DNA of 64,000 bases from Fragilaria crotonensis. Its lineage: Eukaryota > Bacillariophyta > Fragilariophyceae > Fragilariales > Fragilariaceae. The stretch covers positions 81,047 to 145,046 of the forward strand of contig JAKSYS010000070.1 in the NCBI GenBank assembly GCA_022925895.1, written 5' to 3'. The notes under the pieces are model-generated. The model saw only the letters and a list, made by a program, of their open reading frames with translations. It ran no database searches and was not told the origin of the DNA. This document shows, piece by piece, positions 1 to 64,000 of the stretch; positions within the stretch are counted from its first letter, which is position 1; the number at the start of each line of letters is the position of its first letter. A program made the position numbers and the translations under genes.

Positions 1-3000
1 CACCACTCGAACCGCCACTCCTACCTTCAGTGCGAGTCACCCGAGACCAACGGCTGCTTATAGCACAAACAGAATGGAAGAAGTTACTATCGCAACGTAG
101 CATCCAACACAGGACGTACGATACACGTCAACGGATACTCTCAGCGGAAAATCAAAGGGACAACAATTATTGGGGCGATTCGCTCGGAGAAAAAGGCAAC
201 AACGTTACCAGAGTTTACTCTCTAAACGTTAATGGTTTGTCCATTGATAGGAGAGGAGGTAGATTCGGAGAGCTGTGTCAAGTTGCACAGGAAGTCCAAG
301 CGGATATAATATGTTGTCAAGAGCACAATCTGGATACTACAAAATCGAACGTTCGGAGTGTTTTATACGATACTGCGAGGCAACATTGGAGTCGCTCCCG
401 CATCATCTCTGCAACAACGCCAATTCCATTCGAGACAAATTATAAGCCAGGAGGAACGATGATGGTAGCTATAGGTGACATGACCGGGCGCATAATCGCG
501 CAAAGTCATGACAAGTGGGGTCGTTGGACAAGTCAAACATTTCGGGGAACAGGCAACACAAATCTTACCGTGATTTCAGCGTACCAAGTGGTATCTGATA
601 ATCCGCACACGGGATTAACAACCGCGACCGCGCAACAACAAAGCTTACTAACTCAATCAAACGATTCGTTGAGTCCTCGCAAAGCATTTAAACGCGATCT
701 TCGACAGTTTCTGCAGGAACGAATTTCCCAAGGGGAAGAGCTGATCCTCGTGGGCGATTTCAACGAAGTATTTGGTTCGGATATTGACGGTATGAGTCAG
801 ATAGCTGCTGAACTTCACCTTCTTAACATGATGCAGACTCGGCACCAACACAAGCCACCTGCAACTTATTCCAGGGGGAGAAAGTGCTTAGATTATGGAC
901 TTGCTACCCAAAGAGTTGCAAATGCGCTTCTCTCTTGCGGTTACGAAGCGTTTAACGAACGGTTTGCAACAGATCACCGGGCCTATTACTTCGATCTGGA
1001 TAATGACAAGCTATTTGGAAATATGACCCAAAAACTAGCACCCCACTCGCAAAGGACGTTAAAATCCAACAACATTGAGCAAGTGACGCAGTATATCAAG
1101 TTGAAATATGACTATTTGATGCAGAGGAACGCTCAACGTCGATCGGATCAATTGTCGTTGCCAGGCGACAGACATGCTTTCGCTGAACGTCTCGATTCAG
1201 ATGTTTTGAAAGCTAGCCTGGATGCGGAAAAGAACACTAAGCAGTTCAGAGAACCGGCGTGGTCAGTCGCGTTAAGTCAAGCTCGTTTACGAAAAGTCAT
1301 ATTGAAGAAATGGATGACTATGCATCGTACCGGATTAGACCACTCCCGAATCATAACGAAACATATAACATCCGGGAACCTAGATATACAGCTCCCGACT
1401 TCCATGCAACAATGCAAACAGAAACTCCGGGAAACGCAGGCCGAGATTGACAAACTGGTTGTGGACAGTTATCGCCAACGGGATCAAGAAAGAGATGAAC
1501 GTATCCAGGAACTCGATCGATCTATGCTTAAAGCTGACAAAAAACACGCCACATTGTTACGTCGATTAAAAAGGAACGAAAAAGTGAAGCGAGTAACCGA
1601 GAAAATAAAAGCAGCAAAAGAGAAAGGGCAACGACAGGGTGTAACCAGACTCGAGATTCCTCGACCACCGGCAACCGATCCAAAAACATGCACTGATTGG
1701 CAGACTATCGATATTCCTTCCGAGATTGTGGAAAATCTTCAACGTCGAAACCGGCAACATTTCGGACAAGCACATGGCACCCCGTTTACCGTGGATCCGC
1801 TAGCAGAAGACTTGGGTTTTTGTGGGGATTCACCAAATGCAGAACTAATACTCGACGGGAACTACCAACTGGACGGGCATCAGGAGTCGGTACGAATGCT
1901 GCTTCAACACCTAAAGCAAACGCACGAGATCGCTTCACTGCAAACATACCCTACCGTTTCCCTTGAAGAATTCCAAGGAAAACTCCGAGCATGGAGAGAA
2001 TCCACTACCACTTCACCATCGGGTATGCACTTAGGGCATTACAAAGCCTTGTTTGCAAAACACAAGTACTCCAATGTCCCCCCTTTAGACCCGTCTGCAA
2101 GGCTAGACGACGAGAAAACAGAGGAACACAAACGACAACTTGCTCTCAAAGCAGAATACGACTATATGCAACAATTCTTAGCAAATTTGCATTTATCGTT
2201 GCTTAATTATGCACTGGAAAGAGGATACTCGTTTCGTCGCTGGCAAAATATTGCTAATACAATTCTGTTCAAAGACCCCGGTAGCGTCAAGATTCATCGA
2301 ACCAGAGTCATCCATATATACGAGGCAGATTTCAATCTCATGTTAGGAATCAAGTGGAGGGTGGCGTTGTATCAATCCGAGGCATTGAACCAATTAAATG
2401 ACGGCCAATATGGTTCGCGACCACGACGAAACGCCGTGGATCCGGTCATGATAGAAGAATTGCAGTTTGAAATCTCTCGGCTGAGCAGACGAATGTTTCT
2501 TCAAACCAACTATGATGCTAGCGCGTGCTATGACCGTATCATACCCAATTTGGCAATGATCGCGAGTCGCAGATTCGGTGTGGCAAAATCCGCAACTCAA
2601 TCCAACGGAAACACTCTCCTCAATGCCAAATATCACGTTCGGACGGAGCTTGGATTGTCGGATTCTTCGTATTCGCATTCTCCCGAAATGCCGATTTATG
2701 GCACAGGCCAAGGGAGCGGTAACTCGCCAATGATATGGTGTTTCATGTCGAGTATATTGTATGATTGCTACGAATCGAAGGCAGCGACAGCTCAATACTG
2801 CAACCCAGATTGGTCAAATCCAAACAAGGTCTCGATGATCGGCTTTGTCGACGACAGTAACGGCCAAGTGAACTCGTTCTTTGAACCAGAAAACACCAAT
2901 ACTCTTCGCGCCATGGTTTATAAAGCGAAGCAAAATGCTATCGAATGGTCAACACTTTTACAAGCAACAGGCGGAGCGCTAGAGTTGTCCAAATGTTCAT

Positions 3001-6000
3001 ACCATGTGATGTATTGGAAATTTTCGGCTCAAGGAGCACCGGTTCTCTCGAACATTCAAACCGAGATACCACCACTGCAAATCATCGACCCTCTCACGGG
3101 CACGGTCCAAACCTTGGATTATCTTCCACCATCGGTTGCACATAAGACTCTCGGTCATTACAAAGAGCCTTGCGGATTACAGAAAACGCAATTCAGACAA
3201 CTCAAACACAAAAGCGATACAATTACTGAATTCCTCTGGTCGACTCACTTTACTCGCGAGGAAGCGTGGACATATTACCGCTCTTGTTACATACCCGCCG
3301 TGGCATACCCGTTGACATCCTCCTTCCTTTCCAATTCCCAATTGAGAGCTATCCAAACTAGGGCAATGGCAATCATCACTGCAAAATGCGGGTTCAATCG
3401 CAACACAAAATCCGAAGTGCTGTATGGACCGAGAGATCTGGGAGGAGCGGAGTTTCGTCACCTCACTGTCCAACAAGGTATCTCACAAACCACCTATTTC
3501 CTTCGCCATTGGAGGACACAAACATCAGTGGGTAAACTTCTCCAATGCACGATGGCATGGCTACATCTCTCTGTAGGAATGTCTTTCTCGGTTCTCGAAC
3601 GAGTAGAAGTCCCACTTCCCCACCTCGAATCGAAATGGATCAGAAGTCTTCGTACTTTTCTTGCGTCCATCTCAGCATCACTTCACCTTGACAACCCACG
3701 CGTCCCACAGCCGCAGCGCGAACAGGACAGGCATTTGATGGATATGATTCTTCAGGCGAATCGATTCTCCCCTTCGGAAATAAGAAGATTGAACTACTGC
3801 CGACTTTACCTTCAGGCAGTCACATTGTCCGACATAGCGAAACCAAACGGACTGGAGCTCGACCCATGTTTTCTGCGCGGTACATCCTCGCTGTATAGCA
3901 GCCGCACACGATGGCACACCATAAATCAAGATCGCCCGTCCGAGAAAGAGTGGAAGTTATGGCAATCCGCAAATCGAATCTGGAGCGACTCCCGAGGACA
4001 TCTTTTGCAACCTCTCGGAGCCTGGCTTCATCCTCTTTCAGATCATCGTTTCGAATTTTTCGCGTACAAGTATCGCCGTTCTATGTTCATTCGCACAGAG
4101 ACAGGATCGTACGCAGTCTTCAGACAAAATGGATCAAACCAGTATCGCCCATCAGCCACGTCAGGTCTTCGGAGATACGAACAGCTGCCTGAACGATCGC
4201 GACCAGTCGAAGTGGAAATGGGACCAAACGGAGTATGGTGCATAAAAGGCACTCCAGCAACCATCATCCAGATTCCCCACGTACCTCCTTCAGCGACAGC
4301 TACCTTCGATTTGTTTATTTCCACACTTGAACCATGGGAAACGGACCTATTGCGTCAAGTCTCCCTCACAGTGGACCCCTTTTCGCTTTGTCTCGACTTA
4401 ACTCACGGTTTTAGAGCCGTCAGCGACGGGTCTGTTACAAAGGAGCAATATGGATCCTACGGGTGGGTTTTAAGCTCGCGCACGAATGAACGAGTCGCAT
4501 TTGGGATGGGCCCGGCACGAGGACGACGACCGCACTCATATAGAGCTGAAGCATATGGGCTCCTGTCTTTCCTTCGATTCTTAATTCGTGTCAAAGAATT
4601 TACAGGGATGCAGGAACAGTGGAAAGGAATTTTGGCGACCGATAGTCAAAGCGTCCTGGATACCCTGCAGATCGGGGATATTGATCCTCAAGAAGAGGAG
4701 GAACCGGTGGACCTCGATGAAGGGACAGTTGTGCTCGATTGTTTACGCCCCGACTGGGACGTTCTAATCGAGATCCAATCCGCACTACAAGGACTACCAC
4801 ACGTCAAACTCCGACACGTCAAAGGGCACCAGGACAAGCAAAGGTCTTATCAAAACCTTGATCTTCTCGGTCAGCTGAACGTCGATGCCGACGCACAGGC
4901 AGGAATGTACAACCTGGAATATGGAGCTCGACGCCCGTTCGTACTCATGTCTCCCTTAGCCCGAGCGCACTTACTCCTCCCAGATGGAACAGTAACTGGC
5001 AAATATTCATCCGTCTTACTTCACGAGGCATCCGCTAAACCCCTACTCAATTACATCCGCGAAAAGAACGCATGGACTGAATCAACTCTTCAATCAATCA
5101 ATTGGGATGCGCACGCGACAGCGATAAACAGGACTTCAGTTCCTCATACTCATGTCGTCAAGCTTCTGCACGGCATTTTGCCCACCCATGCGCGAGCAAA
5201 TAAATTCGATGGAGGTACACGTCAATGCATCCTTTGTGGATCGAATAACGAGGATTATCTTCACATTCTCCGATGTGCACATACAACCCGAGTGGAGTGG
5301 CGCAATAAATTTCTGACAGGCATTCGAGATTTCTGTATCCGGTCCGATACTCACCCTCTGTTGTGCGGCTTGATGATGGACGGTCTTCGACAATGGTTAA
5401 ATTCGACGACCAAGGAGATTACCTTGTCACCGGAACAATACCATCCCACTCTGCGTAGTATTATATGTCAACAAAACAACATTGGTTGGAGTCAATTATT
5501 CTTGGGGAGATTTAGTACCGCCTGGAGCCAACATCAGCGTCGGTATTGCGAGAGTCAACAGGGCGCCGACGACAAGGACGGATGCAGTGCGGCATGGCAG
5601 GCAAATTTAATCTTATACGTTTGGGAAAGATGGTACACCCTCTGGAAGCAACGAAATCTGGAAGTTCATGGACATGATGAACGTACCAAAGCAGAAGCAT
5701 CCAAACGCGAAGTGCGCTCCCAATTAACCGAGATTTATCGTCATCGCTCCATGTATGAGGCGAACGTACAAAAACTACTGCACCGGGAGGTGGGAGACCA
5801 TGAACAGCATTCTCTGGGAGTTGTTAAGAATTGGTTATCGATCAACGCTCCCATCTTTAAGGAAAGTTACAGACGAGTCAAACAGCGCGCAACGAACGGT
5901 ATGAGGTCCATCCGTGAGTATTTCAACGCACAGTAGATCCAATACCCGGAATCACAGCGACGATAGCTACTGCACATCCCAGTGCAGTGCCTATCCGTGT

Positions 6001-6059
6001 GAGTCGACTGCTTTTCGTCTTGGGCAAAGCGGCAGCACGTAAATTAGATTTCTAGTTTT
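1..6059 (+). mobile_element. LINE-type non-LTR retrotransposon, 5'-truncated by window edge
   Basis: A single very long ORF with APE-type endonuclease, reverse transcriptase, RNase H and a CCHC knuckle occupies the first 5.9 kb, the plan of a non-LTR (LINE) element. The reading frame is open to the window edge, so the 5' end lies outside. After the stop at 5,934-5,936 comes about 120 bp of non-coding sequence with no obvious poly(A) tail or terminal repeat, so the 3' boundary given is approximate. No target-site duplication can be checked because the 5' end is missing. The ORF has no internal stop or frameshift, so the copy is probably young. Confidence 0.85.
3..5936 (+). CDS. LINE polyprotein: APE endonuclease, reverse transcriptase, RNase H
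   Basis: Copies element RNA into the genome by target-primed reverse transcription. Residues here are counted from the GTG at position 30, but the frame continues upstream without a stop to position 3 and no ATG start is seen, so this is a 3' partial CDS. Residues about 58-325 are an endonuclease/exonuclease/phosphatase fold, with GDFNE (D243, N245) and the closing D315-H316 pair. The reverse transcriptase follows, with FVDD at residues 939-942 as the catalytic Asp pair (F-x-DD rather than Y-x-DD). RNase H has D1466 (SDGS), E1507 (RAEAYG), D1538 (ATDSQS) and D1619/D1621. A C-terminal knuckle C1733-x2-C1736-x8-H1745-x3-C1749 resembles zf-RVT. Coiled-coil-like Lys/Glu/Arg-rich sequence lies near residues 480-560. 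An RNase H domain in a LINE suggests an I/Tad/L1-Tx1-like clade; the exact clade needs a tree. Confidence 0.9.
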   Translation, partial: PLEPPLLPSVRVTRDQRLLIAQTEWKKLLSQRSIQHRTYDTRQRILSAENQRDNNYWGDSLGEKGNNVTRVYSLNVNGLSIDRRGGRFGELCQVAQEVQADIICCQEHNLDTTKSNVRSVLYDTARQHWSRSRIISATTPIPFETNYKPGGTMMVAIGDMTGRIIAQSHDKWGRWTSQTFRGTGNTNLTVISAYQVVSDNPHTGLTTATAQQQSLLTQSNDSLSPRKAFKRDLRQFLQERISQGEELILVGDFNEVFGSDIDGMSQIAAELHLLNMMQTRHQHKPPATYSRGRKCLDYGLATQRVANALLSCGYEAFNERFATDHRAYYFDLDNDKLFGNMTQKLAPHSQRTLKSNNIEQVTQYIKLKYDYLMQRNAQRRSDQLSLPGDRHAFAERLDSDVLKASLDAEKNTKQFREPAWSVALSQARLRKVILKKWMTMHRTGLDHSRIITKHITSGNLDIQLPTSMQQCKQKLRETQAEIDKLVVDSYRQRDQERDERIQELDRSMLKADKKHATLLRRLKRNEKVKRVTEKIKAAKEKGQRQGVTRLEIPRPPATDPKTCTDWQTIDIPSEIVENLQRRNRQHFGQAHGTPFTVDPLAEDLGFCGDSPNAELILDGNYQLDGHQESVRMLLQHLKQTHEIASLQTYPTVSLEEFQGKLRAWRESTTTSPSGMHLGHYKALFAKHKYSNVPPLDPSARLDDEKTEEHKRQLALKAEYDYMQQFLANLHLSLLNYALERGYSFRRWQNIANTILFKDPGSVKIHRTRVIHIYEADFNLMLGIKWRVALYQSEALNQLNDGQYGSRPRRNAVDPVMIEELQFEISRLSRRMFLQTNYDASACYDRIIPNLAMIASRRFGVAKSATQSNGNTLLNAKYHVRTELGLSDSSYSHSPEMPIYGTGQGSGNSPMIWCFMSSILYDCYESKAATAQYCNPDWSNPNKVSMIGFVDDSNGQVNSFFEPENTNTLRAMVYKAKQNAIEWSTLLQATGGALELSKCSYHVMYWKFSAQGAPVLSNIQTEIPPLQIIDPLTGTVQTLDYLPPSVAHKTLGHYKEPCGLQKTQFRQLKHKSDTITEFLWSTHFTREEAWTYYRSCYIPAVAYPLTSSFLSNSQLRAIQTRAMAIITAKCGFNRNTKSEVLYGPRDLGGAEFRHLTVQQGISQTTYFLRHWRTQTSVGKLLQCTMAWLHLSVGMSFSVLERVEVPLPHLESKWIRSLRTFLASISASLHLDNPRVPQPQREQDRHLMDMILQANRFSPSEIRRLNYCRLYLQAVTLSDIAKPNGLELDPCFLRGTSSLYSSRTRWHTINQDRPSEKEWKLWQSANRIWSDSRGHLLQPLGAWLHPLSDHRFEFFAYKYRRSMFIRTETGSYAVFRQNGSNQYRPSATSGLRRYEQLPERSRPVEVEMGPNGVWCIKGTPATIIQIPHVPPSATATFDLFISTLEPWETDLLRQVSLTVDPFSLCLDLTHGFRAVSDGSVTKEQYGSYGWVLSSRTNERVAFGMGPARGRRPHSYRAEAYGLLSFLRFLIRVKEFTGMQEQWKGILATDSQSVLDTLQIGDIDPQEEEEPVDLDEGTVVLDCLRPDWDVLIEIQSALQGLPHVKLRHVKGHQDKQRSYQNLDLLGQLNVDADAQAGMYNLEYGARRPFVLMSPLARAHLLLPDGTVTGKYSSVLLHEASAKPLLNYIREKNAWTESTLQSINWDAHATAINRTSVPHTHVVKLLHGILPTHARANKFDGGTRQCILCGSNNEDYLHILRCAHTTRVEWRNKFLTGIRDFCIRSDTHPLLCGLMMDGLRQWLNSTTKEITLSPEQYHPTLRSIICQQNNIGWSQLFLGRFSTAWSQHQRRYCESQQGADDKDGCSAAWQANLILYVWERWYTLWKQRNLEVHGHDERTKAEASKREVRSQLTEIYRHRSMYEANVQKLLHREVGDHEQHSLGVVKNWLSINAPIFKESYRRVKQRATNGMRSIREYFNAQ

Positions 6060-7277
6060 TTATGAACAGCAATGGCTGAATGAAAATACTTTCCCTGAAG
6101 ATGAGATTATGTTAGACCATACTACTGTAATGATACTTCTACAAATGCCAAGAATAATATGTGGGTCATTATGGCAGCAGTAACATCTTGGCTGGAACCA
6201 GCACATTAATGATAGATGAGATGCTATTGAGCCTGCAATTGAGGGAGCAAATGAGGATGCTATCAATCCACCGACAGAAATAGCAAGGGTGTTGATCCCG
6301 ATGACCCTCCACCTCATCAATTGCTCTCACACCATGGCTGCCCAGCATGAGACCCTGAGGATGTTTCAAAACAATCTTGGCTAGCTAGTACCTTGAATCA
6401 GAGCCTTACCAACAAAGATGCCAAAATGATGCAACTAGCAAGAGGGACACAGACATTTTAGGTGCATTCAATCTAATGGGGGAATCCAGTGAAGAATTTG
6501 CAGATACAAGGTATCTTGGAAACAAGTAAAGCTGCCAGCCAACTGTGGTTCATTTTTTCTAACATGAATAAGCCACCCACAGATGTGCAGGGCATTGATG
6601 CATATCATGATGACTCTTCCTACTCCTCAGCAGCAAGTGCCAGTGCACTACATGATGTAATAAGAGAGTAGCAATGAGTTCAACAAGCATATGAATTGGC
6701 CATTATTAGGTAGGCAGTGCAATGATCCAGTACAGTACCACATGCACAGTACACAGTACGGACGTGGTCTGTCCGTCATCGGAGGTGGTAAATCCAGAAT
6801 AATGCCCATATCATACTACCGAGAGTGCCCATACTATTTTGCCCATAATATCGCGACTAGACTGTAGTCGCATGTCACATTTGCCATAGTACATACAGTA
6901 CTGGAGTACAGTACTCCGAGGAACTGGTCGCGCACCACCATCCACCACATACGGCACCATACACCATTCGCATTAGCGCAATACCCTGAGGTGCACGTAC
7001 CGTACTAGGTACTGTACCAGGTATACTAGCACCTTACACCCATATGTTCTGCGTACGGTCAACGTGGTTCAATTTATCATACTCGGTCTAAAAGTAACAG
7101 TACGGAGTACATGTACGGGAGTCTCTACTTCCTTGTTTGTCATATTCCGAATTCCGAATACTTGTACCGGAGTACTGGAGTACTCTACTGATACCAGCTG
7201 CATCTTACAGCACTGTGATCCATCAAGTTGTCCGCGATCTCAGGGTAATCACTCGTTTTCAGACGTCTGATTTCAAG
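5937..7277. other. Intergenic; decayed coding-like stretch and GTAC-rich repeats
   Basis: At 6,061-6,384 one plus-strand frame reads about 108 codons with only two internal stops before its terminating TAG and protein-like composition (starting YEQQWLNENT). Another open stretch lies at 6,489-6,671. I recognise neither; they look like relics of an old element or gene. From about 6,720 to 7,200 the DNA is dominated by GTAC-centred words (for example AGTACTGGAGTACAGTACT), the low-complexity intergenic style seen elsewhere in this window. It also holds the presumed promoter of the JmjC gene at 7,278. Confidence 0.4.
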
Positions 7278-9133
7278 ATGTCAATGCTTCGGTTGCTGGT
7301 CGCACTCCTTTGGACAACCGCTGCCGCCGGTTTCGCCACCCCCAGTGCCACCCGAAGATCATGTGTTCCCTTTTACGCCACAATCGATGATACAAAGGTC
7401 GCGAATACCGATGCGTTACTTGAATGCATGTCGACTTCACCGGACCCCCAAGAGTGGGCCGACATGTTCGGGTTCGGCGCATCCGAACGGGCATTCTATG
7501 CTCTTTTTGAAGGTATCAAGAAGAACATTCCCATCGGATTGAGAGGTAAACCTTTCGTGTTGCGAGGGGATCAAGTCCAGAAAGCCGTCGGCGCGTCCTT
7601 CGGTGGATTCTTTAACTATCAAGACCTCGAACAGGCAGTCAACGATGATTTTCTTGACGCGGGAAGAGGAACAACCGACAACAGAAAGGGTTGGAAGGTG
7701 AGTATTCTTGAGTTGCTTGGATCTTTGCACTTTATCCAGTGAACCAACACTTATTTCATTTACAAAAGATGGCCACTGTTTCCAATCCTCGAGGACAAAC
7801 CTTCGAAGAAGCTCGCCTTACTTTTCAGGATGTTCAAGCGGCTCTCGAGAAGGGCACGGTCATCTTCAACTCTGCCGGTGCGCACATTCCTAAATTAGCT
7901 GGTCCATCTTTGGCATGCACTGATGCAACTTCCCTTCCAAATGCCCTTAATGTGTATGTGACCTCACCTCAAAAGCGCACCTCGGCGCCGCCACACACTG
8001 ACAAACAAGACGTCGTGGTGGTGCAAACATCTGGGAAGAAGCACTGGAAGGTGTACTCCCCTCCTGACCCTTTTCAGAAGCCGGCAGCTGATATGTTTGC
8101 TCGAGGGAAAGGGGACGACAATTTACCCCTGTATGCGATAGAATCAGAATTCGGATGTGAACTACTCCTGGAGACTACGTTGAACGATGGAGATGTCTTG
8201 TTCATTCCAGCTGCATTCCCGCACACAACCGATACAGCCGATACCGGACTGGACGATACATCAATTCATCTCACATTTGGGCTCGACACGCATATCTGGG
8301 GCTTGGATTATGTGAGTGTCCGACGTTGGGCATTGAGGCGAGCTCAGGTGAGAGACACCAAGCTAGGACAGAATGACGAGAAAGACAATCACTATGTGGG
8401 CGCAGTGAACCAGCTTCCCAGAGAACTGCTCCTTAAAATAATGGATGCTCTACCCATGGGGTTCTTGGACGACACAGCAGGTGAAGCGGAAGTTGACCGC
8501 GTATGCGCGGAACTGGAGCGAATCGCAACGGCCGTGGACGATTCAACTGCATCGAAAGTGGGTAGTGACGTTTGGAAAGAAACCACGGAGAGAATTCAAC
8601 AACATGGAAAGGAATTGCTGGAGATTCACCGCGATATGTATTTGGCTGCTGTTGAAGAGGGCAGAAATCGAGAGGCCGAGAAGTTGATGACGGCTCATCT
8701 CCATGACGTCCACCGAAAGGGTCTCACTCCGGAGCAGATGCAGCGGTTGAGTGTCTTCAGAGTCAAGAGATTTTTCGACAAGATTGAGGTTAGCAGCAAG
8801 TCGTTATTTGATTGGTCATATGCAGGAAAGCCGTCTGATGCTGTTGATGCGGAGACGATTCTTCCTGACAACTGGGCTTTCACGTTACCGGTGAATGTTG
8901 GGGATGTTGTTGACGCAGACTTGGGAGGTGCCTACTTCCCTGCGACGGTGACTCGCGCATCTGGCAACACGTTCGATGTGCTATTTTTTGATGGCGACAG
9001 GGATGAAGGACTGGATCGCAGCCAGATCAAGCTTCTCAAACCGCCATCTGTGCAGGTCGATGTCGATACCTCCGCCATGACGCCAAAGCAGTTGAAAAGA
9101 TGGAGAAAGGAACAGGAGAAGAATAACAAGTAG
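7278..9133 (+). CDS. JmjC/cupin-type Fe(II)/2OG oxygenase with Tudor-like C-terminus, probably plastid-targeted
   Basis: Two exons: 7,278-7,697 (140 codons) and 7,769-9,133, separated by a 71-bp GT-AG intron in phase 0, giving 594 aa. The fold resembles JmjC/cupin-4 hydroxylases such as NO66/MINA53. The iron triad is visible as H216-x-D218 (PPHTDKQD) and a distal H292 (AAFPHTTD). Residues about 515-564 (VGDVVDADLGGAYFPATV onward) look like a Tudor/agenet barrel. The N-terminus is a hydrophobic signal peptide ending AAAG, then FATPSATRR. A Phe at +1 followed by a Ser/Thr/Arg-rich stretch is the diatom bipartite plastid signature. The start is the first in-frame ATG before that signal. Likely role: protein hydroxylase or demethylase; the substrate is unknown. 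A plastid location for a JmjC protein is unusual and is inferred only from the presequence. Confidence 0.8.
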
Positions 9134-9166
9134 GACGTAGGACTGCAAAAGCCATCATTCTCTGAA

Positions 9167-12122
9167 CTAGAGGTTACTTTTCACGACAGATGGCTCAAAC
9201 ATGGACTCTTCTGGAAAGCTGTTGCTTTCCAAGTCGTGCAATCGCTGCCTAGCGAGAATCAACCTTTGACTCGTCGTCGCATCCACTACTGGCCGTATCT
9301 CTGTCACTTTCACGGTTTGCACCGCCGTTTCCGGTCGTTTGCGCTCCGGTATCGAAATAGATTCCCTGTCTCCCGTCTCAAGCTTCTTCGCGGTTATCTT
9401 GAGCAACTGGGTTGTGAGACGATTGCCTGCCTTCACGACACCACTTCGTCTTTCCCACACTTTTCGACCTATCAGAGTCGCGAGTTCGACGGCTTCTTCT
9501 CCAGTCACCGTGGATAGATCCAGCACCGGGTTATTCGACTGTCGTATCTGCGATTGCATCAAACTCATCAATTTCTGGGTCGTTTCAATAGTCTCGGTGT
9601 CCATTTTGGTCATCCGTACCAATGGGCTTGTCCTCCAAACTCCGAGAGGGTCAATTAAGGTTCCGAGGACGGTTCGCCCAGTGGGAAGAGTGCCAGACGC
9701 GCCCAGCACTTCAGTCCAGAAAGAACGAGATCCGGCACCGATGATTTTTGCAACCTGCTCGATGATGATTGATTGGAGAGGAGTCGCTTCTTCGGCGAAG
9801 ATCAGGTCAAGAACTTGTTCAGCATAGGCTTCCAACAGTTGGGTTCTGGTGAGGTTCTCCTGTCCAAGCAAAGCGCCGGAGGAAGACGTTGTGTAGCTGG
9901 CAAATCCCTCCACGAGTTGTTCCACTCGTTTGTAATCCACAAGCCGAGTATCGATGTTGTGTTTCTCAGGACCAAAAATAAATGTGTTCAGCGCCGCACC
10001 AGTTCTCACATTCTTGTCAGTGAGGAGGCGCTTCGACACATACGGCAAACACTCATTAATGATCGAGTATTTGGGATCGTTGCTAAGACCGATGCCCTCC
10101 AAAACAGAGAAACATTTAGCAATGTATGCAAAATAGGGAGGAATTTGGAAGAGGTTTCCCTTCGCGGCAGTCAAATCTTGGAGTTGGGCAACCACCTTGT
10201 TCACATTTATTGCTGCAGCTCCGCCGCCGCTAGTCCAAGCACCATAGATATCCGCTAGTACTTCCACGATCCCGCTGTCGTCAATTAAATCGGCCTTGTC
10301 CTTGGGGATGAATCCTAATAACAGCAAATCGCGAGGGATTTCTTCGTAGTCGCGAGAAGTCAGGTGCGCCATGTGAGTGATGAGTGTCAATTGAAGGTCA
10401 TTATCCAGTTTGGTCACCATTCCCCAGTCCAATATACACAATCGCCCATCCGGAGTTCGAAGCAGATTACCCGGGTGAGGGTCGCTGATGAAAGTCGTAG
10501 GAAAAAAAAAGGTAAGCAGGTCATAACAAAGCGTGACATTCTTTCCAAAGCAGCTGCCTACCTGTGAAGAGTCCCAAGTTCCAGCATCATGGTCAAATAT
10601 GTATTCATAGCAATCGAACAGACGACAGTCACATCAGCCTGATTCGATCGATCAAGTCGTTCCCCATCCACCCATTCCGTGGTAAGCACCTTTCGAGTGG
10701 AAAGCTCTTCCACAATAGGAGGCGCGAACACAACGTCCTTGAGCTCGGTCTGTTCAATACCCCTCATAAACTCTTGCGCGTTTCTCGCCTCGGACACATA
10801 GTCCAGTTCGTCAACGAACCCGGTTCCCCAAGTATCGACAACTCCCACAATGTCTGTATTCAAGTTGAAGAGGCCCTTGACAATCGGCGCCAATTCTCTC
10901 AAAATATGCATATCTAGCGCAATTTGTCCATCAATGTTGGGTCGCAAAACCTTGATGGCAACTTGTTTGCCGGTGGCCTTCAAGGTAGCCTTGTACACCT
11001 GTCCCAAGGAAGCGGCCGCTACGGGCTCGGAGGAAATGTCACTCAAAATCGAGTCGATGGACGTGACGCCCCATTCGTCTTGCATAAGTTTGCGGGCAAT
11101 GGCAGTATCAAAAGGTGGCACTTGATCTTGCAGTGTCGTCAATCCCCGAACGTAAGCGGGTGAAAGGAGGTCAGTTCGAATGGAGAGGGATTGACCAATC
11201 TTGATAAACGAGGGTCCCAGTGTGGTCAAGAGTTGTGCTAATTCCACAGCACGAATATCGGCATTCTTTGTCAACTCGTCACTGGAATTGGTGACAGTGA
11301 CAGTGACAACGGCGGGGGTTAGAAAGCTGAAGCATTGAAGGACAACAATCGCATACTCAATCATTTGGGACAGGCAACAAAAGCGGTTACTTACTTGATT
11401 GAATCTCTGAGAAGTTTTAAACCGAATCCTAGACTGGCTGTTGCAATCTCCAGCCCTCGTCTTAGGACCATGGGGAATTGTCGATCAAAGTAGGCACGAG
11501 CAGCAGCCGCGTCGTATCGCTTGAGCGGATATGGATTGGTCGGTGCAGGTGCCTTCGCGAGGGACAAGAACGACGAGACGATGGTGTAGGTAAGAACGGA
11601 AGATATGAGGAGTGTCACAGTCGGAGGTGTCGATTGGAGTCCTGGAAGAATTGTTTCTGGAAGTCGTTGTAGAGTTTGCGTCACAGCATCGAATGCAGGT
11701 CGCAGGGTAGGGTATTGCACGAGGAGATTCTGCAATGCCTCCGTCACTACGCTCGTAGCTTGATGAAGCTTGTCCATCACAACAGGGTCCAATTTATCAG
11801 CCACCTGTGCAAGCTCGGTTGCTAAATGTTGAATTTCAGTTGCTGATTGTGTGACGGCGTCAAGACCTTGACGAAGAGTGGACTGGAATGTATCTTCCAG
11901 TCTCTGATTGATTGAATCCAAGAATTGAACGACATCCACTAGCCGTTCTTCAACAATCGTAGGAGTCTGAGGCGGGAGCGCATGCAATGAGGAAGACTTG
12001 CTTGACCATCCGCTGGATCCTGTTTTTCGATTCAGTGTTGTTGTTGACGGGCACGGGAGAAAGGCCAACGACGAGGGCACCCAGAGGATGAGAATACACT
12101 TGGTCAATCTCATCTTATGCAA
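9167..12122 (-). CDS. ABC1/UbiB (ADCK) family atypical kinase, probably plastid
   Basis: Three exons on the minus strand: 12,122-11,395, 11,326-10,562 and 10,484-9,167. Introns are 68 and 77 bp, GT-AG, both phase 2. The total is 2,811 nt, 936 aa; a second Met at 12,113 is also possible. Family hallmarks: KIGQ at about 285-288, the Ala-rich nucleotide loop AAASLGQVYKA at about 346-356, VAIK with K368, DPHPGN formed across the second intron, and DWG in place of DFG. The family supports prenyl-quinone biosynthesis and plastoglobule lipid metabolism. The N-terminus is a signal peptide ending SSLA before FLPCP, a diatom plastid-type cleavage context, followed by a helical region rich in amphipathic segments. 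Its 3' end is only 33 bp from the convergent JmjC gene. The long extension after DWG (about 400 aa) is typical of plant-type ABC1Ks. Confidence 0.85.
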
Positions 12123-12839
12123 TTTGTGATGACTCGGTTTGGACTAACTATAGTATTCTATGTTTGTTGCGAAACAGACTCAACTGAGTGACGATCTCGC
12201 AACCCGATCATCGTCATCTACTACGTGAACTTGCTCATTCTCTTGCACGCACCACCGGGTGACGTGGTCGAGCTGTCTGTAGTCTGTAGGCTGTAGGCTG
12301 TATGATAGGCCCGCTCCGAGTAATGTACATACATGTTGCGCCGATGGACGTAAGTGCCAGTACGATACCTGGGTACTGGTACTTCAGTCTTCAGTAGAGG
12401 AGCAACTGGGAGGTGCACCATTCGAGATTCGAGAGTACTCGTGCCACGTACTACTTACTGTACACTGTACCTATTTCAAGTACCAGGCTACCAGGTACAG
12501 CTGTACTGTACAATGTACAGTCTACAGTTGCAGGTGGCAGTACCCCTGTTACGATCCTGACGGTGCGTACCTATACTCCAGTATTGCAAAGTGCAAACTA
12601 CTGTGAAGCTCTACTCCGATCTCCGAGTACGCTCTAACCTATAACAGTAGCGTAGCCAACGAGGTAGCTACTAGACACTACCGTAGTACTCCGACGCTAA
12701 ATAGCACTACAACACTGGAGTGCAAGTACCTCAATATTATGCTATCTATAATACGTGGCGTTGCACAGTAGTGTACGTGAATACCGCGCACAAGTACATA
12801 TGGTAGATCATCGTATCGTAGTGTCCCAACTGTCCCTCC
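12123..12839. other. Intergenic, GTAC-rich low-complexity DNA
   Basis: No supported gene. The stretch between about 12,300 and 12,800 is packed with short GTAC, TACTGTAC and GGTACC words in both orientations. It separates the ABC1 kinase promoter from the 3' end of the PAPS transporter gene. Confidence 0.5.
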
Positions 12840-14224
12840 TTAGTCACCAGAACCTCCGGCTGTCTTACCATTCCCCGAGGCGCTGTTTCTCTTTTCCGCC
12901 GCCTTAAAGTAACTCTTCTGAATCTGGTAAAATAAGACGCCAAAGACCAGGGTGGCACCGACGAAAGAAAGCAGCCCAAGGTGATGCTTGAACAAGACCG
13001 CCGAAATCGTGATGGAAAAGAGCTGCCGCGTTGTCATTATGATAGTAAAGACAATAGGTCCGAATTCTTTGATTGTGTAAAAGATAAAGAGCTGCCCGGT
13101 TGCGGATGTGATGGCCGTGATAATGTTATAAACCAGAACCTGTGGATTGACAAGGAGGAACTCATGCACCTTCAAAAAGTCGCCAGTGGCAATCAACCCT
13201 AACGTGGTAATGATAATGGCACTGGTGTTGACTCCCAACATCATCTGATATTGATCAATATTCGCTTTTCCATAATTTTTGTAGAGACGACTCTGCCACT
13301 GCGACGTGAAGGAATCAGAACAAACATAGCAGACCATGAGGAGGAGCCCCTTGATTTCGGTACTGGTATCAGAGTCGGACGACTTGCTTGCCGCGCTAAA
13401 GACAGCGACACCGACTGTAATGAGGAATGCTTCGAAGTACTGGTTCCAAGGATAAACAGTACCCTTGAGTAGCTTCCCCATGAGCATGACAGGAATGATC
13501 TTCGAAGACTTGAAGACAGTCTGGACTGGAAAGGATACGTACGCTAGCGATGCATATTGCGACCACGAACTCGTCGTGTTCGAAATGGCACAGGGAGTAA
13601 AGGCTAGCAATGGGGCCACGTTGTTTCCGAACACGGAGCCATGCTTGAGCTTGACGCAAATCATGGCAACAATGACTGCCAGGAAACGATTCGAAAAGAC
13701 ACAAAAGGCAGCGCTTGGAAATTCACCAGTGGGGGAGCTGGGAGTAGGGGTGAACTTAGTCGTCATGATAAGTTCTTGCATGTAACCCCAGGTAAGATAT
13801 GAGACTTGAAGACCGCCAAAGCAGATGCAGAATTTGAATGCAGAGAACCAGAACTGTGGGTTGTTGGGGCATGCTTTAATGACCATTAGTTCCCAGAACG
13901 AGGTTCCCATTTGGCGTGAATCTAGTTCCATTTCCACTTTATCGCTGTCTTTTGTCTCGATAGAGGGCACCAGCGGTTGCATTTGACTGCGATCGAGATG
14001 TCATCGAAGAGTCAGCCTCAATTAATGCGTCGTATCAAAACAGTACAAATTCAACGGCGAATGTTAAACAATCATGGCTTCGTGGACACTCACCTTTCCA
14101 TGTCCTCGTCGTTCATCGGTGCAGATACCGAGGGATTACTCATGGTAGGTGGTCTCGTTTCGGTCCCAGGCTTTCTCTTCACTGTTGGGCGGCTCATGTG
14201 GCGAATAGCCCCCGCCCTGCTCAT
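12840..14224 (-). CDS. PAPS transporter, SLC35B2/PAPST1-like (UAA family)
   Basis: Golgi antiporter expected to bring 3'-phosphoadenosine 5'-phosphosulfate into the lumen for sulfation. Two exons: 14,224-14,094 and 13,986-12,840, with a 107-bp GT-AG intron in phase 2. From the Met at 14,224 the product is 425 aa; other in-frame Mets in exon 1 are possible, so the N-terminus is tentative. About ten hydrophobic helices are visible. Family-specific blocks include LQVSYLTWGYMQE, SSWSQYASLAYVSFPVQT, SKIIPVMLMGKLL, DSFTSQWQ and GQLFIFYTIKEFGPIVFTII, the pattern of SLC35B2 rather than of other nucleotide-sugar transporters. Exon 1 contributes only a hydrophilic cytoplasmic leader. Confidence 0.85.
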
Positions 14225-15009
14225 GAAAGTCTGAGTCCAAGATCTCGGCCACGATTTTATTCGTAGTAAAAAATCACGTAGTATTTCCTGCTTCATGCGA
14301 ATGTATGTATGTACTAGTGGGTACCTCCCAATTGGTCGGACTTTTGGAATACGTGTACGGTATGGGTTGTGCACGGTTGTGTGTACTGTTTGTACAGTTC
14401 AGTACTATACGCAAGTAGTGCAGTACCCCAGAGTGGTCCTACTCCGTAACAGACGCACGCACTGACGCATGTACGTATATGCAAATCTTACCGACATCGC
14501 GTACGGAGTACTCCAGTATGCATGTATGACATTTATGCTCCGAGTATGAGACAGTATTCATTTGATCCAGTACCCCAGAGTGGTCATACTCCGTAACAGA
14601 CGGACGCACGCACTCACACACGCACACAATTAATTTATAATATAGTAGGATAGGATATATAATCAGTCCACGGGGTGCACGGTGCACGCATCCATCGTCG
14701 TAGGTAACACATATGTACATACCCGGTACCCGGTACTACCCTGTGCACCCTGTACTAATACTCCTTAACAGTACCGTACATTGACACATAGTACATACAT
14801 GTATCAAATACCGCGAGCGTATGTTACACACAGATGTAAGTATGTACTCGTACTCCCCTATAAGTCACATGTCATATGCAAAAGGCAAAAGTATGCATCG
14901 ACGCTACAGTAGTACTACAAGCCAGCATAGAGATCTGTATGTCATACGTTTACACCGGGCGCCTTCCTTGTCAGTAGTAGTCAATTAGTCTACCCACCTC
15001 CTACTCTGT
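14225..15009. repeat. Intergenic repeat DNA with a roughly 36-bp direct repeat
   Basis: The block CAGTACCCCAGAGTGGTC, continuing through TACTCCGTAACAGACG, occurs twice, near 14,420-14,456 and 14,570-14,606, with one mismatch. Both copies run into ACGCAC-rich sequence. The rest is GTAC/TACGTA-rich low-complexity DNA. No gene is supported. Confidence 0.6.
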
Positions 15010-17390
15010 CTATACTTGTCCGATTGTAACGATCTCCGGGCTTGACTTCATCTCCGTCGCGACTCCCTTGGTAATTTGTTGTACCTGGGTCCTGATGTAT
15101 CGCATGAACGCATCCCTCTCCAACGTATAATCAGTTTTATTGTTTCTACCGGAACCCCTGCTTTGAACAATGCTGTTGTTGCTCCCAATCTGAGCGAAGG
15201 GGTTCCTATCGTCTTCAGTGGAAAATGGGAAGCCTAAGCTGTCTTTGCCATACGACTGGACTGCTGCCACCCATATGTGATACAATACCTGAGTAGATAT
15301 GATAGCCATTAACACCACTGTCTGATCTGCCCGCACTATGTTGACGGGTCGATCTGCAGAATGTTTCCACTTTGTTTTGTCGACTTTGTAGTTGCCGAAT
15401 CGTGCTACCAAATGTACGAGGGCTCTGACCGGGCAAATGGCCTCGGCCGCCACGGCAGCCTCCATCCTGTGCTTAGTCATGATGGTTTCTCTGTCACCCT
15501 TCGGCTTTTGCGTCCTGTACATGACCGAGACGGTGTCAGATCATCCCCCAAACAAATTGGTACAGTCCTTTGGTTTCCTTGGATGGGTGAGTATTTGCAT
15601 GATCTCATTGCAAAGAAGAATGCAGTAGCTATAAGCTGTCCAAGCGCTTCTCCCAGATTTGTGCCCTTCATGCTCAATGCAAGTGATACCACAGCTACTA
15701 GTATTGCTTGTTGTTAAGTGGTCCCGAAATCCTTGTGAGCGTAACCTTTCAACTGCTGGGCACCCACAAAGGGTTTGAGTTGTCCTCTGGTGGAGTCATG
15801 CATCGGGCTACTACTAAATCATTTGTTAACCCGGCCGAAAGGCCTGTGCCACACCGTCGAGGGTGACATGAACTGTGCCCGCCTGCTGTCCAGCAGGGCA
15901 AGTTCCTACAGAGCATCCTGCATTGTTGGCGACCATCAAACCTTCCCTAACGGAGGCTGCGTCATGGTGGTGGTCGATGACGTTAAGGAAGCCCAGCAAC
16001 AAATACTGCCCCCAGCTGCGACTGCATTGGGAGCGGGTTCCGTCGGTAACTGTTGTGGTGAGAAATGCTCTTACACGTCAATGACGAAGCGGCATCGGTG
16101 ATGTGGAAATCACGAGAGAGCGCGTCTGTGAGGACCGAGTTCTCTTTCCCCGCTAACCAATGGGCATAGTGAGGAAATCCATGCTCCATGAGATAGAACG
16201 AGGCCAATGTGCAAGCAATTGCAAGATGTAGCCTAGAGGGCATTTATTGTCAAAGCTGGAATGAGCTAATATCCACTCGGTTGCTGACAAACTATTACCC
16301 TGGAATAGGAGGACGATGTCATTATCTTGCAAGGCCGACCTGAGCTGATGTTTGACCAAGACACCCACCAAGGCCGCAAGGAGCTCAAGCAAGCTCAGCA
16401 ATCCTTGACCAATCAAATCCGGCCCAAGCTTCAACCTCCACGAAATACATGCAGTTTAGCTAGTACCTATCCAGCATGACCGGTGGGCACATGGCGACCC
16501 GAATGACATGAGTCGGCCAGCGGGACTCGGTCCAAAAAACCTTTACCACAAGACACTGTCGTGCACCTGAGCGTCGAACAACCTTACCGAGCCGATTGCC
16601 TTTGCCCGTTCGCTGGCGTGCTTATAGAGACTACCTAAGAAATGCCGTGCATTGGGAAATCGATATAGAGCGTGGTTAAATCACCCGACGGTCATCTCAA
16701 GCCCCGGCAAGTGTCTCAGCATGCAGAGGCCATCCACTCTGGTGCACTGCTCATTGGTGGGAAGAGAAAGGATGAGAGACCTCGTGATGATGACCCAGCC
16801 GAGGATTGCTCCACAGCCGCGCCTGCTCACCAAGAAAATTCGAAATCGCGAGTCCCATCGTGGAGTCAGTCACTTTGAGTTGCAAATGCATCAAGTCGTC
16901 CCCTGGTGAAATTGCCGTTGTCCTGCTGAAAGCCTCGGGGCGGTCGCTTGTAGACAAAATGAACGATGTCATACGCACACCAAACAGAACCCTGGGGGAA
17001 AGGATGTCAATACCATCTGCTGTATGGTGACCAAGAAGGCATTGAGGAAACCCTTCTTGGAGATTGCTGCGGACAGTTCGGTGGCCTGGAGGGCCAGGAC
17101 GTTTGCCACGGTTCGTCCAAACCTCAGCGCCGATCCGGGTTGTGTTCCTTCCGTCCCGGGCAGGTTCAGGGGACGCGCATACCCTTAAGTACATCACGTG
17201 AACGTGATCTCGGGCCCATGCGTCAGCGTATGGGCTTACTGCCTTGAGCAACTTCACTCCGGCAACATGACCGAGCTTGGCACAACCCTTCTTTGTGGCA
17301 ATGTTCCATATCAAAGGTGGCTACTACATAGGCAGCGCCTTTCACAAGAACCGATGATGCAGCATCGACGATCACGTCTTAGTTAGTGTT
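15010..17390 (-). pseudogene. Decayed DIRS-like (tyrosine recombinase) retrotransposon
   Basis: Fragmented minus-strand frames together resemble the 3' half of a DIRS-type element. Near 16,240-15,983 is a retroelement RNase H end (HWLAGKENSVLTDALSRDFH). At 15,692-15,477 is LIATAFFFAMRSCKYS, like the start of a DIRS recombinase core. At about 15,450-15,010 is CPVRALVHLVARF, then a segment ending GFPFSTEDD, which fits the middle of the recombinase domain. The upstream frame 17,314-16,751 could be reverse transcriptase, but I cannot see a clear YxDD. Frames are broken by several stops and shifts, and no terminal repeats were found. The tyrosine nucleophile is not convincingly visible, so activity is unlikely. 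A Ngaro/PAT-like origin is possible. Confidence 0.6.
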
Positions 17391-20300
17391 GCTTTTGTCT
17401 TCACAAGTGTCCGCCGCATTGTTTTCCTCACTTAGCTCTAGTAGTATACATCTATAGTCTGCTTTTGTTGACTTGCCCCGTGTCCTCCGGGTGAATTAAT
17501 GAGAGTCGGAAACTAAAAGAATCGTTCTCGTGACTTTGGCTTACCTGCAGGAGGAGGCTTCTTTGTTGTTGGTGTGGCATCGGACGCAACAAGGTCCGTT
17601 GCTGTCATCCGATCCCTCATGGTGTCCCATTCAATTGCAATACCCGTCTGGCTGGCGTACGCTGCTCCCGTCTGCTGGTCTGGATTATGTTATATAACTA
17701 TGCATACTACCTGGTACGACCGTCGGCAGCTGGTAGAATGACCTAGCACAACGGGTGCAAGAGTACATGTACAAGTACCTGGTACAAGTACTCGGAGTAC
17801 GGTACCATACTCGGAGCGTACCAACTAATTCACAGCTACCTAGAATTCCCGGTGTAGGACAAACAATTTTGCTCGTTTTCGGGACACGAGTCTTGTCAGA
17901 AGTGGGAGTCCGTGCATGTTTCCTATTGTCAAGCAAGCCAGTCGGATCTCCTGATAAAATTGGTCAAGGCTGCTGCCATCACATTTCTGCCAAGGAATGC
18001 GAAGAGCAGCTTCATTGAGGCAGGTTGAAATCCTCAGAAGTTGAAGCAGTTTCAGAGTCTGATAAAGAGCTGTACATTTAATTCTAAGCACCAGCTCCAA
18101 GTTGTGCTTCCCGCCCAAGGAAGTAGCTACTAATTCTTTCATTGCTCAGATTTTTTGCTGCACCATGCCTCAATTGATCAAACGCCTCATACACAGCATG
18201 TGACTGCTGTTTGGCCACAAATTTTTGCACTCATTGCTGGTGGTTGGACAGATCAACCAGTGCAGAACAATTCATCTGGAAACTACGAATCACCATCATT
18301 CAAGATGATTTTGCTTCTTTCATTTGCTGCTTCCATGCCATGGATGAATGCACCAATCAAGAATCATTGGCACTGAGATGGCATAAGCGCCAGGAATAAT
18401 TGAATAATTTTCTTCTCAGGCATCACAGAAGTAATGACTAGCGGAGGTCTCTGGTATTGTGCCCATGGCCTCATCAACATAAAGAGTTTCTGGGAACATG
18501 ACATACATTTGCTGCCATTGCTTTGTGCCGTGAAGCCCATGATGAAGCCCCATCAGCAGGATTTTGGTATCCTCGCTGCTGAGACCGTGCAATCTTCTGA
18601 TTGACTCTGCATATGAAAGGGTGTCTGCTGTGTCTGTGTCATTGAGAGAAAATTCATTCTGCTTACTGCTGTCCTTGTGATGGTCAACAACTTTCTTGCC
18701 ATTGTCTCTTGATGAGCTGACCAAGGAAAATGAAGTGTAAGCAAGTTGCTTGCTCAGGCAGCACCATTCTGCACATATTACTAGTACTAGTAGCGTAATC
18801 AACCAGTTGTTCTGAAGGGGATAATTGATCATGTTGCAACACCACCTGATGCAGTTGTTGCATTGAAGGCACCACCTTCTGTGGTCCTGCCAACAGAATG
18901 CCTCACCTGATCATGGGACAGGCCAGATAGATCCCTGTGCAATGACGGATCAAAGGTTGAACAATGTCACTCTCTGAATTGTGTGCCAGTGCCATGGAGG
19001 ATTGCTGAGCACTCATCAGATCTGATGTATTTAATTCTGAAGGAGGCATTGTAGCAATGATACAAAAGCTTGACATCCTCCAAGTGGCCCTGATGAGATT
19101 TGCAACCAGTCCCTTCTGCACAGAAATCCCAAAGCACAGCACCAACGTCTTCAGAGGTGTCACCATCCCGCCAATACAGAAAATACAAATGGACACAACC
19201 TTCTTCATTGTTGTTTACTAGCAGTGATGGACAGATGCGTTGGTTCAAAGAAATTGTGAGCCTCTGCTTTGTAACAAGTTGTTAGGAGGGTCATCTTTTC
19301 CATCGGTTTCTTAGAAGATTGAGGTTAGAGCAGCAGCACCAGGCAAGTGGCCCTCTTCTTGTCATCACAAATGCAAGAATGCTGACAAAGCCACATCTTC
19401 TGCTGTGATTTCTCTAATCTTTATGTTCAGACGGAAATCTGATGACTGTGCATTCTATTCATACCTTTGCTATGAATTGTATTGTTTTTCTGTCCCAAAG
19501 CAAGTTGTGTTGATCCTGAATGCCAAGAATGCCAATGAACATAGGCAGATTCACAATGGCGGTCCAGCCACTCTTCATATTTTACTTGGTGAACTTCAAC
19601 GGCAAGAATTTCTGTCTCCCATTGTTTCTTTTTCAAACCAAAGCCTCATTGATGCTGCCACTGCTTGGATCCATTTGTAGCGTTGTCATTACTTGCAACA
19701 ATGGGTTTGTCATTAAGAATTGCTTCACCAGCCAGACTATGATTTTGTGATCATGAGCAACATGGCAAGTTGTTTTCCAACAGCTGTTTGCACAATCAGT
19801 AATGGTGGGGCCCGTTCGGATTGGACTACTAGGCAGCATTTGTGGGACTCATTGTCATTGGACTTGGTGTTAGCGAGTAGGACTCATCATCATGAGACTT
19901 GGCATACGTGGGACTCATTGTCATGGACTTTGTTTCTATTGAGAAACAATGGGATGGAATGATGCCATTCTAAAGCGCTTGTTGTGAAAGGTTGGTACAA
20001 TATCGTAACAAATCACATTGAGAGAAAAATTCTGGGGAAATCGGTATTGTACCTGTTAACTATGCAAACACCTGCTTTCTTTGTTAAAACACCTTTTTTT
20101 TCGTAGAAAACAGATGTTATAAGGAAGAAAACAGGTGTTTTAAAATTGTGCAACAATATAACAGGTGGAATAGCAATTTCCCTCAAAAAAAATTATGAAG
20201 AAATCGGATATACTCCAGTACCAAGTTCCCCTTTTTCAGAGATACTCCGAGTAAACGCTTTTTAACGCGAGATTTTCGTACTATGCAAGTGTATGTTGAG

Positions 20301-20514
20301 AGCGTTGGTTTTAGCGAGCATTGGATGACAAATTTCGTACTCCCAACTCCAGTCTGTGCCTCTCAAGGCAGATTTGGCGGTCTCCAGTCTCCAGTATCAC
20401 CGGTCTCACAAGATTTCCCAGATCCCTGGCAACTGGCAAGGCATCTTTCGACTTTCGATCTGATATCCCTTTCAAGTATTGGCCGTCTGAAACCATTCAT
20501 TCGTACCGACAACC
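17391..20514 (-). other. Gene-poor region with unrecognised decayed coding frames
   Basis: Minus-strand frames at about 19,840-19,633, 19,248-18,967, 18,893-18,684, 18,832-18,416 and 18,142-17,840 have protein-like composition but no family I recognise, and adjacent frames are out of register, as in a decayed gene or element. A GTAC-rich tract sits at 17,700-17,830. At 19,849 and 19,910 the phrase GTGGGACTCATTGTCAT repeats, with a related ACTCATCATCATGAGACTT between them: an imperfect tandem repeat of roughly 30-60 bp. From 19,980 to 20,280 I see AT-rich sequence only, including alternating A and T runs near 20,080-20,190. Confidence 0.35.
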
Positions 20515-21264
20515 ATGGCTGCTGTTATCTGTCAATCAGTCGGCGATCTCTGCCGCGGCTGCGGAGAGATCTGTTGCCTTCCATGCAAGGCGTGTGGCAT
20601 GGGATGCCAGTGCTTGTGGGATGTGGTGTCAAGTTCGTTCTTTCCTTACATGTTCATCACATTTGCCCTCAACGCCCCTCCTCTCCTTTTGGGCATCCAG
20701 AGTATCACTGATTTAACAGGAGGTTGTGTGGATGCAGCCACGTGGCTCCTGGTTAATGCAGTCTGTTGCGGAATACATATGGTGGCGTGTCTGTATATTG
20801 TCCATAAGGTGCAAGTGGAGGCACCGGCGCAACAGGTGTTGCTGCCAGCGGCACAGCCCGCCAAAACGACGACGTCCACCGTCGTCAAGGCATCTGTCTA
20901 TGATGCCGAAAGCAAGAAGGAAACTATCACGACTACGGCGACTCCGGTCTCCAATTTGGAATCGGGGACGTACTACCAGAACATGTACCACCAACAACGT
21001 CAATACCAGGGCGATGTGGAACCCGGTAACACCTGGGGTCGCATCGGCCACGTCATGTGCTATGATAAGGGCGTTGCCCTGTATATTGTCATTGCTATCG
21101 GATGGATAATTTACCAAACAGTGGGAGTGGCCAAGTTTTTAACCCAGAGTGGAGACTGCAGTGACCTTGGCAATCGCATGCTAGTATCTCTTGCTTGCGG
21201 ATGGTTCTACATGTGTATGGTCGGCTTTGCCTTTCTCTGTTCCATGTGCTGCATGAGGTTGTAA
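20515..21264 (+). CDS. Cysteine-rich four-helix membrane protein, unknown function
   Basis: Intronless 249-aa protein. The N-terminus is dense in cysteine (CRGCGEICCLPCKACGMGC, about residues 13-31), which suggests palmitoylation or metal binding at the membrane face. Hydrophobic segments lie near residues 40-62, 75-100, 185-203 and 222-245. A hydrophilic loop of Thr, Gln and Tyr (about 105-175) separates the two helix pairs. The very end is again Cys-rich (CSMCCMRL). I do not recognise a named family. The ATG at 20,515 is chosen because it directly precedes the Cys cluster and the upstream sequence has no protein-like composition. Confidence 0.6.
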   Translation: MAAVICQSVGDLCRGCGEICCLPCKACGMGCQCLWDVVSSSFFPYMFITFALNAPPLLLGIQSITDLTGGCVDAATWLLVNAVCCGIHMVACLYIVHKVQVEAPAQQVLLPAAQPAKTTTSTVVKASVYDAESKKETITTTATPVSNLESGTYYQNMYHQQRQYQGDVEPGNTWGRIGHVMCYDKGVALYIVIAIGWIIYQTVGVAKFLTQSGDCSDLGNRMLVSLACGWFYMCMVGFAFLCSMCCMRL

Positions 21265-21959
21265 ATTGGAAGGGTTTGTAGCTGTTTGCGTGCGTATTGG
21301 AGACCATACGATACTGGTACTTGTAACATCTAAATTGAGATTCGATTGACATGGGCAAGTTCGGTATTTGTATTCGATTCCATTAGACGAAGGCAGAAGT
21401 GAAACGCAATGTTATCAGTATCCATAACCAGGACGTGCAATAGCTATGCATTCTCCATGCGCGTCGTTCCCTCGGCGAGTGGCGTTCCGTATAAGTGTAT
21501 CCCGTCATCCACTCCATTGCCCCGCGCCCCATGGAAGTAAAGTGACGATAATCAAACCAACGCACCATCCGCTGCAAAGTAATAGCTTCCAGAACAATCG
21601 GGGATGAGGGATGAGTAATTGATCACTATTCCGTGACCGCCAGCTGTTAATAAGCTCCCTTTACAATTGAGATCAGGAGTCCTGTTGGTACATTATGCAT
21701 ATCTACATGGATTCACCTAATAGTACAACTAGCACAACAAAAAAATGCAATTCTCTGGATCATGTCTAGTTACGGAAGGAGTTTTAATCTGAGGGTCACG
21801 GATGCGCACGGGAAAAACGTAACTCTGCTCATGGAACATGGAACACGTAGCAAGGTACAAAGGCATAAAATGAAAATCTTTTGACCCAAAATCGAACCAC
21901 ATTTTAGACGAACAATACATTTCACACACAATACTTGATTCGTACACACAAAAACTCAA
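21265..21959. other. Intergenic, nothing recognised
   Basis: The stretch between the Cys-rich membrane protein and the small membrane protein shows no supported gene, repeat or RNA. Confidence 0.4.
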
Positions 21960-22277
21960 TCAATCAAAGATGGGAGGATGTCGTCGTGCAGTTTCAAGTA
22001 GCAAGATGGGAGGAATTGTTATGTCTGAGACATCCGTCGGTGCCGTTGTGATACATTGGTTGGAGCAGCCATTCAAAATCGATTCTTGGTGCTTGTAGTA
22101 GCGTCCCATGACCTCCTCGCTCTCGTACCAATCCTCACCTTTAGTCTTAAGAAGCCAGGCTATGGTAATAATGAGCACAACCACAGGGATAACTCCCAAG
22201 AAAAAGTACAAGGCCACGGTTGCTCCCACCGTAGTGTGGTGTACGGCATGACCTCGGAGCAGTCGTACCTCCATCAT
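21960..22277 (-). CDS. Small single-helix membrane protein, hypothetical
   Basis: From the Met at 22,277 this frame gives 105 aa with one strong transmembrane segment (about residues 20-42, GATVALYFFLGVIPVVVLII). A cytosolic-like tail follows, containing WYESEEVMGRYYKHQES and then a Cys-containing stretch. The frame is open a further 11 codons upstream but without ATG. A second minus-strand frame (22,549-22,274, with RRSNNKQKTTVDLKLPP) overlaps its start, so the gene may have another 5' exon or a frame break there. No family recognised. It is divergent from the THUMP methyltransferase gene. Confidence 0.4.
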   Translation of the reverse strand: MMEVRLLRGHAVHHTTVGATVALYFFLGVIPVVVLIITIAWLLKTKGEDWYESEEVMGRYYKHQESILNGCSNQCITTAPTDVSDITIPPILLLETARRHPPIFD

Positions 22278-22765
22278 CCCAATCGCCACGTCCCTGCAGT
22301 TCCACGACAAATAGTTGCCTCTCGACGGGCAACAGGAGGGAGCTTAAGGTCGACTGTGGTTTTCTGTTTGTTGTTCGAACGTCGCGAGGGCGGGGGTCTA
22401 CTATGACGCTGACATCTGCCGAAGCGATTCGTCCGCGTTGAAGATTTATGATGCTGTCTCATGAAAAGTGTGAAGGACGATATCAAGAAGGACGAGCAGT
22501 AGTTGCAGGATGCTAGAGGTGACACGTAGTCATACGAAGCAGAATCCAACCGCGTTCCCGTCGCTGGGAGCGCGTTCCTTCAAAGTTTTTGGCAGAATTG
22601 TTTAGGACATATTAAGTCATTAGTGGGAATTCTCGAGTTTAATACATATCGGTGTTGTAGACAATTTGCTTTTTCACATATGTACAGCCTTTTATGTTAT
22701 CATATCCATCACAACGGTTGATACACCTAATTCTCTCAACGGCGCCACCTCCATCCGCTCCTAAT

Positions 22766-24057
22766 ATGTTGTTCACTTTTTCGATGAAACCACCACTGCT
22801 TTGCTTGCTACTTTCCGTCCCTGCTCGCCTCTTTTCTGCTGTCCCACCTTCAACCAACCCCTCCTCGAAATTGAACGAACAATTTCGGTACGAAGTCGAG
22901 AACACTCTGCTGGGTGAGATTGTTGAAGCGAATGCAGGCAGGGTTCGATTCAAACCCACAGATGCCACTCCACCGTTTCAAACATGGTCGTCACTTTTAA
23001 CCAGTGGCGTGCGGTCCATTCGCATCGTAGTATTGGAAAAGAATGGCCTTCAAGCAACGTACGGAGAACAGGAGATTACGGACCTGATTGATATTGAAGA
23101 AATGCTTTCGAACGACGCGTGGTTTATGTTGACCTATCCACTACCTTCGACACTCACGTTTCGAGTTAGGGTTCGGAAATATGCAGCATGTATATGTACC
23201 CATCTGTCAGCTACCAGTTTGTCCAATAAAATCAGCACCAAAGTAACGGAGGAGCTAGGTTGGATTTCTGTAAAAAAAGCTGATTTGGAACTCCAAGTAC
23301 TTCTGGACGGCTCGAAACTTACTGTGGAGATTCCCATTCTGATCCGCCCACACACTGCCGAAGAACTTCCCAAACCCGGTTTCAAACGCGTCGAATCCTT
23401 CGCCCTGACTAGGACGGCTCAGATACAACCGGGAGACACGGTCCTCGATCCCATGTGTGGGTGTGGCACCTTTTTGATCGAGGCGGCCACCATGTGGCCA
23501 CATGATGCTATAAATGTCACATATCTCGGTGTGGATTCGTCTCCCGCACAACTTCTGCATGCACAAGCCAACGTGGATGCTGCACGTGTCAGGGTTCAAT
23601 TAAGTCAAGGAGATGCTCGTCGTATGGATCTTTCGTCGGTTCAATCGACAAGATTGTATCTTGTCCGCCATTTGGGCGACAGTTTGGAGCGCCGGACGAG
23701 ATTCCGGACCTATACGACGACCTTCTGCAGGAGTGGTCCCGTGTTTTGAAACATGATGGCAGGATGGTGTTGCTCGTGGACACTGCAAACATAGAAAACA
23801 TCTTTGGCTCCGTTGAAAAGGCAGGTTGTCATGTTGCTAGAATGCGGGATTATTTTCGTCTTGGAAAGATTCAAGCGACAATCATGATTATCGCGAAAGG
23901 CCCTGCTACATCCGCTCAGGTCCGTAGAGGGCGATTTGATTGGGAGGTCGGACCTCAGAAAGGCCGTGCTCTTTGGGCAACGCTGCGATCAGGCGCCTTG
24001 CCCGCGCTCATTCCATTCTCGTCGATTATGAGGAGTCAGACGACACGACCAACATGA
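22766..24057 (+). CDS. THUMP/UPF0020-type RNA methyltransferase, frame broken near 23,640
   Basis: S-adenosylmethionine-dependent RNA methyltransferase of the THUMPD/Trm14/RlmL group, expected to make an N2-methylguanosine-type mark on tRNA or rRNA. Starting at ATG 22,766, the first 290 or so residues contain a hydrophobic leader (organelle signal possible), a THUMP-like region and motif I VLDPMCGCGTFLIEAA. Near 23,635-23,645 the frame shifts: downstream the protein continues in another plus frame with the motif IV-like SCPPFGRQFGAP, then LLQEWSRVLKHDGRMVLLVD, to the stop at 24,057. A single missing base explains the shift, and both sides are well conserved, so a consensus error is likelier than a dead gene. 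The 3' end is 79 bp from the convergent PC-esterase gene. Confidence 0.75.
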
Positions 24058-24136
24058 GGACGACGAAAAGGGAGGACGAAATGTCAAGTATCTTCGTGCT
24101 ATGTAAAACCTACGAACTACGATCACCCCCTTTCAG

Positions 24137-25729
24137 TCAGATAATCTCGCATCCAAGCCTTGACAGTACCACAGTCATCCATGTCCGAACCATTGCCTGA
24201 AGAACTTCCAATCCTGGGTGGACCAAGTGCTTACCAACTGCATTGGATTTGTCGACCTGTCGATTGTCTGGTCTGGCCAAGGTAAGCCAGTATCCGTCAA
24301 CGATATCGAAACCGTCGTAGCTGTCGAGTACTCGCAAGGCAACATTGTTGAATGCATCAACCATGTGCGGCGATGTTGTGAAGGCTTGGGGTTGTCCAGG
24401 ACTCCATCCTGGCCCATAATTGCCCCACTTCATCCAGCCAGCGCTGGTCGTTTGAAAGATTTTTATGCGGGCTGGCATGGATGAGATGAAATGCACCAAA
24501 TCTGTCAGGTTTTCTCGGTATTCATCAATGCAAGCGTCCTTGCTTGGATCTGACAAATACCTAGGACCGCTGGTTTCGATGCGGTGTCTGCAGAAGGCAC
24601 CAATATCATGCAAGCCACTGTTGAAGAGTATGACAACATCTTCTTGCTCCAAATTCAATTCATCGAGCGATGATGTGACGTTGTGTATCATTTTTGAGAT
24701 ACCACCATTTGTTGCGATCCTAGTAACTTTGACCAAGGGAGAGTGAGCCCAACCAATCATCATGTCAATTTGTAGGCGCATCACAGAGTCTCCGATAAAG
24801 ACAAAATGGAGAGGCTTTCCTTGAAGCAGATTCTTGACACACCTATTGATCACGGGTGTGAACGGAACCCGAATGAGGTCACAGTTGGTCGGCTGATAGT
24901 CCGCCCAGATACCCAGCGAGTTTCGTCCATCTTGGTAACCTGCGAGGTCGACGATCTTGTTCCTGGATCGTCCGTAATTTATCGAGTTGACCTTGTCCAC
25001 GACTTTCCATGATGCGACACGCAACCCGTCGTCAAGTGACTCTATTCGCAAGTCATCAGCACCACAGAGTCTATTAATGTGTGGGCTTGCTGATCCATCA
25101 CTTGCCACTTCGATGGCGAAAGGAAAGCCTGGCAACAGATGACCTTCATAAGCCGGATCTGATGACTTGAGGAGAGCCTCGTTTTCTGAGATTGGATAAT
25201 TCCCAATATCCTCACCATTGGAGAAGGTCAAGACGACTTCCACCCAATACTTGCCTACATCCCGCGGCAAAAACTCAATTCTGTACCGGCCCCTATTGAT
25301 GGAGGTCACCTTACCTGTGAGAATTGAAGGTCCATACATACGGACGTAGAATTGAGCCCAATTATGGGTCGAGCAGCGGGGCGACTGACATTGAACAATG
25401 AGCGTGATAATGTTTTGAGCCAAATGAGGTCCAGGTGTTATGTATTCGATCTGATACAATGGAGCATCGGTGTACGAGGGACGGGCCCATCCAGTGTAGC
25501 CAGGTAGCTCGCCAAGCCCAATAGAAGGGTATTGCTGATGCGAAGTTGGATCTGGACTGAAGGACAGATTAGATGAAGCATTTATGGTCCCTGCATCCGT
25601 GACCGGAACTTGTGAGACATCGTCAGAGTTACTCGGAGAAAACCTACATCCGACTGCAACGAGCGAGCTGAGAGCACGAGCGGCGAGAATCACCACTGCA
25701 AGGATGACCACGCTTATCGACTTCGCCAT
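24137..25729 (-). CDS. Membrane-anchored PC-esterase (NXPE-like) with filamin-type Ig domain
   Basis: Intronless, 530 aa. Residues about 5-27 form a signal anchor. At about residues 105-210 lies a filamin/ABP280-like Ig repeat (ILTGKVTSINRGRYRIEFLP, then DVGKYWVEVVL). The C-terminal half is a PC-esterase/GDSL-like domain: FIGDSVMR places the nucleophile at S315, HDIG with nearby Cys follows, and the VHPG histidine H504 near the end is the candidate base. The Ig-plus-esterase order is like animal NXPE proteins and related to plant TBL O-acetyltransferases, so an O-acetyl or O-acyl transfer to secretory-pathway glycans is a reasonable inference. The substrate is not shown by the sequence. Confidence 0.75.
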   Translation of the reverse strand: MAKSISVVILAVVILAARALSSLVAVGCRFSPSNSDDVSQVPVTDAGTINASSNLSFSPDPTSHQQYPSIGLGELPGYTGWARPSYTDAPLYQIEYITPGPHLAQNIITLIVQCQSPRCSTHNWAQFYVRMYGPSILTGKVTSINRGRYRIEFLPRDVGKYWVEVVLTFSNGEDIGNYPISENEALLKSSDPAYEGHLLPGFPFAIEVASDGSASPHINRLCGADDLRIESLDDGLRVASWKVVDKVNSINYGRSRNKIVDLAGYQDGRNSLGIWADYQPTNCDLIRVPFTPVINRCVKNLLQGKPLHFVFIGDSVMRLQIDMMIGWAHSPLVKVTRIATNGGISKMIHNVTSSLDELNLEQEDVVILFNSGLHDIGAFCRHRIETSGPRYLSDPSKDACIDEYRENLTDLVHFISSMPARIKIFQTTSAGWMKWGNYGPGWSPGQPQAFTTSPHMVDAFNNVALRVLDSYDGFDIVDGYWLTLARPDNRQVDKSNAVGKHLVHPGLEVLQAMVRTWMTVVLSRLGCEII

Positions 25730-25973
25730 GTTGATTTCTGTGATTTCTATCTACTACTACCAGGGTTTGGTATGACCTACCATCTGGTAGAAGGTTGATA
25801 TGTAAAATTTCAAACTCGTGGAAGCATTTTATCTTGTCGATTACAAAAAAATGGAAAGAGCGTGGGCATAGCCATGCGAATAGGGGTGATGGTAGTCCAA
25901 TGAGTCGGTGATCTATAGGGATGCAAAGCCCCGTAACGTTTGTCCTGCGGTCGAAATGAATACTGCACTATTA

Positions 25974-26377
25974 CTATTTCTTTTTCTTTCCAGCTCCCTT
26001 CTTGGGGGGTCCTTTTCCTCGTCGACGCAACGTCTCCAACTTCTCGATTCTTCGTTCTTCCAGCTCTGTTTGATAACCAGGTGTCGCCTGTAAGGTTTGG
26101 AGGGGTAATTAGAACGAGATTTTCTTGCACTTGACACAGTTTGGTTACCAAACAAATTTCGTCTTATTCCAACCAGTGCGCTCACCATTTTCGCAAACTT
26201 TTCCAATTTTTCCGGATAGTAACGCGCAATATAAGCACCTCGATGCATTCGTTTCAAAGACTGGTAGCCTGTTTTCAAATTGAGCTGCGGTAAGGCTCCA
26301 AAGATTTCAAATTGGAGTTTTTGAATGGATGCCTTAGCGGCTGGAGTGAGGAGCAGCTTTGTCGCTGAGGACGACAT
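25974..26377 (-). CDS. Mitochondrial small-subunit ribosomal protein mS33
   Basis: Two exons: 26,377-26,186 (64 codons) and 26,087-25,974, with a 98-bp GT-AG intron in phase 0; product 101 aa. The N-terminal part (KLQFEIFGALPQLNLKTG, then YIARYYPEKLEKFAKM) and the basic tail LRRRGKGPPKKGAGKKKK match the MRP-S33/Rsm27 pattern of about 100 aa. ATG 26,377 is preferred because the frame upstream has no other ATG. It acts in the mitochondrial ribosome, and import by an internal or N-terminal signal is expected. Confidence 0.75.
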
Positions 26378-26979
26378 CAGAGCGCACGTGCAATATCGTT
26401 GAAGAAAGGGATTGCAATTCAAGAGGGCGACGGCAGTCAAAGAAGCGTAACAATGAGGGGGACCGTCCGTGCAGTCAGTATGCAGATCGATGTTCTGCCT
26501 TCTGCCATCGTCTCCGTCATGACCAAATAATCCCGTACAGATGCAAGACGAAGGACTCGACGACGTGTGCTGTGTCCTGTTGACAGTCGAGCAACAGTAC
26601 GAGGTATGTATAGTATAGTATCATAGAAGGGAGTACACTCTATGTCATATTATTAGTACTGTAGGGGAGAGTGCAGTACTGATGTGTTTGCTACTGTAGT
26701 ACTTCAGTGGTGAACACCACAAATCTTCTAACAACCATAGCGCCCAGAGCCTGTGTCGACAGAAACCAAAACAAAGCGGGGCAAAACGAAAACCCACAGG
26801 GCGGTCTGAACTCTGAACACCGACATGTGTGGCGAGAGTGCGACAGGAGGAATAAGAGTATGCAACAAGTATACGTCTAGTAACTAATAATGCATAAAGA
26901 CTACCATAGTGGACACGTGAAAGTGCTGAGAGGGCCGATCTTCGCTTTCTGCTTTTATGCTGTCAAAGCTCTGCTCAAC
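26378..26979. other. Intergenic, GTAC-containing
   Basis: No gene supported. Short GTAC words at 26,580-26,710. It holds the mS33 promoter and the 3' flank of the MDR oxidoreductase. Confidence 0.4.
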
Positions 26980-28056
26980 TTACACAACTTTGATGACGCA
27001 TTTACCCTTTGATCGTCCTGACCAAAGCTTTTGTGCTGCGACATTGAAGTCCTCCAACGAAGCAGCTTCAGTGTCGATTATGACCTGGATGGCTCCAGTT
27101 TTGAGATGACGAGATATATCATCCAAGTCTTGACCGCTGGGATTCATGAAGATATACTCCCAAGTCCCATGCTTGGAAGCAGCAGCGCGAGACGCAGCGC
27201 GATTGCGCTTGGCAAACAAGAACATCTTGATGAAGAAGCTGGGAGGTCCCATAGCGTCTGTGATGGCTTCAATTGAAGGCTGTCCTGAAATAGAAACAAT
27301 CTTCCCACCCTGCTTGAGTAACCCTCCCATACGGCTTGCTTCATTGCACGTGTCAAACGCCACATCAAAGTCTTGACCCTCCAGCACTTTACTAAAGTCC
27401 TCCGACTTGTAGTCCACGACTTGATCGGCTCCGAGCTTCAAACAGAGTTCAACTCCTGCTCCTGCACTGGCGGTCGTACAGACATAAGAGGCACCAAGCA
27501 TAGTCTTGGCGATTTGAATGGCAAGAGACCCAACACCGCCCGCACCACCAGCGATAAATACCTTACTTCCCTTCGTGACTCCACCGCGACGGAGGGCCTG
27601 CAGAGCCGTCAGTCCAGCCAAAGGCACGGCCGCTGCTTCCGAGAAGGAAACATTGGAAGGTTTAAATCCAAACGAGCTCACATCATCCACAACATACTCT
27701 GCCAAGGCGCCAAACTTCATTCCTTTTGTATCCAATCTTGCATACACTTCATCTCCCACCTTGAACTTGTGGACGTCCGATCCCACCTCTTGAACGACTC
27801 CGGCAACGTCGTAACCGATGACATTCTGATCGTATACTTCTGGTATAAGTGCCGCGAGCCCACCCTGAACTCTAATTTTGTCGATGGGATTGAGGGCAGC
27901 AGCGTGTACCCGAATAAGAATCTCAGTCGCGGTTGTAATGGTTGGTTTGGGGATGGTGCATACCTGCAAAGTGGAATCCACAGCTGGTCCGTAGTGCTGA
28001 AAACATACAGCTCGCATCGTTGCCGCGGACGGATGTGCTGGAAGTTTAGGGGCCAT
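26980..28056 (-). CDS. Zinc-free MDR oxidoreductase (quinone oxidoreductase-like)
   Basis: Intronless, 358 aa, the usual length of the family. An N-terminal GroES-like domain (AALNPIDKIRVQGGLA; VIGYDVAGVV) precedes the Rossmann domain with VFIAGGAGGVGSLAIQIAK (about residues 163-181), the NADPH-binding motif of the quinone reductase branch. Structural-zinc cysteines of classical alcohol dehydrogenases are absent. The expected reaction is NADPH-dependent reduction of quinones or reactive enals. No organelle presequence is obvious. It is divergently arranged with the glycosyltransferase gene and shares about 650 bp of upstream DNA. Confidence 0.85.
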   Translation of the reverse strand: MAPKLPAHPSAATMRAVCFQHYGPAVDSTLQVCTIPKPTITTATEILIRVHAAALNPIDKIRVQGGLAALIPEVYDQNVIGYDVAGVVQEVGSDVHKFKVGDEVYARLDTKGMKFGALAEYVVDDVSSFGFKPSNVSFSEAAAVPLAGLTALQALRRGGVTKGSKVFIAGGAGGVGSLAIQIAKTMLGASYVCTTASAGAGVELCLKLGADQVVDYKSEDFSKVLEGQDFDVAFDTCNEASRMGGLLKQGGKIVSISGQPSIEAITDAMGPPSFFIKMFLFAKRNRAASRAAASKHGTWEYIFMNPSGQDLDDISRHLKTGAIQVIIDTEAASLEDFNVAAQKLWSGRSKGKCVIKVV

Positions 28057-28712
28057 GGTGGAGGTTGGAGATTATTATGCTTCAATTTAGATCCAGATTG
28101 AGTGCGAAGTCGATCCTTTCCTTGTGGCGAGTGTTACATGTTGTGAGTTGTGAAGCTATAGGAACAGTCGCGATCTTAGTCTTCAGTCAGGATCTGGGCT
28201 TTGAAAAGTGCGCCAAGCGAACTCAATAATAACTCAATTGGTTGAGGCTGTACTTGTTCTCCAGAAAGTACTTCGGAACTTGCAAACGTACATACAATCG
28301 TACCTTGTCGCTCTAGTACGAGTCTGTACAAGGTATGTATTAATTATTAATACAAGGTGCCCAGTACCGGTACTACCGGTACTTGTGGCATGATACCAAA
28401 AAACTGGAATCTTTTATCTACTATGCAGGTATTGTACTACTCGGTAAGAAGTACTTGTACTCGGTACTCGGAGTACTAGTACCGAACTGCAAACTTCAAA
28501 AGCAATGAAAATCGCAGTAATTGTAGACTTCGATGTTGATATGTGATGAGCATCATCATAGATGCTAACACCCAACGCGCTACATTCATGATCTCGCCGC
28601 TTTATGCGTCGCAGTTCCAATTTCAATTGTGCGAAAAAGACTTCTACGGAACAGCTCTTGTGGGTATTCTGGCGCATCGAGATTTTGAAAGACGTCGACC
28701 GTGCTAACGGAT
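28057..28712. other. Shared upstream region of two divergent genes, GTAC near-palindromes
   Basis: Between the MDR oxidoreductase (minus) and the glycosyltransferase (plus). It contains GTACTCGGTACTCGGAGTAC at about 28,445-28,475 and a CCGGTACTACCGGTAC tract at 28,367-28,383. Function unknown; both promoters must lie here. Confidence 0.45.
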
Positions 28713-30038
28713 ATGTCCAACCGAAATTCACTGAACCTGCAATGCCGTTCACGTCGATCACGCATACGAACGCACATGAACAGGTTGACACTTTGCCTAT
28801 TCTTAATTGTCATCATCCCCGGATTCCAACTTTTTGAAGCCAATAAAGCTCTTAATTCGTCTCTCAGACCACAGTCAGATGACGCCTTTTCAATACCGCC
28901 TAAACCTTCGTCATTGATCAACGGCGTCTTTATCATGAAGGTTTCGTTCGCACATCAAGCTTGTCGAACGATCTGCTTTCTGACAACTTTTCTCGAAACG
29001 CCATATCCTATTCATATTTTTGCGGACAATAACTATACTTCTCAACAACTGGAAGAGATCCAGTCGTACGCTGGCAATTTCAGCGTCACCATCAGTGTTG
29101 ACACCGAGCGGTGGAAGCAGTTACCTCCGACCTTGACTCCAGCCGAACGAGATGCTGTGCGCAAAAAGTGCACCAACCTTTCGAATCCAGAGGAAGCCAA
29201 ATGCATTTTAAACACTCCACTTTCTTACATTTATATGGGATACTGGCGATACATGCTCATGGCTTACGAGCCCGCCCTCCAACCGTTCGAATACTTCATC
29301 TCTATTGACGTCGACGCCAGTTTTACCAAGCCCTTTTCTGATCCATTTGCCATCCTCGCCAGGAATGATTTAATTGGTATGTTCAATGTCGACCTGATAC
29401 AGTCTGGACCGTTCGCAAGCGGCATCCAACATACGGCGAACGCATTGTTTTCTTTGGAGGAGCGACGAAACGCTTACCTCGACACACCTCGCAACGGATA
29501 TTTTAACAAGAATGGTAGGTATGTGAATCAACAAGGCCAACCTCCGTCTTTCTGGGGCTATTTCTTTGGTGGGCGACTGGACTTTTTCCGCTCGCCGAAA
29601 TTCCGCGATTTTGCGAAGCGAATGGTCCCCTACACGTATCAATATCGAACCGACGAACAAGTAGTCATTGGTGTAGCATGGGCGCTCTTGGCCGGACCGA
29701 GGGTATGGTTTTTATCTCAGCGCAACATATCGATGGGCCTTTACCATCAAGGGTGGGTTGACCATCAACAAGTAGTTAGTACTGCGGCTCGCCAGCCTAG
29801 TCCCCAGGAGATGGCAGCACAGAAGCATAACACTTCACGGTATTGGTTCCACACGCTTGGCGAATGGGGCAGATTTCAGCGCGCGTCGCAGCATGATTTG
29901 CTACTCGTGGAAGAATACGTCGAGACACTGGGTTATGAAGAGGGTCACAGGTGGGAGAAATGTAAATGCGCCCGACCAAAAGTTCCCTATGTGTTGCGGA
30001 GGGCGTGTCCAAACTACAAAGCCATGTATGTAGACTAG
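28713..30038 (+). CDS. Golgi type II glycosyltransferase, GT15 (KRE2/MNT1)-like
   Basis: From ATG 28,713 the product is 441 aa. It has a short basic cytosolic tail (RSRRSRIRTHMNR), one signal-anchor helix (LTLCLFLIVIIPGFQLF) and a luminal domain, the plan of a Golgi transferase; ATG 28,776 would drop the basic tail. The luminal part contains YMGYWRYMLMAYEPAL and FEYFISIDVDASF (D199-x-D201, probable metal/nucleotide-sugar site). It also has FWGYFFGGRLDFFRS, like the FW..FEI.DLDFFRS block of fungal alpha-1,2-mannosyltransferases. The fold assignment is fair; donor and acceptor are inference. The 3' end is close to the convergent TMEM163-like gene. Confidence 0.7.
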   Translation: MSNRNSLNLQCRSRRSRIRTHMNRLTLCLFLIVIIPGFQLFEANKALNSSLRPQSDDAFSIPPKPSSLINGVFIMKVSFAHQACRTICFLTTFLETPYPIHIFADNNYTSQQLEEIQSYAGNFSVTISVDTERWKQLPPTLTPAERDAVRKKCTNLSNPEEAKCILNTPLSYIYMGYWRYMLMAYEPALQPFEYFISIDVDASFTKPFSDPFAILARNDLIGMFNVDLIQSGPFASGIQHTANALFSLEERRNAYLDTPRNGYFNKNGRYVNQQGQPPSFWGYFFGGRLDFFRSPKFRDFAKRMVPYTYQYRTDEQVVIGVAWALLAGPRVWFLSQRNISMGLYHQGWVDHQQVVSTAARQPSPQEMAAQKHNTSRYWFHTLGEWGRFQRASQHDLLLVEEYVETLGYEEGHRWEKCKCARPKVPYVLRRACPNYKAMYVD

Positions 30039-30175
30039 TAGATCTGGTGGTTGTGGGTCGAGACATGAAAAATGGATACAAGCCGGAAGGATATGTACCA
30101 CCGGATAATCTTATTCAAATGATAAAGATGACGTTAACGTCCCTCGTCCTTTTCAGGCATGACAATCCAAGTTTT

Positions 30176-31031
30176 TTATGTGATTGTGGTTTCGGGCCGA
30201 TGTGCCGGGATCTCCAAATCTTCTGGGCCTAGGTTGCGTCCGCTAATTTCATCAGTTCCGTCGCCAGAACTCAACTTCCACCAGCTGAGAGAAAAGATGG
30301 GAACCTTCTGTACGCACGAGGTGTAAACGATGGCGTAGAGTCCAATGTTGATTGCAGCGATGCCGCATCCCAATGCCACGGCTGGGTCAATCCACCACGC
30401 TTCCGGAATTTGCTTGATAATGATCGTATTGACAAAAAGCGCAGTCGACAATATAGTTCCAATCAAGGAGCAAATGCCATCCTTGTGGAGGGATGCACTA
30501 TTGAGTGCCACAGAGTAATGGAACTTGATAACCGTCATGGATCCAAAGATGAAGATGGAAGCGGTGGAAATCCCCAGAAGCACTTTCAATGATTCTGCAT
30601 CTTCCATACCCCTGAGAAAATCACTGACTGCTTGGGTCGTGATGAAGATTCCCAAAATAAACAAAATGACGGAAATGGCTACAGATGCTCGCTTTTCACG
30701 CTTTTGCAGTGTGACTTCAATGGCCGGGTCCAGCTCAGGAGCATAGAAGCGCCACAAGACAACTGCAGACGAAAGAAAATCGACACAATTCTCCAACCCG
30801 TAACATAGAATCAACGAGGAACCAGTAGTCTGCAGGAAACGAGTGTGCCACGGATTGAATTAGTGTTAGTATGCAGCAACTACATCGCAGAACAAACAGG
30901 CCAGAGTTGCCTGTGTCACGTACGAAGTAGAGAGAAATTCCCGTAATCGCTGCAATCGAGGTAATCGCAATGCTGATCCACGATAACCAATAGGCGTGTC
31001 GTGTGGTAGGAGCGCTCCACCAGGTTGGCAT
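30176..31031 (-). CDS. TMEM163-like cation (zinc) transporter, CDF superfamily
   Basis: Two exons: 31,031-30,924 (36 codons) and 30,829-30,176, with a 94-bp GT-AG intron in phase 0; 253 aa. Six hydrophobic segments are visible. The block GLENCVDFLSSAVVLWRFY with acidic and polar residues in helix 2, and LNSASLHKDGICSLIGTILS in helix 5, match TMEM163/CDF proteins, in which such Asp residues line the metal path. The role is probably zinc efflux or vesicle loading. The exon 1 helix (WLSWISIAITSIAAITGISLYF) joins smoothly to TTGSSLILCYG. Confidence 0.75.
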
Positions 31032-31469
31032 GGTTGTTGTTGTTCAAACTTTAAACCTTGGGACTGAGGTGGGTTATTTATTTTTGTATCCCATGGATAT
31101 GACTCCAAGATGCCTGTCTCCAACATTTACAGTAAATGACAGCACCTCAACGCTTTGTATTGTACTGTAGTACTCGGAGTACTCGTTATACGTTGTACTG
31201 TACGTTGTACTTTGGACTTTGGAATGAAAGTACTGTCCTAGTAGCACCCTGTACAGTACATCGTACCGTAGTTCGAGTACTTGTACCTGGTACTGGTACC
31301 AGGTCTATTGCAATATGCATACTTTGCCTCTACCGGTAGAAAATTGGATACTGGAGTACAGTGTAACAAAAACGGGGAAAGTACTCAGTGCATAGACACA
31401 TAAACCATTCTTTATTACGAGTTCAACCGCAGATTCCATTATGCTTCCGACGAGTCGCCACTCGCCACT
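31032..31469. other. Intergenic, GTAC-rich
   Basis: Packed with GTACTGTAC, GTACTCGGAGTACTCG (about 31,170-31,186) and GGTACTGGTACCAGG words. No gene supported; it holds the upstream region of the TMEM163-like gene. Confidence 0.5.
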
Positions 31470-32186
31470 TCAGGCACGATTGCGATACTTGCCTTCCAGA
31501 AAATTCAGCCCGCGGGCATTTAGGCGCCTTTGTTTGTACCCTGCCGTATCCAGGTTACTCTCAATGACATTCATCGTGTCCGTCGACGCGTGAATCTCGC
31601 TGGAAATGTTGTTCTGAAGGTTTGCCAAATTCGACAATGTTGCAGACGCATTATCTAACAGGCCTTCAATTTCGCGGTCATTTTGAGCTAGATCATTCAA
31701 CTCTGAAGCGTGAGTTTCTCTCAGGATAGAAACCCCATGCAATATGTCAGTCTTGTCGCTCTCCACGTATGATGCACATTCGCTATTATTGTGTTTCGAA
31801 GGCATCGTTGATTTGTTGAAAATTCTGGGTGTAGAGTCAGTCGGGGATGAATTACCATGTTTCGTCGCCGATCCCCCTTTGGACGGAGTTGACTTCTTAG
31901 GTGGCTTAATGCGAGATTCTATCGCTCTTCCACCAAACTTCATCGTCCATCGCCCAAGACGATTCTGGAGACGGCGAGATTCTGCTTGCGCATCATCCAG
32001 ACGATCTGTCTCGTTGAGGATGTTATTGAGCTTGTAGTTCTGACGCTTTATTTCCTCCAGGCTCAGATTCCCACCTTCTTCGCAGTCAAGGAGATCTTCG
32101 TTGATGATCTTCAATGCATCGATGGTCTTCCGCTGTGCATGAAATGCCTTGTCGAGCGTTTTGACCTGTGTCGAACTTGTTGCCAT
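31470..32186 (-). CDS. SNAP-25/SNAP-29-like Qbc SNARE candidate
   Basis: Intronless; from ATG 32,186 it is 238 aa. Two heptad-patterned helices (about residues 25-75, ESRRLQNRLGRW at its end; and about 170-228, REIEGLLDNASATLSNL onward) are joined by a basic Ser/Thr/Lys-rich linker, and there is no transmembrane segment. This is the layout of SNAP-type Qbc SNAREs, which drive vesicle fusion with a syntaxin and a VAMP. A clear zero-layer Gln is not obvious in the second helix, and no Cys cluster for palmitoylation is seen, so a SNAP-29-like or other coiled-coil protein remains possible. Confidence 0.5.
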   Translation of the reverse strand: MATSSTQVKTLDKAFHAQRKTIDALKIINEDLLDCEEGGNLSLEEIKRQNYKLNNILNETDRLDDAQAESRRLQNRLGRWTMKFGGRAIESRIKPPKKSTPSKGGSATKHGNSSPTDSTPRIFNKSTMPSKHNNSECASYVESDKTDILHGVSILRETHASELNDLAQNDREIEGLLDNASATLSNLANLQNNISSEIHASTDTMNVIESNLDTAGYKQRRLNARGLNFLEGKYRNRA

Positions 32187-32667
32187 GGAGGCAATATTGT
32201 TCACGACTGTGGTGTGCAAATCTGTGTATTATGGACCCTTTTTTTAGCGCAAATACTTTGACAGCAACAAGGCATATTTCGCGGGTAACATCAAATCGAT
32301 TTACCGGTACAGTAGTGTTTGTCGTTTGTCACGGTTACGACTGAAGTGTGTTCAAGTATCGACCTATGCATACTGCATACGTACCATGTACCATGGGCTA
32401 CTATAAACTATACGTATCACGTATTACTGTCAGCGCCTGATGGTCGCTGGGTCGACCCACGACCAATTCAAGTCGGGGCTGTGAGTTTGAAGGTGAGGTA
32501 GAATACAACGATAATAAGTATGTCTGGTGTCATTCAAGTACTTATACAACAACATGCATATGTTCATACCTGCTACAACTGGTACTCGGGTACAAGATAA
32601 TCGGGAGTACTTGTGCTAAAGTACGAGTAATCCTTTCGCCACCAGTATATTAATCCCTCTCACTTGC
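32187..32667. other. Intergenic, nothing recognised beyond GTAC words
   Basis: No gene supported between the SNARE-like gene and the Beclin-1 3' end. Short GTAC/TACGTA words occur at 32,300-32,640. Confidence 0.4.
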
Positions 32668-33898
32668 TTACAGTAGCAAAGCTTGCAACATGTTGCACCT
32701 GCCTTGTGAAACAGCATTTGATAGGTGCTGTAGGTTGCAAGCCAGATAGTGAACCACGCGGGACCATCCAGGATGATCAGTGTTAGGTAGCTGCGGAAAA
32801 AGCACATCACCGATCCTGTCTTCGGTAATTTGGAAAGGTAACTCTTGCTGTGTCGAATGAAGCATACGAATGAGCGACTTTAAAGCACCGGACATGGATG
32901 ACATGTCCTTTCCAAGGTTATATACTCTCTTTTCATGTATAAGTTTAGCGCAAGTCGTCAGAGGAATGATCCGCCACTCCTTCGCATGTAGGGACATGGA
33001 TAATAGTAGCTGTGCCACCTGACTCCAGGCTACCTGAATCTCGTCCCAGCCCAAATCGCCTTTCGGACAGAAAGCCAGGCGGAATTCGTTGATAAGAGGA
33101 TATCGCAAACCGCGCTTGTCGATAACTAATGAAAACAGCGATAGGTCAACAGCAGCAAGTTTTTCAATCTCCATTTCTGCTATCTGCAGCGTTGATGTGA
33201 GCTGGTTCTGAGTGTGAGACATTGCGCGAGCCTCCAATTGCAGCGCATTTTCTTCGTTAGCCATGGTCACGTCCATCTCGTCCAACTCAATCGATATTTC
33301 CTCTTGCTCTTTCTTGAGCTGCTTGAGGTGAGCGAGCTCCTCTTCCTGCTGTGATATCGCCTGCAAAAGCAAAGCTATTTCGTTTTCAAATGCTGACTCA
33401 ATTCTATAACGAACGGAAGTGAGATGTGTTACACGAATAGATGAATCATCATAGATCAACAAACCTTTCGATGACACTATCCTGTGGCTCGTCGAAACTT
33501 GGAGGAAACATGCCGTTGGTAAGTGTTCTTTCTAGACCACGAAGGCGTTCCTGTTGCGCTTTGACCTCAGAGTTATAGGCTTGACATTCGTGTCCTAGAC
33601 GTTCAGAATCTGCCTCCAAGGCTCTTGCAGCACTAAAAGGTGTGAGAGAAAGAAAGTTACCTCATATCTGTACCACCAAGGTGACGCACCGATCGAGACA
33701 ATCAACGCAAAGCCAAATTCCTTCTTCGACTACATTGCCCTCTGTTACTTTGAGGAGTGTTTCTGCCTGATTCAAGGCGCTTAGAGGAGTTTTGACTGAA
33801 TCGAGATGCACAAAGGAGGCATCCAAGTTCGATGATGTCCTTGGAAGGTCTTTCAAAGACTTGATGTGGTTACCACAGCGACAAGAAGGAATCGCCAT
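32668..33898 (-). CDS. ATG6: Beclin-1/ATG6 homologue (autophagy, PI3-kinase complex)
   Basis: Three exons: 33,898-33,690, 33,632-33,465 and 33,403-32,668, with very short GT-AG introns of 57 and 61 bp; 370 aa, a little shorter than yeast or animal proteins. The N-terminus has C6-x-C8 and C64-x2-C67 (WLCVDC), the Beclin zinc-type cysteines. A long coiled coil follows (ECQAYNSEVKAQQERL; SQQEEELAHLKQLKKEQEE). The C-terminal domain contains INEFRLAFCPKGDLGWDEIQVAWSQ, continuing into VAQLLLSM, equivalent to the evolutionarily conserved domain of Beclin-1. The protein nucleates the Vps34 lipid-kinase complex on membranes. An alternative extra 3' intron cannot be excluded, but the ORF ends plausibly at 32,668. 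Confidence 0.8.
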
Positions 33899-34073
33899 TG
33901 TCCATGGGACTCAGTGTTCTGCCTTGTCTGAACTCTGATGAAGTTTACTTCGACGATATACACTGTACTCGGAGTAATTCTGTAATTGCATGTATTTCGA
34001 CGTACTGTACATACACACGGAGTACACTTCTGCTGAACTCATACTGTACTCTGTACTGTGCTACGAGGACGTG

Positions 34074-34734
34074 GTACTTAAAGTTACATCTACTTCCGAC
34101 TCCCGGAAGGTCCGGCAATACGGGCGAAGTCCTGAATAAAGGAAGTATGCGCGCCCGCCGGGAGGGAAACAAGTTCCGATCTATGTCTGGCTGGCGCAAA
34201 ATTGGATGTGCCGGCGTGGTGGTGACACGGCTGACGTCTGTAAGAAGATTTGCTTACAGCGAAAAAAAAATTGCTTACGGAATGAAATTGCTGACGGAAT
34301 TTGCTTACCATAAGCAAATCTATTGTAAGCAGAAATTTGCTTATGCATACAAAATTTGCTTACTGGGAGATTAAATTTGCTTACAGGGACTGTCTTTTCT
34401 ACGTAAAAACATACCAATTTTAAAACACCTAAATAAAATTTACTTACAGCAAAGAAGAATTTGCTTACGAAAATCAAATTTGCTTACAGAAAAAATTTGC
34501 TTACAAAATTTGCTTACCGGCATAATTTGCTTACTGATTTTGCTTACTGTCAAGAAAAATTTGCTTACGATGCAGCAACCTTGCCGGCTCGGATGGATCA
34601 TTACGATTGCTAAAATTCTCGCATCATGCAAATCGGAGCAAGGCTGGCGCGCAAACTCAACTGCCCCTAACGGTACGGCTGGAACGTGCATGGGCCGGAC
34701 CTTCCCGGGTGATCTCCGCAACTGTAACTGGTAC
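34074..34734. mobile_element. Probable non-autonomous foldback/MITE-like element
   Basis: Left end GTAC-TTAA-AGTTACA near 34,074 and right end TGTAACTG-GTAC near 34,734 are imperfect inverted copies. Further in, CCCGGAAGGTCCGGC (34,102-34,116) matches the reverse complement of GCCGGACCTTCCCGGG (34,694-34,709). The inverted ends span roughly 40 bp with gaps. No coding capacity is visible. Between the ends is the TTGCTTAC array. No target-site duplication was found beyond the GTAC itself. Confidence 0.5.
34245..34570. repeat. Dispersed array of AATTTGCTTAC motifs
   Basis: Twelve exact TTGCTTAC words plus at least three one-base variants (TTGCTGAC, TTGCTTAT, TTACTTAC) occur in about 320 bp, spaced irregularly (13-60 bp), almost all on the plus strand. 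A few reverse copies (GTAAGCA, ATAAGCAA) lie near 34,310-34,335. Spacing is too irregular for a simple microsatellite, more like repeated binding sites inside the foldback element. Confidence 0.85.
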
Positions 34735-34965
34735 TCTACTAGTAGCAGCCTACACAACTAATGCACAGGTATGGACGCGACGTGAAATCAGAGACTTTCG
34801 GAAGTCATTAAGTCAGTTGTTAACAGTTTGCAACCTTGAATGCGCTTGCAGGAAACCTACTGGTACTTGAGAAGGAAACTCAAGGCTCTCCAAAAGTCTC
34901 CTTCTACCAAGCTCGGACTGAAGCCCGTCTAATTCAAAGAAGAAGGAAGATGAAATGGTACGGCA

Positions 34966-36168
34966 CTACGCCGGAACAGGGAGGGATTCCTTTTTCGTCA
35001 AGCGTTTCGATAGCGACCTTCGCAAGACATGCAGTGAGGCTTTGATTCGGGCTTTGGCTGGTGCTGGGTCCATTTCCCAATCGTCGTCCTCCTCCATCTC
35101 CTCGCCCACTATGCAGATCCGTTTTCGCTCCGCCTCGTAGGCCACTTCAACCTCATCCATACTATTGGGCTCATGCTCCTTCCGACGTTTTCTTTCAGTA
35201 GCAATCAGAGCCTTTTTCGCCACATTAGTCCAGGATGACAGCACCTCTCGTAGAGTGGCAGACGACTTGCTACTTATTTGGCTTTCAAAAGGACAAGATT
35301 GGGAGAAAACGGCCTGTGCGGTCACACGAAGAGAGCATATTTTCTCCGGCGTCGACGTGAAAACCCATTGTTCGCGAACGACGAATCGATCGGAATACGG
35401 AATATCCTCCAACGAAGTCGTGGACTCCATCACAACACATGACTTGGAGTACACTGTCAAGACTTGAGTTTTCGAAGCTTGGGCGTGCGAGGGACCAAAG
35501 AACGGCGTCCGAGTTGGAGTTTTGAACCGAATCAGTCGTTTCTTCGATTCTCCCCATTTTGAGTATTCAATATCCAAGTCACCACCCTGTCGCTGAAAGT
35601 CCACAAATGAGAAGGGAGCGTCATCTCCGAAAAAAATTTGAAAGAAATCCTTAGCATGAAGCGACGAGAACTCCTCTTCTACAATCATATTGGCAAGAGG
35701 AGCTGGAAGAACATGGTCTGCGGTGCTTTCAAGCGATTTTCTAGGCGATGTACGATCGTCACTGTTCATTTCGTCGCTCGAATCCGCTGAAACGACTGTA
35801 GAAATAGTGACTTGATGGGGAAGGTCAAACTTAGACTCGTGATAGTTTTCGCTCTTGGGAGATTTCCCGCAGTAGGTGGCACAGTCAGGCAGACCCATCT
35901 TTGCATACGCCCCTCCAAATAACAAACCAGCTCCTGCCAGAAAGAAAAGTGGATGCGCAATAGCCAAGAAGGCAATGCCCACCGTGGGCACACCGTAGCT
36001 GACGATTTTACCCCAAGTGGCGGGAGAATAGTCGGAAAGGGTTATAACCGAGGAAGCGTCTGACTTGATTTCTTCCTGTGTATCAGAGGATAGCCTTGCA
36101 ATCAGCGGAATGGATGCGACATCGCGTGGGTCAGGCTCCAGCACCTCAACCATGCTTGCCTTGGTCAT
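34966..36168 (-). CDS. VASt-domain membrane protein (GRAM/VASt sterol-transfer-like)
   Basis: From ATG 36,168 the product is 400 aa; the frame is open a further 23 codons upstream without ATG, so a 5' exon is possible. A hydrophobic hairpin (SYGVPTVGIAFLAIAHPLFF, then GAGLLFGGAY) lies near residues 57-90. The VASt domain occupies about 160-310: EEEFSSLHAKDFFQIFFGD, the KRLIRFKTPT strand and YSDRFVVREQWVF. VASt domains bind sterols, and relatives (Lam/GRAMD1/VAD1) move sterols at membrane contact sites. No GRAM domain is visible, unlike most relatives. The C-terminus is acidic and then basic (EEMEEDDDWEMD; RRSLSKRLTKK). Confidence 0.75.
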   Translation of the reverse strand: MTKASMVEVLEPDPRDVASIPLIARLSSDTQEEIKSDASSVITLSDYSPATWGKIVSYGVPTVGIAFLAIAHPLFFLAGAGLLFGGAYAKMGLPDCATYCGKSPKSENYHESKFDLPHQVTISTVVSADSSDEMNSDDRTSPRKSLESTADHVLPAPLANMIVEEEFSSLHAKDFFQIFFGDDAPFSFVDFQRQGGDLDIEYSKWGESKKRLIRFKTPTRTPFFGPSHAQASKTQVLTVYSKSCVVMESTTSLEDIPYSDRFVVREQWVFTSTPEKICSLRVTAQAVFSQSCPFESQISSKSSATLREVLSSWTNVAKKALIATERKRRKEHEPNSMDEVEVAYEAERKRICIVGEEMEEDDDWEMDPAPAKARIKASLHVLRRSLSKRLTKKESLPVPA

Positions 36169-38390
36169 TGTCAAGCTTGACGTTCCCTCCGTTTTTGAGA
36201 TGTTTTGGCCCCTCTTCCAATCAAAGTAGCCAGTCAAGAATTAAGACGTCTCATCATAGTTTTTTCTTCGAATATCCATAGATGCATAAGGTCCGTTGTG
36301 CCATTTAAACATAATACGTGCAGTCGGCATAATTAATGAAAAGTTCTCTCTCAGTAATAAGAAGGACGGCCAACGCCTGTTTAACGGGTTTTCTATACTT
36401 GCAGATTATTTGAGCTTCGAATGTTTTTCACAACAGGTTTGAACGGAAACAGGTCGTCGCCGTGCCGAGTCGTCATGCCATCATGCGTACTAGCTCCAAA
36501 CGGGTTGCAAGTGTACCTCCGATAAAAATAGGCAGAGCATGCAAAAACTCTGCGTCAGCTCGTTCAAACCTAGTACATCTCTACAGGAGTTTTAAATCAA
36601 GTCCACTCGAACTGAAGAACACTCACAGGATAGGGTTGAAAGCACGTGTATCATGTACGTGCTCCTGGTGTGTCCATAAATAACACGGACGGCGCAACAG
36701 CATCATGACAACACAACAACATTGACAACGACCTTTTGGCCCAACTACCCGTTGGCATCCTTTGGGGACAAGTCTTCTCCTATTCTAAAGAGATTGATGA
36801 GATCATTCCACATGTACAACTCTGATTTGTGATGGTGTATCCGATGGACAAATCACGGAAGGCAGCACAATTGATGGCGGTGTCTCATATTCCAAGTTAC
36901 TCGGAGGAATTGCGAAAGGAAGTTTTGAAAACTCAACTTCTCAATCGACTGTTGATTGGACCACCATTGGACTTTCTTCTGGAACATCACTTGGCTGGTC
37001 ATCTGATAGAATTCTCGATGGCAGGCTTAAGGGAAGAATTCCTGACTAGCTGCGACAACAATAATCGAGGAATGCCTTTGGGCGGGATGGAACATAAGGG
37101 TCAGACGGCTTACTCAATCGTAGTTCAGGTGGGATCGCTGTTGACTGATGAAGGCATCATGGCAGGAAAATATTTGGAGTGGGCATGAGAGTTAGGAAGA
37201 AACAGCACTGGGTTTGTCAGATGGAATGTTTGACGGCATTGCTGATTGCTCATCCGACTATCCGCCAAGACTATGAGACTGATAGCCGGCGGGCGGATTT
37301 AATTCCCGATTGGCGGGTCCGTGATGGGAATCATTGAAGGCACACTCAATGACATGTCCAACTATTGAACTCTTGGGGAAGCAGTTGTGCCTGGCACAAT
37401 GTTGTGAATCTCAACTTCTCGGTTGACTGTTGGTTGGAGAGTTGGCTTGATCGGCAACGGACGGCCTGCGATAACTTACTTGGCTGGTCCAATGGAGAAT
37501 TTTTGATGCCAGACGGAGGCGACAGGAAGGCATGAATCCTCGACTGCAACAATGATGTAATGCCCAAATGAATTACCTGATAGTGCAACGACAATATCTT
37601 GCAGCAGCAGGAAAGAAGGAACTCCTGATGTCCTGGCTCTATTAAGCTAACAGCCGTGGCAAGTGACTCAAAGTCATAAACTTCAGTTCAAAGATGCTAA
37701 GCAAACTCTATTGGGTTGAGACTGTGTTAGTTTACTACATTGTAAATCTGTGATTTTAATTGAGCTTGCATGATCTTTCTATGAACAGAGAGAACAAACA
37801 TGAATCATAGTCAATAGTCAGCCGAGACCTACTACGCATGTACTTGCAGCTGGTAGTACAGTACATGTACTAACATCTACCGGTAGTAGAACGAGCTCGA
37901 GCGGCGTTGAAAAAAGACGTGCGCACGCAGTGGCCTATAGACGCTTATTTCTGTCACGTACAAAATGTACACACGTCTACGGCAATTGTTTTTGTTTTTC
38001 GAAGGTACACTTGCAACCCGTTTGGAGGTCGTATGTATGCGCAGAGATTCAAAGAGAGTCGCTGGAACTCCAGTACTGTAAATACAGTACAAGTACCCGG
38101 TACTGTACTTGGGACCTGGAACAACCAGCACTATGCGCAGAGGTGTAGAGGATAGGGTAGGTCAACGTCAACGTATCGCTTTGTTGAAACCTTGAATTGG
38201 CCTCTCCCTCGCACTGATGGCCAAGGCGAATATGATACATCCATCGACCCAAGACTATTGATTGTCCACCATGTTTCAAAAGGGAAGCTGCACGTTTTCA
38301 TGCTAAACCCTGTATTGGTACCTCGAGTGTCCAAGCATCGTGTTGGAGTTCATGCCACGAATGCAAACACACTATCAAGGCTCCACCACT
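36169..38390. repeat. Intergenic repeats, relic duplications and a long inverted repeat
   Basis: No gene is supported with confidence. A 119-codon plus frame at 36,829-37,188 is unrecognised. 36,929-37,080 and 37,409-37,560 are diverged direct copies (TCAACTTCTCAATCGACTG versus TCAACTTCTCGGTTGACTG, then both ACTTGGCTGGTC). CTCCAAACGGGTTGCAAGTG near 36,490-36,520 recurs inverted near 37,998-38,030. 37,800-38,120 is GTAC-rich. The arrangement suggests old non-autonomous elements. Confidence 0.5.
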
Positions 38391-39387
38391 TTACTGGTTC
38401 CAACCAGAATTGCTCCTCCACTCTGCTGAATTGACCACAACTTCGTACTCGTTGTAGGGTGCCACTCGAACGTAGTCGTTATCACCCATCAGCCAGACGA
38501 CCATATTGCTTCTCGCTTCAGTCACATTATACACGCCATGAACATGCTGTCCCAGATGAACAACTGCCATTCCAGGAGTAGCGAGGCTTACATTGGTCGG
38601 CGCAATGTCTGTATCAGCATCGCCTATTCCACGTACGCTCTTGAAATATAGCGGAGCAGCTTCTGTTGTAGGTTGAAGGCAAACATTAATTGTTACGGTT
38701 GAGGCGTCTGCGTGTTCCGCAAGGTTGGTATCCGCATCTGGGTGGTACTGCACCACGAAGCCGTAGTCTGAAGAGATATCACCTTCTGCAACGCGATTTG
38801 GGAACATAACATGCGCCATGGGTCTGAAGACGAGATCGGGAGAGTGCCGCAACAAAGTTGTCAAATCCTACTTGGCTGAGAAGACATCCATAACGATTCA
38901 TTCCGTTGGGACGCCTCATGGGTATCCGAGAAGCTTCTTGGTAGGCTAGCTCGTCAAGAAAGAGGCTAACGAAATCATTTGTAAACACCTGAATAGTGTA
39001 GACGCCCTTCTTTTCAGTTGTATGAAAGAGCGCCTGCAGCATCCCAATAGATTTCCTTCGAATGGCATTCGAGATTCGTGGATCCAAAAATCTGTTCATA
39101 AACTCATCATTAATCTCGTACAATATTGGATGCTTGCGTCCCCATTCAGTCCTCGCTTCCTTCAAAAGATCGTTGTGTTCTGCCCAAAAGTCGACCCCCT
39201 CCATTTCACCTCCAGACGTGGAGGCCACCTGAGGCGCTCCAAGCCCTTGCGCTCTTGTCAGGGCACTGGTCGACACAACTGCGCACTCCCCACTAGTAGC
39301 ACGAACCCCCATTACCATGGTTACCACCACCAACAATAGCAACGACAAGGACAGCCCCAATAGGGCTTCGTCATTTTTGCGGAACAT
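38391..39387 (-). CDS. Prolyl-4-hydroxylase-like 2OG-Fe(II) oxygenase, one frame break
   Basis: OGFOD2-like oxygenase. The ATG at 39,387 begins a signal anchor (LLGLSLSLLLLVVVTMVMGV), so the enzyme faces the secretory lumen. The N-terminal frame carries RIPMRRPNGMNRYGCLL, the block preceding the catalytic core. Near 38,863-38,865 (AAA on the plus strand) the frame changes; one extra base accounts for it. Downstream come FVVQYHPDADTNLAEHAD, with the iron-binding HxD, and HLGQHVHGVYNVTEARSNMV, with the distal His and the 2OG-binding Arg. Because both halves are well conserved, sequencing error is likelier than loss. Expected reaction: hydroxylation of a protein side chain; substrate unknown. 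Confidence 0.7.
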
Positions 39388-39759
39388 TTGAGCAAATGTG
39401 ACAACTGCATATCGCACATGGGGCAGTCGTATACATCTGAATCTGATGTGGATATTCTCACTACGGTACAAGTACTCATAGTGCTACCTGGTACAGTATG
39501 ATAGCCGACAACTGCTACTGGCACCAACTGAACACGACATGCTTGTCACAGCGGTCCTCCCCTTAACAGTTCCCAACTCCAAATGATCATCCTTGTGGTG
39601 AACCGTACATGATGAGTTCACGGGTGAGGGATAACAATCACGTAATTTTGAGGATGTGAAGATAACGGGGTGCCACGTAGCTACCGGTGGTTCTTAAACG
39701 AACCCAGTGCAAACATTCGCACAGTGGTCCGAGAAAAACTCTGCATGTCTGCTATGCTA
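39388..39759. other. Intergenic, nothing recognised
   Basis: The upstream region of the oxygenase and the 3' flank of the MBOAT gene. A few GTAC words at 39,465-39,500; nothing else seen. Confidence 0.4.
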
Positions 39760-41083
39760 TTAGATCTTAGAAATCTCCTTTATGAGAGGAAACCCAATTC
39801 CAGCATGGTCAAAGAAGTTGGATACGACATAGGGCTCGCAAAACCAGTGAGCAACTGGCAGCGCCAGCATGACTAGCACCACTGTCCTCAAAGGAGCAGG
39901 CACAGTGTTAACGAACTGAACCACAAGCTTGGATCCTCCGATCGAGTACTCGAGCGCGATTATCAATGCATTCCATATGAAAAAGGCTGTAGATCCTCCA
40001 AGTGGTGTAGCGTAGCAAAGCGGCGCACTGCACGATCCATCTGTTCCCAACTCGTGAGTTCGGGGTTGGAATACAAAAGAAAGGATCCACTCGTGAAAAA
40101 GTCCACTGGCCAAAATGCTCCACCAGCGGCCAAGGCCCGTGGAACTTGGTTCTTCCGGAGAGGTATGTAAACCCCACGTTTCAAAGCTGAATGAATAACT
40201 CGATTCCAACGCTTTCCCCAGAACTCCGACGGGGATGTAGCAGTGAAAATTGGATTTTCCATCACTGTCTCGCATTTATATCCTGTCAAGAGGACAGTGG
40301 CAGCAATCAAGCCCTCGGCCGCAGTCGTAATGAATGATTGGAAAATGATACCCATGGCACAATTGTTTGCAAGTTGTGCTGGGTCCCATATTCTGCTTGC
40401 CAGATGCCACGGTTGGTCTTCAAACCTTCCAAATGGTTGGTAGTGTGAAGGGCGAACGAGCGATACCATGACGCCCAGAGTAAACAGGTATATGAAGAAC
40501 CATTTTACATGAGTTGCAACGTCCTTCAGTGACGCCTTGACGTACTTGCTATCCCTGTGGTTGTATTGCAAGGTCATGGGACATCCGCAATAGTGGACAT
40601 ACGCACCCATCGAGTTCAAATAAGAGGGAACGCAACCGTGCATTGCTGGACAACCAAAGGGAGTGAGTGAGTCATGCAGCTCTTGCAAATGAAATTAAAT
40701 CATGGCGGCTTACCTTCCGTCGTGTGAAAGATTCCGAGCGTTGGAGCAATCGCTCCAAAACAAAATTTCATAAATTTGTTTCGAATATCAAATAGCTCAA
40801 CTCCGAAGTGCGGCACGATAATCCAGAACGGCATCAGAACACCGTAACCCAAAAGATACGATAGAGGCGTGCCTGGCTTCTTGACGATGTACACGTAGGT
40901 GATGGCCCCTGTCAACGCCGCCATTGCTGACATTGCGCCAAAAATAGCGAGTGTCTCAACCCACCAGATGATGGAGAACATGTACAAGCCGTATTCTGTG
41001 TCCGCAACGATGAACGAGAAGAGAGCTTCTCTGTCATCAGTGTCGAGTTTATAGGGGAGCATCCAAGTCAATGATCCACTCAT
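39760..41083 (-). CDS. MBOAT wax-ester synthase-like acyltransferase, one frame break
   Basis: Two exons: 41,083-40,714 and 40,645-39,760, with a 68-bp GT-AG intron in phase 1. A one-base deletion in the T-run at 40,112-40,115 (AAAA on the plus strand) shifts the frame; adding one T would give 418 aa and make the total divisible by three. Family blocks: SEFWGKRWNRVIHSALKR, then across the break GGAF and LASGLFHEW, which holds the conserved MBOAT His. Multiple hydrophobic helices run throughout. The FWGKRWN/HEW pattern is that of plant jojoba-type wax synthases rather than of DGAT1 or DGAT2. Expected role: acyl-CoA transfer to fatty alcohol or another hydroxyl acceptor in the ER. Confidence 0.75.
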
Positions 41084-41667
41084 TGTTCGAAAATGAACGT
41101 CTCTTTAAGACGAATCGACCCAAGCGCGAATTGTGGTGATGGTTGATGATCCCTGAGCTCTCGGGACTTGGCACCAAGCACTGCACCAAGATGTGCAGAT
41201 TCAAGACATGTCGGATTTATGACATACACAGTATGCGTACTACCTTGTACCCAGTACCCAGTACGATTGTAGTAGAGTAGTGCTAAAGTACCGGTAGTTC
41301 GTTGGCTTCAACGTGAATCGTGATTATGCATACTAGAGCGTGCATACAGTAGAAGAAGCAATTGAATATCCCATCTCCCAATCCAACACATCGCCAGTCC
41401 TTCGACGTACACCTGGTATGATCCGAAATCCAAAACCTCCTACTCGAGTACCTTGTACCATGTACACATGTAGCATATGTATATTCTGTTGTTTAGCATT
41501 TTTCTTGTCGTCAGTCGTCACATCTTGTCAAGAACGGGCGAGTACTGTACATCGCAAGCCGACGCCGCACACTGGAGATCGGAGGTACCATGTACCACAG
41601 ACCTATGATACCGTTACAAAGCTGACAGTACTTGTAGTGTGTCATCAGCGATCTACAGCACCTGTAC
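41084..41667. other. Intergenic, GTAC-rich, left flank of the Crypton array
   Basis: Contains GTACCTTGTACCATGTAC-like words and no supported gene. The sequence CCTGTACTAC directly before the array shares TAC with the junction sequence AATAC between units. Confidence 0.5.
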
Positions 41668-44292
41668 TACGAATGTATCCGGAATTCATGCGTCAAGGCA
41701 TACCACTTAATAGGGCGTCGTACGTGTGGGCTTTCGTATGTTAAAACTCTACCAGAAGATAGCGTACACACAATAAATGTACGTCGAAGTATGATGTTAC
41801 GTAAATACATTGCGAAAAACCCTCCGAGTCCAAAAAACCTCCGAGTCCAAAAAACCTCCGAGTCCGAAGCAAACCTATCATGTGCCGAGCTCATTGTTGC
41901 TGGGAGCTCTCCTAACTAAATTCGAAGATTGGGATTGAGATTCCCACTCCTTTTGTCCCTCCTAAGCCTATTAATAATGTCAGTCACACTCGTCTGCGGT
42001 CCGTATACGTTGTAGATCATGTCAATTGCCCTATGGGAAGTGTGGCCCAAGCTCACGAGATCACGAACCACATCCCAGATAACCTTCCTTCTGGTGTACT
42101 TGTACTTGACCCGTCCTCGCTCAGTTTCGGAGAACAGCCTTGCAGGCTTTCTCCCCCCGACTCCGTGTAGATATTCAGTCCACAAGTCGTAAAGACTTTT
42201 GGATTCGGCATCAGGGTGGCAGGATTCGTCATGGCAAGGGCAGGTGCAAGCAAGGCTCGCTCACCAGCAGCAACGTCATCTGCAGCAGTTCCTTCCCATT
42301 TTCAGCTCCATCGTTAGCATTAGTTGTTGTTGCCGTTGTCAATACTGCTCGTCGCGGGATGGCTGTAGAGCCATTCTTCTCATATTCCCATTCACAATTT
42401 GAAACCCTGCTCCATAGCCTGCATTATTCCAGCAATCTGCCCGGTTCCACATTCTCACGCCTCAAACTCATAAAGCCACTCTGCAATTGCAGCATCCAGT
42501 TCTGAAGTTTATCGCCACTGATTTGGTTGTTCTCCAGAATTCGCATGTTCAGACGTCGCGCATTGAGTCCTTGCAGTGCTCCTCCATTGTCATCCACATT
42601 GTTGTTATTAGCACCAGCAGCGAAACCGTCAAGATCCGGCAGCCTTGGAATTTCATCAATAAACACAGTGCCTTGGTTTCCACTGACAATGATTGGCACC
42701 TTCGCAATTGGATTCTGTCCATCAAGAATAACGGTTCCCGTATCGGCCAAATCCGCTTTCACACGATCGCGATCCGTTGCAGAAATGAAATCGCATGCAA
42801 CACTTGAATAAACAAGCCAAAGCACAGCCTTACCAAGCACAATTGCTGCCGATTCGGGAAGTAGTTGACGATATTTGGAACCACTTTTGTAAGAACAAAT
42901 GTTTTCAACGTGTTGAGTCGCACAAAGAGTTGTCGATCACATAATAGCAAGCCCCACCCATACACAACTTTTCCGCCACTTTGCAATCTGGGTACGGCAA
43001 CTCAACATCATCATAGCAATCTGAAACGCGACCCTTTCCTTTCCAATGGCCTCTGGTGTCCTTGTCGCCTTTTGAGATGCCACAGCGCCGAACATGCGTC
43101 GATGCAAATTTCCGAATACTGTGACTTCCCAATAGACCTCCCGCTTTGGAACTCTTGCAACTTTAAGACCTTCTGACCGAAGATGTTTTGTGCTGTCTCC
43201 TTAGCTTTTGTCCACCACCAGGAATTGTGATGTCGTCCGAAAAAGCAAATACATACGGCGAAGCCATCGCGATGCACTTGCTCGCAAGTTAGTTTCCAAC
43301 CACAATCCCAAACTAATATACACACAAAAAACAGGGTTCATACTTCCGAGGACAATCTGCCATGGCGCATCGCATTCATCTTGCACATTCTTGCTCCAAT
43401 TCAGGCGTTTTCAACGCATTCTTGAAATTGTCATGCACTCGAATGTGGTCCATAATTACCTGTGTTGTGTCGTCAATTCTAGCAATCATGTGAAATTGAA
43501 AGTTCATAAGTGCTGGCATTCCATACTTCCAAATTGCTGAAGTGTGAGGACCACCAAATGTCTTGAATACCCTCATGAAGGCTGAAATTCGTTTTCAACC
43601 ATCGGTCGCCTTGTTTGAGATGCTGCACCTTGTTTTCTCGCGCTTCTTTACATACCACGAAGTCATTAACCTCTGCACACTTTGTTGATTGCCATCGTTG
43701 CTCCCAGTCGCCAACCATGTAGACGATCAGGCATATGAAAGGAAATTGCCTTTTTCCAGAATGCAATGGTGTTCGCACGTACTGCTGGTCGAATCATTGT
43801 GTCGGTGCAGGATCAGGGACACTGAATGTTCGCATATTCAGCCAACAACAATTCTTCCGGTGTTACTTGCCTTTTCTCTGCCTCAGTATAAACACGGTTA
43901 TACTCATATTGCTGTCCGTCAAGCGATGGACACTGGACATCAAGCTGTCCAATATCCGTTTGTAAACCTTCTGACCTCTCATTGCTATTTGTGCATATGT
44001 GGCACGGAACAAACAGATCAAACATCGAAGTACTCGAAAAATTCCAACAGTTCATGTTGTTCTTTGGTACACATCCTACAGATAGTACGAGTGATGCCAG
44101 TGCCAAATTGAAGCAAATCGATCGGAATATCCAATCCTGCATGCGCGTACGCTGCATTCTGGATATTATTCCAATCCTGATACAGGCTACACAAATCTAC
44201 GTTCCAGATATTATACAGTACTACAGTATTAATTTTCTCGCCTTCACGAGTATCCACGCGTGCATACCACTTGGGTGGTATTTTCCAGATAA
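41668..44292 (-). mobile_element. Crypton-like tyrosine-recombinase element, unit 1 of a tandem array
   Basis: First of four head-to-tail units. It starts at TACGAATGTATCCGGAATTC (41,668) and the same sequence restarts at 44,293, so the period is 2,625 bp. No inverted or long terminal repeats are seen, as in Cryptons. The recombinase gene reads on the minus strand, and about 250 bp with a triple 17-bp repeat lie beyond its stop. The left junction with single-copy DNA shares only TAC with the inter-unit junctions. Confidence 0.75.
41821..41868. repeat. Triple 17-bp direct repeat at the unit end
   Basis: CCTCCGAGTCCAAAAAA occurs three times in tandem (the last copy diverges after CCTCCGAGTCC). 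The same triple lies in units 2 (about 44,445-44,492), 3 (about 47,100-47,146) and 4 (about 49,731-49,778), always beyond the recombinase stop codon and near the unit boundary. It could be a recombinase-binding site or a termination signal. Confidence 0.85.
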
Positions 44293-44314
44293 TACGAATG
44301 TATCCGGAATTCAT
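41916..44314 (-). pseudogene. Tyrosine recombinase (Crypton-like), unit 1, frames interrupted
   Basis: Minus strand; the most upstream Met (44,314, MNSGYIRIIW) lies in unit 2, 22 nt across the junction, and reads without break to about 44,018, through LLQFGTGITRTICRM. The remainder is in pieces: the recombinase core, a coiled-coil stretch (LQSGFMSLRRENVE) and a C-terminal basic domain (KYTRRKVIWDVVRDLVSLGH to RLRRDKRSGNLNPNL) ending at TAG 41,916. The catalytic set is deduced from all units: Arg in IARIDDTTQ, His-x-x-Arg in GSHSIRKFASTH, and Tyr in VSDCYDDVELPYPD. It would cut and rejoin DNA at short sites. Several one-base indels relative to the sister units break the frame. Confidence 0.75.
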
Positions 44315-46947
44315 GCGTCAAGGCATACCACTTAATAGGGCGTCGTACGTGTGGGCTTTCGTATGTTAAAACTCTACCAGAAGATAGCGTACACACAATA
44401 AATGTACGTCGAAGTATGATGTTACGTAAATACATTGCGAAAAACCCTCTGAGTCCAAAAAACCTCCGAGTCCAAAAAACCTCCGAGTCCGAAGCAAACC
44501 TATCATGTGCCGAGCTCATTGTTGCTGGGAGCTCTCCTAACTAAATTCGAAGATTGGGATTGAGATTCCCACTCCTTTTGTCCCTCCTAAGCCTATTAAT
44601 AATGTCAGTCACACTCGTCTGCGGTCCGTATACGTTGTAGATCATGTCAATTGCCCTATGGGAAGTGTGGCCCAAGCTCACGAGATCACGAACCACATCC
44701 CAGATAACCTTCCTTCTGGTGTACTTGTACTTGACCCGTCCTCGCTCAGTTTCGGAGAACAGCCTTGCAGGCTTTCTCCCCCCGACTCCGTGTAGATATT
44801 CAGTCCACAAGTCGTAAAGACTTTTGGATTCGGCATCAGGGTGGCAGGATTCGTCATGGCAAGGGCAGGTGCAAGCAAGGCTCGTTCACCAGCAGCAACG
44901 TCATCTGCAGCAGTTCCTTCCCCATTTTCAGCTCCATCGTTAGCATTAGTTGTTGTTGCCGTTGTCAATACTGCTCGTCGTCGGGATGGCTGTAGAGCCA
45001 TTCTTCTCATATTCCCATTCACAATTTGAAAACCCCGCTCCATAGCCTGCATTATTCCAGCAATCTCGCTCCGAAGTTCCACATTCTCACGCCTCAAACT
45101 CATAAAGCCACTCTGCAATTGCAGCATCCAGTTCTGAAGTTTATCGCCACTGATTTGGTTGTTCTCCAGAATTCGCATGTTCAGACGTCGCGCATTGAGT
45201 CCTTGCAGTGCTCCTCCATTGTCATCCACATTGTTGTTATTAGCACCAGCAGCAAAACCGTCAGATCCGGCAGCCTTGGAATTTCATCAATAAACACAGT
45301 GCCTTGGTTTCCACTGACAATGATTGGCACCTTCGCAATGGATTCTGTCCATCAAGAATAACGGTTCCCGTATCGGCCAAATCCGCTTTCACACGATCGC
45401 GATCCGTTGCAGAAATGAAATCGCATGCAACACTTGAATAAACAAGCCAAAGCACAGCCTTACCAAGCACAATTGCTGCCGATTCGGGAAGTCGTTGACG
45501 TATATTTGGAACCACTTTTGTAAGAACAAATGTTTTCAACGTGTTAGAGTCGCACAAAGAGTTGTCGATCACATAATAGCAAGCCCCACCCATACACAAC
45601 TTTTCCGCCACTTTGCAATCTGGGTACGGCAACTCAACATCATCATAGCAATCTGAAACGCGACCCTTTCCTTTCCAATGGCCTCTGGTGTCCTTGTCGT
45701 CTTTTGAGATGCCACAGCGCCGAACATGCGTCGATGCAAATTTCCGAATACTGTGACTTCCCAATAGACCTCCCGTTTGGAACTCTTGCAACTTTAAGAC
45801 CTTCTGACCGAAGATGTTTTGTGCTGTCTCCTTAGCTTTTTGTCCACCACCAGGAATTGTGATGTCGTCCGAAAAAGCAAATACATACGGCGAAGCCATC
45901 GCCGATGCACTTGCTCGCAAGTTAGTTTCCAACCACAATCCCAAACTAATATACACACAAAAAAACAGGGTTCATACTTCCGAGGACAATCTGCCATGGC
46001 GCATCGCGTTCATCTTGCACATTCTTGCTCCAATTCAGGCGAGTTTTCAACGCATTCTCGAAATTGTCATGCACTCGAATGTGGTCCATAATTACCTGTG
46101 TTGTGTCGTCAATTCTAGCAATCATGTGAAATTGAAAGTTCATAAGTGCTGGCATTCCATACTTCCAAATCGCTGAACTGTGAGGACCACCAAATGTCTT
46201 GAATACCTCATGAAGGCGTCGAAATTCGTTTCAACCATCGGTCGTCTTGTTTGAGATGCTGCACCTTGTTTTCGCTTCCAGCTTCTTTACATACTTCACG
46301 AAGTCATTAACCTCTGCACACTTTGTTGGATTGCCATCGTTGCTCCCAGTACGCCAACCATGTAGACGATCAGGCATATGAAAGGAAATTGCCTTTTTCC
46401 AGAATGCAATGGTGTTCGCACGTACCAAGGGTTGAATCATTGTGTCGGGTGCAGGATCAGGGACACCGAATGTTCGCATATTCAGCCAACGCAACAATTC
46501 TTCCGGTGTTACTTGCCTTTTCTCTGCCTCAGTATAAACACGGTTATACTCATATTGCTGTCCGGGCCCCAAGCGATGGACACTGGACATCAAGCTGTCC
46601 AATATCCGTTTGTAAACCTTCTGACCTCTCATTGCTATTTGTGCATATGTGGCACGGAACAAACAGATCAAACATCGAAGTACTCCGAAAAATTCCAACA
46701 GTTCATGTTGTTCTTTTTTGGTACACATCCTACAGATAGTACGAGTGATGCCAGTGCCAAATTGAAGCAAATCGGGATCGGAATATCCAATCCTGCATGC
46801 GCGTACGTTGCATTCTGATATTATTCCAATCCTGATACAGGCTACACAAATCTACGTTCCAGATATTATACAGTACTACAGTATTAATTTTCTCGCCTTC
46901 ACGAGTATCCACGCGTGCATACCACTTGGGTGGTATTTTCCAGATAA
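44293..46947 (-). mobile_element. Crypton-like element, unit 2
   Basis: Same organisation as unit 1; period 2,655 bp to the next TACGAATG at 46,948. It differs from unit 1 by scattered one- or two-base indels and some substitutions. Confidence 0.75.
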
Positions 46948-46969
46948 TACGAATGTATCCGGAATTCAT
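44541..46969 (-). pseudogene. Tyrosine recombinase (Crypton-like), unit 2, frames interrupted
   Basis: The minus-strand gene begins at Met 46,969 inside unit 3 and ends at TAG 44,541. This copy shows the catalytic core best. The frame 45,956-45,261 contains YVFAFSDDITIPGGGQKA, the H-x-x-R box GSHSIRKFASTHVRRCG (about 45,768-45,722), WKGKGRVSDCYDDVEL with the Tyr nucleophile, and a Cys pair in EKLCMGGACYY. Upstream, 46,770-46,231 covers the N-terminal domain (EEQLLRWLN-type start VTPEELLRWLN; KKAISFHMPDRLHGW). Breaks at about 46,230, 45,340 and 45,270 separate the frames. The downstream frame 45,229-44,678 holds the coiled coil. Confidence 0.75.
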
Positions 46970-49577
46970 GCGTCAAGGCATACCACTTAATAGGGCGTCG
47001 TACGTGTGGGCTTTCGTATGTTAAAACTCTACCAGAAGATAGCGTACACACAATAAATGTACGTCGAAGTATGATGTTACGTAAATACATTGCGAAAAAC
47101 CCTCCGAGTCAAAAACCTCCGAGTCCAAAAAACCTCCGAGTCCGAAGCAAACCTATCATGTGCGAGCTCATTGTTGCTGGAGCTCTCCTAACTAAATTCG
47201 AAGATTGGGATTGAGATTCCCACTCCTTTGTCCCTCCTAAGCCTATTAATAATGTCAGTCACACTCGCCTGCGGTCCGTATACGTTGTAGATCATGTCAA
47301 TTGCCCTATGGGAAGTGTGGCCCAAGCTCGAGATCACGAACCACATCCCAGATAACCTTCCTTCTGGTGTACTTGTACTTGACCCGTCCTCGCCAGTTTC
47401 GAGAACAGCCTTGCAGGCTTTCTCCCCGACTCGTGTAGATATTCAGTCCACAAGTCGTAAAGACTTTTGGATTCGGCATCAGGGTGGCAGGATTCGTCAT
47501 GGCAAGGGCAGGTGCAAGCAAGGCTCGCTCACCAGCAACGTCATCAGTTCCTTCCCCATTTTCAGCTCCATCGTTAGCATTAGTTGTTGTTGCTGTTGTC
47601 AATACTGCTCGTCGTCGGGATGGCTGTAGAGCCATTCTTCTCATATTCCCATTCACAATTTGAAAACCCCGCTCCATAGCCTGCATTATTCCAGCAATCT
47701 CGCTCCGTTCCACATTCTCATGCCTCAAACTCATAAAGCCACTCTGCAATTGCAGCATCCAGTTCTGAAGTTTATCGCCACTGATTTGGTTGTTCTCCAG
47801 AATTCGCATGTTCAGACGTCGCGCATTGAGTCCTTGCAGTGCTCCTCCATTGTCATCCACATTGTTGTTATTAGCACCAGCAGCGAAACCGTCAAGATCC
47901 GGCAGCCTTGAATTTCATCAATAAACACAGTGCCTTGGTTTCCACTGACAATGATTGGCACCTTCGCAATTGGATTCTGTCCATCAAGAATAACGGTTCC
48001 CGTATCGGCCAAATCCGCTTTCACACGATCGCGATCCGTTGCAGAAATGAAATCGCATGCAACACTTGAATAAACAAGCCAAAGCACAGCCTTACCAAGC
48101 ACAATTGCTGCCGATTCGAAGTCGTTGACGTATATTTGGAACCACTTTGTAAGAACAAATGTTTTCAACGTGTTAGAGTCGCACAAAGAGTTGTCGATCA
48201 CATAATAGCAAGCCCCACCCATACACAACTTTTCCGCCACTTTGCAATCTGGGTACGGCAACTCAACATCATCATAGCAATCTGAAACGCGACCCTTTCC
48301 TTTCCAATGGCCTCTGGTGTCCTTGTCGTTTTTGAGATGCCACAGCGCCAACATGCGTCGATGCAAATTTCCGAATACTGTGACTTCCCAATAGACCTCC
48401 TGTTTGGAACTCTTGCAACTTTAAGACCTTCTGACCGAAGATGTTTTGTGCTGTCTCCTTAGCTTTTTGTCCACCACCAGGAATTGTGATGTCGTCCGAA
48501 AAAGCAAATACATACGGCAAAGCCATCGCCGATGCACTTGCTCGCAAGTTAGTTTCCAACCACAATCCCAAACTAATATACACACAAAAAAACAGGGTTC
48601 ATACTTCCGAGGACAATCTGCCATGGCGCATCGCGTTCATCTTGCACATTCTTGCTCCAATTCAGGCGAGTTTTCAACGCATTCTTGAAATTGTCATGCA
48701 CTCGAATGTGGTCCATAATTACCTGTGTTGTGTCGTCAATTCTAGCAATCATGTGAAATTGAAAGTTCATAAGTGCTGGCATTCCATACTTCCAAATTGC
48801 TGAAGTGTGAGGACCACCAAATGTCTTGAATACCTCATGAAGGCGTCGAAATTCGTTTTCAACCATCGGTCGTCTTGTTTGAGATGCTGCACCTTGTTTT
48901 CTCGCTTCCAGCTTCTTTACATACTTCACGAAGTCATTAACCTCTGCACACTTTGTTGGATTGCCATCGTTGCTCCCAGTACGCCAACCATGTAGACGAT
49001 CAGGCATATGAAAGGAAATTGCCTTTTTCCAGAATGCAATGGTGTTCGCACGTACCAAGGGTCGAATCATTGTGTCGGGTGCAGGATCAGGGACACCGAA
49101 TGTTTGCATATTCAGCCAACGCAACAATTCTTCCGGTGTTACTTGCCTTTTCTCTGCCTCAGTATAAACACGGTTATACTCATATTGCTGTCCGGGCCCC
49201 AAGCGATGGACACTGGACATCAAGCTGTCCAATATCCGTTTGTAAACCTTCTGACCTCTCATTGCTATTTGTGCATATGTGGCACGGAACAAACAGATCA
49301 AACATCGAAGTACTCCGAAAAATTCCAACAGTTCATGTTGTTCTTTTTTGGTACACATCCTACAGATAGTACGAGTGATGCCAGTGCCAAATTGAAGCAA
49401 ATCGGGATCGGAATATCCAATCCTGCATGCGCGTACGTTGCATTCTGATATTATTCCAATCCTGATACAGGCTACACAAATCTACGTTCCAGATATTATA
49501 CAGTACTACAGTATTAATTTTCTCGCCTTCACGAGTATCCACGCGTGCATACCACTTGGGTGGTATTTTCCAGATAA
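46948..49577 (-). mobile_element. Crypton-like element, unit 3
   Basis: Period 2,630 bp to TACGAATG at 49,578. It carries many small deletions relative to units 1 and 2 near 47,100-47,560 (for example CAAGCTCGAG for CAAGCTCACGAG). Confidence 0.75.
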
Positions 49578-49599
49578 TACGAATGTATCCGGAATTCAT
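47192..49599 (-). pseudogene. Tyrosine recombinase (Crypton-like), unit 3, frames interrupted
   Basis: Starts at Met 49,599 in unit 4 and stops at TAG 47,192. It contains the longest single recombinase frame of the array, 49,400-48,573 (275 aa). That frame spans the N-terminal domain, the MIARIDDTTQVIMDH box with the first catalytic Arg (about 48,750), and the LNWSKNVQDERDAPWQIVLG strand-turn that may hold the Lys. The H-x-x-R and Tyr boxes follow in frames 48,583-48,272 and 48,366-47,812. The C-terminal part is the most indel-ridden of the array. Confidence 0.75.
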
Positions 49600-49929
49600 G
49601 CGTCAAGGCATACCACTTAATAGGGCGTCGTACGTGTGGGCTTTCGTATGTTAAACTCAACCAGAAGATAGCGTACACACAATAAATGTACGTCGAAGTA
49701 TGATGTTACGTAAATACATTGCGAAAAACCCTCCGAGTCCAAAAAACCTCCGAGTCCAAAAAACCTCCGAGTCCGAAGCAAACCTATCATGTGCCGAGCT
49801 CATTGTTGCTGGGAGCTCTCCTAACTAAATTCGAAGATTGGGATTGAGATTCCCACTCCTTTTGTCCCTCCTAAGCCTATTAATAATGTCAGTCACACTC
49901 GTCTGCGGTCCGTATACGTTGTAGATCAT
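49578..49929 (-). mobile_element. Crypton-like element, unit 4, left part (split by the 11.8-kb transposon)
   Basis: The first 352 bp of unit 4, identical in layout to units 1-3 up to GTATACGTTGTAGATCAT. It encodes only the last 34 or so codons of the recombinase (stop TAG at 49,825). The unit resumes at 61,775 (ATGTCAATTGCCC). The intact sequence GATCATGTCAATT in units 1-3 is the empty site. Confidence 0.85.
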
Positions 49930-50310
49930 CATCTAAGGGTGCCAAAACCAAGTCGGCTCTTGGATATGAAAAACCAATTATCTTTGATATGAGAATTTTT
50001 TGTTCATAATTTTTACCTAAAATATAGGTAAAAACTTAGGACTAAAGAGCTTGTACATCATGTGTATGAAGCGGGTTTCCTCGTATTCCTGAACTCTGAA
50101 ATTTATGTTTCCTGAACTTTTTCATCTCTTGCATAGGAGCTCATACTTTGCATTCCTGAGCTCCAAAATTTCAATTCCTGAATTTCACTGACTCATTTTA
50201 CTAACACTCGGGTGGGATTCCTGAACTCTTGGACTCTAAATATATGAACTATACCACTTCTTCATTTGTGATCATGAATTTCAATTCCTGAATTAGATAT
50301 TCGAAAAGAA
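49930..50310. repeat. Left terminal and subterminal repeats of the transposon
   Basis: TIR at 49,930-49,948. TTCCTGAA/G occurs at 50,086, 50,109, 50,153, 50,175, 50,218 and 50,285, irregularly spaced. Such clusters near TIRs are typical transposase-binding sites in CACTA-like and related elements. Confidence 0.8.
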
Positions 50311-50489
50311 GAAGTTTGCTGTGTAGTGTGTATGAAGTAATCACCTCAGTAGTTCTGAGCTGACATTGTTCATATAATAGATGTTATTGTCGCTCATTTT
50401 AACTTTTGTTGGAGATTAGTTTTAATTGTGCCTATTCGTGTGGCTTTGATGAACCATTCTACTATTCATTACTAAGTGTCTGATCTATT

Positions 50490-52168
50490 CTAAACTGCCT
50501 CCACTTTCAATTCACTGTAGACAAGTTCAGGAGCAAGATGACTGGAGTAGTTATCATCCTCCTCATCAGAGTCCTCGTCAAATACATCAATGCACTTGTG
50601 TGGGCGTTTCTTACCCTTGTCATCAAATTGTTTCCTGACCCCGGCCAGACTCCTTTTCCTTCTGGACAGAAACATTTTAAGTAGTTCCTGGTTGAATGTT
50701 GGGGTGGTTGATTTCTTTCTATCATTCTTGATGGCCATGTATAATTCATCGTATTTCCTCATTCCCACCTGTGACCAACCACAGCCTCCCCCATTATCAT
50801 GAGCACCCTTGTTCCTGGAGAATGTGTAAAGTGGTGGCTGCCGAACATGGTATTGCAAAGATTGGTCAGAAGTTAGGATGTGGTTTTTTCATTTCATTTA
50901 GTATCATAGTGTAACTTACGGGTAGGTTGTTGTTGTCCTCATCAGTCCATGTACCAATTCGCTGTTTCCAACAAGTGATAACAAAACAAGTCAGTTTCTT
51001 GTTGTTTGTTCTGTGACAAACCATTCGGATAAACTTACCATTTTCTCTGTCTTAACTAATTCCGCGAACCACCTCTTCCCATAGTTGATCAGGCACAGCA
51101 AAATGAATGCTTCATCACTTATGGACAGGATTTTCTTGCTCCATACTTTTCTGTCAGTTGTTGCACAGTGGTTCTCCATGTTGATAGTGTTATTCCACTT
51201 GCTGCTGCCGACAATGCATGGGGCATAGGTGTCTATGATTTGGGCATAGTAGCAGATATTATCCCTCATCTTGAGGAGGTAACTGGTTTCTTCCTCGCTT
51301 CCACTGTATAGGCTGTGTTCATACGTTCCTAAATTGGAAGTGAATCCCTCTGGATGCAAGGTGTTTGATGTTGAATGCAAGTGAGTGTGAGTATGCTCGG
51401 GCTTTGGCAAAGTACACTCACTTCAATTCCTCACCTTTGAATTTCGTTTGCATGTTTTTTATTGCATTGTTCCGAAGATCAGTGTGTGTTTTTACAACTA
51501 TTCTCCGCATCCCAAGCCACCAGTTTTCGGTTCCTCGAATGTTTGTGTGCTTCATGATAAAGCCACAAAGTGTTTTCTCATCTTCACTGAAATGAGAATG
51601 ATAGTCTTTTTTGATAGAACTTCCAAATAGAGAACACGTGTTTTTTGATGCAAGTCTTGATCACACTGATTTGATTCTCTTCTGTATTTTCCGTCATGCT
51701 CATGTCCACTATGCTGCTTAGCCCTGGAACCGATGATGTTAGTTGGCTGTCACTTGATTTCCCGACTTTAATAGTTGAAGGTAGGGATGGTGGATTTCCG
51801 TATGCATGCTTCTGTCCTAGTTTTGCATCCATTTTCCGTGGCACTTCTTCCTCCTCCTCCTCCTCGTTGTCACTTTGAATCAGATCATTGGGATCTGTGG
51901 TCACTCGTTTCACGCCTCTTATGAAGTCTCTCCTTTGTTTCCTAGAGCTGGGCTTTAAGGCAGTCATGCCTGCTGCTGTTTGGTGTGCCATTGATGCCAT
52001 GGTTGTATTTGTGGTGCTTCCTTGTTGTGTGAAAAACTTTCCGATTGTGCGCCAAATTTTGAACACTGAAAATCCTGTTTGTGGGATAGTCTTTTTTGCC
52101 ACCATTTGAATTTCATACCAAGTACCGAGTTGGTATGTAGGTTCTACACATTCATGCAGGGTTTTCAA
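50490..52168 (-). CDS. Transposon gene A: accessory protein, multi-exon, unknown function
   Basis: Minus-strand coding blocks at 52,168-51,584, about 51,600-51,420, 51,410-50,991 and 50,858-50,490 read as one gene broken by probable introns. For example, an acceptor TTTCAG lies before GAAGATGAGAAAACAC near 51,592, and a donor AAAG-GTGAGG near 51,432. Exact splice sites are not all resolved, so the coordinates are an envelope. The first block is acidic (DNEEEEEEEVPRK). The third has EAFILLCLINYGKRWFAEL. The last has GWSQVGMRKYDELYMAIKND, then a basic and acidic tail. The RKYDELYxxIKxDR block looks like a helical DNA- or protein-binding module; I recall similar proteins beside transposons in other stramenopiles but cannot name a family. 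Confidence 0.5.
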
Positions 52169-52359
52169 ATTTTGAATTCATACCACACCCCCCTTCATTC
52201 TTTACATACACCAAAAATGTACCGAAAAGTAAATGTACAATTTGAATGCACGCTTTCCCGAACTTCTGTTTAGTGAATCTGTGTCCTGTCAATTTCAACA
52301 CCTCATTTTCACTTCACTCGTCCTCTTCAAAACCCTTTCTTCAAAACCTTCTCTTCAAA

Positions 52360-54880
52360 ATGTTGTCCTCGTCTGCTTCCTCAAAGGCACCCCTGCTCTT
52401 CTGTCAAAACCCCTTCTGCCTGAATTTCAACAAGAAACCCTTTTCCAATCAAGCAGCATATACACAGCATATTGATAGAAACATCGGGTGTTATAATTTC
52501 ATTGTGAAGAAATCACACCATGCAGCAACACATGGGGCTTCTGCTTCACACCGTCGCCGTCTTCATGAGGATGGGAATATCACATGCACAAGTAACAAGA
52601 GGCCTGCCCTTTTAAGGCGACATATGGTGAATGATCCCCACATGGATTTTGATGGCACAGACAACCTTCTGCAGTTTCCGGCTGGCAATGGTGTGGAAGT
52701 TGAAAGCACTTCTTGTGAGGACATCGAGGACTGCAACAAAAGTGATGATTTGTCCATGTTAAGTGATGACCCAAACATTCTTACCTGTACGAATTCTGCA
52801 CTTGATGAAGATGTGGAAGCCCCATCATTTCGTTCAAACTTCATGTATACTACCGATCAGAAGTGGACTGTTTCTCTCCTCAAAATCCTGGACCATGCCA
52901 ATGCACCCGACTACACTTTTGGTCAAGTCCTGAGTGGGCACGCTCTGCATCTGCTGATAATTATTCTTACAACCCAGTGGGTGGACTCTCGTGCCAAAAT
53001 GTTGATGCCCTGATCAACTCAGTTCGTAATGGGAAAAGACTGCTTCCCTTTGTACGAAGAGTGGATGTACATCATGGCTCTCCATCAGATGTGATTTGTT
53101 TTGACTTCGCTTCACAGTTGCTAAGTTTGCTGCAAAATCCAAGCATTATGACTGCAGAAAACCTTGCCATCGATATCAATGATCCCCTGAAGCCCTACCA
53201 CAAATTGAAAGGCAGCAATGTTTTGGGTGAGGCACTGTCCGGAGTGTCTATCGCAAGGCGTATGATCGATTAATCACAGATCCTCAGAAGCAATTGTTTG
53301 TTCCAATCATCCAATGGATTGATCGTACCTCTGTAACAGGGAATGATCGCTTTTCACTTAAACCCTACATGTTCACTCCAGCCATTTTTACAGAAAAATT
53401 CAGAAGGAGTATCAAGGCATGGGGCTATCATGGCTTTCTCCCAAAGAGGAAGTCCTCATCAGCTCAGAAGCAGACACTTCGTATGGGCGATGCCATTCGT
53501 ATCTATCATAAGGAGCTGGATGCTGTATTGGAGACCTTTCGGAAATGTTCACCACAACTGTGTGGTGTTCATTTGGTCCAAAGGGTAGAATCTGTGTCGA
53601 CATTGTCACATGTGTGTTGTTCATCATTCAAGATATGCAAGAAGGAGATATGCTGTGTGGTCGGTATGGTGTTCACACCAGTGGAATCCAACGCCCTCAT
53701 CGGTGCTGTGATGTCAATTATGATGATCTGAAGAACTGTGATGTCCATTGCAAATACCTGGTAGCCTCGGATATGGGTTTCATTGCCAGGAGTAATGATG
53801 ATGATCTCAGGAAACGATGGTCTCAACATAAACTTGAAAATGCATTTGAACACATTGCCTTTGCTGACCCTGAGCGTGGAATCTTTGGGGCCACTCCTGT
53901 GGAGACAATGCATGCATTTCGGAAAGGTGTCATCGAGAAAGTAACAAAACTTATATTGGACAGTCTTCCAGCATCCAAGAAGGCTGCCTTTGATGACCTT
54001 GCAATAGCATTTCACAAGTCTCATCGCCAAACCTACCGAAAGGAGTATCCATCAACAGATTTCAGCAATGGGGTAACAAATTTGACAAAGATAACTGCAT
54101 CAGAACGCGTTGGCCTCGTTTTTGTTTGTCATCCTCTTCCAATATGAAGCAGGATGGCAAATGATCCAAACATGTCTTGAGAAAAGAACAACTAAGAAGG
54201 TTCCTGAGGTCCTTGAAGTACTTGAATCTCTCCTTTGTTTCGATGCTTGGCTAAACCAGAGTCATTACTGGGAGACTACAAATCCAGCACATGTTGCAAA
54301 TGAAATGAAGAAACATCAGGATTCCATTCGCAATTTCATGGATATGTGCAAACAGTCCATTCCCTTGAAAGTTGAGGGAAAGGAGGATGACAAGAAAAAG
54401 GGTAAGAAAAAGGGAACCATCATAAGGAAGGAAGGACAGAAAAGCAATGCCGAGGATGCATGGAAGTTTCGAAATTCCATGAGTTGTTACACATTGTGGA
54501 TGATATGTCTCGGTTTGGCTCTCCAGTGAACTTTTGTGCACAGCGTCCAGAATCACTTCTAATTCCTGCTGCAAAGCACCCTGGGAGACGGGCACAGAAG
54601 CGAATTGAGGGTTCTGCATATGAACTTCAGGCAGCCCAACGTTTAATGTACTCCTTCATGATCGACACCATACACGCGCATATGGGAGCAACCAGATGGT
54701 GATGCTGATGTACCCGACAGCCACCATGATGATGAAACAACAAGGAATGGAATCTTTCAGAGCACCGGACAAGCAACATTTGGCTGTGTTTATCGATTCA
54801 AATCGAGTAAACAAATTCAGTACAAAATTGAATGGGACACCAGAACTCACCGTGATTTACTTGCTCTTCCCTGGAGTTGA
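52360..54880 (+). CDS. Transposon gene B: zinc-finger transposase-like protein, about 840 aa, with one-base frame breaks
   Basis: Starts at ATG 52,360 with a zinc-finger-like motif (CQNPFCLNFNKKPFSNQAAY followed by QHIDRNIGC). Then come APSFRSNFMYTT, the block EWARSASADNYSYNPVGG, WIDRTSVTGNDRFSLKPYMF, a central core (RICVDIVTCVLFIIQDMQEG; ATPVETMHAFRKGVIEKVT) and SKFHELLHIVDDMSRFGSP, to a stop at 54,878-54,880. Frame changes occur near 52,932, 53,242, 53,573, 54,121, 54,468 and 54,670, each explained by one base; three lie in T-runs. No intron is needed. Overall architecture (N-terminal finger, long core rich in Asp, HELLHIVDD near the C-terminus) resembles Plavaka/Tnp2-type transposases, but the catalytic DDE residues could not be assigned by eye. 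It probably cuts and inserts this element. Confidence 0.6.
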
Positions 54881-55444
54881 TTGAGTTTCTTTGATTCCTT
54901 TAAGGAATCCGACTCAATAACATTTTGTACTGAATACAAACGAGATGTCCACACCTTTCGATGTCATCCCTGCTATCAGTCCGATGGTCCCATACATGAC
55001 TGGATGATAATTGACTTTGGGAACATGGGAAGTTTCCTGTCGTTTGGCTCTTGTAGTTGTTGTTGACTCACCCGGGATCCGGACGAGAGATACCAACTGG
55101 TTGTTCAATCAACAACAGAAGAAATTAAAGAACACGAGTCAACACTGTTGAGGGAGTGGAAGTGGTCTCCAACATACCACCTTGTCTCTGGAAACACTGT
55201 CGTGGCCCCTTGTTTTGTTATATCCATCTCACACAACAGTTCCACAGTTCTTGAGACAAAACCATATACAGAGTGGGCATCCAAATTCGCTTAGCTAGCT
55301 TGTTGCATCAAAGTACCTAAAGGAAACATGTTGCCATCGTCTGTCCGAGCCCTCACAATCTTTGGACCATCACCATCGGCTCGCTTTCGCTTGTTTGAAT
55401 CTACCCAAAGAGTAAAACTTGCCTTCCTGTTGATGTCTGGGCCA

Positions 55445-58400
55445 TCATAAAAAAGAGAGTTGCCTTCGAAAGCTCACAAACTCATTCTTCACAGTTGAGG
55501 TTGAGCAGCAATAATCCAAGGCCTCCTTGCAGAGAGGAATTGCAACCACTTCATTTGCATCATACACATACCCACTGTGAATGGTAACTGCATGTGAACC
55601 ATTTCCATCGGATTCATTGAGCACAGCCAATACCATTGTGTCCTTCATTTGTTCTTGAAGGAGTTGCCAATCAAACATGTGTGGTCTCTTCAGAACTTGT
55701 CGGGTGATCCATGTAGGCAGCTGAGTTTCAGCAAACTGTCCCACCTTTCGAATGGCATCAACAGTACCTCCTCTTAGGTGACTTTCACCAAAATGGTTAA
55801 TGGATTTGGCAGCATTATCAAATCCAATTGCATATAAAGCACTGGCCAATGACTTTGAAACACAAAGATCTTCACCTTCGGATTGTACAAAGTGGACCTG
55901 GGGTGCTTCAGGAACCTGCAGCTTGGGATATTCATGCAAATGTGATTCTTTGAAATCGCCCACTGGTATGTCAACAAATCCACACCTCATACGCTTGACC
56001 TCCTCCAAGAATCCTGTCTTAAATTGTTTCACAAAGTCTTCATCAGTTCGAATGGGCTGTGTTTCTCCATGAAAGATGACCTCCCAGTAACCAGGGGCCT
56101 GTATCTGCTTCATATGTTTACCCCTGGTGAGTCACTGTTGCTCCTTAAGGACCTTTTCGACTGAGGATCAAACACCCATTGTGTCTGTGGGGGACGTATC
56201 GCAGCTTATGTACCTTTAGTATGAATGAGGATGGTTTCCTTCAGGAACAGGTACAAATCCATCCGTGTTTCCAACGTTAATGACATGTTGGATTACCCTT
56301 TTGCATAATCGGCATCCTTGATCCAGTCTTTGGAAACAGCAATTTTTTCTTCCTTCTTTTCCAACTTTCCTTCTTTTGTCTTAACATTGTAAACCAAAAG
56401 TGCAACAAAGGTATCTTCACGTGGGTTGTACTTGAGGCCATGCACCATGGCCTCAGTGCCAAATGTCCATTCCAATTCAAATGCCCTTTGAATTTCTTCC
56501 TTTCCTTCTTCATAAACTTTATTTCTTTCGTGTACTGCTCTCTGTAATCATCCTTTGTCTTTTTCTTCTTACATCCATCAATTTTTCTTTGCATCTCGGC
56601 CCTTCTTTTCACATTCTTCATGTGATCTTTGGTAGAGCTCCAACCCCAGTACAAAAATCTGTCCTCCACGAATTTGTTCATTGCTGCTTCATCCCTAAGA
56701 AGCACTGGTCGATCTTCACCGTCATCTCCTTTCTTTCGCCACTTTTTTCTAAATTTCTCAACTTCATTGTCTGATACCAATGTTTTGTACCTACTTTCTC
56801 CGAAAGGTAATTTCGGGCATTCATCAGGTACATGAATGTCTCCATAACCATACGTACGAGGAGGCCCACCTTTCCATACCCTGCTTGCTCGGGGAAGCTT
56901 AGCAGGATCATTCCACCAGGCTTCGTTGAGATCAATATCTTCTTCCTGTTGTTCAGGTCCATCAGCAGATCCAGATGGTTTGAAATCGGCAACATCCTCC
57001 TCTGATGGCAAACTCCGTTCATTGGCATTTGGCAAAACATCCTCCCTGGAAGAAACATCCTCCAACGTAACACTGTCGTCCTCTGTGGCATTGGATGGTA
57101 CTGGCACCCAGGGCCACGTGAAAGTCTGAAGTTCCAACTTCAGACTTCCGTAACAGGGATCCATCAAATGATTTGAATTCTGACGTTTTGGGACTGTGAC
57201 GTGTTGAAATTCTGCAATGCGATCAAACAGCAAAAACCACTGTGCTTTCATCGCATGCAAGTAGGAAATGGAAGCCGAATCATCCCTTTTAAACAGTTTT
57301 GTGAATATTCCCTGTGGAAAACAGCAAATGTGCTCCTTCGATTTCACATCAGTTGACATCTGGATTTCCATGCGATCGCGTCTAAACATTTCGTTGTACG
57401 CTGCAACTCCATCTTGAGTCCCAATGATATCTCGGAGAATTATTGCAATTGCAGCTATAATCCCAATCCCACAGCTATGGCCATCTTCTTGCAGGGAAGA
57501 ACATCATTATCCAACACCCTCAATGCAGGGAATGTATTGGTGCCCTTCATTTGCCCAAAAGGTTCGTCCGAACGGACTGAGCCACTTCATCTTGTTTGGA
57601 GTGCTGCTATCATTTGCACTGTTTTTCCTTTGCTCCTGGTAACTGAAGGCAAGGTTCAGGAACCAGACAACACCGACATTGTTTGGAATTTTCTCGTGCC
57701 GGAGGGATGAAGACTGCAATAGCGAAAAACATGTCCGGAGGCATGATACATCATCCGTGGCAGCCACAACGTCTCCAGCATTGAAAACAAATGTTGCCCC
57801 CAATGATCGTTGAGATTCGTGAGGAAACACAATCAACCTTTTCTGCAGAAGCCCTGGATAGAACAACAGGACTTCCTTCACAACACGATTCATTTGGTCA
57901 TCATACTTCTGGTAAAGTTCTTCCTTAGAACTTCCATACCTTTTTTCACAAGGGCAAGACATTCTGCATGATCGGCTCCATTGGCTACCATCAAGTCGTT
58001 TCGTACTTCTTTGCAGATAGATGACGTTGAAGACGCAAAGCAACCTTGAATTACCTGCATGTCGTCAAAAGACAGGATTGCAACTGATGTGTGATACCTG
58101 CCATCCCTCATGAGGAGTGAAGTCATCATTTGCAGCTCACGGGTGGCCATCCAAGTTTTCCCACCACTTTTGCTATGATCAAGCCTTTCCTGTGATCCCA
58201 TTTCTCCAAAACCACGCAACTGGTCAGGCAGAACCAGGTCACCAAATGGTGGTGGAAGAAGGTTGTTCAAATAGTCCAGACCGGTAAATGCCTCTTCCAG
58301 ATCTGCATTTGTCAGCAATGCTCCACTTGCAACATCATCTTGGAGATCGATTGTTGATGAAGGGTATTGGCACCATACAAATGTTTTTCTGGTGTTGCTA

Positions 58401-59711
58401 CCATCATTCCGTGCACTGACTGTCTCATTGTTGCTCTGCACAATCTCCAAAACATCACTGCTCACGAGGGAAGGGGAACCACCACTCGATTTTGCGACTA
58501 TATTGATCTTGCTTTCTTCCTCTGACTCAACAACAGCACGCGGGAACCATCATTTCTTGTTGCACTGATCACATCACTGTTGCTTTCAACAACCTCGACA
58601 GCAGCACTGTTAGCAGCACTGTTCAAAAGGGAACCGGAAGAAAGTTTCATCAGAGGGATAATGCAGTGCTCCTCAGACTCTGGTACAATCCATGCAAATC
58701 CACCTGTGGTCTCGTCCATTAAGGTGTCGGCAATTGTCTTGGGAAGAAACTCAATGCCAGTTGTGTCTTGGAGATTGATTTGACGGAACCCACAGGCTTG
58801 GTAGAATTCCTTTGGCTCGTCATGGGGACACTGCAAGTAGATGTCCACACCATGTAGGCTCTCCTGACATTGTGACAGCTCACGGTGAGACAATAATAAA
58901 AAAGTTGAATGCTTGATGAGCATTACTAACATCAGACGTCCAAACCCTTGCCGTCTCCAGGATGTAAGACCGGATGGCTTCCGTGATTCAGATTCTGCAA
59001 TCAACAGCCAAAGCACCAACGACGCACCAACTTCATCTCCAATTCCACTTGAAATGTAATGCATGCAATAACAACAGAGTCTTGGCACCCTATGACAGAT
59101 TTCTTGAAGGGGTCATCTTCTTTCAAGAGGACGTCCCACAATCATTATTGATGGATCAGAATTCACAGCACGATCGATAGAGCTCAAATCAGCTTCTGTA
59201 GAATTGAATGATGTGCTGTAGAATTGCCTTGCAGCTTCTGTCGCCCACTTAAACCTTGTCGCCTCAGCTTTGTTTGTTTGGACACGTGTGGGGTACAACG
59301 TAACTACCTTGAATTGCCAAATTTCATTGGAGTCCTCTCTTTCGTTCTGAGTCATAATCTTGGACAACGGGAGGTCTTGAAACCAAGAGCTGAACATGTG
59401 TAGTGGAAACTCTGAAACAGCACGAGCGGGTGATGATAAAAGACTCGAACTTGCGATCTGAATTGTTTATTGACCTTTGTTCCTGGAGGTGGTGTGAATT
59501 CATCCATACCATCACGGAACAGGTACGCCTTATCCATAGGGACTCCTCCTTGCTGACGAGACAGGGGACAGTGATGGAACCTCTGCCATTTTGTTGGTTG
59601 AAATATGAATAATCCTCCAACTGGTGTGCGTGTATACAACTCTTGAGCATGCGAACAGACAACTGACAAAAGAACCAATACCGGTAGATCAATCTGGTTT
59701 GATTCACTCAA
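55445..59711 (-). CDS. Transposon gene C: large protein with GNAT acetyltransferase-like and cysteine-peptidase-like parts
   Basis: A chain of minus-strand frames, probably one or two genes broken by indels and/or introns: 59,711-59,113, 59,088-58,498, 58,465-57,890, 58,043-57,507, 57,389-56,277 and 56,113-55,445. The second has a GNAT signature, WRRQGFGRLMLVMLIK (acetyl-CoA P-loop) and EFYQACGFRQIN. Two segments, VESNSDVISATRNDGS and VQSNNETVSARNDGS, look like an internal duplication. The fifth is very basic and acidic (KKKKTKDDYREQYTKEIKFM). The last has a Cys-His-Asp order (EDLCVSKSLASALY; GSHAVTIHSGYVYDANE; ALDYCCS) typical of papain-fold peptidases. The 5' end is unclear: no ATG begins the first frame, and an acceptor-like CATCTAG lies just upstream. 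Function in transposition is unknown. Confidence 0.5.
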
Positions 59712-61564
59712 ATCAATGAGAATCTCTCGCAGATGACCGAATATTGGATTCTAGATGACAGATTGCCTTACAAACTCAATCGAAGCACGCACACAAGACG
59801 AAGTACTTATTCCCTCAATTAACAACAAAATGAGAAGCACAACACTTGTCGACAAGGATCCTAATTATGAAAGGAGAAGAAGAGGAGGATGTGAGATTGA
59901 AAGCTGGAAAATACAATCATGTGCAATGACACAACGTCAACAAGAAAGACTGGAGTACAGTACCAGCACAATGTTGTACGGAAGCCTCCAAGGTACTGTC
60001 GTGGTGCGAACTCGTCCCAGTACTTGACAGTACCATGAGTACAGTACGTGACAATGGTACAGGCACAACAGGAGTACCTCAACAAATCAATCAGTTGCTC
60101 ACAATGATGGAAACGACGATTCAACACAACATTCTTGTGTTGATAGGACAAAACAATCAAAAACTCACGAACAAGAACGACAGTTAAGTGCCCTTGTTAG
60201 TGGAAAGGAAGAAGAAGCAAAGGGCAAAGGGACAAGCACAGAATGAAACATTCAATGCGGTGTTGGGCATGACACCAAGTTGTGACATCGACAACCGTAC
60301 AGCAGGCACAAGGTAGTATTGTAATAAACGTGGCGTCCACCAAGGTACTGTCATACTCCCAGTACTTGATAGCAACATGAGTACAGTACGTAGACAACAG
60401 TACATGCACAAGGTAGTGTTGTACCGTAGCCTCAAAGGTACTGTCGTATTCCCAGTACTTGGCAGTACCATAAGTACGGTACGTAGACCACGGTACAGGC
60501 GCGACGTAGTGTATTACCGTAGCCTCCAAGGTACTGTCGTACTCCCAGTACTTGGCAGCACCCTAAGTACGGTAGGTAGACGACTGTACAGGCGCGACGT
60601 AGTGTATCACCGTAACCTCAAGGTACTGTCGTGCGAACTCGTCCCAGTACTTGACTGCACCCTGAGCACCGTACGTAGACAACGGTACTGGCACAACGGG
60701 AGTACCTCAAAACTCATTCGACCATCACCATGATGGAAACATTCAATCAACACAACAATCAACACGAAAAAAAGCACATTTGCAGTCTTACCACTTAAGA
60801 CTGCAATGTCTTGTGGGTGGGAAAGGACGAAGAAGGAGCGAAGATGCCAAATAATGGAGCATCAATGTGGTGTCGGGCATGACACCAAGTGGTGGAGTGC
60901 TCAACGAACGAAGTGTGAGATGTGACACTTCCCGCAAAAAAAATCACGTACGATTCTACTAAAGACAATACTGTGGCTGAAAAAGAATTAATTCCTTGTA
61001 GAAATATACAGCATGCACTGGTATTGGTGCCAAAGAATTAATCAGTACATACTATCGCCTACAATTCTACGGTTTGTTGTTGAAAACACAAGATCACGTA
61101 GTACGTAGCATAGTGTCATAGGAGTACTCGCATGATACAATACTGTACTAAAATTATACGCTACCACCATACCGTAGTACACAAAACACAGCGCTATAGT
61201 AATGAAAGTACCGTACACAGTACCACACTACCATACACACAGACCACGCCGTAGCTACCATACTGTACACCACCGCACCATACTAAACGTACTGTAGCAG
61301 GCACCGAACACCATGCACCATGCACCAGACACGCCCATAGCTACTTGTACAACGTACAATGTACAGCGTATAACCAACAACGAACCATTGCGCTAGTACG
61401 ACGGTAGTATCCCAGCTGACAGCACTGTAAAAACCGCTGTATACTGTACACTGTACGGCACAACCAATAGTCCACCCACGATACACCATGCTACTCCAGT
61501 ATTTCGTACAAAACACGTACAGTACTCGGTGTTTTATGTGCATCGAAATAATGAAGAAAAAAGC
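59712..61564. repeat. Transposon right arm: non-coding, 93-bp minisatellite and GTAC-rich DNA
   Basis: A 93-bp unit (GGTACTGTC ... CCAGTACTTG ... GTACGTAGAC) begins at 60,344, 60,437, 60,530 and 60,622, plus a detached copy at 59,992. Copies differ by a few bases. From about 61,080 to 61,540 the DNA is TACTGTAC/ACCATAC-rich. No gene supported. Confidence 0.75.
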
Positions 61565-61774
61565 TCAGGAATAATACTGCAGTAGTTCAGGAGCAAAAAA
61601 AATTCTTCATAAAAATGAGGAAACAGCAAATGTCGGAATCCTGAACTAAATAAATAAACCAGAAAAAAACTTCAGGAATCCTGAACTAAATATGGGAATC
61701 CTGAAATTTTTCCAATAAATATGATAAAAAATTCTTGTATCAACTATGGTACTTAGTTTTGGCACCCTTAGATG
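61565..61774. repeat. Right terminal and subterminal repeats of the transposon
   Basis: The TIR occupies 61,756-61,774 as the reverse complement of the left end. Subterminal words CTCAGGAA (61,564), TTCAGGAG (61,586), the palindrome TTCAGGAATCCTGAA (61,671-61,685) and two further ATCCTGAA copies (61,638 and 61,698) mirror the left-arm motifs. Confidence 0.85.
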
Positions 61775-64000
61775 ATGTCAATTGCCCTATGGGAAGTGTG
61801 GCCCAAGCTCACGAGATCACGAACCACATCCCAGATAACCTTCCTTCTGGTGTACTTGTACTTGACCCGTCCTCGCTCAGTTTCGGAGAACAGCCTTGCA
61901 GGCTTTCTCCCCCCGACTTCGTGTAGATATTCAGTCCACAAGTCGTAAAGACTTTGGATTCGGCATCAGGGTGGCAGGATTCGTCATGGCAAGGGCAGGT
62001 GCAAGCAAGGCTTCGTTCACCAGCAGCAACGTCATCTGCAGCAGTTCCTTCCCATTTTCAGCTCCATCGTTAGCATTAGTTGTTGTGCCGTTGTCAATAC
62101 TGCTCGTCGTCGGGATGGCTGTAGAGCCATTCTTCTCATATTCCCATTCACAATTTGAAAACCCGCTCCATAGCCTGCATTATTCCAGCAATCTCGCTCC
62201 GAAGTTCCACATTCTCACGCCTCAAACTCATAAAGCCACTCTGCAATTTGCAGCATCCAGTTCTGAAGTTTATCGCCACTGATTTGGTTGTTCTCCAGAA
62301 TCGCATGTTCAGGCGTCGCATTGAGTCCTTGCAGTGCTCCTCCATTGTCATCCACATTGTTGTTATTAGCACCAGCAGCGAAACCGTCAAGATCCGGCAG
62401 CCTTGAATTTCATCAATAAACACAGTGCCTTGGTTTCCACTGACAATGATTGGCACCTTCGCAATTGGATTCTGTCCATCAAGAATAACGGTTCCCGTAT
62501 CGGCCAAATCCGCTTTCACACGATCGCGATCCGTTGCAGAAATGAAATCGCATGCAACACTTGAATAAACAAGCCAAAGCACAGCCTTACCAAGCACAAT
62601 TTTGCCGATTCAGGAAGTCGTTGACGTATTTGGAACCACTTTTGTAAGAACAAATGTTTTCAACGTGTTAGAGTCGCACAAAGAGTTGTCGATCACATAA
62701 TAGCAAGCCCACCCATACAACTTTTCCGCCACTTTGCAATCTGGGTACGGCAACTCAACATCATCATAGCAATCTGAAGCGCGACCCTTTCCTTTCCAAT
62801 GGCCTCTGGTGTCCTTGTCGTCTTTTGAGATGCCACAGCGCCGAACATGCGTCGATGCAAATTTCCGAATACTGTGACTTCCCAATAGACCTCCCGTTTG
62901 GAACTCTTGCAACTTTAAGACCTTCTGACCGAAGATGTTTGTGCTGTCTCCTTAGCTTTTTGTCCACCACCAGGAATTGTGATGTCGTCCGAAAAGCAAA
63001 TACATACGGCGAAGCCATCGCGATGCACTTGCTCGCAAGTTAGTTTCCAACCACAATCCCAAACTAATATACACACAAAAAACGGGGTTCATACTTCCGA
63101 GGACAATCTGCCATGGCGCATCAGCGTTCATCTTGCACATTCTTGCTCCAATTCAGGCGAGTTTTCAACGCATTCTTGAAATTGTCATGCACTCGAATGT
63201 GGTCCATAATTACCTGTGTTGTGTCGTCAATTCTAGCAATCATGTGAAATTGAAAGTTCATAAGTGCTGGCATTCCATACTTCCAAATTGCTGAAGTGTG
63301 AGGACCGCAAATGTCTTGAATACCTCATGAAGGCGTCGAAATTCGTTTTCAACCATCGGTCGTCTTGTTTGAGATGCTGCACCTTGTTTTCTCGCTTCCA
63401 GCTTCTTTACATACTTCACGGTCATTAACCTCTGCACACTTTGTTGGATTGCCATCGTTGCTCCCAGTGCGCCAACCATGTGAAACGATCAGGCATATGA
63501 AAGGAAATGCCTTTTCCAGAATGCAATGGTGTTCGCACGTACCAAGGGTCGAATCATTGTGTCGGGTGCAGGATCAGGGACACCGAATGTTCGCATATTC
63601 AGCCAACGCAACAATTCTTCCGGTGTTACTTGCCTTTTCTCTGCCTCAGTATAAACACGGTTATACTCATATTGCTGTCCGGGCCCCAAGCGATGGACAC
63701 TGGACATCAAGCTGTCCAATATCCGTTTGTAAACCTTCTGACCTCTCATTGCTATTTGTGCATATGTGGCACGGAACAAACAGATCAAACATCGAAGTAC
63801 TCCGAAAAATTCCAACAGTTCATGTTGTTCTTTTTGGTACATCCTACAGATAGTACGAGTGATGCCAGTGCCAAATTGAAGCAAATCGGGATCGGAATAT
63901 CCAATCCTGCATGCGCGTACGTTGCATTCTATATCCAATCCTGATACAGGCTACACAAATCTACGTTCCAGATATTATACAGTACTACAGTATTAATTTT
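61775..64000 (-). pseudogene. Crypton-like unit 4, right part: recombinase gene cut by transposon and window edge
   Basis: Resumes unit 4 at ATGTCAATTGCCC and runs to the window end, about 80 bp short of the next expected boundary. The minus-strand frames repeat the recombinase order: 63,938-63,489 N-terminal domain, about 63,250 IARIDDTTQ-equivalent, 62,912-62,610 GSHSIRKFASTHVRRCG and Tyr box, 62,597-62,148 coiled-coil part. The last 34 codons are separated by 11.8 kb of transposon (see 49,578-49,929), so this copy cannot make a full product. One-base indels relative to the other units also break it. Confidence 0.75.

Follow-up and report, generated by a model that had tools for sequence, protein, structure and literature searches.

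An apparently recently active Plavaka transposon with a RAG1-like transposase and putative chromatin-related accessories in the diatom Fragilaria crotonensis

A large insertion in contig JAKSYS010000070.1 of Fragilaria crotonensis raises the question of which transposon lineage it belongs to, and whether its accessory genes are part of the transposon proper. The stretch of DNA analysed here, referred to as the window, is 64,000 nucleotides long. The insertion looks like a recently active Plavaka element whose RAG1-like transposase ends in a chromatin-reader-like domain; its features are listed in Table 1.

A preliminary description of the locus had placed both ends to the base, from 19-bp inverted ends, AT flanks and three uninterrupted sites, and these boundaries held. 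The insertion is precise, and flanks joined by a single AT were found at three places in the window (42019-42020, 44644-44645 and 47294-47295). The element was taken to begin at the C, since the CATC/GATG ends were constant across termini while the two bases outside varied. All 19 terminal bases were identical across 39 separate termini (one of which was read twice, making 40 rows), a comparison that permitted up to 2 mismatches and was biased to similar ends, the loci having been retrieved with end probes. A matching 2-bp target-site duplication (TSD) was observed in each of the nine copies with both flanks read (TA 3, TG 3, AT 1, GC 1 and CG 1), for which the naive chance is (1/16)^9.

The insertion lies in a tandem array (window 41665-49521 and 49530-64000) with units of about 2.63-2.65 kb, 96-98% alike, the fourth of which is split by the transposon. 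These units had been labelled Cryptons, a label that Pfam did not confirm, giving no recombinase match in the four frames tried.

Table 1. Features of the transposon and its insertion site (window positions)
Feature	Position	Strand	Evidence
Whole transposon, 11,845 bp	49930..61774	+	TIRs, TSD, three empty sites, full-length match to C361 copy
Left TSD, AT	49928..49929	.	flank comparison, empty sites
Right TSD, AT	61775..61776	.	flank comparison, empty sites
Left TIR, 19 bp, 5'-CATCTAAGGG...	49930..49948	+	111 exact genome copies, reversed control 0
Right TIR, 19 bp	61756..61774	-	perfect inverted repeat of left TIR; genome copies
Left subterminal repeats, TCCTGAA core	50087..50292	+	word count versus Markov shuffles
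Right subterminal repeats, TCCTGAA core, both orientations	61586..61705	+	word count versus Markov shuffles
Gene A region, accessory protein, exon structure not settled	50490..52177	-	frame pieces; genome matches
Gene B, Plavaka-type transposase, ~980 aa, several broken frames in assembly copy	52360..55294	+	PF18759; P0010 mapping
Predicted RAG1-like catalytic part of gene B (P0010 160-780), approximate coordinates	52849..54696	+	AF2 model and structure comparison, P0010
Putative BAH-like C-terminal domain of gene B (P0010 800-966), approximate coordinates	54755..55250	+	structure comparison; homologue alignment
Gene C, GNAT-like, Ulp1/SENP-like and conserved C-terminal domain	55291..59780	-	tblastn P0003, P0130, P0009, P0131
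GNAT-like domain of gene C	58573..59112	-	Acetyltransf_7 sub-threshold; family profile versus Naa50
Ulp1/SENP-like domain of gene C	57111..58390	-	
Gene C C-terminal domain, best conserved part, 53% to P0003	55451..56062	-	tblastn; motif reading
Right part, ~93-bp tandem repeats, no gene recognised	59955..60696	.	repeats in sequence

The subterminal repeats reported earlier were also recovered. For the word TCCTGAA, picked post hoc after inspection, the two ends contained 9 occurrences within their outer 350 bp, where 5000 Markov shuffles averaged 0.15 and yielded at most 3; the inner 11.1 kb contained 5. Likewise, the three gene blocks were confirmed, with gene B on the forward strand and genes A and C on the reverse strand.

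The protein P0010, 96% identical to gene B, aligned to window positions 52378-55291. Against the Pfam cut-off of 26.3 for PF18759, the domain that serves as the definition of Plavaka in the accessible part of PMC8290104, the window fragment scored 28.4 bits and P0010 scored 42.7 bits; gene B, formerly called transposase-like, is accordingly a Plavaka transposase. By structure comparison, which covered the families in the VIA lists, the AF2 model of P0010 residues 160-780 matched the RAG1-, amphioxus RAG-like- and Transib-type fold. The catalytic part of gene B is thus predicted, very probably, to have a RAG1-like fold. A sequence search of the PDB with the transposase profile gave no match. 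Catalytic-type residues are conserved, the presumed catalytic ones of P0010 being D319, D425 and E732: in the 32 transposases aligned, out of 122 homologous proteins, H708, H712 and C450 (P0010 numbering) were kept in all, and position 447 was occupied by C in 20, H in 5 (window family included), S in 5 and I in 2. Residues 800-966 of P0010 matched BAH chains, several of which have titles that name a methylated histone peptide as ligand. The corresponding region was present in all 31 other aligned homologues; as modelled, this C-terminal domain is probably BAH-like.

A scan of viral contigs gave no relative of gene C and a single locus for the transposase, L084 (IMGVR_UViG_3300049043_000356), where genes judged phage-like by look, with one frame scanned with Pfam, adjoin a DDE_Tnp_1_7 transposase and a fragment of a Plavaka-like one. 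This locus was read as probably chimeric and was left out.

In gene C, beside the transposase, one protein combines a domain like that of acetyltransferases with another like that of SUMO proteases. Its window copy has an approximate 5' end and several broken frames, and the stops of genes B and C overlap tail to tail, as read by eye from the sequence; a single frame of 1145 aa was read in L083, and contig C106 has a gene C frame of 819 aa. The window frame of the GNAT-like domain matched Acetyltransf_7 under the Pfam cut-off (E=0.012), and the family profile matched Naa50 with E=1.1e-4 over 58 positions. The GNAT signature, R/Q-x-x-G-x-G, was read as RRNGIG in P0003 and RRQGFG in the window. 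The other domain, previously described as cysteine-peptidase-like, showed the fold of Ulp1/SENP (C48) peptidases together with their active-site residues, which are His, Gln and Cys. We regard the presence of both GNAT-like and SENP-like domains in gene C as very likely. Moreover, Cys, His and Asp motifs in the C-terminal domain, which had no Pfam match, resemble on motif reading those of a second cysteine peptidase. Gene A was represented by three frame pieces (50490-50888, 50991-51422 and 51584-52177) without a Pfam match, the middle one having 147 genome matches, some of them beside diverged transposases.

Taken jointly, the anatomy and cut-and-paste mechanism of an autonomous-type Plavaka element are, in our judgement, likely. 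The gene B product, as a DDE transposase of RAG1/Transib-like fold, would recognise the CATCTAAGGG ends and probably also the TCCTGAA subterminal repeats, and would excise the element and insert it via a 2-bp staggered cut, the observed trace of which is the TSD. The BAH-like domain, judging by its fold, would probably tether the transposase to nucleosomes that bear a certain histone mark. The gene C protein would most likely remove SUMO from, and acetylate, silencing or transposition proteins, which may let the element escape host repression, and gene A may provide a conserved accessory protein, perhaps an end-binding one. We propose an anti-silencing role tentatively. That a RAG1-fold lineage has its own chromatin kit, in which a BAH-like mark reader and an acetyltransferase/deSUMOylase jointly open silenced chromatin, seems rather unlikely, and we are similarly doubtful that such a kit is the diatom counterpart of TET-bearing fungal Plavaka.

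Alternatively, gene C and the BAH-like domain might serve the transposition machine, through transposase maturation, stability or assembly, rather than counter host silencing; we regard this as possible, with some reserve. The constant tail-to-tail arrangement of genes B and C is what one would predict if their products acted in a single complex, and Ulp1-type proteases can process proteins. The methylated histone peptides named in the titles of several matched BAH chains argue against it, as do the Arabidopsis Ulp1-bearing Vandal elements, which the accessible text of a review (PMC13317346) ties to anti-silencing while calling the Ulp1 domain's own role unknown.

The family was searched for in a genome of 62.1 Mb (881 contigs). 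The 19-bp end had 111 exact copies (0 for the reversed control), which rules out a single-copy oddity. Each end probe had at least 40 matches, and 33 of the 40 listed for the left probe were at 97% identity or above. From 100 of the 111 termini, at least 36 elements could be paired, of which at least 15 measured 11.8-12.6 kb, at least 13 measured 6.69-6.88 kb and at least 8 had other sizes; a genome search for further full-length copies, as suggested in the preliminary description, was thus successful. Right flanks were identical between C713 and C717 and between two C95 copies, and some insertions were therefore probably counted twice, as allelic contigs or segmental duplications.

The family has spread recently. 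The C361 copy was 98.9% identical to the window copy over the full length, with 42 substitutions and 48 indel events, 33 of which were of 1 bp (27 of these 33 in homopolymers). Five further copies (L042, L043, L045, L046 and L067) showed no substitution relative to C361 over the 656-836 gene B codons compared, a count in which codons close to breaks were masked, and their frames were broken at differing points. Since the indels were mainly of this 1-bp, homopolymer kind and substitution-free copies differed in their break points, the comparison of copies suggests that the frame breaks are mostly assembly errors. A dead relic family, in which every copy is frame-broken and movement has ceased, would account for the broken frames of the window copy and of the family copies read; given the same substitution-free copies and 1-bp indels, we consider it improbable. 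Masking of codons near frame breaks relied on identity to P0010 and therefore lowers dN somewhat. On this basis, dN/dS of gene B was below 1 where changes sufficed, at 0.21, 0.30 and 0.45 in copies of the family with enough changes and 0.06, 0.18 and 0.22 within other lineages, and scattered from 0 to 1.4 in copies with fewer than 10 changes.

The 6.7-kb class looks non-autonomous, and would presumably be mobilised in trans. One such element was read (L085, G000:C563:19009-25766); it has the same ends as the full-length family and retains 2.3 kb on the left, gene A region included, at 89% identity, along with some 0.8 kb of the gene B start, the right end and two weaker right-part stretches, one of which reaches the gene C start. 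The bulk of gene B and almost the whole of gene C are missing from it. Similar short open frames were present in the gene A region of many members of this class, and none of the contigs of the 13 listed 6.69-6.88-kb pairs was among the genome matches of gene C.

When pieces of gene B, of the GNAT and Ulp1 parts and of gene A served as queries, the genome revealed many diverged families. Among 36 diverged transposases, chosen by hand mostly for a gene A or gene C match on the same contig, 31 had a gene C match within 12 kb (5 had none in range), and in all 31 it lay downstream on the opposite strand, at only about 300 bp in two cases (C9 and C584). Gene A lay beyond gene C in all 25 diverged copies with both; these figures (31/31 and 25/25) describe the arrangement, not its frequency. 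In the window family, gene A is instead found on the upstream side of gene B, in opposite orientation, and it has thus switched sides. A gene C protein and a transposase are each assigned to a 53,003-base ENA contig, which suggests that the two are linked elsewhere too. The GNAT-like part had been described as an acetyltransferase cargo, which does not fit one protein that combines it with the Ulp1-like part and keeps the same arrangement beside diverged transposases. Plant transposable elements do capture Ulp1 genes (PMC13317346, accessible text), and yet a captured host gene carried by chance in one family is hardly credible here and is largely refuted by the fixed downstream, opposite orientation of gene C in those 31 cases, by the ~27-38% identity of its pieces there and by its single 1145-aa frame in L083.

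To which superfamily, then, does the element belong? According to the accessible text of Kojima 2025 (PMC12730594), Plavaka is grouped with EnSpm, Mirage, Chapaev, Transib and RAG1; TSDs are of 2 bp in PlavakaA and 2-3 bp in PlavakaB, PlavakaB termini are 5'-CATCA..TGATG-3', and the CMCT clade has C(2)C and H(3-4)H motifs between the second D and the last E. The window element combines the PF18759 domain with 2-bp TSDs in 9/9 copies, the motifs were found in the 32 aligned transposases, with position 447 variable, and the first four terminal bases agree with PlavakaB, the fifth being T instead of A. We assign it to Plavaka with high confidence. KDZ elements (Kyakuja, Dileera, Zisupton) were rejected on the TSD, which is of 8 bp in Zisupton (PMC12730594), and EnSpm/CACTA proper on the CATC ends and 2-bp TSD, versus CAC...GTG ends and a 3-bp TSD in the same source.

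The preliminary description had found no matching superfamily. The profile search instead identifies gene B as the transposase of a named lineage of the EnSpm/CACTA-Mirage-Chapaev-Transib clade. What survives of the distinct lineage then proposed is a many-copy DNA transposon family with a gene set unlike that of the fungal Plavaka in the accessible text of PMC12730594; we found no description of this set in the literature searched, which included few subscription papers. The GNAT/SENP-like and BAH-like parts, the absence of a recognised TET and the fifth terminal base might still point to a new superfamily unrelated to named ones, but PF18759 over its cut-off, 2-bp TSDs, CATC ends and a D-D-E with the C and H motifs make this very improbable.

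These results provide a clear gene set and exact ends for Plavaka in a diatom, and the predicted structure adds support for placing Plavaka next to RAG1/Transib. The transposase, the presumed reader of histones and the presumed SUMO/acetyl-modifying protein, kept together across diverged families, form a natural system in which the countering of chromatin silencing by DNA transposons outside fungi and plants can now be tested.

Among known systems, RAG1, the amphioxus RAG-like proteins and Transib resemble P0010 160-780 in predicted fold. The H-to-E spacing of 20 in the gene B protein is that of RAG1 (H942/E962). The window family differs from them in its 2-bp TSD, versus 5 bp for RAG1/Transib, and in an identity of about 10%; no RAG2-like gene was noticed in it.

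Fungal PlavakaB (PMC12730594, accessible text) shares with the window element the 2-bp TSD, the CATC...GATG-type ends and the D-D-E with C(2)C and H(3-4)H motifs, in an element that here encodes a PF18759 transposase; the ends read CATCT here and CATCA in fungi. TET genes are present in some fungal Plavaka, whereas none was recognised in the window element, and a word search of that text for Ulp1, acetyltransferase, BAH, protease and diatom gave no hit. The Vandal/KIU MULEs, with their VANC anti-silencing (PMC13317346, accessible text), also encode a Ulp1 domain, in anti-silencing proteins, but belong to a different transposase superfamily, and the word acetyltransferase does not occur in that text. 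Finally, CryptonF and CryptonS of oomycetes are, as described in the accessible part of PMC3212892, likewise stramenopile transposons with a Ulp1-type (C48) peptidase, with a tyrosine recombinase in place of the DDE transposase of the window element.
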